Positions 1 to 64,000 of a DNA stretch of 64,000 nt are shown one piece after another (the first letter of the stretch is position 1; every line of letters begins with the position of its first letter). Source of the DNA: Nitzschia sp. pyKryTriq1 (taxonomy: Eukaryota > Bacillariophyta > Bacillariophyceae > Bacillariales > Bacillariaceae); contig OY101123.1 of NCBI GenBank assembly GCA_956465555.1, positions 496,001 through 560,000 on the forward strand. Reading direction: 5' to 3'. The notes beneath the pieces are model-generated. The model worked only from the letters and a program-made list of their open reading frames with translations, was not told where the DNA came from and did no database searches. The position numbers and the translations under genes are program-made.

Positions 1-319
1 AAGAAGAAGCAGCTACTGGAGCCACGCTACCAGCTGCCGCAAAAAGAGCGGCGGCATCCTCCTCCTCCTCTTCGTCATCTGTCTTGACCACGGCTGGTTT
101 GGAACCTGCTAACGCAAACAGAGCGGCGGCTTCATCGTTCGCTTTTTGCTGTGCCGCCTGCTTTTCTTTCATCCATGGTGGAATGCCAGTGTTTGCCACC
201 GGTGGTGGTTTTTTGAATTTATCGTCCATAGACTCTACTATCACGTTGCCATCGGCATCGACCCGCTGACTCTTTTGGCCGATTTCTTTGAATTTTTGCA
301 TCCATTCTGGCTGCGACAT
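1..319 (-). CDS. Hypothetical protein, N-terminal part, cut by the left window edge
   Basis: Reading the minus strand from an ATG at 319 gives 106 open codons running off the left edge without a stop. The protein begins MSQPEWMQKFKEIGQKSQ and has a short motif GIPPWMKEKQAAQQK. It then has two similar stretches, AAALFALAGS and AAALFAAAGS, separated by an acidic run of D and E. The composition (biased but charged, no hydrophobic segment) looks like a soluble protein. I do not recognise a family. The reading frame, the two internal repeats and the lack of a better frame on the other strand support it being a real gene. The C-terminal part lies outside the window. Confidence 0.6.
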   Translation of the reverse strand, partial: MSQPEWMQKFKEIGQKSQRVDADGNVIVESMDDKFKKPPPVANTGIPPWMKEKQAAQQKANDEAAALFALAGSKPAVVKTDDEEEEEDAAALFAAAGSVAPVAASS

Positions 320-929
320 GGTGGATGTATGGCTTCTGACAGTACTGATGGATGCCTGATGCCTACTAGAGATTTATCTCTTCTTTCGGATCTGCCGCTA
401 TGAAGGCTTTGTCCTATACTTTCAATCGACAATGATACAACTGATGTTGAAACTATTGTTGGTATGGACCAGAGATGAGAGAAGAATCAATCTGGACCAT
501 GTGATTGATGATGATTTGGGTTTTACGTACTGTAGCAATAGGTTGTTGAATGCCACAAATTCGTTCCGTGCCACTTTTCCCGCTCCTTCTCGCGTACGCG
601 GAGATCCGGAAGCTCGATTATTGCGAGTTTTCGTCGGCCAAAATTTTTCGCAAGATTCAAAAGGGCATAATACGTTTGTCGTCCCCTAAGTCTTTTCGGT
701 CATCCTCGACGAAACCAGTGGCAATCCAGTCGAAAGAGTCAATCCGCTGAAGGAAGATCTCAAGAATGACTTGTTCGACCACGAGCCAGCCAGCCAGCCA
801 GTATCATTGCCACACATGGCTAAAAAAATAGAGAAAGCCAATCCAGATTTTTCACTCCCACGACCCGCGCGGCGCCCACATCGAGCGCCGTGGACTTCTA
901 CACGTACCTTGCTCGTACAGGAACGATGA
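320..929. other. Intergenic region left of the tandem array
   Basis: No convincing gene. Short ORFs here have no recognisable content. The segment lies between the start of the minus-strand partial gene and the left end of the tandem array, so it probably holds the ancestral upstream region of the TPR gene. It contains a short CAGC repeat near 787-803 and two GTAC sites at about 903-917. Confidence 0.5.
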
Positions 930-1358
930 TGTTAGTGGTCTTTCGTTGGTTGTTGATTGGAGGGAGAGATTCAGGTGATGGCGCGGGCCGCGTTTTTGCC
1001 GCCGAAACTACTGGTAAGGCTCAGCGACAATGCAGGCAACAACACGGCCTCTCCAATAGATAGTAGATAGGAGTTAGTACAGCACCGGGAGGGCCCTACC
1101 ACACCACCACCACCACCACCACCACCACAACAACAACAACCTTCCCACCTCTCCAACGCAACGCGGGAAGGAAACAAGACACTTCTCCTCGACAGCTCTA
1201 GCCTATCAGTGCAGTGTTATTTTAAAACAGTGTTGCTTTCTGTGAGTTCTAAAAAGGGCAGCCGGAGCAGTAGTACCTGCTGGAGTGCCAAGCAAGAAGG
1301 AAGAAGAAAATCATTCACTACCACCCGCAAGCATTCTACTTGTGAGCTATTCGTTATT
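930..1358 (+). promoter_or_regulatory. Upstream region of TPR gene with CCA/CAA microsatellite
   Basis: This is the only upstream DNA kept with the TPR gene in all three units, so any promoter shared by the copies must lie here. It has a run of CCA triplets followed by CAA triplets at about 1098-1140. An in-frame ATG at 1209 would add 50 residues of basic, serine-rich sequence. I prefer the ATG at 1359 because the protein from there on looks like ordered coding sequence. Confidence 0.4.
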
Positions 1359-4300
1359 ATGTACTCGCATCATCCACCCGATGTGGTGACTCTCAGTCGA
1401 CTCCCCAGTGGAATTCAGACCCCGGAAACCGACTCTCCGTTGTCCTCATCTCCCAACAGTCCTCGGAGTTCCGCCTTGGAGGGTTCCATGTATGAGGCGG
1501 CGGCAGATCTTTTGCAAGACCTCGTCAAGGAGAATAGTCAACGTAGCCAATCCAAGAATGAGAAGAATGATGATAGATCGCCGTCCTTTCCAAAAGAAGA
1601 GGGGGAAATAATGATGATGGAGCCTCCTCGAGTACAACACCTGGATGCATCGCTGAACGACGAAGAAGACGAAGAAGAAGAGCCACCGCGCTTGCCTCTC
1701 AAAACAGAAGCTCCGTTCGATGAAGGCGGCGGGAGAATGCTCAAAGTACTACAGATGGACGAAAAGAAGGAACCGGAGGGTGGAGATGAATTGATGGGTA
1801 AACAAGCCCAACGAGAGGTCAATGAATCCTATTCTTCTTCTGTTTATACTAGCACTGCTCCTGCTAGCGATCCTGCCAAGGTGATAGGCGGTGACAAGGA
1901 CAACGACGGTGACGGTGACGGTGACGATGATGAAAGTCAGCCTCCTTCGCTGGCGGTCGACCGATCCTTGACGTCCGAAATTGAAGAGCCGGTAGATGGA
2001 GGAGTAGCTCAGTGGACCAGCGACCGGCTCATGACACCAAGTCCTCGACGAACATTTTCTGGAGAACAACCGGAAGATCCGGAAGAAGAAATGGCAGCCA
2101 TGATGAGGCTGATGATGCAGTCCACTGAGGCGCCGCTCGACGAGGATGATGATGACGCCGCCGACGAAGGAGGAGAAGAAGAACACGAGCCGGGACCATT
2201 GAATACTACGGCGATCATCTCAACACCAATTCAGCAGCTTCGATCCCCGCCCAACATCCTCAAGCAGACCATGGCTTGGGATACTCCCATTATGCCCACT
2301 ACCACCACCACCACCACCAAGTCGGAGAATGAGGAGGAAACGAGTCCTCCCCAAAGCAAGGCCGTTGTCTCTCCTTCTCCCGAGAATGTGATGATGGTCG
2401 ACGATGATGAAGAGGAAGATGTTCCTATCGACGAAACAAAAGAGACTGAAACGCCCAATGTTCTTCGACCCATGATATCTCCCGATGGAATTGTCGAGAA
2501 TCTCGGTGGAGGGAAGGACGGAGACGAAGAAGAGTATCCCAGCAGAAATGTGGGAGTCCGTCGTGTGGCACCTTTCGCACAAGACCCGATAGAATCATCG
2601 TCCGAGGAAGAAAAGCCAACGGTGGTGGCACCCTTTCATCCCCAAGGAGCTGTGAGTGTTGAAGAGCCAGAATCGAAAGAAGAAAATCTCGTCATTGAGA
2701 AACCCAAGACTATGGCCTACCGTAGCTTCTCCGAACCGGCAGTGAAACGTGTCTCATCTGGTGTAGCCTTGAAAGAGCTACAGTCAACTCTTTCGGATGC
2801 TGTGGATTTGGCAGCTTCCGGCGCAGCTGCGATTGTAGGCGACTTGGTCATGGGGGCTAATAAGGCGGCATGTGGTAGCTCCAGCCAGTACACGGTGAGT
2901 GCGACCCTCGAGACGGAAGCGGAATTTTCCATTGCCAAGCCTGGATCCATGCTTCGAAGTGTTAGCGATATGCCACAACGCTCCTCAGACCCAATGACCT
3001 CCAACGATTGGAACAAGTATTTACAAAAGGGTGGTGGGGGCATGTCGACTGCTTCTGATAGTAAGTCGAACATGGATGTGGAAGAATGGCTCGGCTCCAA
3101 CAATAATCACGATCAGAAGCGGCCAGGATTCCGTGAAATGACTCCCAAAAGGGATTTTCAATCCTCGGAAAAGAGTGCGGCGTGGCTCCAAGAGGAATTC
3201 AAACGTCGGTCGACTATTAAAGAAGAGATCAACAAAGCGATTCTGGCACGAAACGATTTGGAAGACGAGGTCTCTGAGCTGGAAGGAGACGAATCAGTGG
3301 AAGTTTTCATCCCTCGCATTCAGGAAGATGGCCTCGATAATCCGGGTGGGACTTTATTTGCTACGGCGTTATCCAAAGCACTTGAAGCGTTGCCTACATC
3401 TGCAGGCTCTTCTCCGGCATCTTCTAACAAGTTGGAATCGACTCAACGCTCGGAGGACGATGAAGTAGCGGCCATTACCACAGCCGATGTGTCTGCCTCT
3501 GGCAGAATTCACTCCGACGAAGAAGCCACGCCCAAACCGCGTCGGCTAGATTATGGTGGTGTCAGAGACACTGAAGACATTCAGCCCACAGCATCGACCG
3601 CTTCGAACTATACGGCCCAAACCGCTCCCGGACGACCATATCCCATACCCAGCCAGTTGTTGATTTCAAAGGACGGTCAACATCAGCGTCCAAGTAGTGC
3701 TGCGAACACAAACTATCAACATGAAATGTTGCGTTTTGTCAACGACACCCGAGCGGCTCTTCGAGAAAAGGAGTCACCAAGTTCGCAGTTTCGATCATTG
3801 GCCATTTCGAGTTCGGTAGGCGACGAGGCTCATTCGATTGAAGTGACGGCTTCGTTCAACGACGAAGCAGCGAAAACTAGACGACTGAACCGACCAGACT
3901 TTGATGCAATGACGGAACGGTCTCTAGCCTCCGAGGCGGCAGAATCCTCGGATAATTCCACCTTTGATATTTCTACCACTCCCGTGTTGGTGCATTCCAT
4001 GGATAGTTATTTGGGCATTGCCAAGGGCGATATCACACTCTCCCTTCTGAATGAGAATACAGGACGAGTCGACACCTCCAAAAAGGCAACTTGGGCAAAC
4101 CGGGTTCACGGTGCCATTTGGAGATGCCGTCGGATGAGGCGAAGCATGGGAAGCATTGGAAGCATACAAGTACCTACGCCAGAAGACGAACGTACGCCAG
4201 GAAGTCCGGCACGAGGAAGGTCCTCTTTGCCCGTCGATATGGACAAAGCCCGTGTAGCAGGCGGGGTCCGAACGGTACAGTCCACCCAGCAGGCGGCACT

Positions 4301-5631
4301 TGGTCATTTGCAGCACGACGAAATCGATGAGGCCTTGGAACTCTTTGAAGACATTATCTTTGCATATTATGCCTACTTTGAAAAATCTCTCAAGGCGAGA
4401 GAAGCAAATCCAGGTATGGGGAATGGAGGCATTACCGATTTTCGACCGTACATTGGCGTCGCACTGCACAACCTCGGTATCCTCAATCTCCTGAATGGAG
4501 AATACAAGGAAGCTTTGTCCTACTTTGGACGGGCCGTGGAGAATCGAAAAGCCTGCTTGGGCGAAGGACACCCAGACCACGTGGTACGTTTCTTTTACAT
4601 CGTAGGAGTATCTGTTGCCTGATCGCTTCCAAACTTACCCACGTCGTTTCTTGATTTTCTCAGGCATCTTTGGTAAAGCTTGCTACTTGCATGTACGCGC
4701 TAAATGAATTCGCGGAGGCTCATGCCAAGCTTGAACAGGCATTGGTATACGCCAGGAGCTTTGCAAAGGACTTGGGAGATCGGATGCAAATGGCAGAAAT
4801 TTTGAACAATCTCGGCTGCCTTGCTTACATGTGCGGTCAGCCAGGGGCAGCCAACACGTTTTATCGCGAGTCATTGGATGTACAATTCGGCGTTCTGAGC
4901 CACAGTTTGTACCTCAGCTCGGCTGCGGTGGGTCAATCGATCTCCCTCAATATCTCCATTACGCGTGCCAACATCGGATTCGTGAAACTTGTCACAAGCG
5001 AACTACCTATGGCCGTGACAGCGCTGGAAAATGCACTCATGGTAAGTGCGCTGAAGTAGCAGTAGTAGTATTCTCTTGTCGATCCGAGATAATTAGCTCA
5101 CGAATCCTCTTTTTCGTGACAGGAACAACAACTTCTTGTGAAAGGTGCCAACTCTACCATTATCGCCACCATGGATCATTTGGCGGTGGCCAATCTTCTT
5201 AATGGCGATCCACAGAAGGCAGCAATGGTACGTGCACAACTTGTCTAGGTTCTCCTCGCGGCCGAGTAACTGAAGGCGTCCTGACACATTTCCACTCTTC
5301 AAAGATGTTTGGCCGCATTTTGGACCTGCAGCAGAAAGAATACGGAGCTCACGATCGAAGGTGCTACGTAACTGCTGACAAGATCAACATGGTAAAGAGC
5401 CGTGGAACTACATTCGAGCAGGCCGTAGAGGAACTTCGAAAAACCTTTTCGATTCCTGAACAACAAGATCCAAAGCCCTCCACACCACCGAAGGGAGAAA
5501 GGAGAGAAGCAAAAGTTAATCGAGCTTCGCCGAGTATTCAAAATCAACACTCACTCCAGAAAACTAAGAACCAAAAGAACAAAGTGATGAAAGTTCTCAC
5601 TTCGATTCGGAAAAAGAAAGGTGCTAACTAG
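1359..5631 (+). CDS. Kinesin-light-chain-like TPR protein, intact copy
   Basis: Four exons: 1359-4583, 4664-5041, 5123-5227, 5305-5631. The introns are 80, 81 and 77 bp, all GT-AG and phase-consistent, giving 1344 residues. The first ~950 residues are low-complexity, acidic and Ser/Pro/Thr-rich, with a Thr run coded by ACC repeats. The last ~350 residues carry helical tetratricopeptide repeats of kinesin-light-chain type, for example ALHNLGILNLLNGEYKEAL and AEILNNLGCLAYMCGQPGAA. The C-terminus is basic. TPRs of this kind bind partner proteins; the partner cannot be named. An alternative start at 1209 exists. This is the only one of the three tandem copies without a disabling change, so it is the likely functional gene. 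Confidence 0.85.
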
Positions 5632-6195
5632 CATCAGCAGTAGCGCCCACGAGATGAACCCACCCTATTTTAAAATAAATTCTTCATGACGGTGCGATTC
5701 GTGTCGGTCAACAATCATTCCACTACTTCTTGTTCATCGAAAGGCAGAATTTAACTACTAAAATCGCAGGACGTGTTGTATAGATGAATGGATCTATTAA
5801 AAGGTAGTAGTAGCAGTAGTAGTAGTGATGGTAGTAGTGGTAAGTGGTAGTGATGGTTGCCAATATTGCGTAGATGCGATGTGAATATAGTTGATCTAAG
5901 TCATCGTTCGTTGTGTCATCATTCTCTTGAAATCATATTGATGTGAATTATAAAACCCTGCCGTGGTGGTTAGGACGGACTAACGAGGCTCACATATGAT
6001 AGTCGAAGAGGAGCGAGAGGACCGAAGACGAAAAGAAACAACAATCAATCGATCATGTGCTGGCGAGGTAAATCAATAAATCTTGGTGGTGGATGGATCC
6101 TCGACGAGGGACCTTTCCGTTCGAAGCAAAAAAACAAATCCAAACAATTCAAGCAAAAACAGTCAAGCAGCAATCATAGTCAAGCAACAAAACAA
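5632..6195. other. Intergenic spacer between convergent genes
   Basis: This is the 3' flank of the TPR gene and of the minus-strand orphan gene. It includes a TATTTTAAAATAAA stretch near 5667 and a TAG/TGG-rich microsatellite at about 5802-5855. A diverged second copy of the part from about 5752 to 5935 lies at 21783-21965. No gene seen. Confidence 0.5.
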
Positions 6196-7275
6196 TCAAC
6201 AAGTGCGGTGCATCAATCGAAGGGATCGTCGTCGACCATTCAAAAAAACGAGACCCAACAATTCTGACGACGAGGCAACATCTTGCGTTTCATTTCGGCG
6301 GGCGGCCAAACGAGGTGATCGACGAAGAACAATGGGAGTTGTCTCGTCGACAATAGAAATTGCATTGTTGTCGCTGCCGTTCTCATCTTCCATTTCATTT
6401 TCGTCTTCGTCTTTGTCTTCGTCTTCCGAGTCCGATTGAGCATCAGGAAACGGCGAGGACAAGTCGTTACCTTCATCCGCGACGACGACAACATTTTCTT
6501 CCTCCGCCGGTGCCGACCACTCGCCATCGTCGGTCGCGCAAGTCCAAAAGTGCGCGACCGAAGCGAAACCAAATCGATCCTTTTTCGTAACATCGCCCTT
6601 CTTTCTCTTCAAAGGTGCGGATGGAACATACTTCGAAACATTGGACGAAACTGGCTCTTCAAAACCAAAGAGCGTCTTCTTCTCATCGGCAAGATCGGCC
6701 TCGCGACAGAGTTCCCAGTACAAGTTCTTGGGTCCAGGAAGCAAATTCTTGGTGGGCGCAGGAGGAGCCTCACCGACAGCCATGAAGCCATTTTCAGGGA
6801 CTTGAGGAAGCTCCGCGATCGAGGACAAATTGGGTCGCCACGAAGCTTGGTACTGTTTCGCGGCCCTTGCGTTCATGTGAACGGCGTAGACGGGGATATC
6901 GAAGACAGAAAGGGGCGTGTTGTGGCCAATTCGGATCTTTTGGGTCTTTGATCCGGGCGTAGAACGTTCGATGCCATTGAAGAGGCGGGTCGGGATGACA
7001 ATGGGAGCGAATGATCGGATGGAAGGAATAGCGCTGTAGTCGACGTCGTCCGCAGCGACGACGACTTCATCCGACGAAGCGACAGGACGAGCAGGAGCGA
7101 CGATGGCCTTCTTGCAATGGACGGACTTAACAAGAATGGCTGAAGCAACAATGGCAACGAGGTAGGATACAATGGTGGTGATCATGGAAATCATGGTGAT
7201 AGTAGCAATATTAGCAATGATGTTGTGTTCAACAAAGTGGGTCAATTCGGAAATTGTGGGGTGAAATCCAAGCAA
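6196..7275 (-). CDS. Orphan protein with N-terminal membrane segment and acidic tail, unit 1 copy
   Basis: Uninterrupted 359-codon ORF, convergent to the TPR gene. Residues about 19-50 are hydrophobic (ITTIVSYLVAIVASAILV), predicting one membrane span or signal anchor. The middle contains LPGPKNLYWELCREADLA and a basic KRKKGDVTKKDRF patch. Near residues 290-310 there is a long D/E run, then RRSPRLAARR. I do not recognise the family. The same protein is encoded, apparently without any residue change, in units 2 and 3, while the TPR neighbour is broken there. This suggests the orphan is the gene whose dosage or integrity matters, or simply that the duplication is very recent. Confidence 0.75.
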   Translation of the reverse strand: MLGFHPTISELTHFVEHNIIANIATITMISMITTIVSYLVAIVASAILVKSVHCKKAIVAPARPVASSDEVVVAADDVDYSAIPSIRSFAPIVIPTRLFNGIERSTPGSKTQKIRIGHNTPLSVFDIPVYAVHMNARAAKQYQASWRPNLSSIAELPQVPENGFMAVGEAPPAPTKNLLPGPKNLYWELCREADLADEKKTLFGFEEPVSSNVSKYVPSAPLKRKKGDVTKKDRFGFASVAHFWTCATDDGEWSAPAEEENVVVVADEGNDLSSPFPDAQSDSEDEDKDEDENEMEDENGSDNNAISIVDETTPIVLRRSPRLAARRNETQDVASSSELLGLVFLNGRRRSLRLMHRTC

Positions 7276-7675
7276 TGTGAGCGATGATGTTCTTGTTTTG
7301 TGTGTGAATGGCCGTTGATGTACGGTTTGCTTTGTTATGGTTTGCTCGTGTTCGCCGGTTTCGCCCGTGGGATCGTGATTTGATTGGCTAGGAACATATG
7401 GAGTGCATTATGTAGCGTTCCGTTCGCCGTTCGCCCACGAGTGACAGGACAGACGACTGACGTCATTCTCCTCTGAAGACGATACGAACGAGCGACCGAC
7501 GAACGAAGCCGAGAAAAAAGATCTTCTGCTCGTCATCGATGGGCGATTGTCGCATCATAGAGAGAGCCATCGCTCTACTCTCGAGAGATCTTTACAGAGA
7601 AGAGCGACCGAGATCGCTCTTGTTTCTAGCCAAACAAAGCACTACCACCACCACACTCGGCAATGATCATCATGA
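7276..7675 (-). promoter_or_regulatory. Upstream region of orphan gene with CRE-like TGACGTCA and inverted repeat
   Basis: A perfect palindrome TGACGTCA lies at 7458-7465, about 185 bp upstream of the orphan start codon. In diatoms TGACGT elements are known as CO2/cAMP-responsive sites bound by bZIP factors; use here is inferred. Further out, 7600-7621 is an inverted repeat with 8-bp arms AAGAGCGA and TCGCTCTT around a 6-bp spacer. The stretch 7470-7675 occurs in units 1 and 2 but not next to unit 3. Confidence 0.45.
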
Positions 7676-8068
7676 GGAAGTATAGAAGAATGCTTACAAT
7701 GGGAATGCCAGAAGGAGCTGTCGCACAAAAATGTCTGTAGACGAAGTGCCAAAAAACATCCAGAACGCCGTCCTTGACCCTGTCTCCACAGCCGAGGACG
7801 ACCCTTTCTCGACATTCGATGAGGAAGAGATTGTGTCAAAGTATAGGAAAATTCTTCAAATGGGAATGCCAGAAGGAGCTGTCGCGCAAAAAATGGCAGT
7901 GGACGAAGTACCGCAACACATTCAGGATGCTGTCCTTGCCGACGAAGAATCATCTGCCCCGGCACCCGAAATCCAACCCACACCATTGGTAGATGAAACA
8001 GAGGAAGAACCGGGCATGATTCCAACAATTATCCCTTTAGATAACAAAGACCCCTCTCCAAACGCCGA
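7676..8068 (+). pseudogene. Fragment of the LRR receptor gene trapped at the unit junction (copy 1)
   Basis: 393 bp almost identical to 23137-23530 in the intact LRR gene, covering the second and third cytoplasmic GMPEGAVAQKM motifs and the following acidic linker. One A is missing from the A run near 7732 (5 instead of 6), which breaks the original frame. An ORF from 7731 runs through the junction into TPR upstream DNA and stops near 8117. There is no promoter or membrane part, so it is an exon scrap carried by the duplication. Confidence 0.85.
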
Positions 8069-8497
8069 TGTTAGTGGTCTTTCGTTGGTTGTTGATTGGA
8101 GGGAGAGATTAAGGTGATGGCGCGGGCCGCGTTTTTGCCGCCGAAACTACTGGTAAGTCTCAGCGACAATGCAGGCAACAACACGGCCTCTCCAATAGAT
8201 AGTAGATAGGAGTTAGTACAGCACCGGGAGGGCCCTACCACACCACCACCACCACCACCACCACCACAACAACAACAACCTTCCCACCTCTCCAACGCAA
8301 CGCGGGAAGGAAACAAGACACTTCTCCTCGACAGCTCTAGCCTATCAGTGCAGTGTTACTTTAAAACAGTATTGCTTTCTGTGAGTTCTAAAAAGGGCAG
8401 CCGGAGCAGTAGTACCTGCTGGAGTGCCAAGCAAGAAGGAAGAAGAAAATCATTCACTACCACCCGCAAGCATTCTACTTGTGAGCTATTCGTTATT

Positions 8498-11400
8498 ATG
8501 TACTCGCATCATCCACCCGATGTGGTGACTCTCAGTCGACTCCCCAGTGGAATTCAGACCCCGGAAACCGACTCTCCGTTATCCTCATCTCCCAACAGTC
8601 CTCGGAGTTCCGCCTTGGAGGGTTCCATGTATGAGGCGGCGGCAGATCTTTTGCAAGACCTCGTCAAGGAGAATAATCAACGTAGCCAATCCAAGAATGA
8701 GAAGAATGATGATAGATCGCCGTCCTTTCCAAAAGAAGAGGGGGAAATAATGATGATGGAGCCTCCTCGAGTACAACACCTGGATGCATCGCTGAACGAC
8801 GAAGAAGACGAAGAAGAAGAGCCACCGCGCTTGCCTCTCAAAACAGAAGCTCCGTTCGATGAAGGCGGCGGGAGAATGCTCAAAGTACTACAGATGGACG
8901 AAAAGAAGGAACCGGAGGGTGGAGATGAATTGATGGGTAAACAAGCCCAACGAGAGGTCAATGAATCCTATTCTTCTTCTGTTTATACTAGCACTGCTCC
9001 TGCTAGCGATCCTGCCAAGGTGATAGGCGGCGACAAGGACAACGACGGTGACGGTGACGGTGACGATGATGAAAGTCAGCCTCCTTCGCTGGCGGTCGAC
9101 CGATCCTTGACGTCCGAAATTGAAGAGCCGGTAGATGGAGGAGTAGCTTAGTGGACCAACGACCGGCTCATGACACCAAGTCCTCGACGAACATTTTCTG
9201 GAGAACAACCGGAAGATCCGGAAGAAGAAATGGCAGCCATGATGAGGCTGATGATGCAGTCCACTGAGGCGCCGCTCGACGAGGATGATGATGACGCCGC
9301 CGACGAAGGAGGAGAAGAAGAACACGAGCCGGGACCATTGAATACTACGGCGATCATCTCAACACCAATTCAGCAGCTTCGATCCCCGCCCAACATCCTC
9401 AAGCAGACCATGGCTTGGGATACTCCCATTATGCCCACTACCACCACCACCACCAAGTCGGAGAATGAGGAGGAAACGAGTCCTCCCCAAAGCAAGGCCG
9501 TTGTCTCTCCTTCTCCCGAGAATGTGATGATGGTCGACGATGATGAAGAGGAAGATGTTCCTATCGACGAAACAAAAGAGACTGAAACGCCCAATGTTCT
9601 TCGACCCATGATATCTCCCGATGGAATTGTCGAGAATCTCGGTGGAGGGAAGGACGGAGACGAAGAAGAGTATCCCAGCAGAAATGTGGGAGTCCGTCGT
9701 GTGGCACCTTTCGCACAAGACCCGATAGAATCATCGTCCGAGGAAGAAAAGCCAACGGTGGTGGCACCCTTTCATCCCCAAGGAGCTGTGAGTGTTGAAG
9801 AGCCAGAATCGAAAGAAGAAAATCTCGTCATTGAGAAACCCAAGACTATGGCCTACCGTAGCTTCTCCGAACCGGCAGTGAAACGTGTCTCATCTGGTGT
9901 AGCCTTGAAAGAGCTACAGTCAACTCTTTCGGATGCTGTGGATTTGGCAGCTTCCGGCGCAGCTGCGATTGTAGGCGACTTGGTCATGGGGGCTAATAAG
10001 GCGGCATGTGGTAGCTCCAGCCAGTACACGGTGAGTGCGACCCTCGAGACGGAAGCGGAATTTTCCATTGCCAAGCCTGGATCCATGCTTCGAAGTGTTA
10101 GCGATATGCCACAACGCTCCTCAGACCCAATGACCTCCAACGATTGGAACAAGTATTTACAAAAGGGTGGTGGGGGCATGTCGACTGCTTCTGATAGTAA
10201 GTCGAACATGGATGTGGAAGAATGGCTCGGCTCCAACAATAATCACGATCAGAAGCGGCCAGGATTCCGTGAAATGACTCCCAAAAGGGATTTTCAATCC
10301 TCGGAAAAGAGTGCGGCGTGGCTCCAAGAGGAATTCAAACGTCGGTCGACTATTAAAGAAGAGATCAACAAAGCGATTCTGGCACGAAACGATTTGGAAG
10401 ACGAGGTCTCTGAGCTGGAAGGAGACGAATCAGTGGAAGTTTTCATCCCTCGCATTCAGGAAGATGGCCTCGATAATCCGGGTGGGACTTTATTTGCTAC
10501 GGCGTTATCCAAAGCACTTGAAGCGTTGCCTACATCTGCAGGCTCTTCTCCGGCATCTTCTAACAAGTTGGAATCGACTCAACGCTCGGAGGACGATGAA
10601 GTAGCGGCCATTACCACAGCCGATGTGTCTGCCTCTGGCAGAATTCACTCCGACGAAGAAGCCACGCCCAAACCGCGTCGGCTAGATTATGGTGGTGTCA
10701 GAGACACTGAAGACATTCAGCCCACAGCATCGACCGCTTCGAACTATACGGCCCAAACCGCTCCCGGACGACCATATCCCATACCCAGCCAGTTGTTGAT
10801 TTCAAAGGACGGTCAACATCAGCGTCCAAGTAGTGCTGCGAACACAAACTATCAACATGAAATGTTGCGTTTTGTCAACGACACCCGAGCGGCTCTTCGA
10901 GAAAAGGAGTCACCAAGTTCGCAGTTTCGATCATTGGCCATTTCGAGTTCGGTAGGCGACGAGGCTCATTCGATTGAAGTGACGGCTTCGTTCAACGACG
11001 AAGCAGCGAAAACTAGACGACTGAACCGACCAGACTTTGATGCAATGACGGAACGGTCTCTAGCCTCCGAGGCGGCAGAATCCTCGGATAATTCCACCTT
11101 TGATATTTCTACCACTCCCGTGTTGGTGCATTCCATGGATAGTTATTTGGGCATTGCCAAGGGCGATATCACACTCTCCCTTCTGAATGAGAATACAGGA
11201 CGAGTCGACACCTCCAAAAAGGCAACTTGGGCAAACCGGGTTCACGGTGCCATTTGGAGATGCCGTCGGATGAGGCGAAGCATGGGAAGCATTGGAAGCA
11301 TACAAGTACCTACGCCAGAAGACGAACGTACGCCAGGAAGTCCGGCACGAGGAAGGTCCTCTTTGCCCGTCGATATGGACAAAGCCCGTGTAGCAGGCGG

Positions 11401-12766
11401 GGTCCGAACGGTACAGTCCACCCAGCAGGCGGCACTTGGTCATTTGCAGCACGACGAAATCGATGAGGCCTTGGAACTCTTTGAAGACATTATCTTTGCA
11501 TATTATGCCTACTTTGAAAAATCTCTCAAGGCGAGAGAAGCAAATCCAGGTATGGGGAATGGAGGCATTACCGATTTTCGACCGTACATTGGCGTCGCAC
11601 TGCACAACCTCGGTATCCTCAATCTCCTGAATGGAGAATACAAGGAAGCTTTGTCCTACTTTGGACGGGCCGTGGAGAATCGAAAAGCCTGCTTGGGCGA
11701 AGGACACCCAGACCACGTGGTACGTTTCTTTTACATCGTAGGAGTATCTGTTGCCTGATCGCTTCCAAACTTACCCACGTCGTTTCTTGATTTTCTCAGG
11801 CATCTTTGGTAAAGCTTGCTACTTGCATGTACGCGCTAAATGAATTCGCGGAGGCTCATGCCAAGCTTGAACAGGCATTGGTATACGCCAGGAGCTTTGC
11901 AAAGGACTTGGGAGATCGGATGCAAATGGCAGAAATTTTGAACAATCTCGGCTGCCTTGCTTACATGTGCGGTCAGCCAGGGGCAGCCAACACGTTTTAT
12001 CGCGAGTCATTGGATGTACAATTCGGCGTTCTGAGCCACAGTTTGTACCTCAGCTCGGCTGCGGTGGGTCAATCGATCTCCCTCAATATCTCCATTACGC
12101 GTGCCAACATCGGATTCGTGAAACTTGTCACAAGCGAACTACCTATGGCCGTGACAGCGCTGGAAAATGCACTCATGGTAAGTGCGCTGAAGTAGCAGTA
12201 GTAGTATTCTCTTGTCGATCCGAGATAATTAGCTCACGAATCCTCTTTTTCGTGACAGGAACAACAACTTCTTGTGAAAGGTGCCAACTCTACGATTATC
12301 GCCACCATGGATCATTTGGCGGTGGCCAATCTTCTTAATGGCGATCCACAGAAGGCAGCAATGGTACGTGCACAACTTGTCTAGGTTCTCCTCGCGGCCG
12401 AGTAACTGAAGGCGTCCTGACACATTTCCACTCTTCAAAGATGTTTGGCCGCATTTTGGACCTGCAGCAGAAAGAATACGGAGCTCACGATCGAAGGTGC
12501 TACGTAACTGCTGACAAGATCAACATGGTAAAGAGCCGTGGAACTACATTCGAGCAGGCCGTAGAGGAACTTCGAAAACCTTTTCGATTCCTGAACAACA
12601 AGATCCAAAGCCCTCCACACCACCGAAGGGAGAAAGGAGAGAAGCAAAAGTTAATCGAGCTTCGCCGAGTATTCAAAATCAACACTCACTCCAGAAAACT
12701 AAGAACCAAAAGAACAAAGTGATGAAAGTTCTCACTTCGATTCGGAAAAAGAAAGGTGCTAACTAG
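8498..12766 (+). pseudogene. TPR gene copy 2, nonsense codon and frameshift
   Basis: Aligned exons are 8498-11719, 11800-12177, 12259-12363 and 12441-12766; splice sites are unchanged. A TAG at 9149-9151 replaces a Gln codon after about 217 residues. In the last exon an A run is one base shorter, at about 12575, so the final ~55 residues are replaced and the frame closes at 12722. Translation could restart at an ATG at 9170 and still produce most of the protein, including the TPRs, so a shortened product is possible. I treat it as a decaying duplicate. Confidence 0.75.
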
Positions 12767-13347
12767 CATCAGCAGTAGCGCCCACGAGATGAACCCACCC
12801 TATTTTAAAATAAATTCTTCATGACGGTGCGATTCGTGTCGGTCAACAATCATTCCACTACTTCTTGTTCATCGAAAGGCAGAATTTAACTACTAAAATC
12901 GCAGGACGTGTTGTATAGATGAATGGATCTATTAAAAGGTAGTAGTAGCAGTAGTAGTAGTGATGGTAGTAGTGGTAAGTGGTAGTGATGGTTGCCATTA
13001 TTGCGTAGATGCGATGTGAATATAGTTGATCTAAGTCATCGTTCGTTGTGTCATCATTCTCTTGAAATCATATTGATGTGAATTATAAAACCCTGCCGTG
13101 GTGGTTAGGACGGACTAACGAGGCTCACATATGATAGTCGAAGAGGAGCGAGAGGACCGAAGACGAAAAGAAACAACAATCAATCGATCATGTGCTGGCG
13201 AGGTAAATCAATAAATCTTGGTGGTGGATGGATCCTCGACGAGGGACCTTTCCGTTCGAAGCAAAAAAACAAATCCCAACAATTCAAGCAAAAACAGTCA
13301 AGCAGCAATCATAGTCAAGCAAACATAGTAATTCATCAACAAAACAA
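12767..13347. other. Intergenic spacer, unit 2
   Basis: Counterpart of the unit 1 convergent spacer, with the TAG/TGG microsatellite at about 12940-12990. It carries ATTATT where units 1 and 3 have AATATT (near 13000), matching the diverged flank copy at 21895. About 16 extra bases are present near 13321. No gene seen. Confidence 0.5.
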
Positions 13348-14427
13348 TCAACAAGTGCGGTGCATCAATCGAAGGGATCGTCGTCGACCATTCAAAAAAA
13401 CGAGACCCAACAATTCTGACGACGAGGCAACATCTTGCGTTTCATTTCGGCGGGCGGCCAAACGAGGTGATCGACGAAGAACAATGGGAGTTGTCTCGTC
13501 GACAATAGAAATTGCATTGTTGTCGCTGCCGTTCTCATCTTCCATTTCATTTTCGTCTTCGTCTTTGTCTTCGTCTTCCGAGTCCGATTGAGCATCAGGA
13601 AACGGCGAGGACAAGTCGTTACCTTCATCCGCGACGACGACAACATTTTCTTCCTCCGCCGGTGCCGACCACTCGCCATCGTCGGTCGCGCAAGTCCAAA
13701 AGTGCGCGACCGAAGCGAAACCAAATCGATCCTTTTTCGTAACATCGCCCTTCTTTCTCTTCAAAGGTGCGGATGGAACATACTTCGAAACATTGGACGA
13801 AACTGGCTCTTCAAAACCAAAGAGCGTCTTCTTCTCATCGGCAAGATCGGCCTCGCGACAGAGTTCCCAGTACAAGTTCTTGGGTCCAGGAAGCAAATTC
13901 TTGGTGGGCGCAGGAGGAGCCTCACCGACAGCCATGAAGCCATTTTCAGGGACTTGAGGAAGCTCCGCGATCGAGGACAAATTGGGTCGCCACGAAGCTT
14001 GGTACTGTTTCGCGGCCCTTGCGTTCATGTGAACGGCGTAGACGGGGATATCGAAGACAGAAAGGGGCGTGTTGTGGCCAATTCGGATCTTTTGGGTCTT
14101 TGATCCGGGCGTAGAACGTTCGATGCCATTGAAGAGGCGGGTCGGGATGACAATGGGAGCGAATGATCGGATGGAAGGAATAGCGCTGTAGTCGACGTCG
14201 TCCGCAGCGACGACGACTTCATCCGACGAAGCGACAGGACGAGCAGGAGCGACGATGGCCTTCTTGCAATGGACGGACTTAACAAGAATGGCTGAAGCAA
14301 CAATGGCAACGAGGTAGGATACAATGGTGGTGATCATGGAAATCATGGTGATAGTAGCAATATTAGCAATGATGTTGTGTTCAACAAAGTGGGTCAATTC
14401 GGAAATTGTGGGGTGAAATCCAAGCAA
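13348..14427 (-). CDS. Orphan membrane/acidic protein, unit 2 copy
   Basis: 359 codons, same protein as the unit 1 copy: hydrophobic segment near residues 19-50, acidic stretch, then RRSPRLAARR. The start and stop contexts are the same. The TGACGTCA palindrome is at 14610-14617 and the 8-bp inverted repeat is also retained upstream, so this copy has its full upstream region and could be expressed like copy 1. Confidence 0.75.
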   Translation of the reverse strand: MLGFHPTISELTHFVEHNIIANIATITMISMITTIVSYLVAIVASAILVKSVHCKKAIVAPARPVASSDEVVVAADDVDYSAIPSIRSFAPIVIPTRLFNGIERSTPGSKTQKIRIGHNTPLSVFDIPVYAVHMNARAAKQYQASWRPNLSSIAELPQVPENGFMAVGEAPPAPTKNLLPGPKNLYWELCREADLADEKKTLFGFEEPVSSNVSKYVPSAPLKRKKGDVTKKDRFGFASVAHFWTCATDDGEWSAPAEEENVVVVADEGNDLSSPFPDAQSDSEDEDKDEDENEMEDENGSDNNAISIVDETTPIVLRRSPRLAARRNETQDVASSSELLGLVFLNGRRRSLRLMHRTC

Positions 14428-14827
14428 TGTGAGCGATGATGTTCTTGTTTTGTGTGTGAATGGCCGTTGATGTACGGTTTGCTTTGTTATGGTTTGCTCG
14501 TGTTCGCCGGTTTCGCCCGTGGGATCGTGATTTGATTGGCTAGGAACATATGGAGTGCATTATGTAGCGTTCCGTTCGCCGTTCGCCCACGAGTGACAGG
14601 ACAGACGACTGACGTCATTCTCCTCTGAAGACGATACGAACGAGCGACCGACGAACGAAGCCGAGAAAAAAGATCTTCTGCTCGTCATCGATGGGCGATT
14701 GTCGCATCATAGAGAGAGCCATCGCTCTACTCTCGAGAGATCTTTACAGAGAAGAGCGACCGAGATCGCTCTTGTTTCTAGCCAAACAAAGCACTACCAC
14801 CACCACACTCGGCAATGATCATCATGA
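14428..14827 (-). promoter_or_regulatory. Upstream region of orphan gene, unit 2
   Basis: Contains TGACGTCA at 14610-14617 and the AAGAGCGA/TCGCTCTT inverted repeat, as in unit 1. It ends at the join to the LRR-gene fragment. Confidence 0.4.
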
Positions 14828-15220
14828 GGAAGTATAGAAGAATGCTTACAATGGGAATGCCAGAAGGAGCTGTCGCACAAAAATGTCTGTAGACGAAGTG
14901 CCAAAAAACATCCAGAACGCCGTCCTTGACCCTGTCTCCACAGCCGAGGACGACCCTTTCTCGACATTCGATGAGGAAGAGATTGTGTCAAAGTGTAGGA
15001 AAATTCTTCAAATGGGAATGCCAGAAGGAGCTGTCGCGCAAAAAATGGCAGTGGACGAAGTACCGCAACACATTCAGGATGCTGTCCTTGCCGACGAAGA
15101 ATCATCTGCCCCGGCACCCGAAATCCAACCCACACCATTGGTAGATGAAACAGAGGAAGAACCGGGCATGATTCCAACAATTATCCCTTTAGATAACAAA
15201 GACCCCTCTCCAAACGCCGA
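14828..15220 (+). pseudogene. Fragment of the LRR receptor gene (copy 2)
   Basis: Same 393-bp piece as at 7676-8068, with the same 1-nt deletion in the A run. It has an extra change turning a Tyr codon of the third motif region into Cys (AAGTGTAGG near 14990). It ends at the same GCCGA to TGTTAG junction. Not expected to encode a working protein. Confidence 0.85.
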
Positions 15221-15649
15221 TGTTAGTGGTCTTTCGTTGGTTGTTGATTGGAGGGAGAGATTAAGGTGATGGCGCGGGCCGCGTTTTTGCCGCCGAAACT
15301 ACTGGTAAGTCTCAGCGACAATGCAGGCAACAACACGGCCTCTCCAATAGATAGTAGATAGGAGTTAGTACAGCACCGGGAGGGCCCTACCACACCACCA
15401 CCACCACCACCACCACCACAACAACAACAACCTTCCCACCTCTCCAACGCAACGCGGGAAGGAAACAAGACACTTCTCCTCGACAGCTCTAGCCTATCAG
15501 TGCAGTGTTATTTTAAAACAGTATTGCTTTCTGTGAGTTCTAAAAAGGGCAGCCGGAGCAGTAGTACCTGCTGGAGTGCCAAGCAAGAAGGAAGAAGAAA
15601 ATCATTCACTACCACCCGCAAGCATTCTACTTGTGAGCTATTCGTTATT

Positions 15650-18600
15650 ATGTACTCGCATCATCCACCCGATGTGGTGACTCTCAGTCGACTCCCCAGT
15701 GGAATTCAGACCCCGGAAACCGACTCTCCGTTATCCTCATCTCCCAACAGTCCTCGGAGTTCCGCCTTGGAGGGTTCCATGTATGAGGCGGCGGCAGATC
15801 TTTTGCAAGACCTCGTCAAGGAGAATAATCAACGTAGCCAATCCAAGAATGAGAAGAATGATGATAGATCGCCGTCCTTTCCAAAAGAAGAGGGGGAAAT
15901 AATGATGATGGAGCCTCCTCGAGTACAACACCTGGATGCATCGCTGAACGACGAAGAAGACGAAGAAGAAGAGCCACCGCGCTTGCCTCTCAAAACAGAA
16001 GCTCCGTTCGATGAAGGCGGCGGGAGAATGCTCAAAGTACTACAGATGGACGAAAAGAAGGAACCGGAGGGTGGAGATGAATTGATGGGTAAACAAGCCC
16101 AACGAGAGGTCAATGAATCCTATTCTTCTTCTGTTTATACTAGCACTGCTCCTGCTAGCGATCCTGCCAAGGTGATAGGCGGCGACAAGGACAACGACGG
16201 TGACGGTGACGGTGACGATGATGAAAGTCAGCCTCCTTCGCTGGCGGTCGACCGATCCTTGACGTCCGAAATTGAAGAGCCGGTAGATGGAGGAGTAGCT
16301 TAGTGGACCAACGACCGGCTCATGACACCAAGTCCTCGACGAACATTTTCTGGAGAACAACCGGAAGATCCGGAAGAAGAAATGGCAGCCATGATGAGGC
16401 TGATGATGCAGTCCACTGAGGCGCCGCTCGACGAGGATGATGATGACGCCGCCGACGAAGGAGGAGAAGAAGAACACGAGCCGGGACCATTGAATACTAC
16501 GGCGATCATCTCAACACCAATTCAGCAGCTTCGATCCCCGCCCAACATCCTCAAGCAGACCATGGCTTGGGATACTCCCATTATGCCCACTACCACCACC
16601 ACCACCACCACCAAGTCGGAGAATGAGGAGGAAACGAGTCCTCCCCAAAGCAAGGCCGTTGTCTCTCCTTCTCCCGAGAATGTGATGATGGTCGACGATG
16701 ATGAAGAGGAAGATGTTCCTATCGACGAAACAAAAGAGACTGAAACGCCCAATGTTCTTCGACCCATGATATCTCCCGATGGAATTGTCGAGAATCTCGG
16801 TGGAGGGAAGGACGGAGACGAAGAAGAGTATCCCAGCAGAAATGTGGGAGTCCGTCGTGTGGCACCTTTCGCACAAGACCCGATAGAATCATCGTCCGAG
16901 GAAGAAAAGCCAACGGTGGTGGCACCCTTTCATCCCCAAGGAGCTGTGAGTGTTGAAGAGCCAGAATCGAAAGAAGAAAATCTCGTCATTGAGAAACCCA
17001 AGACTATGGCCTACCGTAGCTTCTCCGAACCGGCAGTGAAACGTGTCTCATCTGGTGTAGCCTTGAAAGAGCTACAGTCAACTCTTTCGGATGCTGTGGA
17101 TTTGGCAGCTTCCGGCGCAGCTGCGATTGTAGGCGACTTGGTCATGGGGGCTAATAAGGCGGCATGTGGTAGCTCCAGCCAGTACACGGTGAGTGCGACC
17201 CTCGAGACGGAAGCGGAATTTTCCATTGCCAAGCCTGGATCCATGCTTCGAAGTGTTAGCGATATGCCACAACGCTCCTCAGACCCAATGACCTCCAACG
17301 ATTGGAACAAGTATTTACAAAAGGGTGGTGGGGGCATGTCGACTGCTTCTGATAGTAAGTCGAACATGGATGTGGAAGAATGGCTCGGCTCCAACAATAA
17401 TCACGATCAGAAGCGGCCAGGATTCCGTGAAATGACTCCCAAAAGGGATTTTCAATCCTCGGAAAAGAGTGCGGCGTGGCTCCAAGAGGAATTCAAACGT
17501 CGGTCGACTATTAAAGAAGAGATCAACAAAGCGATTCTGGCACGAAACGATTTGGAAGACGAGGTCTCTGAGCTGGAAGGAGACGAATCAGTGGAAGTTT
17601 TCATCCCTCGCATTCAGGAAGATGGCCTCGATAATCCGGGTGGGACTTTATTTGCTACGGCGTTATCCAAAGCACTTGAAGCGTTGCCTACATCTGCAGG
17701 CTCTTCTCCGGCATCTTCTAACAAGTTGGAATCGACTCAACGCTCGGAGGACGATGAAGTAGCGGCCATTACCACAGCCGATGTGTCTGCCTCTGGCAGA
17801 ATTCACTCCGACGAAGAAGCCACGCCCAAACCGCGTCGGCTAGATTATGGTGGTGTCAGAGACACTGAAGACATTCAGCCCACAGCATCGACCGCTTCGA
17901 ACTATACGGCCCAAACCGCTCCCGGACGACCATATCCCATACCCAGCCAGTTGTTGATTTCAAAGGACGGTCAACATCAGCGTCCAAGTAGTGCTGCGAA
18001 CACAAACTATCAACATGAAATGTTGCGTTTTGTCAACGACACCCGAGCGGCTCTTCGAGAAAAGGAGTCACCAAGTTCGCAGTTTCGATCATTGGCCATT
18101 TCGAGTTCGGTAGGCGACGAGGCTCATTCGATTGAAGTGACGGCTTCGTTCAACGACGAAGCAGCGAAAACTAGACGACTGAACCGACCAGACTTTGATG
18201 CAATGACGGAACGGTCTCTAGCCTCCGAGGCGGCAGAATCCTCGGATAATTCCACCTTTGATATTTCTACCACTCCCGTGTTGGTGCATTCCATGGATAG
18301 TTATTTGGGCATTGCCAAGGGCGATATCACACTCTCCCTTCTGAATGAGAATACAGGACGAGTCGACACCTCCAAAAAGGCAACTTGGGCAAACCGGGTT
18401 CACGGTGCCATTTGGAGATGCCGTCGGATGAGGCGAAGCATGGGAAGCATTGGAAGCATACAAGTACCTACGCCAGAAGACGAACGTACGCCAGGAAGTC
18501 CGGCACGAGGAAGGTCCTCTTTGCCCGTCGATATGGACAAAGCCCGTGTAGCAGGCGGGGTCCGAACGGTACAGTCCACCCAGCAGGCGGCACTTGGTCA

Positions 18601-19924
18601 TTTGCAGCACGACGAAATCGATGAGGCCTTGGAACTCTTTGAAGACATTATCTTTGCATATTATGCCTACTTTGAAAAATCTCTCAAGGCGAGAGAAGCA
18701 AATCCAGGTATGGGGAATGGAGGCATTACCGATTTTCGACCGTACATTGGCGTCGCACTGCACAACCTCGGTATCCTCAATCTCCTGAATGGAGAATACA
18801 AGGAAGCTTTGTCCTACTTTGGACGGGCCGTGGAGAATCGAAAAGCCTGCTTGGGCGAAGGACACCCAGACCACGTGGTACGTTTCTTTTACATCGTAGG
18901 AGTATCTGTTGCCTGATCGCTTCCAAACTTACCCACGTCGTTTCTTGATTTTCTCAGGCATCTTTGGTAAAGCTTGCTACTTGCATGTACGCGCTAAATG
19001 AATTCGCGGAGGCTCATGCCAAGCTTGAACAGGCATTGGTATACGCCAGGAGCTTTGCAAAGGACTTGGGAGATCGGATGCAAATGGCAGAAATTTTGAA
19101 CAATCTCGGCTGCCTTGCTTACATGTGCGGTCAGCCAGGGGCAGCCAACACGTTTTATCGCGAGTCATTGGATGTACAATTCGGCGTTCTGAGCCACAGT
19201 TTGTACCTCAGCTCGGCTGCGGTGGGTCAATCGATCTCCCTCAATATCTCCATTACGCGTGCCAACATCGGATTCGTGAAACTTGTCACAAGCGAACTAC
19301 CTATGGCCGTGACAGCGCTGGAAAATGCACTCATGGTAAGTGCGCTGAAGTAGCAGTAGTAGTATTCTCTTGTCGATCCGAGATAATTAGCTCACGAATC
19401 CTCTTTTTCGTGACAGGAACAACAACTTCTTGTGAAAGGTGCCAACTCTACGATTATCGCCACCATGGATCATTTGGCGGTGGCCAATCTTCTTAATGGC
19501 GATCCACAGAAGGCAGCAATGGTACGTGCACAACTTGTCTAGGTTCTCCTCGCGGCCGAGTAACTGAAGGCGTCCTGACACATTTCCACTCTTCAAAGAT
19601 GTTTGGCCGCATTTTGGACCTGCAGCAGAAAGAATACGGAGCTCACGATCGAAGGTGCTACGTAACTGCTGACAAGATCAACATGGTAAAGAGCCGTGGA
19701 ACTACATTCGAGCAGGCCGTAGAGGAACTTCGAAAACCTTTTCGATTCCTGAACAACAAGATCCAAAGCCCTCCACACCACCGAAGGGAGAAAGGAGAGA
19801 AGCAAAAGTTAATCGAGCTTCGCCGAGTATTCAAAATCAACACTCACTCCAGAAAACTAAGAACCAAAAGAACAAAGTGATGAAAGTTCTCACTTCGATT
19901 CGGAAAAAGAAAGGTGCTAACTAG
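15650..19924 (+). pseudogene. TPR gene copy 3, nonsense codon and frameshift
   Basis: It carries the same two lesions as copy 2: TAG at 16301-16303 and a shortened A run near 19735 in the last exon. It is distinguished by eight ACC triplets in the Thr run near 16590 (seven in copy 1, six in copy 2). Splice sites are intact. An ATG at 16322 could still open a long downstream ORF of 864 codons. Shared lesions show copies 2 and 3 descend from one already damaged unit. Confidence 0.75.
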
Positions 19925-20505
19925 CATCAGCAGTAGCGCCCACGAGATGAACCCACCCTATTTTAAAATAAATTCTTCATGACGGTGCGATTCGTGTCGG
20001 TCAACAATCATTCCACTACTTCTTGTTCATCGAAAGGCAGAATTTAACTACTAAAATCGCAGGACGTGTTGTATAGATGAATGGATCTATTAAAAGGTAG
20101 TAGTAGCAGTAGTAGTAGTGATGGTAGTAGTGGTAAGTGGTAGTGATGGTTGCCAATATTGCGTAGATGCGATGTGAATATAGTTGATCTAAGTCATCGT
20201 TCGTTGTGTCATCATTCTCTTGAAATCATATTGATGTGAATTATAAAACCCTGCCGTGGTGGTTAGGACGGACTAACGAGGCTCACATATGATAGTCGAA
20301 GAGGAGCGAGAGGACCGAAGACGAAAAGAAACAACAATCAATCGATCATGTGCTGGCGAGGTAAATCAATAAATCTTGGTGGTGGATGGATCCTCGACGA
20401 GGGACCTTTCCGTTCGAAGCAAAAAAACAAATCCCAACAATTCAAGCAAAAACAGTCAAGCAGCAATCATAGTCAAGCAAACATAGTAATTCATCAACAA
20501 AACAA
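19925..20505. other. Intergenic spacer, unit 3
   Basis: Same convergent spacer as in unit 2, including the extra bases near 20479, but with AATATT near 20156 as in unit 1. No gene seen. Confidence 0.5.
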
Positions 20506-21585
20506 TCAACAAGTGCGGTGCATCAATCGAAGGGATCGTCGTCGACCATTCAAAAAAACGAGACCCAACAATTCTGACGACGAGGCAACATCTTGCGTTT
20601 CATTTCGGCGGGCGGCCAAACGAGGTGATCGACGAAGAACAATGGGAGTTGTCTCGTCGACAATAGAAATTGCATTGTTGTCGCTGCCGTTCTCATCTTC
20701 CATTTCATTTTCGTCTTCGTCTTTGTCTTCGTCTTCCGAGTCCGATTGAGCATCAGGAAACGGCGAGGACAAGTCGTTACCTTCATCCGCGACGACGACA
20801 ACATTTTCTTCCTCCGCCGGTGCCGACCACTCGCCATCGTCGGTCGCGCAAGTCCAAAAGTGCGCGACCGAAGCGAAACCAAATCGATCCTTTTTCGTAA
20901 CATCGCCCTTCTTTCTCTTCAAAGGTGCGGATGGAACATACTTCGAAACATTGGACGAAACTGGCTCTTCAAAACCAAAGAGCGTCTTCTTCTCATCGGC
21001 AAGATCGGCCTCGCGACAGAGTTCCCAGTACAAGTTCTTGGGTCCAGGAAGCAAATTCTTGGTGGGCGCAGGAGGAGCCTCACCGACAGCCATGAAGCCA
21101 TTTTCAGGGACTTGAGGAAGCTCCGCGATCGAGGACAAATTGGGTCGCCACGAAGCTTGGTACTGTTTCGCGGCCCTTGCGTTCATGTGAACGGCGTAGA
21201 CGGGGATATCGAAGACAGAAAGGGGCGTGTTGTGGCCAATTCGGATCTTTTGGGTCTTTGATCCGGGCGTAGAACGTTCGATGCCATTGAAGAGGCGGGT
21301 CGGGATGACAATGGGAGCGAATGATCGGATGGAAGGAATAGCGCTGTAGTCGACGTCGTCCGCAGCGACGACGACTTCATCCGACGAAGCGACAGGACGA
21401 GCAGGAGCGACGATGGCCTTCTTGCAATGGACGGACTTAACAAGAATGGCTGAAGCAACAATGGCAACGAGGTAGGATACAATGGTGGTGATCATGGAAA
21501 TCATGGTGATAGTAGCAATATTAGCAATGATGTTGTGTTCAACAAAGTGGGTCAATTCGGAAATTGTGGGGTGAAATCCAAGCAA
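20506..21585 (-). CDS. Orphan membrane/acidic protein, unit 3 copy
   Basis: 359 codons, same protein as the other two copies. Its upstream region is truncated: the TGACGTCA palindrome at 21768-21775 is kept, but the unit ends 7 bp further on, so the distal inverted repeat present in units 1 and 2 is missing. Its expression may therefore differ from the other copies (inference). Confidence 0.75.
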   Translation of the reverse strand: MLGFHPTISELTHFVEHNIIANIATITMISMITTIVSYLVAIVASAILVKSVHCKKAIVAPARPVASSDEVVVAADDVDYSAIPSIRSFAPIVIPTRLFNGIERSTPGSKTQKIRIGHNTPLSVFDIPVYAVHMNARAAKQYQASWRPNLSSIAELPQVPENGFMAVGEAPPAPTKNLLPGPKNLYWELCREADLADEKKTLFGFEEPVSSNVSKYVPSAPLKRKKGDVTKKDRFGFASVAHFWTCATDDGEWSAPAEEENVVVVADEGNDLSSPFPDAQSDSEDEDKDEDENEMEDENGSDNNAISIVDETTPIVLRRSPRLAARRNETQDVASSSELLGLVFLNGRRRSLRLMHRTC

Positions 21586-21782
21586 TGTGAGCGATGATGT
21601 TCTTGTTTTGTGTGTGAATGGCCGTTGATGTACGGTTTGCTTTGTTATGGTTTGCTCGTGTTCGCCGGTTTCGCCCGTGGGATCGTGATTTGATTGGCTA
21701 GGAACATATGGAGTGCATTATGTAGCGTTCCGTTCGCCGTTCGCCCACGAGTGACAGGACCGACGACTGACGTCATTCTCCT
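21586..21782 (-). promoter_or_regulatory. Shortened upstream region of orphan gene copy 3
   Basis: Retains TGACGTCA at 21768-21775. Homology to the other units ends immediately afterwards. Confidence 0.35.
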
Positions 21783-21965
21783 AACTACTAAAATCGCAGG
21801 AAAATGGCCGTGTTGTATAGATGAATGGATTTATTCAAAGGTAGTAGTAGTAGTAGTGATGGTAGTAGTAGTGGTAGGTGGTAGTGATGGTTGCCATTAT
21901 TGTGTAGATGAAATGTGAAATAGTTGATCTGTGTCATCGTTCGTAGTGTCATCATTTTCTTGACA
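21783..21965 (+). repeat. Diverged copy of the TPR-gene 3' flank
   Basis: Starts AACTACTAAAATCGCAGG and follows 5752-5935 (and its unit 2 and 3 counterparts) through the TAG/TGG microsatellite, with many substitutions and small indels. It is clearly more diverged than the units are from each other, so it records an older duplication or rearrangement at this locus. Confidence 0.8.
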
Positions 21966-21969
21966 TGAT

Positions 21970-22101
21970 AGGGGTATTGCTCGAAAGTTGATGCAGGGCC
22001 TCGAAGATCACGCGGTGGCCATGGGAACCACCCATCTTGTCTTGAATGTTGCCCATGAAAATGCCTCGGCCATCGATTTTATGGGATTGTGGGATATTGG
22101 G
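21970..22101 (+). pseudogene. GNAT acetyltransferase C-terminal scrap
   Basis: In one frame after a TGA at 21961 the sequence reads RGIARKLMQGLEDHA, then GTTHLVLNVAHENASAIDF. This matches the acetyl-CoA binding motif A (R/Q-x-x-G-x-A/G) and the following beta strand with N-x-x-A-I-x-F of GNAT N-acetyltransferases. The upstream fold is missing, and the sequence after residue F loses resemblance. It directly abuts the diverged TPR flank copy. I regard it as a gene fragment left by rearrangement. Confidence 0.5.
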
Positions 22102-22262
22102 ATGCTCTTGTGTGTTGTGTCTTTTGTGTGGGCTCTGAACTCCCCCTCGAAAACGCATGCGTACCAAAATATTCCTGAAATGTAAGATTCCCTTGATCTG
22201 GGTCGGCGACCCAGAAACTGGTAGTTGTTCGGGAACCACTACTGGTTTTTGCTGACGTGGCA

Positions 22263-22288
22263 TACCCAGACCGTACCCGGTCTGGGTA
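22263..22288. repeat. Perfect hairpin, 11-bp arms
   Basis: Arms TACCCAGACCG and CGGTCTGGGTA around a 4-nt loop TACC. Function unknown. It lies about 480 bp upstream of the LRR gene. Confidence 0.8.
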
Positions 22289-22763
22289 CTCTGACAGTTT
22301 CGGGAGCGAGCAGAAGCGGTGAGCGGAGCGTGCCGCTGTGCCATCGATCGATGATGGTGAGCAGTCGTACTAGTCATTATTGAGTCACTGCCTGCTGCCT
22401 GCTGCTGCTTTGTACCTGGTACCTGGTACCTGGTACAAGTACTGTACACGTACGAGTAATATTGCTTCTTGACTTGTGCTTCTCGTCGGAGGGATCTGCA
22501 GGGCGCGCGCGGAAAAAGATTCTCGGCCTCGAAAAAATTTTCAAGCGCCTGGCGGCCGACTAAATCGTCCAGTTTCCGCCGATTGGGCGATGAATTTGAC
22601 AACAATCCCGTCATCCATCAACATAGGCACCTTGTTGACTATTCCAGGGAGGGAGACTCTCTCTAGAGAGGAGTCTATTCCACCTGTACTAATCAATAGA
22701 TCACGTTGCGGCAGAGCGATTTACTAGAGGCATCGATATCGCAACAATAAAAAATTAGTGACC
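22289..22763 (+). promoter_or_regulatory. Upstream region of the LRR gene with GTAC repeats
   Basis: A tandem TACCTGG repeat with GGTACC palindromes, followed by AGTACTGTACACGTACGAGTA, lies at about 22412-22458. The same kind of motif cluster is found upstream of several other genes here. The remainder (to 22763) shows no gene I can support. Confidence 0.4.
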
Positions 22764-25700
22764 ATGCCTTTCAGACCTCCACCGGCTAGCATGAACGTGA
22801 GCAGCCACAGTAGTGGCGGCGGTCCGAGGCCACCAGCTAGCCTGAATATGAGCAGCCACAGTAGTGGCGGCGGTCCGAGGCCCGCGTCAGCAGCTCAACA
22901 TGGCATGAAGCCAGAACTCACCGCTGCCGACGAAGAGGTCGCAGAGCAGTATCGGAAAATGCTAAAGATGGGTATGCCGGAAGGCGCTGTAACCCACAAG
23001 ATGGCCATGTATGGCGTAGCCCAGCATATCATCGATGCCGTCATCCCACCAGAAGAACCAGAGCCCCCCGAAACCGAGACGACTACGGAGGGATCGAGCC
23101 CAGCTGGGTTGACTGACGAAGAGGAAGATATCGCTTGGAAGTATAGAAGAATGCTTACAATGGGAATGCCAGAAGGAGCTGTCGCACAAAAAATGTCTGT
23201 AGACGAAGTGCCAAAAAACATCCAGAACGCCGTCCTTGACCCTGTCTCCACAGCCGAGGACGACCCTTTCTCGACATTCGATGAGGAAGAGATTGTGTCA
23301 AAGTATAGGAAAATTCTTCAAATGGGAATGCCAGAAGGAGCTGTCGCGCAAAAAATGGCAGTGGACGAAGTACCGCAACACATTCAGGATGCTGTCCTTG
23401 CCGACGAAGAATCATCTGCCCCGGCACCCGAAATCCAGCCCACACCATTGGTAGATGAAACAGAGGAAGAACCGGGCATGATTCCAACAATTATCCCTTT
23501 AGATAACAAGAACCCCTCTCCAAACGCCGAAGAATCGAATGAGGTGGAGATCGACAATGAAGAAGAAGAGGCCGTTGGAAAGGAACGGGAACAAACAGTC
23601 GAACTAGATGCAACACCCCTCGTCGTGAACGAGATCCTAGCGCAGGAAACCACGACTTCAACTAATGAGTCACGCCCTGACAAGTATAATTTAGCTGAAT
23701 ACTTCGAGAAAAGTGGTGAGACGACATATGAGTTCTATAGCAGTGACGACAGCTTCGAAGAGGAAGAAATAGTATTCGAAGAGGAAGAAATTGTTGACGA
23801 TGAAGAACTTGTGGACGAAGAAGACCTTCAGGAGTCAACCAACGATATCCAAGGGCAAAATGTCGTCAAAGTATCCGAAGAAGTCGAACATGAGGAAGAA
23901 GTACTCCACACACTGCAAAGTGAACAGGATAAAACAAATCTGGAACGCGGAGCAGTGCACGATACAGCCGAGAACAGCACAATTGAAATTTTTGAAGACG
24001 AGGGCGAAACTGAGACAATTGACTTTACCATGGTGCAGAAAGATGATTATTCGGTTCTGTCGGATGAAGACGAAGAAATGGGTATCTGGGATGCACTGGA
24101 TCAAGACCGCGAAATGAAGCAAGCACCAGGAGCTACTCGTTCGGCGGGGTTCTATCCCGATCGCACCTTTCACAGACTTGTGTTTCTCGTATACCTCTTG
24201 ATGGTAGGTGGGGGAGTAGCGGTTAGCCTTGTCTTTTTGTTGGACGATGATGAGACCCCACAGGGGACCCCAACATCATCTATGGATGATGTCAACCTAG
24301 ACAGTTGCGACTTTTCGGATTCTGCCATGCCGAATGTGATTGACCAGTGTCGGTGCGATGGCGAAATTACAATCATTCCCATTGACGTAAGATATCGATA
24401 CCAGCTTCACCTTGAAGACTTTATTGCTCGGCTATATCAGGAGTATGACGATCCCATCAGTTCATGCACTGTTCGCAACCAAGCTCTAGTTTGGCTGTCT
24501 ACTGCGAACGACTATGAGTTCAGCGATGCCGCTAGAAGGGAGCGCTATGCACTTGCGAACCTTTTCATTGGCACAAAAGGGGAGACATGGACTCAGTCGG
24601 ACAAGTGGCTTTCAGAATCCTATGTGTGCAGTTGGTTCGGAGTCACGTGCAAAGATGGAAAAGTGAAAGAAATAACTCTGACAGCGAATAATCTCGCTGG
24701 ATCGGTAAGCGCGGAAATAAGGTCTAGTGAGACTCTTCTGGTTCGTTTCGATTCTGACCGACCGTATTGCTTGTTATAGATCTTAGAAGAGATCGTCATT
24801 CTCCAGCAGCTATCTAAGTTCTCGGTATCGGAAAATGTCATCGGGGGCGAGATCCCACGAGGGATCTTTTTTATTCCAGCTCTAACAAATCTCGACTGGA
24901 GTAAGAATCAACTACGCGGCGGTATTCCATCAACGATTCAAGAAGCGCGCAGACTTCGAGACATTAATCTCGAATCAAACAACTTGCGTGGCACGATACC
25001 CGACGAGATTGATCGAGCAACAAGCATAGTATCACTCAACCTGGCGAGTAACAGTTTCCAAGGATCAATACCTATTTCCATATTCGATCTTCCGAAACTT
25101 ACTAACCTACAATTGCAATCAAACCAGCTTGAGGGTTCATTCCCAGAACATATATCGAGAATATCGTCGCTAAAAGTTCTCAATCTGAGCTCGAACTTTT
25201 TCGTCGGTTCGCTTCCGTCGTCACTTGGCGACATTGCTACGCTGGAAAAATTGATCCTTCAAGATCTGGCCCTTGGTGGTTCTCTCCCTGACATCTTCGG
25301 AAAACTGACAAATATGCTGGAACTGATGATTTCCGAGACTGACATTGATGGAACACTTCCAAGGTCCCTTGAAAAGATGACAAATATTCAGGTGTTGGAG
25401 CTTGATTTCAACCAACTTCGAGGCAAGATTCCGTCGTCGTTAGGGGGGCTCACCACTCTCAGTAAGTTCGTCCGTCGCGGCTGTGGGGATCTCAACATCG
25501 TATTTCATTCTCTGACGACGCCCCCTTTTAGGTTTGCTTAATTTGGGCGGTAACTCTTTCTCGGGATCGATCCCTACACAGCTGGGTAGTCTTTCAAATC
25601 TTCTGACCTTGCTTATTAACGACAATGCTTTGATTGGTGATGTGCCTGACGATTTGGGCCGTTTGGAGAATCTGGGTATGTACTAGGCAATAAACGACAG

Positions 25701-25945
25701 CACTCACTCGTGTGTGTAATGAAACTCGCGACACTCACAAACATTTCATGTATTGTCCCGAATGAATCATCATCATCCTCATCATCATCACAGAGATAAT
25801 GACCTTAGACGGTAATATTATTCAAGGAGCGGTGCCAAAGCGTGTGTGCGACTTGCGACGAGAAGGAAACTTGGAAGAGCTGATCGTCGACTGCGCTGCC
25901 ATCGAATGTGAAATCCCTGAATGCTGCACAAGTTGTCGGGAGTAA
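22764..25945 (+). CDS. Transmembrane leucine-rich-repeat receptor-like protein
   Basis: Four exons: 22764-24704, 24780-25461, 25532-25675, 25794-25945. All introns are GT-AG and phase-consistent, giving 972 residues. The N-terminal ~470 residues have a duplicated SSHSSGGGPRP element. They then have three copies of a YRKMLKMGMPEGAVTHKM-like motif (residues ~63, ~126, ~180), resembling the conserved motif of WASH-complex subunit CCDC53. A long acidic stretch follows. One membrane span lies at about 471-493 (VFLVYLLMVGGGVAVSLVFLL), without a signal peptide. Outside are a DKWLSESYVCSWFGVTCKDG capping motif, about ten plant-type LRRs (NLxxNxLxGxIP) and a Cys-rich C-terminal cap ending ECCTSCRE. 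A type II topology with LRRs outside is inferred. A ligand cannot be named. Pieces of exon 1 were copied into the tandem array. Confidence 0.88.
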
Positions 25946-27288
25946 ACCAGTACAGTACCAGGAACGACATTCTACTAGTAGAGTGTAGCTATAGTAGCAG
26001 TAGATAGATCTAATAGAAGTTTATGACAGACAATTCACATTCGACTGAGTTGTAATCAGAAGGAGGAAGATTCGTTCCCAAATGGAGACGTGTCGACTCT
26101 GGTCCGTAAATGGGCGTAGCGTGCTCTACTTTAAAACTATACTTTACAAACTGAAATGAACACTGCTTTTACGTTGCTGCTCTTCGTCTATTCTTGTTAT
26201 CGTTGTAGGAGATTGTTTACTTCTTTGGTTTATTCGAGTCAGTCGACATTTCATTGAGTCCGGGCGCTCAGGCTCAACGTGAAGTCGACACATCCGACTC
26301 GTCTGTTGATTGGGGGGAAAGGAAAAAAGGGGAGAGGGGGAAAGAAAAAAACTCGCAGGTCCCCATCGCGCAAAACAATGCTCTCTTCCCCGTTCGAGGT
26401 TTCCGTGGCATTCGCGCCAAAGAATGACACTTCAATGCCAAATGGCTACAACAATCTTTGCTGTGAGAATGTAAAAGACCGTAAGAAGCATTGGTTGCTG
26501 AAGTCTTTTCCTGGGGCGTAGGATGCACCATTCAAGGACTACTTTCACGCAACGAAGAGACACCTCCGGTCGGAGTGTCGCAGGCACGAGCTCCGCACTG
26601 GGCTCCAACGCGCTCCTGATTGTGATGCACCGCCGGGCTATTATATGGCCCAGTACAACTAGGCAGTGGCTAGCGGCTCAGGGATTCGGGCTAGTGATTG
26701 ACAATTTCTGGTTTAGATGCTCCAAAGTTGTTGTGCTTCTATGAGTTCCTATTCCCGTCTTCAATTGGCAGAGCCATACATTATGCATTCATAAGAATAG
26801 CAATCACAATCAAAATTTGACATCTTCGCGCAACAATACATTGTGCACCTATAAAACACACAGTCTAATATTATATGAGTTTATACGTTCTTTCACGGGG
26901 GGTATTTTGTGCAAAAGACAAATTGCATCTCTGTGGACACAAGATACAAGATGCTCATGTCTGTGGTCTGTCTGTCTGTCCCCCACTGCGGCTTGAGGGT
27001 TGGTCCAAGAATGCCGGAGGCATCCACTACACTACCGGTACCTGGTACCCATCCCAACCGTCATGCATGCTCCAGCGCACCTTCGGTGCCACTTGTTTGA
27101 ACAGTACTGGGACTTTTCTCTTCGAGAAAATTCCACTGGAGAAAAGAATAATAAGGAAGCCCGATGTCAATCAACATAATATATAATATCATCATCTCTC
27201 GCTGCTCGTCGCATGCTATTTTTCGTATTATCTAATCGTGGCCAGCAGCAGAATACTGTAAGACAACAACCAGCAAAGAGGATCGACA
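25946..27288. other. Intergenic region
   Basis: No gene I can support. Short ORFs at 26279-26521 and 26875-27186 lack recognisable content. A purine-rich GGGGGGAAAGG stretch lies near 26310-26350. GGTACCTGGTACC sequences at about 27038-27050 lie some 240 bp upstream of the next start codon and may be part of its promoter. Confidence 0.45.
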
Positions 27289-29006
27289 ATGTTATCGTCA
27301 ACCAGAAGTGGTCACTCGTCTGTGGCTGATAACCCAGTCATTCAAAGGCGGCTACTTCGCCGAAAGCAGTCGCTGGGAGGCGCCGATGCGTTGGAAGATG
27401 ATGGTGGCGACACCCCGTCGTCGTCGTTGCCTTCGGGCAAAGCCAATGAGTTCAACGTTGCCGACATTGTGGATCATTTGCAGGTATCGACTATATCCTG
27501 CGAAAGTGCGTCTCGTCTGAATCATAGCAACAACACTAACAACAACAACAACAACAACAAACCCTTGTTATTCAGTCGACCACTATCATCGGGAAATTTG
27601 TTATCGGGTGGTCGCCGTCAGCCCGATGACCCTTTCGCGGTGACCAGCACATCCAACAACCTCAATGCCAGAATATCCATGAACAGTAGCAGAGCACCAT
27701 TGGGTATGAGAAAAATTGCTTCGGCAGGAACTCTGGACAAAATTCGTTCGTCGCCTCCCTCCCGTGGTGGCGGATCAAACAAGCCACTGATGAAGTTGGT
27801 ACCAAAGGTGACAACAACAACAACAACAGCAGCAGCAGCAGCAGTGGCCAAAGAATTTTCTTCTCTGGGGATGAAAAGGGTTGGGTCATCGGGAGGTATC
27901 AAGGACCAAAACAGGGCTAGCAGGCCCCTAGTACGTCGAGGATCGCTAGGTTTGCTTGAGTTGGAGGCCTCGGAGAAGAAACGAGATCAGACACCTAAGA
28001 AAAAAGGCGGAGGCATTCGGGCACTCGACGTGCTCTCGAAACAGAAACTGGCTCCACAACTTCAAGAAGAAATGTTCGCAACATGGCTGCACGAACAAAA
28101 GAAAAGGGTGCTCAAACTCAACGGATGGAGCGGATCCTTCGAGACATTGACGGACCAAACAGCGGTCATGAGAAGGACGACCAGACTGGCAATGAGCCTC
28201 GTACCACTAGCAGTAGCCAGCGAGAGTCAAGCACTAAATCTCGAAGAAGGGCCCATGAACACGGAAGTAAGATCAGGTCGCCAATGCGTGATTCAAAAGT
28301 ATCACAAAGTCATGAGCGTTTGAAAAGTGAAGTATCGAGTGGCGATCCCGAAGCCGAGTCGAGTGCAAAAAGCAGCCATGGGGGAGGATCTCACTCAAGA
28401 TCTAGAGAAGGGAACCAAAAGCGTGCGGACGATCTATTATCCTCGAGCAACCATAGTGACGCTCGTCGACAGGCAAATGCGAAAACGAGATTAGACCGGC
28501 TTTCTCGGAGTGACCACGGCATCGGAAATCCAGTATCATCGACGACGACGATGACTCGACGAAGTAGGATTCGGGACCCTTTGTCTCGTAGTGACCATGG
28601 CCTCGGGAATCCTGAGGAGGGAACCAATGCTACGCCATCAAACACTAGACGAAGCAGGATTCGTGATCCACTGTCGCGTAGCGACCATGGCCTCGGGAAT
28701 CCTGAGGAGGGAACCCATGCTACGCCATCAACCACTAGACGAAGCAGAACTCATGATCCACTGTCTCGTAGTGACCACGGCCTCGGGAATTCTAGGGAGG
28801 GAACACACACTACGCTATCAACGACGGCCGGTGTTAGACGAAGCAGGATTCGTGATCCTCTGTCTCGTAGTGACCATGGTCTCGGAAGTCCAGAAGAGAA
28901 GGGTAGCCACCATGCACAAGGTTATCGACGAAAAAGCCAGAAGAAAGTGGGCCCGGGCAACGATTCACTTGGACATCTTATACAAGGATTGAAAGGAGTA
29001 GATTGA
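27289..29006 (+). CDS. Repeat-rich hydrophilic orphan protein, reading frame shifts once
   Basis: The first frame (from ATG 27289) encodes a Ser/Asn-rich protein with poly-Asn (near 27535), RRGSLG and a helical stretch LAPQLQEEMFATWLHEQ. Beyond about 28100 coding character moves to the next frame, open from 27999 to 29006. That frame carries about five copies of a ~30-residue repeat with core PLSRSDHGLGNP. No GT-AG pair giving the required phase change was found. One missing A in the A-rich stretch at 28094-28100 would join the frames into about 572 residues. It could be a frameshift mutation, a sequencing error or an unusual intron. No family recognised; Arg/Ser-rich repeats suggest a disordered protein. 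Confidence 0.6.
28480..28900 (+). repeat. In-gene tandem repeat of ~90-bp units
   Basis: Five imperfect copies encode RRSRIRDPLSRSDHGLG followed by a variable N/S-P-E-E-G-T linker. The first copy (RLSRSDHGIGNP) and last copy (SRSDHGLGSPEEK) are the most diverged. Unit length is kept as a multiple of three, in agreement with selection on the second reading frame. Confidence 0.8.
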
Positions 29007-29104
29007 GGCAGTCTGCTCTCACCAGCCCGCACTAATTAGCGGTATAGGCGTCTAAAGAAGAAAATACCCAAGTCGTCGACGAACTGTAAATCTATAAATT
29101 AAAG

Positions 29105-30367
29105 CTATACATTAAAGCGTGAAGGTGAACAGAACTCCGCGTTCCAGTCCTTTAGTTCCTTCCCTAGAGCGAAATCTGCCAACATCTGGCCGAGCGCTGG
29201 AACCATCTTGAACCCATGACCAGATAGTCCTGCGACAACATAAGTATTACTATAACCTTTTGGTGCTCCAATTATAAAATGATCGTCCTTCGTCATGCTG
29301 TACATGCACGGCTTTGTTTCTGTCAAAGGAAGACTCCCGATCTCGGCGTTGAACGTCTTTTTAATCGCGTTCTTCATTTCGTCGACTTCTTCTGGGGTGA
29401 TAGTAGCGTCGTTGCTGTCCGGGTCGATCGGACAGTCTCTACCGTGAATTCCAAGTTTGATACAACTACTATATTTGTCATTATGTGATGCGCCCAAGTC
29501 AGCTGGTAACGTGTAGACAGGACGTCGTAAGCCAGGAATCACGGCAGCTTGAGCAGGCATGTTTGTTGCCCCGTCGTACAGCAGAGGATTGGCCGTGGAG
29601 GAGATGTCGACCCAGGTCTGAAGCTGTCGAATTGGCTTTACATGTGGTTCATAGGAAGGAACAAGTTTGGAGGTCCAAGCGCCAGCCGCTACAAGTACCG
29701 TCTTGGTGTAGATCGTTTCCGGTGTGCACTCGGGGCCTTTTAGAACGACCAGTTTCACAACACGACTCGACGTTGACGTTCCCAGTGTATCGACAATTGT
29801 TTCTTCCATCGAAAGTACTTTAGTACCCTCCCAAATAGTGGCGCCATTTTGTTCTGATTCTTCTAAAGCCGCCAAAATTGCATTTTCAGGTTTGACCACT
29901 CCTGCACCGGGCTCGTATAGACCAATCATGTCCTTGCTCTGCGGAAGGAATTGCGGAAAACGCTCGGCGAGAGCCTCTCCCTCTAAAGATTCGACCGGAA
30001 TGCTGTGTTCTTTAGAGCTTGCTGTAGCAGCATCTATTAGTTTCGTATCGTCCTTTGGCACCATGAGGAGGACGCCCGATTCCATCAAAATAGGAATGTT
30101 GTGGTCGTCCTGCAACTTCAAGAACTCTTTGACGGAAAACTTTATCCAAGGCACATAGTTCGGGTGCTCAAAATACGCAAGCCGATAGACACGACTTTTC
30201 CCATGAGAAGACCCCTTATCGTGACCCCGAGTGAATTGTTCGATGCCCAAGACAGACTTTCGACCATCAGCGCCCGCGTCGTCTTCTCTGCCAGTAACCT
30301 CACGAGCGACAGCGCGAAGGGCAAAGGCTCCCACGCCTCCCAAACCTAGAACGACAGTATCCCACAT
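29105..30367 (-). CDS. FAD-dependent amine oxidase of the sarcosine oxidase / N-methyltryptophan oxidase family
   Basis: Single-exon 420-residue protein. The N-terminus has a dinucleotide-binding motif VVLGLGGVGAFAL. It is followed by HDKGSSHGKSRVYRLAY, the FAD-contact motif of monomeric sarcosine oxidases. LVAAGAWTSKLVP is the second FAD strand. KPCMYSMTKDDHFIIG contains the Cys that carries covalent FAD in this family. The C-terminal VVAGLSGHGFKMVPALG and SRF are also typical. Such enzymes oxidise N-methyl amino acids (sarcosine, N-methyltryptophan, pipecolate) to the amine, formaldehyde or imine and H2O2; the exact substrate is not readable from sequence. No targeting peptide is obvious. 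It is divergent from the 7TM receptor gene, sharing a ~560-bp GTAC-rich spacer. Confidence 0.9.
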   Translation of the reverse strand: MWDTVVLGLGGVGAFALRAVAREVTGREDDAGADGRKSVLGIEQFTRGHDKGSSHGKSRVYRLAYFEHPNYVPWIKFSVKEFLKLQDDHNIPILMESGVLLMVPKDDTKLIDAATASSKEHSIPVESLEGEALAERFPQFLPQSKDMIGLYEPGAGVVKPENAILAALEESEQNGATIWEGTKVLSMEETIVDTLGTSTSSRVVKLVVLKGPECTPETIYTKTVLVAAGAWTSKLVPSYEPHVKPIRQLQTWVDISSTANPLLYDGATNMPAQAAVIPGLRRPVYTLPADLGASHNDKYSSCIKLGIHGRDCPIDPDSNDATITPEEVDEMKNAIKKTFNAEIGSLPLTETKPCMYSMTKDDHFIIGAPKGYSNTYVVAGLSGHGFKMVPALGQMLADFALGKELKDWNAEFCSPSRFNV

Positions 30368-30931
30368 TATGCTGCTGATTGACTTGGGATGGATATCGAA
30401 AGGCTTTCTGGAGTTGTTTCAAACAGTACGTCGCTGTTGGTTGTTTTATTATGGTGTTGGAGTGAAGGGTTTGGATCTTTGATGTGCGTTTGCTGATGCC
30501 CTGTGCTGATAACATATTATGGTTCCTCATTCGTCCGTCGCCGGGTGGTGGTATCTTTGACCATTCCGACTGCATGATGATGGGCTACGGCTGCACACAG
30601 TACCAGTACTGGTACTGGTACCAGGTACCAGGTGTGTAATGGCGAGAAAACAGCTCTGCCTCTGCTGTTTTCTCTATTACGTACTGTACCGGTACGGATG
30701 CGGTATTCGTGCCGGTTCACGGTCGGTACCGGTACAAGTACTGTATTGCAGAGCCGGCTTGTTCGGCCTTCATCAACGCGCAAAGAAGCACGAAGCAATA
30801 GCAAGAGAACCACCGACACCCGACACCGCGGCCTTGCTCATGCTTCTTTGGCGCACTGCCTGTAATCTACTCGTAGGTTGTTTCATTTCCATTTTCGCAG
30901 AAGAAGCAGGGAGTAGTTTGAAGTCGCAATA
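30368..30931. promoter_or_regulatory. Divergent promoter region with dense GTAC palindromes
   Basis: Between the starts of the oxidase (-) and the 7TM gene (+). I count eleven GTAC sites between about 30599 and 30747, many in larger palindromes (AGTACTGGTACTGGTACC, CCGGTAC, GGTACCGGTAC). A shared bidirectional control region is inferred from the gene layout. Confidence 0.5.
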
Positions 30932-32709
30932 ATGGCGACATTGAACTATGCCAAGCAAGCGACTCTTGCAGTAACACCGAAGGTTACGGGCTTTCTGTCG
31001 ATGATGGGGAGCTCATGGATCATGGTCGAAGTGTTGACACGGAAAAGCAAACGAAACAATGTTTACAACCGAATCCTTTGCGCAATGAGTTTCTTCGATA
31101 TTCTCACAAGCTCATGGATGTTCGCATCGACGTGGCCCATGCCGGAAGGAACACAAGGTGTGGCGTTTGCATCTGGCAATGAGACGATTTGTGTGGTCCA
31201 GGGCTTCTTTCTACAAGCTGGTATAACCGGTCCTTTGTGTAAGTACAAACAAACAACGCGTCGTTTTTCTTTTTCACGAACACGCATCAGCGCGCTCACA
31301 TATCATAGCTGTACCCTACAGACAACTTTTGTCTGGCTCTCTATTATATGCTTGTCGTCAGATACAATGTATCCGAAGAAAAACTCAGAAGTAGGTTCGA
31401 ACCGGCGGTGCATTACTTCTGCTTTGCGTTTGGCTATTTGCCGGCGATTTCTGGCATATTTCTTGATTTATATAATGCAGCCGGCCTTTGGTGTTGGATC
31501 GCGCCGCTTCCGCAGGATTGTTTAGATACTGCAACGTATGGCGAGACCACGTGCACACGTGGAGACAATGCTTGGATATATCGATGGGCGTTCTATTTCG
31601 GGCCACTCTGGTTCGTCATCGTTTTGGTAACCCTGATCATGATATATGTTTATCGCTTTGTGCGACAGAAAGAGAAACGAGCCAGAGAGGAATTGGAAGA
31701 AGAAGAAGAGAAACGGAGAGGTGTCGGCGGTCGCAAGCAGAGAACATCTATGATCAAAGCCCCAACAAAGCCGGCGGCAGGTCGTCGTGGGAGGCCGACG
31801 TTGTTGAAAGATTTGTCTCAGCAAATCGAGAGGGATGTATCCAATGGAACCCTCCTTCGAGTATCGGTACAGATGGCGAATAAGATGAAGTCGTCTACCA
31901 GTCTGTCCAGAATCGACGCTGCCGAAGCGGAATATGTGATGGAAACTATTGAACAATATACGTCGGCTGCTCACCAAAGCATGGATGTGAATCGTTTTGG
32001 TTGCGAGGCCGTTTTTCGCCAATCCGTCCTTTACACTTTGGCATTCTATGCATGTTTCCTTTTCGCTACCATCAACCGGTTAGTGTATCAGGTCACGGGG
32101 AAGACGTACTTTCCGCTTCAATTCTTGCACGTGCTCCTCATTCCGCTACAAGGGTTCTTCAACGTCCTCATTTACCGGTACGGCTTCTTTCTTCGGCTGA
32201 AACAGCGACATCCAAACCTGAACCGCTGGGAGCTACTAGGATACACTTGGCGTTGGAGTTTCATGGGCCCTCCTCCTGGGTTAAAGACTGAGAGGCCGAC
32301 GATGAATGACAGTCTCAAAAGCGCACTGGAATTCGTCGAATCGACTCATAACGTGAGCCCTAGTCGAAAAGAGGCCGAGAATGGTGGGACGCAAACGTCG
32401 TCCAACGAGCAACCTCTCATGAAAGAAGATGATTCAGGTGACGAACAAGTTTCTGTTGATTTGGACGAAAACGAAAATGGGACAGCACTAGTCAATGTAC
32501 CAGTATTGGAGGATGCATTTGATACGCCTGCTGCTCCTGTGCAATCCTTTGTTGCGGATATGATGTACTCCTATTCCGAATTCCCAAATTTGGCCTCGGA
32601 ACAGGGCATGGTTGTTGTATCGGCGTCCTTCCCCACCATGGTCTGCCAATTTTCGGTTTCCAATTTCGTTGATACTCCACAAGCATATCCCACTTTCTCC
32701 AACTTTTAA
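30932..32709 (+). CDS. Seven-transmembrane receptor of the cAMP-receptor-like GPCR class
   Basis: Two exons: 30932-31238 and 31322-32709, with an 83-bp GT-AG intron, giving 564 residues. Seven hydrophobic spans are visible: the first near VTGFLSMMGSSWIMVEVL, the second NRILCAMSFFDILTSSWMF, the third with LYYMLVVRYN after it. The fourth ends LWCWIAPLPQDC (extracellular loop 2 Cys, pairing with the Cys of ETICVV). The fifth is FGPLWFVIVLVTLIMIYVY; the last two lie in SVLYTLAFYACFLFATINR and LIPLQGFFNVLIYRYGF. This arrangement matches the Dictyostelium cAMP-receptor-like family. The third intracellular loop is long (~110 residues) and highly charged, and the tail is ~150 residues, acidic and Ser-rich. 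Ligand unknown. Confidence 0.82.
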
Positions 32710-32905
32710 AGGGCGAGCCACGACTTCAAGTAAACAATTTCTCGCCTTCCTCGATTTTCCTGGACTCCAATGGGGGAGGACAACCGTCGATGATGATGAT
32801 TCCATACAGTAGATTTTTCCCATGAAAACTGTAAAATATGTACAATATTTCGCTAGATTTTACCATCACGACGACAAGACTGCGCACTCAAAATCCCATG
32901 CTGCC

Positions 32906-33660
32906 TTAATGATTGGCAGGCTGGATAGGTTCTTTGCAAATCTCCACTGGACCGAGAACCGCCAGAAATTCGGACCTGCTCGCACAAGTCTTGAACCATC
33001 GGACGACATTCCCGTATGGTTCCAGAAACTGTTCGTCACACACCAACCTGAACGGGTACACTAAAGTCGATACCAAAACAATATCTGCTAAAGTCATCTC
33101 ATCATTCACCAAGTAATTCTTTTCTGTCAAATGATCCTGCAACACCTGCAATGCTGCCTTCAAATCCGCCCTTGCCTTGGTCGTTCTGGTGTGCACAAAA
33201 AAGTTGATTGTAAGTACTACTCCAGGTAGACTTGAGGACGGAATCGCATCTCAGTACATCCGTCGATCATCAACCATTCAACTTACGCTTCGGCGTCCAC
33301 TGCTATGTAGCCAGCAACGGGGTAGAATAGGACACACGCCGGCAGTTCCAGTTCCGCGCTCGACCAATCGATCCAATTGTCCACTGCCGCCCGTTCCTGA
33401 AATGAGCTTCCGAGAAGACCAGTATCCCTTCGAATCCCTGCGAGATACCTCGCAATCGCCGCACTGGCAAAGATCACACCACCCTTTGGTGTTATTTCCA
33501 GTAGAGGCGCCTTGCCCGTCGGTGACTTGGATTTGGCGGCAGCCTCGACGCCTTCTGTTTCGACTGTGACTTCAATGTGGTTGCATTCCGCCGCAATCAG
33601 AGGCGCAAATGCCCGAAACGATCCCGCTGGTGTATAGAGAGTGTAGCTTGGTGGTGGCAT
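32906..33660 (-). CDS. eEF1B-gamma-like / glutathione S-transferase-fold protein
   Basis: Two exons on the minus strand: 33660-33287 and 33185-32906, separated by a 101-bp GT-AG intron, 217 residues. The N-terminal half is a thioredoxin-like GST domain (SYTLYTPAGSFRAF, KAPLLEITPKGGVIFASAAI). The C-terminal helical half has NYLVNDEMTLADIVLVSTL and RWFKTCASRSEFLAVLGPV. This pattern is closest to the GST module of elongation factor 1B gamma (EF-1 complex scaffold). The protein stops right after this module and lacks the conserved C-terminal EF1G domain, so it may be a stand-alone paralogue or a theta/gamma-like GST. No targeting signal seen. Confidence 0.78.
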
Positions 33661-34303
33661 TACTGACTATCTGTATGGGGACGGATGACGGATCAAACCG
33701 AAGAAGGAAAATGAGGAACGATACACACTATCATGCGAGGACTGGATATGGGCGCTCCCAGTCGCCATGGTCAAGAAGTAGTGTCAATATTCAAATTCTC
33801 GCGCTCTTTCATCTGCGTTCTGGCTTGCGCGATACTCAGTGATCGTGTGAGTCATCATCTTTCGTGTACATGGACGCGCGTCGATGTGAGATGATTGCGC
33901 ATACCGGTACCAGTATGCAGAGCGCGAGCGCAAACGAAACACGTGGAACATTCTGGAGAGAGAGCGATGCGGGATCTGTGCGTCTGATAGTTGTTGGATT
34001 TTCGTCAACCTCTCTGTCGTGTCCCACCGCGTTGTGATTTTGGTGTTGTCTCTTCGTTGCGTCGGCCACCAAGCAGTCAGGCAGTTATTAGTTGTGACTT
34101 TCGTCGAAAGCACATACTCAGGAAAGCAATAAAAAGCAGTCGCATCTATTCATTCATCATAAGTGGTTCAAAAAAGATCGATTGATTCATTCAAGACGAA
34201 AAAAGAACCAGATTATCAGACCTCACCATCACCGTCACCGTCACCGTCACCGTCAACTCGAAGAAAGTCTTCGTGTGCCATACCTGTACGTAGTTTCGCG
34301 AAA
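33661..34303. promoter_or_regulatory. Divergent intergenic region
   Basis: Lies between the GST-like gene (-) and a plastid protein gene (+). It contains ACCGGTACCAGTA near 33903. A run of TCACCG repeats at about 34227-34256 could be read as Ser-Pro repeats if translation began at 34163, but I place the start at 34304. Confidence 0.4.
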
Positions 34304-35056
34304 ATGGTGAACCCTTCTATTTCGAATTACCACACCTTGGTGTCGGTCCTCCTATGCCTGTGTATGGTTTCTCTGTGTCATGGCTGGGTGCAACCACCCA
34401 CGAGATTTCTTTCCCGGGCACACCATCCCTCCATGTGTCTGTCGTCATCTACTACGATCAATTCGAGTCCCGAAGCATTGCAAAGTGACAAAGAGGATGA
34501 CGACGACGAAGAAGACGACGATGATGAATACGAGTATGTCGAGTATGACATTTTGACGGAAGCCGAGTTCATGGGAAGTGAATGGCTGGTGGGAACTGTA
34601 ATGGAACGAAATCAGAATAAAATTGTGGAAACGTGGTGTCGATTGGCTACGGATAAAGATGGAAAGAATATCGCGGTCTGGGGAGACGGTGCACAAGGTA
34701 CATGGAGTTTTGATGTGGCAAACCAATTCTTGAGTATGAGTAAAGAGAATATCTTTGGAAAGAATATTTGGGCTGGCGTGGTGGATGACTACTACTTTAC
34801 CCTTGGGACGGTTAGAGGATGGAGTTTCATCTCGCCCGCTGCCGTGCGAGGCCAATGGCAAGCGAAGCGTTTGGGTGTCGACCCAGACGAGGCTGGTACT
34901 CCTCCATGGTTCGAGAGCGAAGAGGAAACTGAGGAGGACGAAGCACCCAAACTGGAAGCTAAGGCGGATGCGAACAAGACAGACGAATCATCATCATCAT
35001 CGTCGTCGTCGTCATCATTACCAGTTTCGGCGGAGGAAACTACCGACAAGGAATAA
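34304..35056 (+). CDS. Unknown protein with plastid-type presequence
   Basis: I chose the ATG at 34304 because the protein then begins with a signal peptide (LVSVLLCLCMVSLCHG) followed by WVQPPTRFLSRAHH. That is a signal cleavage site with an aromatic residue at +1 and a basic, hydroxylated transit-like region, as in diatom plastid proteins. The product is 250 residues. An acidic spacer follows, then a conserved-looking domain from EYDILTEAEFMGSEWLVG to AVRGQWQAKRLGVDP with many aromatic residues (GTWSFDVANQF, WAGVVDDYYFTLGTVRGW). It reads like a small beta-rich domain. The C-terminus is acidic and Ser-rich. I do not recognise the family. Confidence 0.7.
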   Translation: MVNPSISNYHTLVSVLLCLCMVSLCHGWVQPPTRFLSRAHHPSMCLSSSTTINSSPEALQSDKEDDDDEEDDDDEYEYVEYDILTEAEFMGSEWLVGTVMERNQNKIVETWCRLATDKDGKNIAVWGDGAQGTWSFDVANQFLSMSKENIFGKNIWAGVVDDYYFTLGTVRGWSFISPAAVRGQWQAKRLGVDPDEAGTPPWFESEEETEEDEAPKLEAKADANKTDESSSSSSSSSSLPVSAEETTDKE

Positions 35057-35171
35057 ACAACTATTGCAAAATGTAGACCTGCTTTCAAAGAACGAGCTAG
35101 ATCTCAACACTAGCTTTAAAAATGCGTATCATCAAAATGTCTTCATCTCCTCGTAATGTGCGTACTCTCGT

Positions 35172-35804
35172 CTAAACACGCTTGATCTTTGCCTTGCCCC
35201 TACTGTCACCAGCACTGTCCGATGAAGACGTCCCTTTCCCAGAAGACCCAGACGATATATAGGCATCCCACCATAGCCTAGCATTGATCACATGAGTGGA
35301 CCAACACAAAATGCATAATTCGGACAGGATCAATAATTGTATCGCCAGAAAGATCGACGATGCCATGGCCAAAGATGCAATCAACAGTCTCAGAGCCTTT
35401 GGAAGCGATGACATTACAGTGAGCCATATCGAATAGTATACCAATCCAAGCGCTGCATTTGGGACGTCCAGCATAGAACCATCTGGTACCAAGCCAAAAT
35501 AGGAAAGCATTCGACCTTCTGGTAATTGGAAGACCGAACTAGAATTGTAGTCACGACGAGCGGAGTGAAGAATCATCATGCAGAAGTGAGTGGTGGCACG
35601 AAATTTCGAGGAACCGAATATCGTATATCGAAAACAACGTTCTCACCTACAGCTTGCACCAAGTGCTTCAATATCACAAAGTGCAGAAAACTCATCTTCA
35701 GGGGGTTTATGAGCCATCTTGTGTTCTACATAGATCGCATACGAAGAGAGTAGCACTCCTAGGGCTGCATATAGCGACATTTTTCCATCCGTTGTTCTTG
35801 GCAT
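35172..35804 (-). CDS. Vitamin K epoxide reductase (VKOR) family protein
   Basis: Two exons on the minus strand: 35804-35647 and 35538-35172, with a 108-bp GT-AG intron, 174 residues. Splicing yields ALCDIEALGASCSSVF, the loop cysteine pair preceding V-F in VKOR. This is followed by EGRMLSYFGL and SMLDVPNAALGLVYYSIWL. The redox motif CILCW lies in a membrane helix (LLILSELCILCWSTHVIN). Hydrophobic spans near the N-terminus and in exon 2 fit the usual four-helix bundle. VKORs reduce quinones and drive disulfide formation. No thioredoxin domain is fused, unlike plant plastid LTO1, and no plastid presequence is evident, so an ER location is likelier. Confidence 0.87.
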
Positions 35805-36445
35805 GATCAGATCCAATTATCTAATAGTATTTTTTTAAGAGGTGAGAGGATTCAACTCAGCAGTATATCTGATACCGGGTGTCTTGCTATGGCCACTTTG
35901 GAGAAGCTTGCGATGATCAGCAGGTATGTTTCGTCTTACCGTACAGGTAAGAGTACTGGTACGATCAGTCCATTCATCACTCATCACCATCATGGTCCCG
36001 AACGCGTCATTATCATTCATCATCATTCAGATCATTTCCCGCGATCATTATTTCTTCGCATTAATTTGGTTACGTCTTGCAACAATTTTCGGCGGCTGTG
36101 CTTGCTGTGCTGCATCCAAGTGGAACGGCGTGGGTGGTTCATCAGGTTGATGGCCCTGTGCGCTCTCGCGCGTCTCCACTATGATACTAAGAGTGAGCCC
36201 AATGCTCGTGCGCGAAAGCGCGATCTATATTTTCTCTGTAGCTGCCTGCGCTCTCTCGACTCGCTCTCGATCTCCTTCTCTCTCAATCCCAAAAATTCCG
36301 ACCATCTGGGGACCAACAATAATTCTTTCCTTTCATCGATGATCTTTGACACAACAAATCATCACATCTCATCATCGTAGACTCGTAGACTACTGCATTC
36401 GGAGACGACCAACTCGGATAGCATTCCTCCAATCGTCGAAAAGTG
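35805..36445. other. Divergent intergenic region between VKOR and XRN genes
   Basis: No gene seen. It contains GTACAGGTAAGAGTACTGGTAC at about 35940-35961 and GCGCGAAAGCGCG near 36211. It presumably holds both promoters. Confidence 0.4.
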
Positions 36446-38969
36446 ATGAGCTCTATTCTCCATGATGTATGTTTGAGTATCATTTGCCTGCTGGCGGTGC
36501 TATCGTCCACCGGCGATGCCTTTGCTCCACTGGCGTCACACCAGACGAGGTCCGGTCTCCTTCCTGCTCCGTCGGCGCCCACAAAAACACGCTCTTCTTC
36601 TGGCGGGGAGACTTCCTCGACGGCCTTGCTCGGCATTCCGAAAATGTTCCGCTGGTTGACCGACCAGTATCCCAACATCATCAAGGATCGTTTGGAGGAA
36701 GGACTGTCGGAAGACATTGCGGTAGACAACTTTTACCTCGACATGAACGGCATCATCCATCCTTGCACGCATGGTAATGCGGACGGAGAATTCATTTATT
36801 TGGATGAAACGGCCATGTTCAAAAAGATCTTTTTATATGTGGACCGACTCTACAAAATGGTGCAACCCAGCAAGGTGCTCTATCTGGCCGTTGATGGTGT
36901 GGCACCCAGGGCCAAGATGAACCAGCAGCGATCCAGGCGGTTTCGATCGGCCAAGGAAGCGGAAATGCTGGCTGCCGAACTGATTGCCCGTGACGAATTC
37001 AATGGCAAAAAGAGCTCGATGGATCTGGATAAGACTCGATTCGACTCAAACTGCATCACGCCAGGAACGGATTTCATGCTCAAACTATCTTTGGCCATGC
37101 AAAAGTGGGTCGAGTACAAAATGCAAACAGACCCCTTTTGGATGAATGGGGCGCAAGTTATTGTGAGTGGTCCGGATGTGCCCGGAGAGGGCGAGCACAA
37201 GGTTATGGATTTTATTCGAGAGGAACAAGAAAAACACGCCAAGGGGGAAAAGTCGGACCTGTACGCTCCGGGCCGGACTCACGTACTCTACGGACTGGAT
37301 GCCGATTTGATCATGCTGGGGTTGGTCACTCATGAGCGGAACTTCATGTTGTTGCGTGAGAAAATGTCGGTCGTCATGGCTGGTCGTGGTCGGAATAAGT
37401 ACCGCAAGAAGAAGGATATGATGGAATACAATCGATACGATTTTGAATTGCTGGAGCTCTCCTCGCTTCGACAGTTGCTGGCCATTCAATTCCGCAAATT
37501 TTCTGACCAAATCGCCGACTACTCTCTGGATCGTATTGTGGATGATTTCGTCTTTATGTGCATGCTCGGTATGTACAAAAACAACAGCTTCTTCTGTGAA
37601 CATTTTACGATCATCAGCCACTGCAGCTATCTACTATGACATGACTTCTTCTTGTATATCTCACGCATCAGTATTGTCCTCTTTTTTGTTTGTTGAAATA
37701 ATAGTTGGTAATGACTTTTTGCCTCACAGCCCGCATCTCGAAATCGACGGTGGTGCCCTTTCACTCATGCTTACCAATTACATTGATTTGCTTCCCGACT
37801 GGGGTGGCTATCTGACGGATAGGGAAAAGATTCATGCGAAGCGCTTTGAACAATTCATGTACCATCTGGCCCTTTACGAGTACGAGCATTTCAAGCGTCG
37901 GGGTTTTGAGGAGAATGAGCCTGGCTGGAAACTCTCCCCGGACAATGAAGCAGAGGAGGAGGACTTTTATGGAGCCTACTTTTCCGGTAAACCCACTCCC
38001 GCCGCCGCATTTCCTGCCAAAGCCAAGGGAAGTATTCCACCCCCTTCCAAGCTCAAGCCAAAACAACAACTTCAAGAATGTGAAACGGAGGCAGAAGTAG
38101 CTACTGCGATGGTGGATGATGGTGGGGACGATGAGGAAGTTGTTGGGGGACCCCCCGGTAATCGCGCCTTTCGTCGGCGCCATCCGGATAGTCAGGCCCG
38201 CTCCTATCGCGACTTTTACTACGAAACCAAAATGGGCTGGCCCGTCCAGGATCGAGACCGCACACTCTTCCAGCGTCGAGCCCATGTTCGAGACTACTTG
38301 GAGGGTCTTCACTGGAATCTGAACTACTACCACAATGGTTGCGCCTCTTGGGATTGGTACTTTCCTCACCTTTACAGTCCCCTGTCAACGGATATGGTCA
38401 ACCTAGAAGAATTCTATGACGAATATGAAGAGAACAAGGACCAGGAATTCAAGACGTTTCCCTTTGAAATGGGCACACCCTTTCCCAGTTTGGCCCAGCT
38501 CTTATCGGTCCTTCCTCCACAAAGTGCGGCACTCCTCCCGAAGCCCCTTTCCGAACTTATGTTGCATCCCTCTTCTCCTCTCATTCCCTATTACCCTCCT
38601 GACTTTACCTCGGACCCGAATGGAAAGCGCCAATCCTGGGAGGCTGTCGTTCAGATTCCATTCATTGAGGCTGATATTTTGTTGGACACTGTCGATCGCG
38701 TCTTGTCGCAAGATAAAGAAGCGTCGGGAAGTCTACTGACACCTGCCGAGAGGCGGCGCAATCTTCCCGGGGACATTCATGTGTTTGTCCCTCCGGGTGG
38801 TGGCGAACAACAACCTGCCGGTGGCGGTGTCAAGAAAGGTAAAATGTCATCCAGAGGGAGTGCGGCGGGGAATGGTGCCTCCAATAAGCCACGAAGTAGT
38901 GGTCCCAAGGAGGGCTCGCCCAAAGGCCGCAAGCCCGAAACAGCGGTAAAGACGGAAGAACGTCGATAG
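36446..38969 (+). CDS. XRN-family 5'-3' exoribonuclease with plastid-targeting presequence
   Basis: Two exons, 36446-37568 and 37705-38969 (136-bp GT-AG intron), 795 residues. Residues 1-25 are a signal peptide (LSIICLLAVLSSTGDA) with a classical FAP at 26-28 (GDAFAPLAS), then a Ser/Thr/Arg-rich transit-like stretch. The XRN core starts at about residue 62 (LGIPKMFRWLTDQYP), where cytosolic and nuclear XRNs start at their Met. The acidic active-site residues are present: YLDMNGIIH, AVDGVAPRAKMNQQR, GPDVPGEGEHKVMDF, YGLDADLIMLGL and VGNDFLPH. The later NYYHNGCASWDWYFPHLYSP is the conserved second region. The C-terminal tail is short and basic. The enzyme should degrade 5'-monophosphorylated RNA; plastid location is inferred from the presequence. 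Confidence 0.9.
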
Positions 38970-39243
38970 TTTGACAAGTAAAAGCGCCGGTAGATTAGTA
39001 TCAGGGATCGGGCTTGTTCGGTACACTACAGACAGTCAGCACAGAATTGCCAGTCTAATACGAGTCAAAGTAGCTGAAAGGTTTGAATGTTATGATCAAT
39101 GGGTACTACTAGACTACTGTACGAAGTGTCCTGTACTCAATATATGTAGTCTATTGTGTGTAATGCTGTGTTGTACTGTAGTCTAGGTCTCTAGTAGAGT
39201 AGTAGCTCTTTGAACAAGGAACAAGAAGTCGGTCAGTCAATCA

Positions 39244-40110
39244 CTACTGCCGACCGGTTCCAAACAGTTGGCACATGTACAAGAGTCCCGACTCGGGCTC
39301 CTTGTAGGTTCCCATTCCAAACTCGCGGTACTCCGGATTCAAGAGGTTGCCTCGTTCCCGCTGGCAAGTCTCTCGCACGAGCATCTGCCCGTGAATTTCT
39401 CGAATCGAGCCGCCAACCAAAACATTGCCCGAAGAAAAGGTCCGGGCATCTTTATCATTGATCGCATCTTTGAGCTCCTTGCCCTCCGCGGCCCACTGAG
39501 CAATGGCCCGTGCCTTGTCGTCCAAAACGATGCTTCTCATCATTGGCGAAAGTCCGTGCGCCAGTCTCTCTTTGTTGACCAGGACGTGGTTGGAGGAATA
39601 GTACCACGTTTGGTGACGTCTTTGAGCTAGTTGCTGCTGGTGGTGCTGCCAGTGTTGCTGTTGCTGTTGTGGTGTTGGTGTTGGTGAAGATGATGATGAT
39701 GATGAATCATCCATCATCAGCGAGTTGTGCTTGCGGGAGGATCGGACGCGGGGCTCGGGAGCCAATTGCTGCTGCTTCGATTGTTGTTTTTGTTTTCCAA
39801 ACGAGGATTCGGCTGCCGACAAGAGCCGGCGGGACGCTCGGTGCCACAGCGACCTGTTGCGAGAATCCGTCCGGCGGTGTCGCGTCTCGCGGCGAGTCTT
39901 GAACATTTCAAAATCTAGCTTGGATGGACGGGGCGAAGGAGGCCTGCGGTTGGCGCCGTAATATGCGTCAAAGTTCAAAGCAGGCAAGATATCGGAAAAA
40001 GAGGACCACTCGCCGTCTTGTTGTTGTTGTTGTTGCTGGTGGTAGTAGGCGCCGTGGCGTCCTTCTTCCACTTGTTCAATGTCATATTTTTCTACAAGGC
40101 GAGGAGCCAT
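39244..40110 (-). CDS. CAP (SCP/PR-1-like) domain protein with poly-Gln linker
   Basis: Single-exon 288-residue protein. The first ~165 residues are low complexity: two Gln runs, basic RRETRHRRTDSRNRS, poly-Ser. The last ~115 residues resemble the CAP superfamily. NHVLVNKERLAHGLSP is the first helix, SIVLDDKARAIAQWAAEG follows, NVLVGGSIREIHGQ corresponds to the G-E-N-I region, and RGNLLNPEYREFGMGTY plus LLYMCQLFG match the R-x-x-I-L-x-P-x-Y, G-x-G and terminal aromatic-Q-x-F parts of YkwD-like domains. No signal peptide is visible, unusual for CAP proteins, which are mostly secreted. It is convergent to the XRN gene. Function unknown. Confidence 0.65.
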   Translation of the reverse strand: MAPRLVEKYDIEQVEEGRHGAYYHQQQQQQQDGEWSSFSDILPALNFDAYYGANRRPPSPRPSKLDFEMFKTRRETRHRRTDSRNRSLWHRASRRLLSAAESSFGKQKQQSKQQQLAPEPRVRSSRKHNSLMMDDSSSSSSSPTPTPQQQQQHWQHHQQQLAQRRHQTWYYSSNHVLVNKERLAHGLSPMMRSIVLDDKARAIAQWAAEGKELKDAINDKDARTFSSGNVLVGGSIREIHGQMLVRETCQRERGNLLNPEYREFGMGTYKEPESGLLYMCQLFGTGRQ

Positions 40111-40856
40111 TCTATTTTGCAGCCGATGGGGGAAGAATATACGTAAGAACTAACTGTGAGTGAATGAGTGGGATGAAGTCTTGCGACGCTGAACGGATCG
40201 ATCGATCGTCCACGGCCGGCCTTTTGACAGAAATAATAATAGCAGAATAAAAAAATAATGTGAACGTCGTTGGCGGGAGAAAAATTGGAATATAGAATCG
40301 GAAGATGGGGATTCGCTTCTCCGCGAACGACCCTGTTGGCTCCCATGGCCGCTGTAATCGAAAAACTTAGCCGTCCTTTCAGCAGACAAGGGCAACTCCG
40401 ACTGATTTATTGGCAGCAAGTTTTTCTGAATTCATTGCAATCCCATCGCGTCGACGCACAACAAGCGGAAGCAGTAGAATTGGGGGATGTTCCAACGAAT
40501 ACTTCGAACTTCGATGGCAGTAGCGCTAAAAGAGAGTGAAGCCATCACAATGAGGACCATGAATGATGACATCGACCATGAGAGCGTTGGAAGAGAGAAC
40601 GTTCCAGCCACGTTAGTCTTGCTAAAGTCCAAGCCTTCGGCGATCATGATGTTGTTATGACGACTTCACGGTGAAAATGCAACTATTCTAGAGCAACCAG
40701 ACTTCTGCGTCGTCCGCTAACAATCAACCAAATCTTCAGTAAACTAATCTATCAACTAGGAGTATTCTCTCTAGCTAGACTCGACAGGGGTCAATAACTA
40801 GCACCACACAATCGACGGAAAGGACCAAGTTGAAAAATATCTGCTATTTCCTCCTT
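40111..40856. other. Intergenic region, one weak small ORF
   Basis: Contains only short ORFs. The best is on the minus strand at 40647-40432 (71 codons), with a hydrophobic segment SSFMVLIVMASLSFSATAI that could be a membrane span of a small protein. No family match is visible and no splice partner was found, so I do not call it as a gene. Confidence 0.3.
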
Positions 40857-42845
40857 TTAATGATACGTACCATGCGATTCTTGCTGACGACCGGAATAGC
40901 CGTAGCTCGAAGGAGCACCCACAGTATGAGTGCTTGCTCGAAGCGAAAATTCTGGTTCTGGTAGTCCTCTGATGCCATACGGCATTTTGACTCGATACAA
41001 ACCTCCTCCATCAGGCCCTCGGGTGGTGATGAACAATTCATCCAGATTCGGTCCACCAAAAGTACAAGACGTTGGTGACTTGACTGGTAAATGGACGACC
41101 ATATCGACCACTCCAAGAGATGGATTCACCCTCACCACGCGCCCGGCTCCGCTCAATGCTATCCAAAGGAAACCATCCGAATCCACTTGAGCTCCGTCAG
41201 GACCGCCTGGCAGGTTGGGAGGTACAGTCCACACCAACCGTCGATTACTCAATTGTCCCCCTTCATTGGTCGGATAGTCAAATGCGTACACTTTTCGCGT
41301 TGGGGTGTCACAGAAATAAATGGTCTTTCCATCCGCTGGAAAGCAGATGCAGTTGGAGACGCGAAACCCATAATCCAGAATTTTCTCGTACTGAAGGTTT
41401 GCTCCAAGGCGGAACAAACCAGCATTATTCTCGCCTTCCGAGGAACCAGCCCGATGATAGTTATTGTACATTCCAAACACAAATCGCCCCTGTCGATCGA
41501 CGCGGCCATCGTTCGGTCGTGTCGTAGACTCAAAATCCGGTCGATCGCACAAAATTGTAGCTCCTGCGGCAAAGTCAGTGGTAGTGGCTGTCATTTCCAT
41601 CTCCAAAATAGCATTCTCGCCTCCCAACACAATCGAACCCCTTGGACCTTCTTTGAGTACGACACAGCCAAGCATAGTTCCTAACAATCTGCGGTATGGG
41701 GGAGTCTTTAAGTCCCATCTCCAAACTTCCTCCTCGGGGGCACTCACCCAATATAGGCATTGATCACGAGCCGACCACACAGGACTCTCTCCGAGTACAT
41801 TCTTGGTGGAAACGCATTCATGGGCAGTGAGCTCTATTGGCCGAGAGTGGGACGCCATGGTCGGCATGGGAGTGCCGCCATCCACAATGCGAGTGAACGA
41901 GTCGGCATTGAGAGAAGCCGCCCCTCCCACCAGAGCCCCGTTGATTTCATCCATAGAGAGCATATCCATAGCATTGTCAGGACTCACGTTTCCACCATAT
42001 TGGATACGGCAGCGAGTGGCGACGTCGTCTCCAAACTTGTCTGCCAAGCTTTTGCGAATCGCTTGGTGAGCCTTGTTGGCTTGTGAGGGCGATCCTGCTT
42101 TTGATGGTTCGTAGGCAATCACGATGCGATCCATTGCGGATGCACTAACACCTAATAGACCCTTCTTGATTTGAATATCAATGGCCGACGAAAACAGATT
42201 GTTGCCCGATTCTGCCTCAGTCTCACCGATGCAGAAGACAACATTTAGATTGGGCTGCTCCAGACAGAGGTGGATCTTTTTGTTGATTTGCTCATCTGAT
42301 TCCTTGAATAGAGATCGCCTCTCGGATTGTCCGAGCAAGACGTACTCGCATCCCATGGACCGAACCATGGAGGCCGAAACCTCACCGGTGTAGTCACCCG
42401 ACGATTGAAGACCGATGTTTTGAGCTCCCACCTTGACACCAGATCCGTCCAGTTCCGTTAGAGCAATGGAAAGAAAAGGAAATGGAGGAAACACAACAAC
42501 TTCTGGTGTATCATCAGGGCCAGTGATTGCGATTCGATGATTGACGAAATTGGCTGCGATTAGCTTCAAAAGATTGGAAGCCTCCGATAGAGTTGCCGGG
42601 TTTAGCTTCCAATTCCCCGCCACAATACAAGGTCGTCGCCTAGGGGCTCTTGCAGGTATCAAGGAATCCTCATACCAAATTCCCGTCTGTTCACCTCCAT
42701 TGGTGGCTTCCACGGCACTATTTGTAGTGAACGATCGAGCAGTTCCAGCCTTGACGATTCCGTTGATTGAAAAGGCGTGGGACCTGCGACGAAGGAGCAG
42801 AGCAGGAAGAAGCCCCGTATAGTAGTAGGAGCTCACAAATTTCAT
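40857..42845 (-). CDS. Triosephosphate-isomerase-like domain fused to SMP-30/gluconolactonase-like domain, plastid-type presequence
   Basis: Single ORF, 662 residues from the ATG at 42845, chosen because it gives a signal-like start and Ala-Phe motif (LLPALLLRRRSHAFSING). Residues ~73-322 follow triosephosphate isomerase: AGNWKLN with catalytic Lys80, IAYEP with catalytic Glu246, and YGGNVSPDNA and LVGGAASL. The catalytic His of LGHSERR is Gln173 here (LGQSERRSLF), and loop 6 is shortened (YEPSKAGSPSQ in place of YEPVWAIGTGK). Residues ~345-640 form an SMP-30/gluconolactonase-type beta propeller with metal-ligand candidates Glu353 (LGESPVW), Asn445 (RPNDGRVD), Asn498 and Asp550 (GGPDGAQVD). 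The lactonase half looks competent. The isomerase half is probably weak or repurposed. Confidence 0.88.
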   Translation of the reverse strand: MKFVSSYYYTGLLPALLLRRRSHAFSINGIVKAGTARSFTTNSAVEATNGGEQTGIWYEDSLIPARAPRRRPCIVAGNWKLNPATLSEASNLLKLIAANFVNHRIAITGPDDTPEVVVFPPFPFLSIALTELDGSGVKVGAQNIGLQSSGDYTGEVSASMVRSMGCEYVLLGQSERRSLFKESDEQINKKIHLCLEQPNLNVVFCIGETEAESGNNLFSSAIDIQIKKGLLGVSASAMDRIVIAYEPSKAGSPSQANKAHQAIRKSLADKFGDDVATRCRIQYGGNVSPDNAMDMLSMDEINGALVGGAASLNADSFTRIVDGGTPMPTMASHSRPIELTAHECVSTKNVLGESPVWSARDQCLYWVSAPEEEVWRWDLKTPPYRRLLGTMLGCVVLKEGPRGSIVLGGENAILEMEMTATTTDFAAGATILCDRPDFESTTRPNDGRVDRQGRFVFGMYNNYHRAGSSEGENNAGLFRLGANLQYEKILDYGFRVSNCICFPADGKTIYFCDTPTRKVYAFDYPTNEGGQLSNRRLVWTVPPNLPGGPDGAQVDSDGFLWIALSGAGRVVRVNPSLGVVDMVVHLPVKSPTSCTFGGPNLDELFITTRGPDGGGLYRVKMPYGIRGLPEPEFSLRASTHTVGAPSSYGYSGRQQESHGTYH

Positions 42846-43460
42846 GATGACATCAAATTTGATTTCCCAGCTATCAGTGAAACGCTTTGAGGGAAGCCGA
42901 GACCGAAGGGCTGGTGACTGGTACCGCAGCTCTTTGTTACCCCAAATAAATCGATTGTGACAGTGTGTCATCCGGATCTTCGGTCGAGCCATCAACGGCA
43001 CGACAACAACATCATCCTCGCTCGAGATGAAGCAATCATCATCATCATCATCATCATCATCGATTTGGCGCGCCATGCCTGCGTGTCTACGCGTGGCACC
43101 CTGCCTGTGCGACCGCACTGACGTACTTCGTTGTTTGGCTCAAAGTAGTCTAATCAAAGAAAAATATTATTGTAGTAGGAAAGCATGTACCGTATGCAGC
43201 TAGAGTGAAGAGATTGTGGATAGAAAGCAATGGCAGCCTGCAGTCAAGCGCAACTTCAGAGCACAATTTTCCATAATTCTTAGTAGATGGCGGAGATTCT
43301 TATTCAAACAGGCCTGCTGAATTTGCCTCGTATTTTCTCGTCACGCCCGCCAGCGAGAATCCGAAAAAAAGGAACGCCGACCGCTCAAAAGTCAACATCC
43401 GTTCTCCTCCTCTCTGGTGTGCAGGAACATATTTGCAGGGTTCCATAATCAAAAAATAAT
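42846..43460. other. Intergenic region upstream of the fusion gene
   Basis: In-frame sequence extends the fusion ORF up to 43118, including a poly-Asp run coded by the ATC repeat at about 43028-43061. I regard it as 5' non-coding because the presequence starts at 42845. No other gene is seen to 43460. Confidence 0.45.
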
Positions 43461-44924
43461 CTAGTTTTTGTTCTTGCGTCGTCGTTTGGCCTTATCTTCT
43501 TCCGCTGCCTGTCTTGTTCGGCGCCGATGTTTGGCCTTGTCCTCTTGACGATATTCATCCGATTGCCCCGATTTATCTCGGGCAACCTTGAGTTCTTCTG
43601 GAACTTGATCGGGCCGTCCCACGAATGTTTTCCATTCTTCTCGGACCTTGATTGCTCCTAGTGGGGCTCCTCTTGGTTTCAAGAGGTGCTTTGGTTCGGC
43701 TGCGGTGACTTCTGCCTTGGCTTCGGTTCGCAGGTCGGAATAGAATATGGCTAGATCGGCTGCAAACTGCAAACAAGCTTCTGTCGGCGTCGGCCCCCCT
43801 CGTCGATTCTGAATCACAACATGAGCACCGGGGCATCCTCGACTATGCATCCAAACATCATCTTGCCGCGCCACATTCAGACTCAAGTATTCGTTGCCTC
43901 GACGATTCCGCCCCACCAACACGGTGCAACCACCAGGACTAATGAGCTTGCGAACATTGGATGCTGGAGTCCCCAATTCTGGCTTGGAATTGTTTCGCCG
44001 CAGCTTGGATTTATTTCCTTGCCCGTCATCATCTCTCACACTCGAAGGATCTGGAATTTGAAAATTGGTCGTCCTAGCCGATCGGATCAGTCGTTCCTTG
44101 ACCAACGTCAGGCGCCCCTCATCGATTTCTCCTTCGCTGAGTTTTGCAGACTCCAAGTCTAGCTGGTTATCTTGCAGTGTTTGTAAAGCTGTCGTTGTTT
44201 CTTCCAGCAAGGTTCGCACCACTTGACTTCCTCGTTTCAACTTTCTAGCCTGCGCAAACAGAGCATCCGCTTCTGCCGAAGCACTATCGTATTGGGAACC
44301 CAGTTTCACTTCGACTTCTATGCCGTCGTTCTCCCAGTCCGGCACCCATGCAGATTTAGTTCCCCGTGGAAACAAGTAGAGATTTGATACTAAGAGTTGA
44401 GCTCGATATACTGTTTCTTCCACGTTCTGTGCCTTGACGAATTCCGATTCGAGAGATTGGTGCTTCTTTCGTAATTTTTCCAATGCTTGATTTAACGCTT
44501 TTGACCAAGTCTCGTGCTCCTGTATCAGTTTGGAGGAAGGATCGTCGTTCTGCATTGATGAGGAAGAAAGTTCCTGGGAATCATCATCTTCTAGGGAAGA
44601 ATCGTCATCATTTTCATCGTTGCTCCAGCTGTTCTCATCATCCGAAATAAAATCCTCGTCGTCCTCATCCCATGAAGCGGAGGCACTGGCGGCCGACGTG
44701 GGGCTCGTAGTCGACAGGAAGAGCCTGGTGGGTGTATCTATCCTTCGAGATGATGATGACGATGATGATATCGGGGAGCATTGGAGGCCCCTGGCTGTTA
44801 TTCTTTGAAGCGGAGCTTGCGTATTGGCACTAAAGGCATTTACCGCTCTTCCTGGAAAAAGGAGCCACACAGCAACCACCGGTAATCCATGAAAGACTCG
44901 TTTCGTACCCAGCACCATCGTCAT
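43461..44924 (-). CDS. Plastid-type NFACT-R domain protein (RqcH/NEMF-like) lacking the NFACT-N domain
   Basis: 487 residues from the ATG at 44924; the upstream ORF extension is GTAC-rich promoter-like DNA. The N-terminus is a signal peptide (VFHGLPVVAVWLLFPGRAVNA) followed by FSANTQAPLQ, an ASAFAP-type site, and a Ser/Arg-rich transit region. After an acidic stretch, residues ~150-310 form the coiled-coil/middle region of Rqc2-type proteins (YRAQLLVSNLYLFPRGT). Residues ~350-455 are the NFACT-R domain: GRNRRGNEYL, DVWMHSRGCPGAHVVIQ, AADLAIFYSDLR and a proline/glycine-rich loop. The tail is strongly basic. In RqcH/NEMF, NFACT proteins bind split large ribosomal subunits and tRNA. NFACT-N and helix-hairpin-helix parts are absent here, so peptide tailing activity is doubtful. 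Confidence 0.85.
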   Translation of the reverse strand: MTMVLGTKRVFHGLPVVAVWLLFPGRAVNAFSANTQAPLQRITARGLQCSPISSSSSSSRRIDTPTRLFLSTTSPTSAASASASWDEDDEDFISDDENSWSNDENDDDSSLEDDDSQELSSSSMQNDDPSSKLIQEHETWSKALNQALEKLRKKHQSLESEFVKAQNVEETVYRAQLLVSNLYLFPRGTKSAWVPDWENDGIEVEVKLGSQYDSASAEADALFAQARKLKRGSQVVRTLLEETTTALQTLQDNQLDLESAKLSEGEIDEGRLTLVKERLIRSARTTNFQIPDPSSVRDDDGQGNKSKLRRNNSKPELGTPASNVRKLISPGGCTVLVGRNRRGNEYLSLNVARQDDVWMHSRGCPGAHVVIQNRRGGPTPTEACLQFAADLAIFYSDLRTEAKAEVTAAEPKHLLKPRGAPLGAIKVREEWKTFVGRPDQVPEELKVARDKSGQSDEYRQEDKAKHRRRTRQAAEEDKAKRRRKNKN

Positions 44925-46134
44925 GAAATAATCGCTACTATCTGTATTCGTCGACAGCAGATGCTGGGAACGACAGAACAAATGAAGCTGGTCTGCAGAC
45001 AAGAACTTCCAAGGACAGAATTTCGTACCGGTACAGTAGCACATGCGACAGGACTGCAAATTTAAATTTGCTTTGCCCCGCCGACCACGGCAGCAACACG
45101 GAAAATCCAAGCTGCATGGTACAAGTACGGTACCTATGGATACTCTCAAAGTGCAACAACTGGCAGTCCCGCACACCACGCACCGCGTGCAACCTGCAAC
45201 GAAACGAGACGCAGAGGACGAGGGGGAGGACGAGAGGAGTGGTACAGTAGTCGTCGTCGCGAAGAACGGGCGACACGCAGACCCAGGCAGATGACACGGA
45301 GCGAGGATGACGATGATAATTCATTCGATGAAGTCAAATTCGAAATTCCGGATCTGTTGGCGAGACGACGACGCGATGACGACTTGTTCGTACAAGTACT
45401 GTAGTTCGTAGTACCGGTACCTGGTACTCATACTGTATGAACAAAAGAGAAACTAAAGGACGAGAAGATCCTGTTGGTACATACTCATACACGAGAACAT
45501 CTTCTTCCACGCGTCAAAACCAATAAAAAAGGTTCCGCCGCATCACCGTCCACGTGGTGGATATTTTTTTTGTCAGCAATCTTCCATTCTGCCTGCCTGG
45601 GCAAGATGACGAATGACGAATCACAACGAACGATGACTCGAACTTGAACCATCATCGTCATTCCACGAAGCTCCAGAAAAGAATCTTCAAACACGCACGC
45701 TCTCTGTCTCAGCAGGGTTTTGGACCTCTCATGTTAAATGTCTATTTAACGACTAATGTAAAGCCTTAAGTGAGGCAAATTCGGTTCCCACGAAATAATG
45801 CCGTGGCGAACCTTTTGCGTTCGTTGGAAGCCGATGACGCGGTCGGGCAGAAACAATGAATGAAACCCGAACGCATTCGAACAGCAGATTCTGAAGAGAT
45901 GATTTGGCGAATTTCGGTTGCATGAGCTCGTGAGCCAACACGTGTGAGTCAGCCGCACGTAGGACTGGTAGAAATTTTTACTATCTCACATAATCGACCT
46001 CTTGAGGGTTGGCCGAAATAATGATGTGGCTGGGCTCGACCGAAAAAGTACCCCATCATCCGACAACTTCTTATCAAAGTTCATTATTCTACAACCTCAT
46101 ATTTCGAAAAGCCCCCAACCTTACAACAATAACA
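44925..46134. promoter_or_regulatory. Divergent intergenic region with GTAC clusters
   Basis: Lies between the NFACT-like gene (-) and the epimerase gene (+). GTAC clusters occur at 45026-45040 (CCGGTACAGTAGC), 45120-45133 and 45391-45440 (GTACAAGTACTGTAG, GTACCGGTACCTGGTACTC). ORFs in this region (for example 45043-45294 and 46009 to 46134) lack protein-like content. Start of the epimerase is placed at 46135. Confidence 0.45.
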
Positions 46135-47322
46135 ATGAACTCTCACAAACAACTCGATGAAAGTGTGGCCACTTTGTCCACCGTCCAGGTAAATTCCGAT
46201 TCTTCTGACAATTCCTCAGTCACATCCTCTTCGACATGGGACGACGTCGAACTGGTCGAACCCCACGTCGGATACAAGAAAGTTCTGGTCACTGGCGGAG
46301 CAGGATTCATTGGAAGCCACGTCGCTGAACACCTCCTCGAACGAGGAGACGATGTTGTCATTGTTGACGAAATGAACGACTACTATGATGTGTCGATCAA
46401 GGAATCCAATCTCCGACTTCTTACCGAAAAATATGGCGACAAGCGAGTCAAGATCTACCGAGGTGATATCTGCGATGCCGACTTGATGGACACCATCTTC
46501 GATCAAGAGCGACCCGAGTGGGTCTGCCACATGGCTGCCCGTGCCGGTGTCCGACCTTCTATCCAAGATCCCTTCATCTACATTCACTCCAACATCAAGG
46601 GAACCACACAACTCATGGAGATGAGCCACAAATACGGCGTCAAGAACTTTGTTTTCGCCTCATCATCTTCCGTCTATGGAGGCTCTAAGTCTACCTTCTT
46701 TTCCGAAGACGAAGCCGTGGACCATCCCGTCTCACCGTACGCCGCTTCCAAGAAGGCTTGCGAATTGATGGCCTACACCTACCACCATTTGTATCAGTTG
46801 AACATTACTGGACTTCGATTCTTCACTGTCTATGGACCTCGCGGCCGACCCGATATGGCCCCATTCAAGTTCATTGATCGAGTGAGCCGAGGTGTCCAAA
46901 TCCAACAATTTGGAGACGGCACTTCCAGCCGTGATTACACGTACATCAGCGATATCGTGGACGGTGTTGTACGTTCTATCGACCGCCCTAATCCGTACCA
47001 AATCTTCAACTTGGGCAAGGGCGCCGGTACTTCTCTCAAGGACTTTATCCGATTGGTTGAGAAGCACACTGGAAAGAAGGCGAACAAGGTGATCCTTCCT
47101 GATCAGCCCGGTGATGTTCCTTACACATGCGCCGATGTCAGCAAGGCGGAGCGACTACTGGGATACAACTCCAAGGTCAGCTTTGAAGATGGCATCCAAA
47201 AGACTGCTGAATGGTACAAGAGTGCTTTTGAACAACATGAGCTCGAGGTCTGCCCTGAACGTCAAGCAAATGGCATGGGTCGATCGCCGTCGTTGGTACA
47301 ACTACAAGCTCTCTCGACGTAG
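46135..47322 (+). CDS. UDP-glucuronate 4-epimerase-like NAD-dependent sugar epimerase
   Basis: Single exon, 395 residues. It has a Rossmann NAD motif VTGGAGFIGSHVAEHLL, a substrate region FASSSSVYGGS with the catalytic Ser/Thr, and YAASKKACELMAYTY containing the catalytic Tyr-x-x-x-Lys pair. The extended-SDR features MNDYYDVSIKESNLRLL and FTVYGPRGRPDMAPFKF are characteristic of UDP-glucuronate 4-epimerases (UDP-GlcA to UDP-GalA), as are DGTSSRDYTYISDIVDG and PGDVPYTCADVSKA. The first ~45 residues are Ser/Thr-rich without a clear membrane anchor, unlike the Golgi-anchored plant enzymes. It would supply galacturonic acid for extracellular polysaccharide. Confidence 0.92.
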   Translation: MNSHKQLDESVATLSTVQVNSDSSDNSSVTSSSTWDDVELVEPHVGYKKVLVTGGAGFIGSHVAEHLLERGDDVVIVDEMNDYYDVSIKESNLRLLTEKYGDKRVKIYRGDICDADLMDTIFDQERPEWVCHMAARAGVRPSIQDPFIYIHSNIKGTTQLMEMSHKYGVKNFVFASSSSVYGGSKSTFFSEDEAVDHPVSPYAASKKACELMAYTYHHLYQLNITGLRFFTVYGPRGRPDMAPFKFIDRVSRGVQIQQFGDGTSSRDYTYISDIVDGVVRSIDRPNPYQIFNLGKGAGTSLKDFIRLVEKHTGKKANKVILPDQPGDVPYTCADVSKAERLLGYNSKVSFEDGIQKTAEWYKSAFEQHELEVCPERQANGMGRSPSLVQLQALST

Positions 47323-49239
47323 GAGGTGGTTCATGGATGACTGGATGCACACGCGCACACATCTGAACATTTCTTTTATCAAGAAGAACGATTTTGACTC
47401 GCTGACAGATGCCTGAGGCAAAGACACCTTCGCCCTCACGAATGTTTGCACGCTCCTCCGAAGAAGCTATATGAAACCTTTTCATTGAAAGCTTCGAGTC
47501 GAGCAGGGACGCAACACCAACACTGTATTGGATGATTGAATATAATGAGACAACTAACACTTGAAACATAAACATTTAGTCTCAAGGTTTTCACGATTAT
47601 TCCTTCCTTCTTTTTTAAATGTGCTCTACTACTTTTCCTATTTTGTCTTGCTAGATTCATTATTTAGTTATGTACGACCTGCAGTTCCCGCCTTTGTTGC
47701 GTTTCTCTTCTTCGGGATAGATAATTTTGCAATCAGTACTGTGGTTCTTGCATAATAGTCTACTACGGCGGCCGGTTCTACTCTAGTAGAGGACCTGACA
47801 TCTCCTCTTCTTGTTCTCTCAATACTAGATTTACGGAGGCCTCTTGCTTCTTTCGATAGAATAGAGCACTCTACCATCCTCGTCTACAGTACCTTACCGG
47901 TACTACGTATTCTTGCTGGAAGACGAGTATAGTGAAGTACCACCACGAGTACTTTGTACCTGATGGTACAGTACTGGTACTGCATCATCATTACAGTACA
48001 AGAGTTGTATTCGTAGTAGACCCTACTACTAGAGTAGTGGGTCCTCCTTCTTCTTGTTGGGGGGTATCATAGTCTAGTCATACTTCATACTATCCTTCTT
48101 GTACCGGTACTGTAGTTTCGGCCGGGATGATCGCGAGGTTTTTTGTTGGGGCCTCTCCCCGAAAGACCTCGCAAACGAACTCGCGGTACGAGTGTGACGT
48201 CAGAACTCGATTCTTCGAGAAGGAAGGTCGATCAGCGAAGCCTTTCGAGGTCCAAATGAGACCTCGATTCCAAAAAAAGACCTCGCACGTCAAACTTCCG
48301 AGGAAACAAGAGAATGAAAGAGCGAGCCAAAAAGATGGCTCGAGCTCCTCTTCATGCATGTCATCATCCGATTTGAGATTGTTGCTGCTGCTACAGGCTA
48401 CAGTATCATTATTGGTGAAGGATAGAATGGCGGAGACGACGACGACGACACGCCTCCTTCTCTTATTATTCTCCTTTATGATGATGCTGATAACCGGTGA
48501 CAACAATGGTATTCATTCATACCTTGGTTTTCCAACTTCATCGTGTCGAGCATGGAACGAACGAGTAAGACTAGCTCGCTCGGAATAACAACAACGTGAT
48601 GTTGTGATCTGTGCTGTGGTTGCGGAGGTTCCAAAGACTGCCTCTACTGTAGGATCATGTTGACACCATAATTCCGGGTTCCGTGTCCTACTGTATTTGC
48701 GAATGCTATCCAAATGCCGTTGCTCTTGAGTGGATGTCAACCTGTGTTGCAAGATGATGATGATGACGATGATGATGATGTACGAGTACCAACCGAGGAT
48801 TCTTCAACGCTGCTGCAACGGTTCTCACACCTTCGCGATGTTCCCACCAGGAGAGCGGTTCCGCGGTGGCTCGCTGGTTTCTACATACCGGCACATACAC
48901 TTCCTGCACCTACTAGAGAATCGCCTCGTACTTTCGCTTTCATTGGATGAACGCAGTATGAGTGCAGTGATTATATGTTTCATCTTGGCAACTCAAACTC
49001 AACGGTAGGCAATCAGTTCTGTTAATGACGCGAAAACAATCCCTACGCTTGCAACATGCATACCGGCACATACATTCTTGCGGAAGAAACCAAATGACTG
49101 GATGGATATTCGAAGTCATTTATATTTATTTTTATTTCATGAAGAAACTATGATACATACATGCAAGATGCAAAAGGAGAGATGTTGAGTGTTGACGCGG
49201 GTCGGCGAAGAGGACGACAGCAAGAGAGTCGTCGTTATC
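47323..49239. other. Long intergenic region with GTAC clusters and one weak small ORF
   Basis: I counted eleven GTAC sites between 47887 and 48112. A perfect TGACGTCA lies at 48195-48202. A small ORF starts at 48427 (53 codons) with MAETTTTTRLLLLLFSFMMM, signal-peptide-like, and a possible GTAAGA donor near 48565. It could be the first exon of a secreted or targeted protein, but no continuation was found. A GAT repeat lies at about 48757-48779. Nothing else supported. Confidence 0.35.
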
Positions 49240-50637
49240 TTAGTTGTTCTTCCAAAAGTCGGAATCGCGACGAAGGAGATCGGGAGTCGATGCAAATCGT
49301 CTGTGGGACTTGGAGTCTTCCACCTTCTTGAAGGCTTTGACGAGTTCTTCGCCGAATTGATCCGAGAGGAAGCTTTCTCGCAGATCGTTGAGCTCTTGAT
49401 TGTTGAGAGTGGAATCCGGTGACGAGTCGGGAGATTCGACAAGCTCGGGGACATCCTTGCCACCCTTGTTATTATTGTACAGGGCTTCAGTCTTGTTGTT
49501 GGTGGTGCTGGAGACAGCAGCGGCCGCTGGCTCGGCGGCATGGAGAGGAGTCGAAGTCTTGTCGAAGGGTTGGCTCCAGGCCACGCAGACACTGCGACCC
49601 TTGTCGTACGTCGGTTGACGTCCGTGAGATGTCGAAAAGTTGTCAATGCAGAGAATGTCACCTTTTTGCCATCGGCTGAAAATCATGTGCTTGTGGATGG
49701 CGGCGCGGACCTCATTCATCTCTTGGAAAGTAATCGGGGTGCCGTCGCCAAAGGTGGAATTTAAGGCCATCTTGTACCCAAGGATACCGTACTTGATGCA
49801 AGTGAAGATTGCAATGAGAATGCAGTGGACCAAAAAGCGAATGTCGTTGAAGCGACGGAATGCGAACCATAGTTCCGCGGGGAAAGTGGTCCAGTGAAAA
49901 ACGTTGGTGTGGTTGAACCAGACCATTTCATTGGTGACGGGATGGCGTTGGTAGGGCTCGTCAATCCATTCTTGAAGGAAAGTGTCCTTGTTCTTGCCGA
50001 CCCAGGTGACCTTGGGGGCTTGTTCTTGAAGGCAGATTTCTTCTACTTCATCGAGGTCTTCGGTTCCAAAAAGTTGAGGCCAGCCCAACATGGCCCCGAC
50101 GTCTTAGGTCCATTTTTCTCCAACCATCAAATGCTTTCGGGTGTACTTGATTTTCTTGGTGGCGAACTTTTCTCGGAGTTCGGGCGAAAGATCTTGGTAG
50201 ACCTTGCGGAAATCACAAAGTGCAGTTTCGCCACCAGCGCTGCGGGAGGCCTTCATGCAGCCAAAGTAGAGCTGACGAGGGGGGGACTTGAGGAAACTCA
50301 TTTCCAGGTGTTGAGCGATGGGGTAGTTGGTAGGGACATCGGCGGCGTTGAACGCGAACTGAGTTCCTTCCCTGAGAGTTCTTGGTGAAGTTCCACGGTA
50401 TTCGTCGCAGAGATTGGGTTGCAACGCAAGGACAGCCTTTTCAAAGTCGACAGCCGAGTCAACCTCAAAACCTCGAACGAGGACGGCGCCGTAGTGCAAG
50501 ATTTGGTCGTCGACCCAAGATCTATTAATCTCGCCACTTGCAAATAAATTGGAGACTGTCGTCCCATCGCGGGGAGATGACAAGCGGCAACGTTTTCCTG
50601 GTATCGAGGAAAGAAACGTTGACTTGGTCGAGGCCAA
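49240..50637 (-). pseudogene. TauD/TfdA-like Fe(II)/2-oxoglutarate dioxygenase interrupted by one in-frame TAA
   Basis: Two ORFs in the same frame, 50637-50104 and 50103-49240, are separated by a TAA at 50106-50104 followed by 4 codons before the next ATG. Together they cover a complete TauD-like enzyme of about 465 residues. NYPIAQHLEMSFLKSPP holds the first His and acidic iron ligand (H-x-E form). GGETALCDFRKVYQDLSP follows, and GDILCIDNFSTSHGRQP plus RSVCVAWSQPF hold the distal His and 2-oxoglutarate Arg. No splice sites explain the stop. The C-terminal ~90 residues are low complexity. Options are a young pseudogene, stop readthrough, or a base error. A membrane-like stretch (HCILIAIFTCIKYGILGYKM) lies in the middle of the domain. 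Confidence 0.7.
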
Positions 50638-51505
50638 AGCTTTGTGCTGGAGTGTTAGCCATTCTTGTTCCTTCTATTGCGAGTACTGTACCTTGTAGAA
50701 TAGATTAGATCAGAGTCAGCAAGTCGTAGGTATCCAGAGGGACTAGAAATGGATTTTATGGGCAGTCCAGACCTGGATCAAGAGAGGCGACAGCAGAGGA
50801 TGGGAAAGCTGTTGTATGTTTTCGATGATTTCCGATGTCGAAAGGAGAAGTAGTCGGAGTTGTTTGTCAGCGAGGCTTTTTCTCGTTGACTGCTGATTTC
50901 CCGTCTTGGTTACGTACACGTACTGTACGAATACTCGTACGAGTATGTCTACCGTACTAACTGTACCGGTAAGGTATGGGCGTGGGGTTCCCTTCTGTAC
51001 ATTCTCGGCTGATGTTTCTGCTTCCCACCTAACGGCGGCGATGTCACCAATTTTGAAGAAGGAATACTCCGACGCTGACGTTTGATGCCTACCCTCTGTT
51101 CCGACTACTATGACCTTGATTTCGTGTAAAACCTAATATTTTGTTAACAAAAAAACGTGGCCCGATATATAGTCTGTCATCGACCGCAAAATGTATTTAT
51201 TTTCTCCTGCTAAAATACTTCAAATTGTAAATTGTCTAACGGCCGTTCGAGCAGTCATGGATGCTGTGATGGATTGGATGATGCTTCCTCCCCATCAACC
51301 TCCTGCAAATGCATGGACCCCTGGAAGTTGACAACGGCTCGAAGTGATGGTTTTGCATTTTTACTCCCGCCCTCGTCGGAACTTTGAACAAGCAATCAAT
51401 GCGAGCTTCTATTTGACAGTACTGGTACTCGTACTGCCAATCTCTACTTCGTAGCTAACTCAATGGCTTAATGTTATAATCACTGCCACTCGACGACTCT
51501 CTTCT
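50638..51505. other. Intergenic region with GTAC cluster
   Basis: Upstream of the dioxygenase and downstream of ORC1. GTAC sites are concentrated at 50683-50695 and 50914-50976 (ACGTACACGTACTGTACG, CTCGTACGAGTA, CTGTACCGGTAAGG), and again at 51419-51437. No gene seen. Confidence 0.4.
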
Positions 51506-54500
51506 TTAGAACAAAGACGGAAGACTTTTTTCAGCCAGTGACTTGTGGGTTGTGGTCTTCAGGCCTCGAACAATTGTGTGTTCGTCGACTGCCAAGGATG
51601 TCATTGGCCAAGCCCCACCACTACCACCGCCACAAGATCGAAAGGATGTACTGCTACTACTGGCGGTGCGTAGGTTGATCAAATTTGTCTGCAGGGAAAT
51701 ATAGAGTTGCGTAGACAGGTGAGAAAAATAACTCGGCGTTTTCCGTTTTTGTTCACGGGGAATGATCCGGGTTATCTACGAGTAACATACCTCAGCAAGT
51801 CGATTTAGGAGCTGAATCGTCTCGCCAAAAGCTGGCGGGGGTGCATACTGTGGATCTCCAAAAGATCCGCTGAGAGCTTCCATTTTCATCATGATATCCG
51901 TAATATCGAAGCCTCCAACCTCTCGACCAGTCGTCCTGCACAAGGATGCGAGTGAAACAAGCAACAACGCCTGGAATGGAGTTGAAAATGACACAGCAGT
52001 AACAAGAGCCGAATCAAAGGACTCTCTGCTCGCTTTCTGGACATCGCTGATACGAACGGTTGGGTACTTTCCTGTCGGCGCATTTTCCTTATCGGCGTCG
52101 ATCCTTCTGAGTAAAAGCTCAGCTGCTCCTCTGCAAATTTGAAATGCTTTGCGGATGTCTCCACTCATCGCAGCAGTTTTCTTGGCTGCAAAAAGTATCG
52201 CATCATTCTCAAAAATAGCATAGTTCTGTACAAACAGAAGAAAGTTAGGCAACGTGTTTCAAGCACCGACGGTATTCTAGACCACCTTTCAGAGCTTACC
52301 GGGGAAGCCTCCGAAATTTTTGCTTTCAAGATTGCGCCAGCGTCTTTCACGCTATATGCCTTAAAAACGATCCGTTCCGATCCTACCCGCGATTGGACGC
52401 TTGGCATGAGTTGCTCTGCCAAATTGAGCGTGTTCGAGATTCCTATGACCACAAGTCGTCGCCCGCCCGGAACCGATGCAGCTCTCTTCGGCCAATCAAA
52501 GAAGTTGTACAAAACGGACTGCTTCTCGGTTACAAGATAGTCAATCTCATCCAGTAGCACAACTGTAACTGAATTGTCGTCATCGGAAGCAATCGCTTTG
52601 GGATTCGTGAAATGGTACTCGAGTTTCTGACAAGCCTTTTCATGTGATCCGACATGTTTGCGTCCAGTGACAGCCTCCCATAATTTCACGTACGCTTCAA
52701 AAGGGTGACGCATCTCCATCCCGTTCAAAGGAATAAAGTTAAAGGTGGAGAGGTCACCGCGAGCCTGTTCCGAATGAAGTAGGGAAATAGCCGAGCGAAT
52801 GCAAGCTGTCTTCCCTACACCTGGTGCACCAGCGAGGAAAATTGAGGACCGTATACCGCCTGGGCCAGGTTGCCCACGGATGGCTGCTCTGAAGAAGGAT
52901 AGCAATTGCGAAAGCTCCTTTTCTCGTCCAACAAGAGTTTCTCCGCGATTATATGCTCCGGTGGATGCTTCTTTAAGATTGAGTTTTGCAATGATTCTCT
53001 TCACAGACTCAGACCAATCAATTGCACTACAAGACGATTTCTGAACTGAGCGTCCTCGTTCTGCATCTGCGATCGTACGAGCGGATGCTTCTGAGGCCAC
53101 TGGAAATGCTTTAGGGATGACCTGCGAGTACATTCTTGCACGTTTTCCTCTTCCGCTCAGACCTCCGCACGGAATTAGTGACTTCCTATGTGTCGACCAG
53201 AAACGACGGCACAAGAAGTTTTTGATGGGAGAACCCATGAACTTTTCTTCGTTTTGGTCGTAATCTTGGTCCGAATGTAGACTGGCCGGAGCTAATATTG
53301 TTGTCAAGTCATCAAGAATAAAGACGTCGTCTGTTTCGAATACTTCGTCTCGGTCCATTGCGGAGACAGCACCAGACTGGCCAACTACGTCGTGACGCTC
53401 ATAGAACCAACGAATCTCGACTTTCAAATCGCTAGAATCATCTCTGCTGGACGAATGTGCATCCTTTTCGAGGCCATCCCTGTCCTCGAACTGCTTCCAT
53501 ATCGCTACGATTTCTGCGACTGCAGAGAGTGTGAGCAAGTCATCGTCCAAGGAGACTATCACCATGGAGTCGTCAACGTCTTTCTTACCTCCCCAATTGC
53601 ACTTAAAAGGGTATCGCTTTGGTCCGTCACAGTGCATCAACACGACATCGCCAGTTTTGACAGTCCAGGGCGGCGATTTTGAGGCGCTAAAACTCGAAGC
53701 ATTCTCGAAAAGGTTCTGTTGAGGATGTAGCCGGAATTCATGGTAGAAAGCTTGTAATTTGGACACGTCCACAAATACAGGGCTTCCGATTGCCTGGGCA
53801 GCTTCATGCCCAGCATCAGAAATCGCGCCTCGAGTGAGAGTCGTCTCCTTTGCAGCACTCGACGAACGGGACCCCAGAGCCTGCATTATATGAGCCAACG
53901 ACTCCTCGGTGTAAGACCTCGATAGGCTCATCGCTTCATTCAATTCGGGCGCTTCTGCTTCATTAACATAGAAGAGAGCACATGGAAGCTTTTTTGAAAG
54001 TGTATCCCAATCGAAGCTTGATTTTGAACCACGATGAATAATCTTGACAAGTCCCAATAGGTCCGAGAAGCTAACAATACCAGTGAGCCGTTCTGAAGAT
54101 TGGCAGATCTCGTGTATATCAAGTTTCCCCGAAGTAAACTCGTCCACGACTCTGAGATACCTGACCTCAAAGGACAATTCCTCGACGGAATTCGAGCCAT
54201 CTGAATAAATTGCCAATAGCTGGCACGGGGTCCATTGACAGCGGAACGGGAAATGCGTAGAAGACTCGTTAGTGGGACATGAATCGTCTCTCACAGCGAT
54301 GAAATCACCAAGTTTGACGTCCAGCATAATATTGGCTCGGTCACTTGGGTGATACAAAACGTCCGATTGGACGATTTCATCCCAAAGTGGTGAAAGGACT
54401 GCCCCAGTGAAAAATGCCCGGTCAGATTTGGTCAAGGACGTTACTTCTCCTGAGGCACCTGCTTGAGCCAACATGGCACTTCCCAATAGACCACGGACGT

Positions 54501-57500
54501 CCAAGGAGTCGTGTCTCTTCGACTCCGTCAGTGTGGCTTGTTTGAGTGCATCGATGCTTTGTACCAGCCTTGACAAAGCGATTCCTCGGGCAAATAGCCG
54601 ATCCCACCACGTCTCGGGAGAAAAGCCAGCCGAGAAGATAGGCTGAAAACGACCGTGAGAAGAGTGGTAAAAGTACTTGCACCGGCAGGATGCCAATGTC
54701 TCTGATTTCCTTTCGTCACTGGCTTTTGATGCGCGGTCGTGTTTTCCCAGATATACCTTGGATAAACCAAGGATGCGCGCAGCTGAAACGGATGAAATCA
54801 GGTCATCTGATTCAAAAATCTCCTCTCTTTCGGCGTCATCATTCACAGGAGCGACCGAGCGAGAATCATCGGGAATTTCGGAGAGTCGGTAGAAACGACG
54901 GATCTCAAGCAGTGGCGATTGTTCAGAATCATCTCGGTCATCAGAGTAGATGGCCAGGATTTGGCCGAAACACCAAGAAACGCGATAAGGGGACCAAGGG
55001 TACTTCAAAAGTTTCATGAGAACATGGTCTGACCTTTGGCAAGCATCTTCAGCGTAATAAGCGACAATATCGCCGACGCTCACGTTGCACTGAAGTTTCC
55101 TCGCCTTCCTCACAGCTTTGGAAGGGACTGCAATGTACTCGGCAGGAACGCTAACTTTCAGGCTTCCAGAAAAGCTTAGGCGAGAGCCTCCCGTTTTCGC
55201 TTCAATGTGCCACGGATTCACGATTTCAGCCTTTACTTTCTTCTCATCGAAAGTGATTGCGCTGTTCTTGAGGAGTGGAAGCAAGGGACCTTGTCCTTCC
55301 CACTTCCGGAGAATTTCGTCATCCAGGTCTTGCCCTCGGAGACTAATGTGCTTCGAGTAGCGTCTCGACAGCGTCAGAATCCATTCTTTCTTTGTCCGAT
55401 TCCGGGGGTCGAGGAGAAGGCCACGCATCAAAGGTCTCGGGCACGACGGCAGCTGCAAATCGTAGTTGGTCCAGTCTGGTGAATCATCGATTTCTTCGTC
55501 TAGGCAAATTTGCGAGCAAAAACGCGGAATAAGTGGCAAGCCCGAGAGCTTACTCTTTTCAACGTCCCAGTTCTCGCAGAGAGAAGACGAAAGCACAACC
55601 CGGCCTGGAAGCGAGCACGTCACGTCAAGATGGTCGTAAGATTCTGTTTCAAAGACGACATGATGTTTGTCCAGCTCCCCCAGTCCTGATTGCTGGTGTT
55701 CGAGCAACTCGTGATAACGATGGAACCACCGAATTTGCATTTTCCACCTCCCGTTTTCATCTTCGTAGATGGAAATAATTTGGGCAGGATTCCAATTGCA
55801 GATGAATGGATAACACAAGTTCTTATCCTTTCTTTGGGGCTTGGCTCTATCATCATCGATTTCACATGCGACTGGGATGACATAGCCCACTTTGATCGTC
55901 CACTGAGTCGTTTGGGGGGTAAACGAGGAGACCAGAGTGTCACGATCAATATCCATTCGCACACCGTCGTGAAACTTGACACCCCACTCTTCAAAGATGG
56001 GAGTGCTCTCTAGAGCTTGGACTTGCAGCGAGGACAGTGATTCTTCGTCTTCCTCGTCGGAGGTGCTGTCTTCTTCCTCATCGTTGTCAGAAGTCGACCT
56101 CACCTTCACTTCGTTCCTGTATTTCTGGACGACTCGCGGATTGATGTTGAGACATTTGAACGCTCGATGAAGAGGCCCATTGATCTTGTTCGAGCTGGCG
56201 GAAAAGTCTTGCCAGTCATTTCTCAACTGCAGCTTGTCGTCTTGGTCTTGATCGCTCGCTCTCTCGTGAAGATATTGGCATTGAAAATACAGCGTTGGCA
56301 GAGTGCTGTAATCCAAAGTCACAGGATCGGGAAGTCGCCGTAGAAGTTTTCCTTGAGGATGATCGGAGGCGACTTGCACGTTTACGGGCAAAATGGCTTG
56401 AATTGGAGAAATCGCGACCTCCATCGTCTCCAAGAGTCCTTGTTCGACATGGAATGGCGTTTTTCGTCGTAGGAGCCGTTCTTGCAACGACTCTGATAGT
56501 TCGCCAAATCGCAGTAGCCATCGAACCTGCATAATCCACTCATCCGTTTCCCTAACTTGATAAAGCGCCAAGATCTGGGCGACTCCCCACGGACCATCAA
56601 AGGGTTTAAAATCGGATGAAGTGAACGTGTCTTCCTTCACGACAGCCACCACTTCTCCAACAATGATCACTCGGGGTTGCGCTTCTCGGTCGGTCGTCAG
56701 ATTGACGCGCTCGTAAAAGTCCCAGGTCTGGCCCCGATACTGGCCGCGATGAATCGATGTTTGAACTGGAGCATGAATGATCATGGCCTGCTGCCTCTTG
56801 GAGAGACGGAGATCCGGAAGTTGATCCAGTGGAGATGATGCCGTCGAGCTGGATTTCGTCGATGGTGTCGTGTCGACATGCATTTTCTTGGACGATGACG
56901 TTTTGGATTTGGGTGTTATTGCTGTATGAGATTGCTGGAATTTCGCCTTGACGCTGAGAGTGGCTTTCTTGATAATCGACTTTACCGCCGTGCTGGTGCC
57001 CTTTCTCTTGGCCGTCTTTGATAGCAGTTGTTTCGAAGTCGTCGATACCTTGGGGGTTTCTCCGGGTTCGTGAATACGCACTCGTTTGCTCGAATGATTC
57101 AGATCTTGTTCCGCCGCTGCTGCTGATGCTGTTGCTGAGGGAATCCCTCGTTTCCCTGTTCGGCTCTTCTGTAGCTTGCTTTGTCTGCCTTCCTCTAGGA
57201 TCCGTAGACGCTCTTGTTCTTCCTCGTCGATCTTTTTTCGCTCCTGGACGTGCCTGTTTTTAAAGGCAAAATATTCTTGATGCTTGCTGCTACAAGAATC
57301 TCGAAAGCCTTGCAGCAACGCCTGTAACAGGTCATCATCTTCTTGTACTGGCTTCCACTTGGCCCAGGCTTGTTGGAGTGGCTGGGGCGGGAGGGCATTG
57401 CTACTCGATTTCTTAGCAAAGGAGAGATGATTCAGTTCTGGCCACGTATCCATGGCTGGATCTGGTTGGTGTGTCGCACTACCGTTGCTATCGCTATAGC

Positions 57501-58191
57501 TGATAATCTTGGGACAGTGCATAGAGAAGGAGAATCGATCGTCGGGATCCCAGATGAGATAACCTTTCTTGTTGAATTCCTTCGCTGACAACATTGTAAT
57601 TTGGACAGGAAGCAGATTCGCGGGCGAAACACACTGATAGCGATTGCTCCGCAATAAGACATGCGGGAGCCTGCTGGTTTTCTCATTTTGCTTGGACCAC
57701 TTTCGATAAAACCGCGACAGCTTCTCGACGCTCTCCGGGGGCGTGTCGAGCGCCTTTTCCAGCCACTCCACGTGACACTCATGAGAGACCTTTCCGTCCT
57801 TTTGAGGATCCACTACCTGTACCAATGCTAGCACCAAACCGACCTTCCAATGCGGCGAGGCCTTTAGTAAATGCTTCGGTTGCCACTCTTCCAACTCTTC
57901 CAGCGTCAAATAGCAACCCTCTGCTTTGGTCGCGACCGCCACCATATCTCCAATGTGAACCTTCCATCGGTAAAACTCGGAATTATGCTGCACTTGAAAA
58001 CTAGAAAAATACTCCTTTCGAAGACCACCACCACCACCACCACTACTACTACTGGAGGTTGGAGAAGTAGTGTACAAGCAGCGAGCCACGGGAACAATCA
58101 TATCCTCCAGCATCGTCGTTGTCGTCGTCCTCTCCGCGGGGTGATTCTTCTTTGTCGAGGCGGCAGCGGCTGCTCCTGCTGTGGTGGTCAT
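51506..58191 (-). CDS. ORC1: Giant ORC1-like origin recognition protein with six BAH-like modules
   Basis: Exons on the minus strand are 58191-52300, 52225-51791 and 51688-51506; GT-AG introns of 74 and 102 bp; about 2169 residues, roughly twice usual ORC1. The last ~400 residues are an ORC1/Cdc6 AAA+ ATPase. LVGREKELSQLL comes first, Walker A GAPGVGKT sits near residue 1790, Walker B is VVLLDEIDYLV, and VVIGISNTLNLAEQLMP and SRVGSERIVFKAYS follow. Across the first intron AAMSGDIRKAFQICR is sensor 2. Ahead lie six BAH-like modules beginning near residues 77, 500, 767, 1033, 1290 and 1507. They share a pattern of V-x-x-G-D-x-V, PFxCNWxPxQIxxIY and IRWFxRxxE. ORC1 normally has one BAH domain. 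An earlier in-frame start at 58272 is less likely (GTAC-rich). Confidence 0.88.
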
Positions 58192-59480
58192 GCTGTCCGT
58201 ACCGGTACTATGCTGAGGCTGGGAATACAATACCGGTGCGTACTCGTATTGCAGTCTTAATAGAAGAGGCAATGATGGTGGTTGATAATGATGGTGATGA
58301 TGGGTTTCTGTTGTTGTTATCTTTGGGTTTTGGATGGAGAATAAAATGGAAGAGTGAAGAGTGATGATTTTTTGGCATTGGTGCCGGCTGGTCGGCGCCG
58401 TGCCGATCGACGTACGTACCAGAACCTGGTACTGGTACTGTCTGTGCTCTGTAAATACATAAGTACATTGTAAAAATGTAGTCCGTAGAAATCCTACGGG
58501 TACTGTATGTACACAGGACAGGAAGAGGATGTATTCGAATGATTCGAAAATCCATTCTTTCTATTCTGCTATTCTTGTCCCTCGCTCTCGAACGCAGACG
58601 AAGGAAGAGCCAACAAAACACTTCGGGGGCGGGAATGACGAGAGGATATTAAGCACAACTTCCTCAAAAACGTAGCTACCGTAGAGTAGTAGCTCTACTA
58701 CCACCGGTTGTACTACCGGTACTCTCTACTACGTACTCGTAGTAGTAGAGAGAGCACCAAAAAAGAGTAACTACTCTACTAGCTAGTAGTAGTAGTAAGA
58801 GCGCGAGTAGAATGCACAGTAGTTTCTTACTCTCCTGGTGTACTGGTGCCTCGCAGTACGGTACTGACACTTCAAAGTCCGTCGCAGCCCCGCATGCGAG
58901 TATTTTCGTCTAACGCCTACTAGTAGAGCCTCTAGTAGCCATGGTGGTGGCATGATGATAATAGTGGGATTTGTGCATTATTTATTGTTTTGCAGTTCGT
59001 AAGAATGCACAAACAAGCGAAGTGAGGATGTTCAGTGCGTACCTGGTACGTACCGGCCGCGGTCGGCGGTGAGAGGAGGGACCAAGAAAAACAAGAATGA
59101 TCTAGTGGTACGCATTGGACTGTAAACTATGAGGAGTAAGAGTAAACCATTGCAGTACTACTAGTAGACGGCCAGTCCACTGCGACATTGTACTACACCA
59201 CAAACAATAAGAAAAGTAGTAGTATGTAGGTTAGGAGTTGTCGGAAATTATTCATACTATTTCTTCTTCTTTTGCTACTAGTACTCGTATCATTGTCGTC
59301 CTCCGCCTCCCGAGGACCACCAGACCAACGACCGCCCCCGGCCGGGTCCTTAGTATGATGATCAAGAATCAAGGATGCTCCCCCCCTGTGTTCGTACTAT
59401 GCATGCTCCTGTCGTCCCCAGCAGCACGTACGTCAGCAGAAGGTGGAATGGTGGTGGGCTGTGATCTTTCTTATTCTTCC
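58192..59480. promoter_or_regulatory. Upstream region of ORC1, dense GTAC and TAG/CTA palindromes
   Basis: CCGTACCGGTACTATG lies immediately upstream of the ORC1 start (58197-58212). A second cluster runs from 58409 to 58513 with seven GTAC sites by my count. From 58675 to 58870 the DNA is dominated by CTACTA/TAGTAG and GTAC elements in both orientations. A third patch (GTACCTGGTACGTACCGG) lies at 59039-59056. No gene supported. Confidence 0.45.
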
Positions 59481-61454
59481 TTAGAAATCTCCATCTTCGA
59501 ATCGTAATCGCCGATCATCCGTTTCGATCACGCCATGCGCCTGAAGTCCCGAAGCCCAGTACCCACGGCCTCCTCCAAACGCTGACTTTCGAGTGTTTTT
59601 GGATTCGCTGTTTTCCCTCAATCGAATGCGTATCAAGTCTTCGCGGATGGCCCTTGGTACTTCAAAACAGTCCTTGATGAGATGGGTGTTGGCCATATTC
59701 TGGGCTGTTTGGTAGGTCGATAGCAAGGTCGATGGAAAGTAGACCGCACCTCTAGCACGCTTCTCCACCGGCAAATGGCCACAGTGGATACAACGGATCC
59801 CGACCTGCCCAAGGACAATCGGGCGGTTGCGGCCTTGGGCGGTAGTATGAATGTCAGCATGTGACGCCTCAAAGACTTCAATTTGTCTGCGGACCAAACA
59901 TTGGTAGGGTGATAGCGATTCGTCATCGCTCCGGGTGTGCATTAGCTTGGGTTTTCTACCTGTAGCTTGGTGAAGAGGCGGACCCGGTGCTGGTGGGGGG
60001 TTCCTCCTGGATTGCGATAGCAACAGGAGCGAGGACTCATCATCATGCCGTCCCATCCCTACTGCTCTTCTTTGTTCAATTTCCTGGTAGTGGTGGCGGT
60101 GATGGTGATCATGGTGCAGGAGGTCTGCCGTTGAGGATGGGAGTGTCATGTTTCCGGACGTCCCCCCGGCGCTGCCGCCTGCCGAGAGGAATGCACCGTG
60201 TGGCATGGGTAAATTATTGGCGCTAGGAGCACCTCCGGCGGTGACATTACTGCTAGTATGCGCTGTCGCTGCCAGTTGTTCTTGTAGAAGTGCACGAGCC
60301 AGTAAGAATGAATTGGCTGGACCAGCAGAGGTTGGTGCCGCACCGTGGTGCTGATGTTGGTCTTGTTGATGGTGGCCACCATCATTGGAGAATGGAGGAG
60401 GATAGTAGTTTGTGGATCCTGCCATTCCTCCAAGCTGTGGCCCACCTGCCATTGCCACCCCCCATGCCGAGGTTACCAACGACGGTGCAGCACTACCACC
60501 GCCGACATGACCTCGAAGCATACTCAATAGCAGTTCATCTCCCATTCCTCCTACCATCATCGAATGTCCCCTACTAGTACCAGTAGAATTGCCGCCGCCA
60601 TTGCTGTTGTTGTTGTCGTTGAACAAAAATGCTGATGCTGCGGAGGAAGACGAGAATGCGGGATTTGGGTGAGCTCTTTCTTCGTGGGGTCCTCGTTCTC
60701 GTTGGGTGCTTGCAAAAGCTGTTGGAACAGCCGCCGCTTCTTGCAGTAGAGCCTCCTCGGCCGCACCAGAGGCAGGAGCGGTCGCGTTGCTGCTTCTTGT
60801 TGCTGTTTCAGCACCAGCCAGGGTTCTGCTGCTTCCTGTGTCGTATCCCACCGACGTCAGGTGCTGCATCATGTTGCTAGACATCGGTGCTGAGCTAGGA
60901 GCAGAGCGAACAGAGCTAGGAGCAAACCTTGCTGCACGATCCTCAGCTGTTGTTTCATCTCTGTTTTGCGGAGGACCAAGAGAACCGCCGCCAAGAAATA
61001 GAGGGTGCTGCGGCTGCTGGTACATCCCGCTGTTTGCTGAAATAGAATTGCTGCTTGTAGCAGAGGACCCAAGTTGTTGTCGCAGCGTGTTGGCTAGAGC
61101 AAGGGAGAGATAATCACCCGCTGCTGCGAAAGTATTAGCAGCACTGAGTGGTACAAAAATACCTTGTTCGCCCCCGTATGAAATCACTTGCTGGTTCATG
61201 ATGGGGGCAACGATGCCACCACCCATCAATTCAGAAGGTCGGCGGGCTGACGATATGCTACTTTCTGATGGCGCTGGTGGTGGGCGGGGGAGTGCCGTTA
61301 CACCATAATGTGCTGAAGGTTGCAACGCCGCAGCAGCAGCAGCAGTTGACGGCCCCATGTCGATGTTATTTGTTCGACCTACGACTGCAATATTATCGTC
61401 CTCTTCATCTGAAGAAGATGAACCTTCCTCTCGGATATGTTTTGGTCGTTGCAT
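59481..61454 (-). CDS. Low-complexity protein with C-terminal Cys/His domain of a diatom-type family
   Basis: Single exon, 657 residues. About 500 residues are Ser/Ala/Gly/Gln/His-rich. The C-terminal ~150 residues form a compact domain: LSPYQCLVRRQIEVFEA, GRNRPIVLGQVGIRCIHC, GAVYFPSTLLSTYQTAQNMA, THLIKDCFEVP, then GGRGYWASGLQAHGVIET and RLRFEDGDF at the very end. The spacing C-x-x-C...H...C suggests a zinc-binding site. From memory this arrangement recurs in many uncharacterised diatom proteins, often after disordered N-termini; no function is assigned. A DNA- or chromatin-linked role would be a guess. Confidence 0.75.
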   Translation of the reverse strand: MQRPKHIREEGSSSSDEEDDNIAVVGRTNNIDMGPSTAAAAAALQPSAHYGVTALPRPPPAPSESSISSARRPSELMGGGIVAPIMNQQVISYGGEQGIFVPLSAANTFAAAGDYLSLALANTLRQQLGSSATSSNSISANSGMYQQPQHPLFLGGGSLGPPQNRDETTAEDRAARFAPSSVRSAPSSAPMSSNMMQHLTSVGYDTGSSRTLAGAETATRSSNATAPASGAAEEALLQEAAAVPTAFASTQRERGPHEERAHPNPAFSSSSAASAFLFNDNNNSNGGGNSTGTSRGHSMMVGGMGDELLLSMLRGHVGGGSAAPSLVTSAWGVAMAGGPQLGGMAGSTNYYPPPFSNDGGHHQQDQHQHHGAAPTSAGPANSFLLARALLQEQLAATAHTSSNVTAGGAPSANNLPMPHGAFLSAGGSAGGTSGNMTLPSSTADLLHHDHHHRHHYQEIEQRRAVGMGRHDDESSLLLLSQSRRNPPPAPGPPLHQATGRKPKLMHTRSDDESLSPYQCLVRRQIEVFEASHADIHTTAQGRNRPIVLGQVGIRCIHCGHLPVEKRARGAVYFPSTLLSTYQTAQNMANTHLIKDCFEVPRAIREDLIRIRLRENSESKNTRKSAFGGGRGYWASGLQAHGVIETDDRRLRFEDGDF

Positions 61455-62696
61455 TGAGATGTTATGCTAGGTGAATGTGAGTTATGATTGTTTGAAAACA
61501 TGTACTCGTAAGATTATGTCGGCGGGGGAAATGAAAAATTGCACGCTGGTCTGACTTGTTATTTTTAGAGGAATGGCTGCACGGAGCCCGCCCGCCCGCC
61601 CGCGGTAGCAGGTACAAGTACCAGATAGTATCGCCTGCGCTGCATCTGCTCTCAAGTCTTACCTCCTTGACGTGGACCGAAGGTCGACGAGCCAGCAACG
61701 CGAACGGTCCTTTATGATGAGAAGATGGACGCAGCCCTGCGAGCATGAAGCGAGCAAAAAAACTGCAAGGACGTACCACAAGTCAGGCTTTGCTGTAACA
61801 ATGGTACATAGTAACAATGGTACATAATGTACATATTGTAATCGCGACAAGATATGTTCTTTTGCCATTCTTTCAGTGTGGGGAGAAACGAAGCAGTTGG
61901 GTTACGATTGGGGGTGCACATTAGCCTGTGGGATTCCGCGTTATTTACACTACTATTCATTCGTGCCCCCATGCCATGCACCCAAACATGCGTCCATTCT
62001 AAGTGCGATGCTAAAAGAATAGCATCCACAATATGGGCTTATACATCGAATAACACGCGAAGTTGATGTGACAGGAATGCTTCCCGTGCCAGCTCTTTGA
62101 CAAAGAAAGAACAATGAACTGTGGCAGCTATTATGTAGAGAGTGCCGAGGCAGGCGGAACGATTTCATAGCGGCGGTACTTGTACTGGTACGTGTACAAC
62201 TTCGTACACGACGAATACGAGTTGAGTGCGCGAAAGAAAACTGCAGTACTGTAGGTCCGCGTGGCGCCGGTACAAACACCCGAATCACGAACACGAGTCC
62301 TGCCGCGCCATCGTTTTGAAAGAATTTCTTCCGCGATCGCCTTCACTCGAGATCGATCTGCAAACAAGCCAAGAGCTCACAATTCTGCAAATCGTCGCAA
62401 TTTGAGCATCGGGATCAGTGGCATAGATAGTAGAGTAAAAGCTTTCCCACCCACCCACACCAAAAAGGTATGGGCGCGGGCGAGCACTTCCCGGATGAGC
62501 CAGCATCATATTCCCTCCACTCTCCCTCGTTGCAATAATCCTTGTCGATAGCTTATGGAGATGAGGTATTCCATGTGGAAGTGCGGAGAACAAGGCGTGC
62601 ATGAGAGAGGTGGAGTCTGCAGGAATCCACTTTATTCCCCAAGACTCTGGCTGGACACCAGCCAGCCAGACTGATAGATCGTCGCCATGCTTCTCA
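61455..62696. other. Intergenic region
   Basis: No gene supported. CGCCCGCCCGCCCGCGG lies at about 61588-61604, followed by GCAGGTACAAGTACCAG, about 150 bp upstream of the Cys/His-protein start. Near 61801 a tandem GTAACAATGGTACATA occurs twice. A further GTAC group lies at 62177-62208 (TGTACTGGTACGTGTACAAC, CGTACACGAC). Minus-strand ORFs at 61712-62029 and 62285-62602 show no recognisable content. Confidence 0.4.
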
Positions 62697-63023
62697 TCAT
62701 CGTGGTGGTGGTGAGGTTGTCATCATCATCATGCATGAGATATCATGAGACTCATATACAATCCACTCATTGGCTGGTGGAACTGCTGCTTCCTCCACTG
62801 CTGCTGCTCGGGGTGGTGGATCTGTTGCTCGTTGTTCCACTACAACTGGGGGCGCGTCAACATTACCAGCGTCATCCATTTTGGTTGTTGTTTGCTGCTG
62901 CTGCGGTTGTTGTGAGTAGAAGTCAGTCATTTTTGAAACCCCTTTTTGGGGTCTACCAAGACACGCAGCAGTAGGCTTTGGGCCTGCACCCTTGGGATTT
63001 CCGCCCCGGTTTTCTTTTCTCAT
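62697..63023 (-). CDS. Small protein with p21-like PIP motif
   Basis: 108 codons. It begins MRKENRGGNPKGAGPKP and has GRPQKGVSKMTDFYSQ at about residues 23-38, then Gln-, Pro- and Ala-rich sequence. The stretch SKMTDFY matches the hydrophobic and TD-F-Y core of PCNA-interacting (PIP) boxes. The usual leading Gln position is Val if aligned to p21 (Q-x-x-M-T-D-F-Y). It is basic around the motif, as in PCNA ligands. It may be a small PCNA-binding protein or a short exon of a longer gene; no flanking exon was identified. Stand-alone coding status is uncertain because of its size. Confidence 0.4.
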   Translation of the reverse strand: MRKENRGGNPKGAGPKPTAACLGRPQKGVSKMTDFYSQQPQQQQTTTKMDDAGNVDAPPVVVEQRATDPPPRAAAVEEAAVPPANEWIVYESHDISCMMMMTTSPPPR

Positions 63024-63517
63024 TGTCGTTTTGCAAATTGTGTGGTAAAGTGGAACCTTGTTGATGATATCAAGTGGTAGGCATTTTCAACGACATCGCG
63101 AGAACAACATCGCATCATTTTTCTCCCTGCAACATTTTTCTACAGTAATTTCGAAGCACTGCGGTTTTACTATAGAGATATTATAGCTAAATTTGAAGCA
63201 CTGCGACCGGATTGCTCGCAATTTCCTTCAGCACCAGGGCATCTTCGCCCTACCTGGTACCGTTACGACAGAAGACTGCTCTCGATTTCCGTGACAAATA
63301 ATATACACCGGAATCACGATCGACGACCCAAAAGTGCAAATGTCTTCAACAACAAGCTATCTGTGTTTTGCGACCGAGGATGGTCGCACCTCTACTAGAA
63401 ATCCAATGTCTACTCTATTAGCGAGAGAGCATGCACCCTGGGATGGCGCATGTCCCGAGCACTAAGATTGGCATGGAGTAGTCGATCCCATAGTATACCA
63501 ATTCCCAACAAAATCTC
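63024..63517. other. Intergenic region
   Basis: No gene seen. Contains a near-repeat of GAAGCACTGCG (about 63154 and 63197) and one TACCTGGTACCG at about 63254. Confidence 0.4.
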
Positions 63518-64000
63518 TCATAGACTGTATTTTTCGAGGAATCCAGCACACAATGAGGTGAATTCCTTTGGTGCTTGATTGAGCATGTATGTCGTCGATC
63601 GAGGGCCGGTAAGAGTATTCACTTCGCAATGTAGCAGCATCCGACAAGCAGAATCAAAGCGTTGCGTGCCTCCTAGCCCACGGGCGTCAAGACTGGCCAG
63701 AGCAGATTCTCCACTCACGCACAACGTCGGGCAACGTATCTTCCTAGCTGCTGACTCCAAATCAAAGCGAGAATGGTCCTCCATTGTAATTTCATCGACC
63801 ATGCGGGCCCTTTGGTTGACAATGTAAGTCAAATCTGTCTCGACGCATCGTAGATTCAAGTCAGGGTCCAGAAACTTTCGTTTTGAATGCAATTCGAGTA
63901 AATGCGTCCCGTCGTCCCGGAAATTAAGATGATCCCCAGCATCTGAATCATTGGAATTATTATTCATGTCATCGGATTCGGCTCGTTTTGGATTGTAAAG
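63518..64000 (-). CDS. Alpha/beta-hydrolase-like protein, C-terminal part, cut by the right window edge
   Basis: The frame is open from the right edge through an internal ATG at 63967 to a stop at 63518, giving 160 codons in the window. The content resembles the C-terminal half of alpha/beta hydrolases: ARKIRCPTLCVSGESALASL is the strand carrying the acidic-residue loop, LLHCEVNTLTGPRSTTYML would surround the late active-site region, and NQAPKEFTSLCAGFLEKYSL is the final helix. The N-terminal half with the nucleophile elbow lies beyond the window. Substrate unknown. Confidence 0.55.
   Translation of the reverse strand, partial: LYNPKRAESDDMNNNSNDSDAGDHLNFRDDGTHLLELHSKRKFLDPDLNLRCVETDLTYIVNQRARMVDEITMEDHSRFDLESAARKIRCPTLCVSGESALASLDARGLGGTQRFDSACRMLLHCEVNTLTGPRSTTYMLNQAPKEFTSLCAGFLEKYSL

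Follow-up and report, generated by a model that had tools for sequence, protein, structure and literature searches.

Enzymes of the XRN family normally reside in the cytosol or the nucleus, and RNA decay in plastids is thought to be due largely to enzymes derived from the cyanobacterium, plant chloroplasts depending on RNase J. The gene described here, which a sequence-only reading had taken to encode a complete XRN core behind a diatom-type presequence, raises the question of whether a eukaryotic decay enzyme may have been moved into a complex plastid. The window, by which we mean the whole stretch of 64,000 nucleotides that was analysed, comprises bases 496001–560000 of contig C9 in an assembly of 40.65 Mb and 20 contigs.

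Gene model

The XRN gene occupies positions 36446–38969 of the window on the plus strand, and its two exons give a spliced product of 795 amino acids (Table 1). An in-frame TAG at 36419 lies upstream of the ATG at 36446, and splicing joins the end of exon 1 (...FMCML) to VGNDFLPH, the conserved XRN motif. As had been proposed, the core begins with LGIPK at the point where other XRNs begin with Met-Gly, in this case as Leu62-Gly63-Ile-Pro behind 61 residues. The protein therefore departs from the Met-Gly-[VI]-P N-terminus, which is a trait of known XRN members and not a strict definition of the family.

The gene model was built from genomic sequence alone, and its 5’ end could be wrong, in which case an exon missed upstream, or translation beginning further downstream, would make the product a cytosolic or nuclear XRN. 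We consider this unlikely. The first Met after Met1 in this frame is Met67; with no Met between the two, an intact XRN core requires the presequence, and initiation at the internal Met would remove the conserved LGIPK. The third-position GC of the presequence (0.59) also resembles that of the core (0.63), the upstream DNA having a value of 0.44, and the genome already holds a canonical XRN1 (on contig C4) and a RAT1/XRN2 (on contig C1).

Table 1. Features of the XRN gene in the window and of its predicted product.
Feature	Residues	Window positions	Strand	Basis and remarks
Exon 1		36446..37568	+	Presequence and most of XRN_N; ATG-opened frame, XRN_N match
Signal peptide MSSILHDVCLSIICLLAVLSSTGDA	1-25	36446..36520	+	Hydrophobic core and cleavage motif; top combined score
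Predicted transit peptide FAPLAS...SSTALL	26-62	36521..36631	+	+1 Phe, Ser/Thr, charge, predicted stromal site
XRN_N catalytic domain	62-306	36629..37363	+	PF03159, 292.9 bits; active-site residues present
XRN_M helical domain	359-736	37520..38789 (intron-spanning)	+	PF17846, 250 bits; profile positions 2-344/443
Intron		37569..37704	+	136 bases, GT...AG, contains in-frame stop
Exon 2		37705..38969	+	Runs to stop codon
Basic low-complexity tail	737-795	38790..38966	+	59 residues, Gly/Lys/Pro/Ser-rich; composition

The XRN core and its active site

Both core domains, XRN_N and XRN_M, scored well above the Pfam cut-offs in the window protein. A sequence search of the PDB returned 14 matches at E<=0.001, all of them XRN1 or XRN2/Rat1, with human XRN1 (9e70) the best at 414 bits. 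We aligned the window protein and four paralogs from the same genome with human, fly and yeast XRN1, S. cerevisiae Rat1 (8q6v) and Chaetomium Xrn2; the two rows for yeast XRN1 cover part of the protein, and active-site mutations are present in the chains from fly and K. lactis. All seven catalytic acidic residues of human XRN1 (D35, D86, E176, E178, D206, D208 and D292) are kept in this alignment, as D99, D150, E248, E250, D285, D287 and D378, and so are H41, K93, Q97, R100, R101 and W540, as H105, K157, Q161, R164, R165 and W686. In XRNs the acidic residues bind two magnesium ions, while the 5’ phosphate and first base are held by H41, K93, Q97, R100, R101 and W540 (human XRN1 numbering).

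Solely as a check of the fold, we modelled the structure of exon 1 from a 6-row alignment. The model is of moderate quality (mean pLDDT 65, pTM 0.64, with pLDDT below 50 in the presequence), and its best 27 Foldseek matches in the PDB are all XRN chains (E-values from 3.7e-21 to 4.7e-15), so the modelled exon-1 part has the XRN fold. A Pfam scan of the 795-residue protein found neither the D1, D2/D3 and SH3 domains after the core nor the metallo-beta-lactamase and beta-CASP domains of RNase J. We conclude that the gene encodes an XRN-type 5’-to-3’ exoribonuclease, which is predicted to digest RNA carrying a 5’ monophosphate.

The presequence and its predicted destination

The reference for diatom plastid presequences was taken from the same genome, in which the chlorophyll-binding family has 72 exon-wise matches. 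Among the 30 chlorophyll-binding (light-harvesting) loci examined, 18 showed both a signal peptide and an ASAFAP-like site, and the genome is most naturally read as that of a diatom or a near relative. The 14 distinct motifs from these 18 loci were made into a motif matrix, one mis-sited motif being kept. Adding a hydrophobicity term gave a combined score, a home-made measure that stands in for SignalP and ASAFind. On this score the XRN start, at 14.91, ranked first among 354 ATG starts in the window that open at least 100 codons, each nested start being included as an entry of its own. When only the matrix was used, it was outscored by at least one further start in the window (9.68 vs 8.91).

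The signal peptide ends in GDA, giving the motif GDA↓FAPLAS, and Phe26 opens the stretch FAPLASHQTRSGLLPAPSAPTKTRSSSGGETSSTAL. According to the accessible parts of PMC4329603 and PMC12136025, a plastid call needs F, W, Y or L at +1 (PMC4329603), and a Phe at this position marks plastid over periplastidic targeting (PMC4329603, PMC12136025). The stretch that follows (residues 26–61) had been described as rich in Ser and Arg, a description that its composition corrects: it is Ser/Thr-rich (13 of 36 residues), with only two Arg and one Lys and a net charge of +2. The sole acidic residue stands at transit position 30, leaving the first 29 positions free of them. These values agree with those given for diatom transit peptides in the accessible text of PMC3774753, namely a length of 12–42 residues, 18% Ser, 14% Thr and a mean charge of +2.6. 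The window protein thus combines the ASAFAP-like motif of red-lineage plastid proteins with their Ser/Thr-rich, net-positive and nearly acid-free transit peptide and with Leu at -2 of the predicted stromal cut, and departs from them in having Leu at -1 of that cut.

How specific is this signal? When the presequence residues were shuffled, 85 of 5000 shuffles reached the combined score of 14.91 (maximum 23.56), so the motif by itself is not overwhelming. The presequence might accordingly be a secretory or endomembrane signal that resembles ASAFAP by chance, in which case the nuclease would end up in the ER, in the vacuole or outside the cell. We hold this to be very improbable: motif, charge and Ser/Thr content all suit a plastid transit peptide, another XRN in this genome (on C14, described below) is similarly built, and XRN enzymes work on intracellular RNA. 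Mitochondrial targeting was rejected by reasoning alone, as a signal peptide and a Phe at +1 do not fit it.

Another candidate is the periplastid compartment, the remnant of the red-algal cytosol, where the enzyme might act instead of in the stroma. A former eukaryotic cytosol would suit an XRN. To our knowledge, however, diatoms retain no nucleomorph, so little RNA would be expected there. In the accessible text of PMC12136025, periplastid and plastid signals are near-alike and a single residue can switch them, although periplastid proteins lack the Phe at +1 and carry acidic residues throughout; the Phe at +1 and the acid-free first 29 transit residues of the window protein are by the same account plastid marks (PMC12136025). 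We therefore regard a periplastid location as improbable, and prefer the stroma as the destination.

A predicted stromal cut before Gly63

In the accessible parts of PMC3774753, diatom stromal cleavage sites are described as having Leu at -2, preceded by hydroxylated residues at positions -6 to -3. Scored by this rule, the best stromal site in the window protein lies directly before Gly63, which corresponds to Gly2 of ordinary XRNs, and in the C14 paralog a cut before the matching Gly ties as the top-scoring site. The scorer is ad hoc and was built after the published rule was known (PMC3774753), and shuffled sequences reached the observed value in 829 of 20000 cases for the window protein and 1079 of 20000 for C14. 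The window protein has Leu at -1 of the proposed cut, a residue that does not occur there in the published set as given in the accessible text (PMC3774753). Applied to 14 light-harvesting transit peptides, the same scorer gave a top site with Leu at -2 that reads as plausible in 10, one of which falls after just 10 residues; in the other four, two top sites lay inside the mature protein and two lacked Leu at -2. If the predicted cut is right, the stroma would yield a Gly-first XRN, as the cytosol does through removal of Met.

RNase J and RNase E/G in the genome

Plant chloroplast RNase J serves in 5’-end maturation and removal of antisense RNA, according to the accessible portions of PMC7154860 and PMC10989914, the latter of which also states that RNase J occurs in every sequenced cyanobacterium. 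The sequence-only reading had suggested looking for a separate RNase J in this genome, and two models used for that purpose found none. In a six-frame, exon-by-exon search of the whole assembly, which may be incomplete, there was a single match to TIGR00649, the model for RNase J (27.9 bits vs a cut-off of 400), and a single match to RMMBL (39 bits), both in one gene. This sole candidate, on contig C2, was rejected as RNase J: its beta-CASP exon scores 257 bits with human CPSF73 vs 108 with INTS11, and a CPSF73-100_C domain lies downstream, identifying it as CPSF73. RNase E/G had no match in the same kind of search of the possibly incomplete 40.65-Mb assembly. Of 14 control genomes, 13 had matches to TIGR00649 (9 of them above its cut-off), 12 to RMMBL and 6 to RNase E/G. 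Since the enzyme of plant chloroplasts was not detected in this assembly, the host’s XRN may have taken over RNA decay in the chloroplast.

Paralogs, phylogeny and relatives elsewhere

Five genes in the assembly, on contigs C1, C4, C9, C14 and C15, account for six exon-wise matches to XRN_N. The C1 gene resembles XRN2/RAT1, scoring 587 bits with yeast Rat1, C4 encodes a full XRN1 with D1, D2/D3 and SH3 domains, and the C15 gene resembles XRN1 and has a D1 domain (49 bits). These three begin with MGVP, with an in-frame stop closely upstream (the short first exon of C4 was read by eye). Downstream in the C15 gene (L008, 2–2284, minus strand) runs a stop-free frame of 761 residues that holds the end of XRN_M (2–123), D1 (184–335) and a proteasome-subunit domain (564–746, 157.9 bits); an XRN-proteasome fusion and two genes sharing one frame are both possible readings of it.

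The fourth paralog, C14 (L010, 1490–5041), is divergent. It has an XRN_N match of 123 bits and no XRN_M match, its middle and C-terminal parts are long and of low complexity, and its identity with the window core over the aligned columns is only 23%, with the catalytic residues kept. Its N-terminus reads as a signal-peptide-like MPWLLCVAVKLCGA followed by FLLPLA, a Ser/Thr-rich stretch and then KLH↓GIKGF. The combined presequence score is 6.02 (vs 14.91 for the window protein), and the position that gives it does not coincide with the FLLP motif. This low score, together with the Glu found at position 11 of the transit stretch, makes the targeting of C14 less certain. We suggest that C14 may be a second XRN predicted for the same compartment as the window enzyme.

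A phylogeny against known XRNs had been proposed as a check on the origin of the window gene. Trees were computed from 11 XRN rows and then from 10 rows after removing C14. In neither tree did the window gene have a well-supported place, the best 10-row tree putting it with XRN1 at a support of 60/41. Pairing of the window gene with C4 alone was rejected (p 0.019), as was pairing with C1 alone (p 0.030), while wider clades that join it to the genome’s own C4 and C15 (p 0.18) or to XRN2 (p 0.43) were not rejected in this tree of few rows. The phylogeny thus rejected a simple pairing with the genome’s own XRN1 or XRN2 alone, and is compatible with more than one deeper origin. The window gene seems to represent an ancient lineage that has evolved rapidly, and not a duplicate of recent date.

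Relatives were also sought outside this assembly. With the spliced window protein as the query, no pattern matched in viral contigs. With the window core and three paralogs as queries, 4 of 29 candidate stretches in viral contigs and 4 of 41 in genome contigs were relatives, the window gene being the best-scoring query at none of these eight loci. Three of the eight had their first residues read (L046, L050 and L051), and all three start with Met-Gly. As the eight loci fit other queries better, and the three starts read are of the ordinary kind, they give no measure of the spread of the plastid form. Four XRN-encoding contigs (L048, L049, L050 and L051) are filed in bacterial bins, and the frames of L048 and L051 are broken in an intron-like manner; these four are probably contaminants from eukaryotes or viruses.

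Neighbouring sequences in the window

The XRN gene has a neighbour some 4.5 kb away, at 43461–45179 on the minus strand, that encodes an NFACT/RqcH-like protein (NFACT_N, 67.9 bits). Its N-terminus, MVLGTKRVFHGLPVVAVWLLFPGRAVNA followed by FSANTQAP, is also a plastid-type presequence, and the protein is a possible plastid ribosome-rescue factor. Between the two genes, at 40857–43118 on the minus strand, a single frame combines triosephosphate isomerase with an SMP-30/gluconolactonase domain and has, by eye, a possible organelle presequence. A frame of 2035 residues with BAH and AAA domains, at 52165–58272 on the minus strand, appears to be ORC1-like, a name that we infer. From about 928 to 21600, a unit of about 7.15 kb is present in three tandem copies (periods 7152 and 7158); in the two copies scanned, its long forward frames gave a weak TPR match at the end.

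Proposed function

Altogether, the spliced frame, the Pfam matches, the catalytic residues and the presequence score bear out both halves of the original proposal, a complete XRN core and a diatom-type presequence in front of it. Its further suggestion, that a eukaryotic decay enzyme may have moved into a complex plastid, finds support at the level of sequence in the bipartite presequence, the Phe at +1, the acid-free first 29 transit residues, the lack of an alternative Met before the core and the intact active site, and the second presequence-bearing XRN, on C14, strengthens it. We think it likely that the window XRN is targeted to the stroma of the four-membrane red-lineage plastid and is active there as an exoribonuclease.

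Under this proposal, the signal peptide would take the precursor into the ER/periplastid route, and the Phe-led transit peptide would carry it across the inner membranes. The stromal processing peptidase would then cut at ...SSTALL↓GIPK, leaving Gly first, as in a cytosolic XRN minus its Met. In the stroma, the enzyme would digest 5’-monophosphorylated RNA ends nucleotide by nucleotide toward the 3’ end, such ends being made by endonucleases or by a pyrophosphohydrolase that takes off pyrophosphate, and would halt at bound proteins that mark mature 5’ ends. It would thereby fill, with an unrelated enzyme, the role that RNase J is known to have in plant chloroplasts.

Broader versions of this proposal are held with less confidence. 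We put forward tentatively, as somewhat short of an even prospect, that the lineage has lost RNase J and RNase E and that two eukaryotic XRNs carry out plastid 5’-3’ decay and 5’-end maturation, with the transit cut recreating the Gly. That an XRN fully replaces RNase J in function seems to us likewise possible, at a little under even odds.

If diatoms and their kin do use an XRN in this way, a compartment of bacterial type, with uncapped transcripts, would have received a eukaryotic decay enzyme. Such a move would explain how 5’-3’ decay continues without RNase J, and would show clearly that a host can take over the RNA metabolism of its organelle. Mapping of 5’ ends in diatom plastids would be a direct test of it, and the predicted processing to Gly2 is a precise detail that can be checked.

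Comparison with known systems

The window enzyme belongs to a known family and is unusual in where it is predicted to act. Among the literature matches listed there was no plastid-targeted XRN, although genome-wide prediction tables in supplements may already include one. In the accessible main text of PMC4329603, supplementary tables apart, neither ‘Xrn’ nor ‘exonuclease’ occurs; likewise, supplements apart, ‘exonuclease’ is absent from the accessible text of PMC12136025 and PMC5462543, and ‘xrn’ from that of PMC3774753.

Like XRN1 (Pacman), the window protein has both core domains, all catalytic residues and no insert before the first catalytic Asp; unlike it, the window protein carries a plastid-type presequence and lacks the Met-Gly start and the D1, D2/D3 and SH3 domains. 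With XRN2/RAT1 it shares the core and active site, but it has a presequence and is without the N-terminal insert of about 15–19 residues found in those enzymes. The C14 XRN resembles it in layout, sharing the signal-peptide-like start, the Ser/Thr-rich stretch and the predicted cut before Gly, with an F-L-L-P motif in C14.

The comparison with chloroplast RNase J is one of job rather than of structure. RNase J can also cut RNA internally. What the two enzymes would have in common is the proposed job of 5’-3’ decay and 5’-end maturation of plastid RNA, as described for RNase J in the accessible text of PMC7154860 and PMC10989914; RNase J is a metallo-beta-lactamase/beta-CASP enzyme of cyanobacterial origin, whereas the window protein has the unrelated XRN fold and a eukaryotic ancestry.
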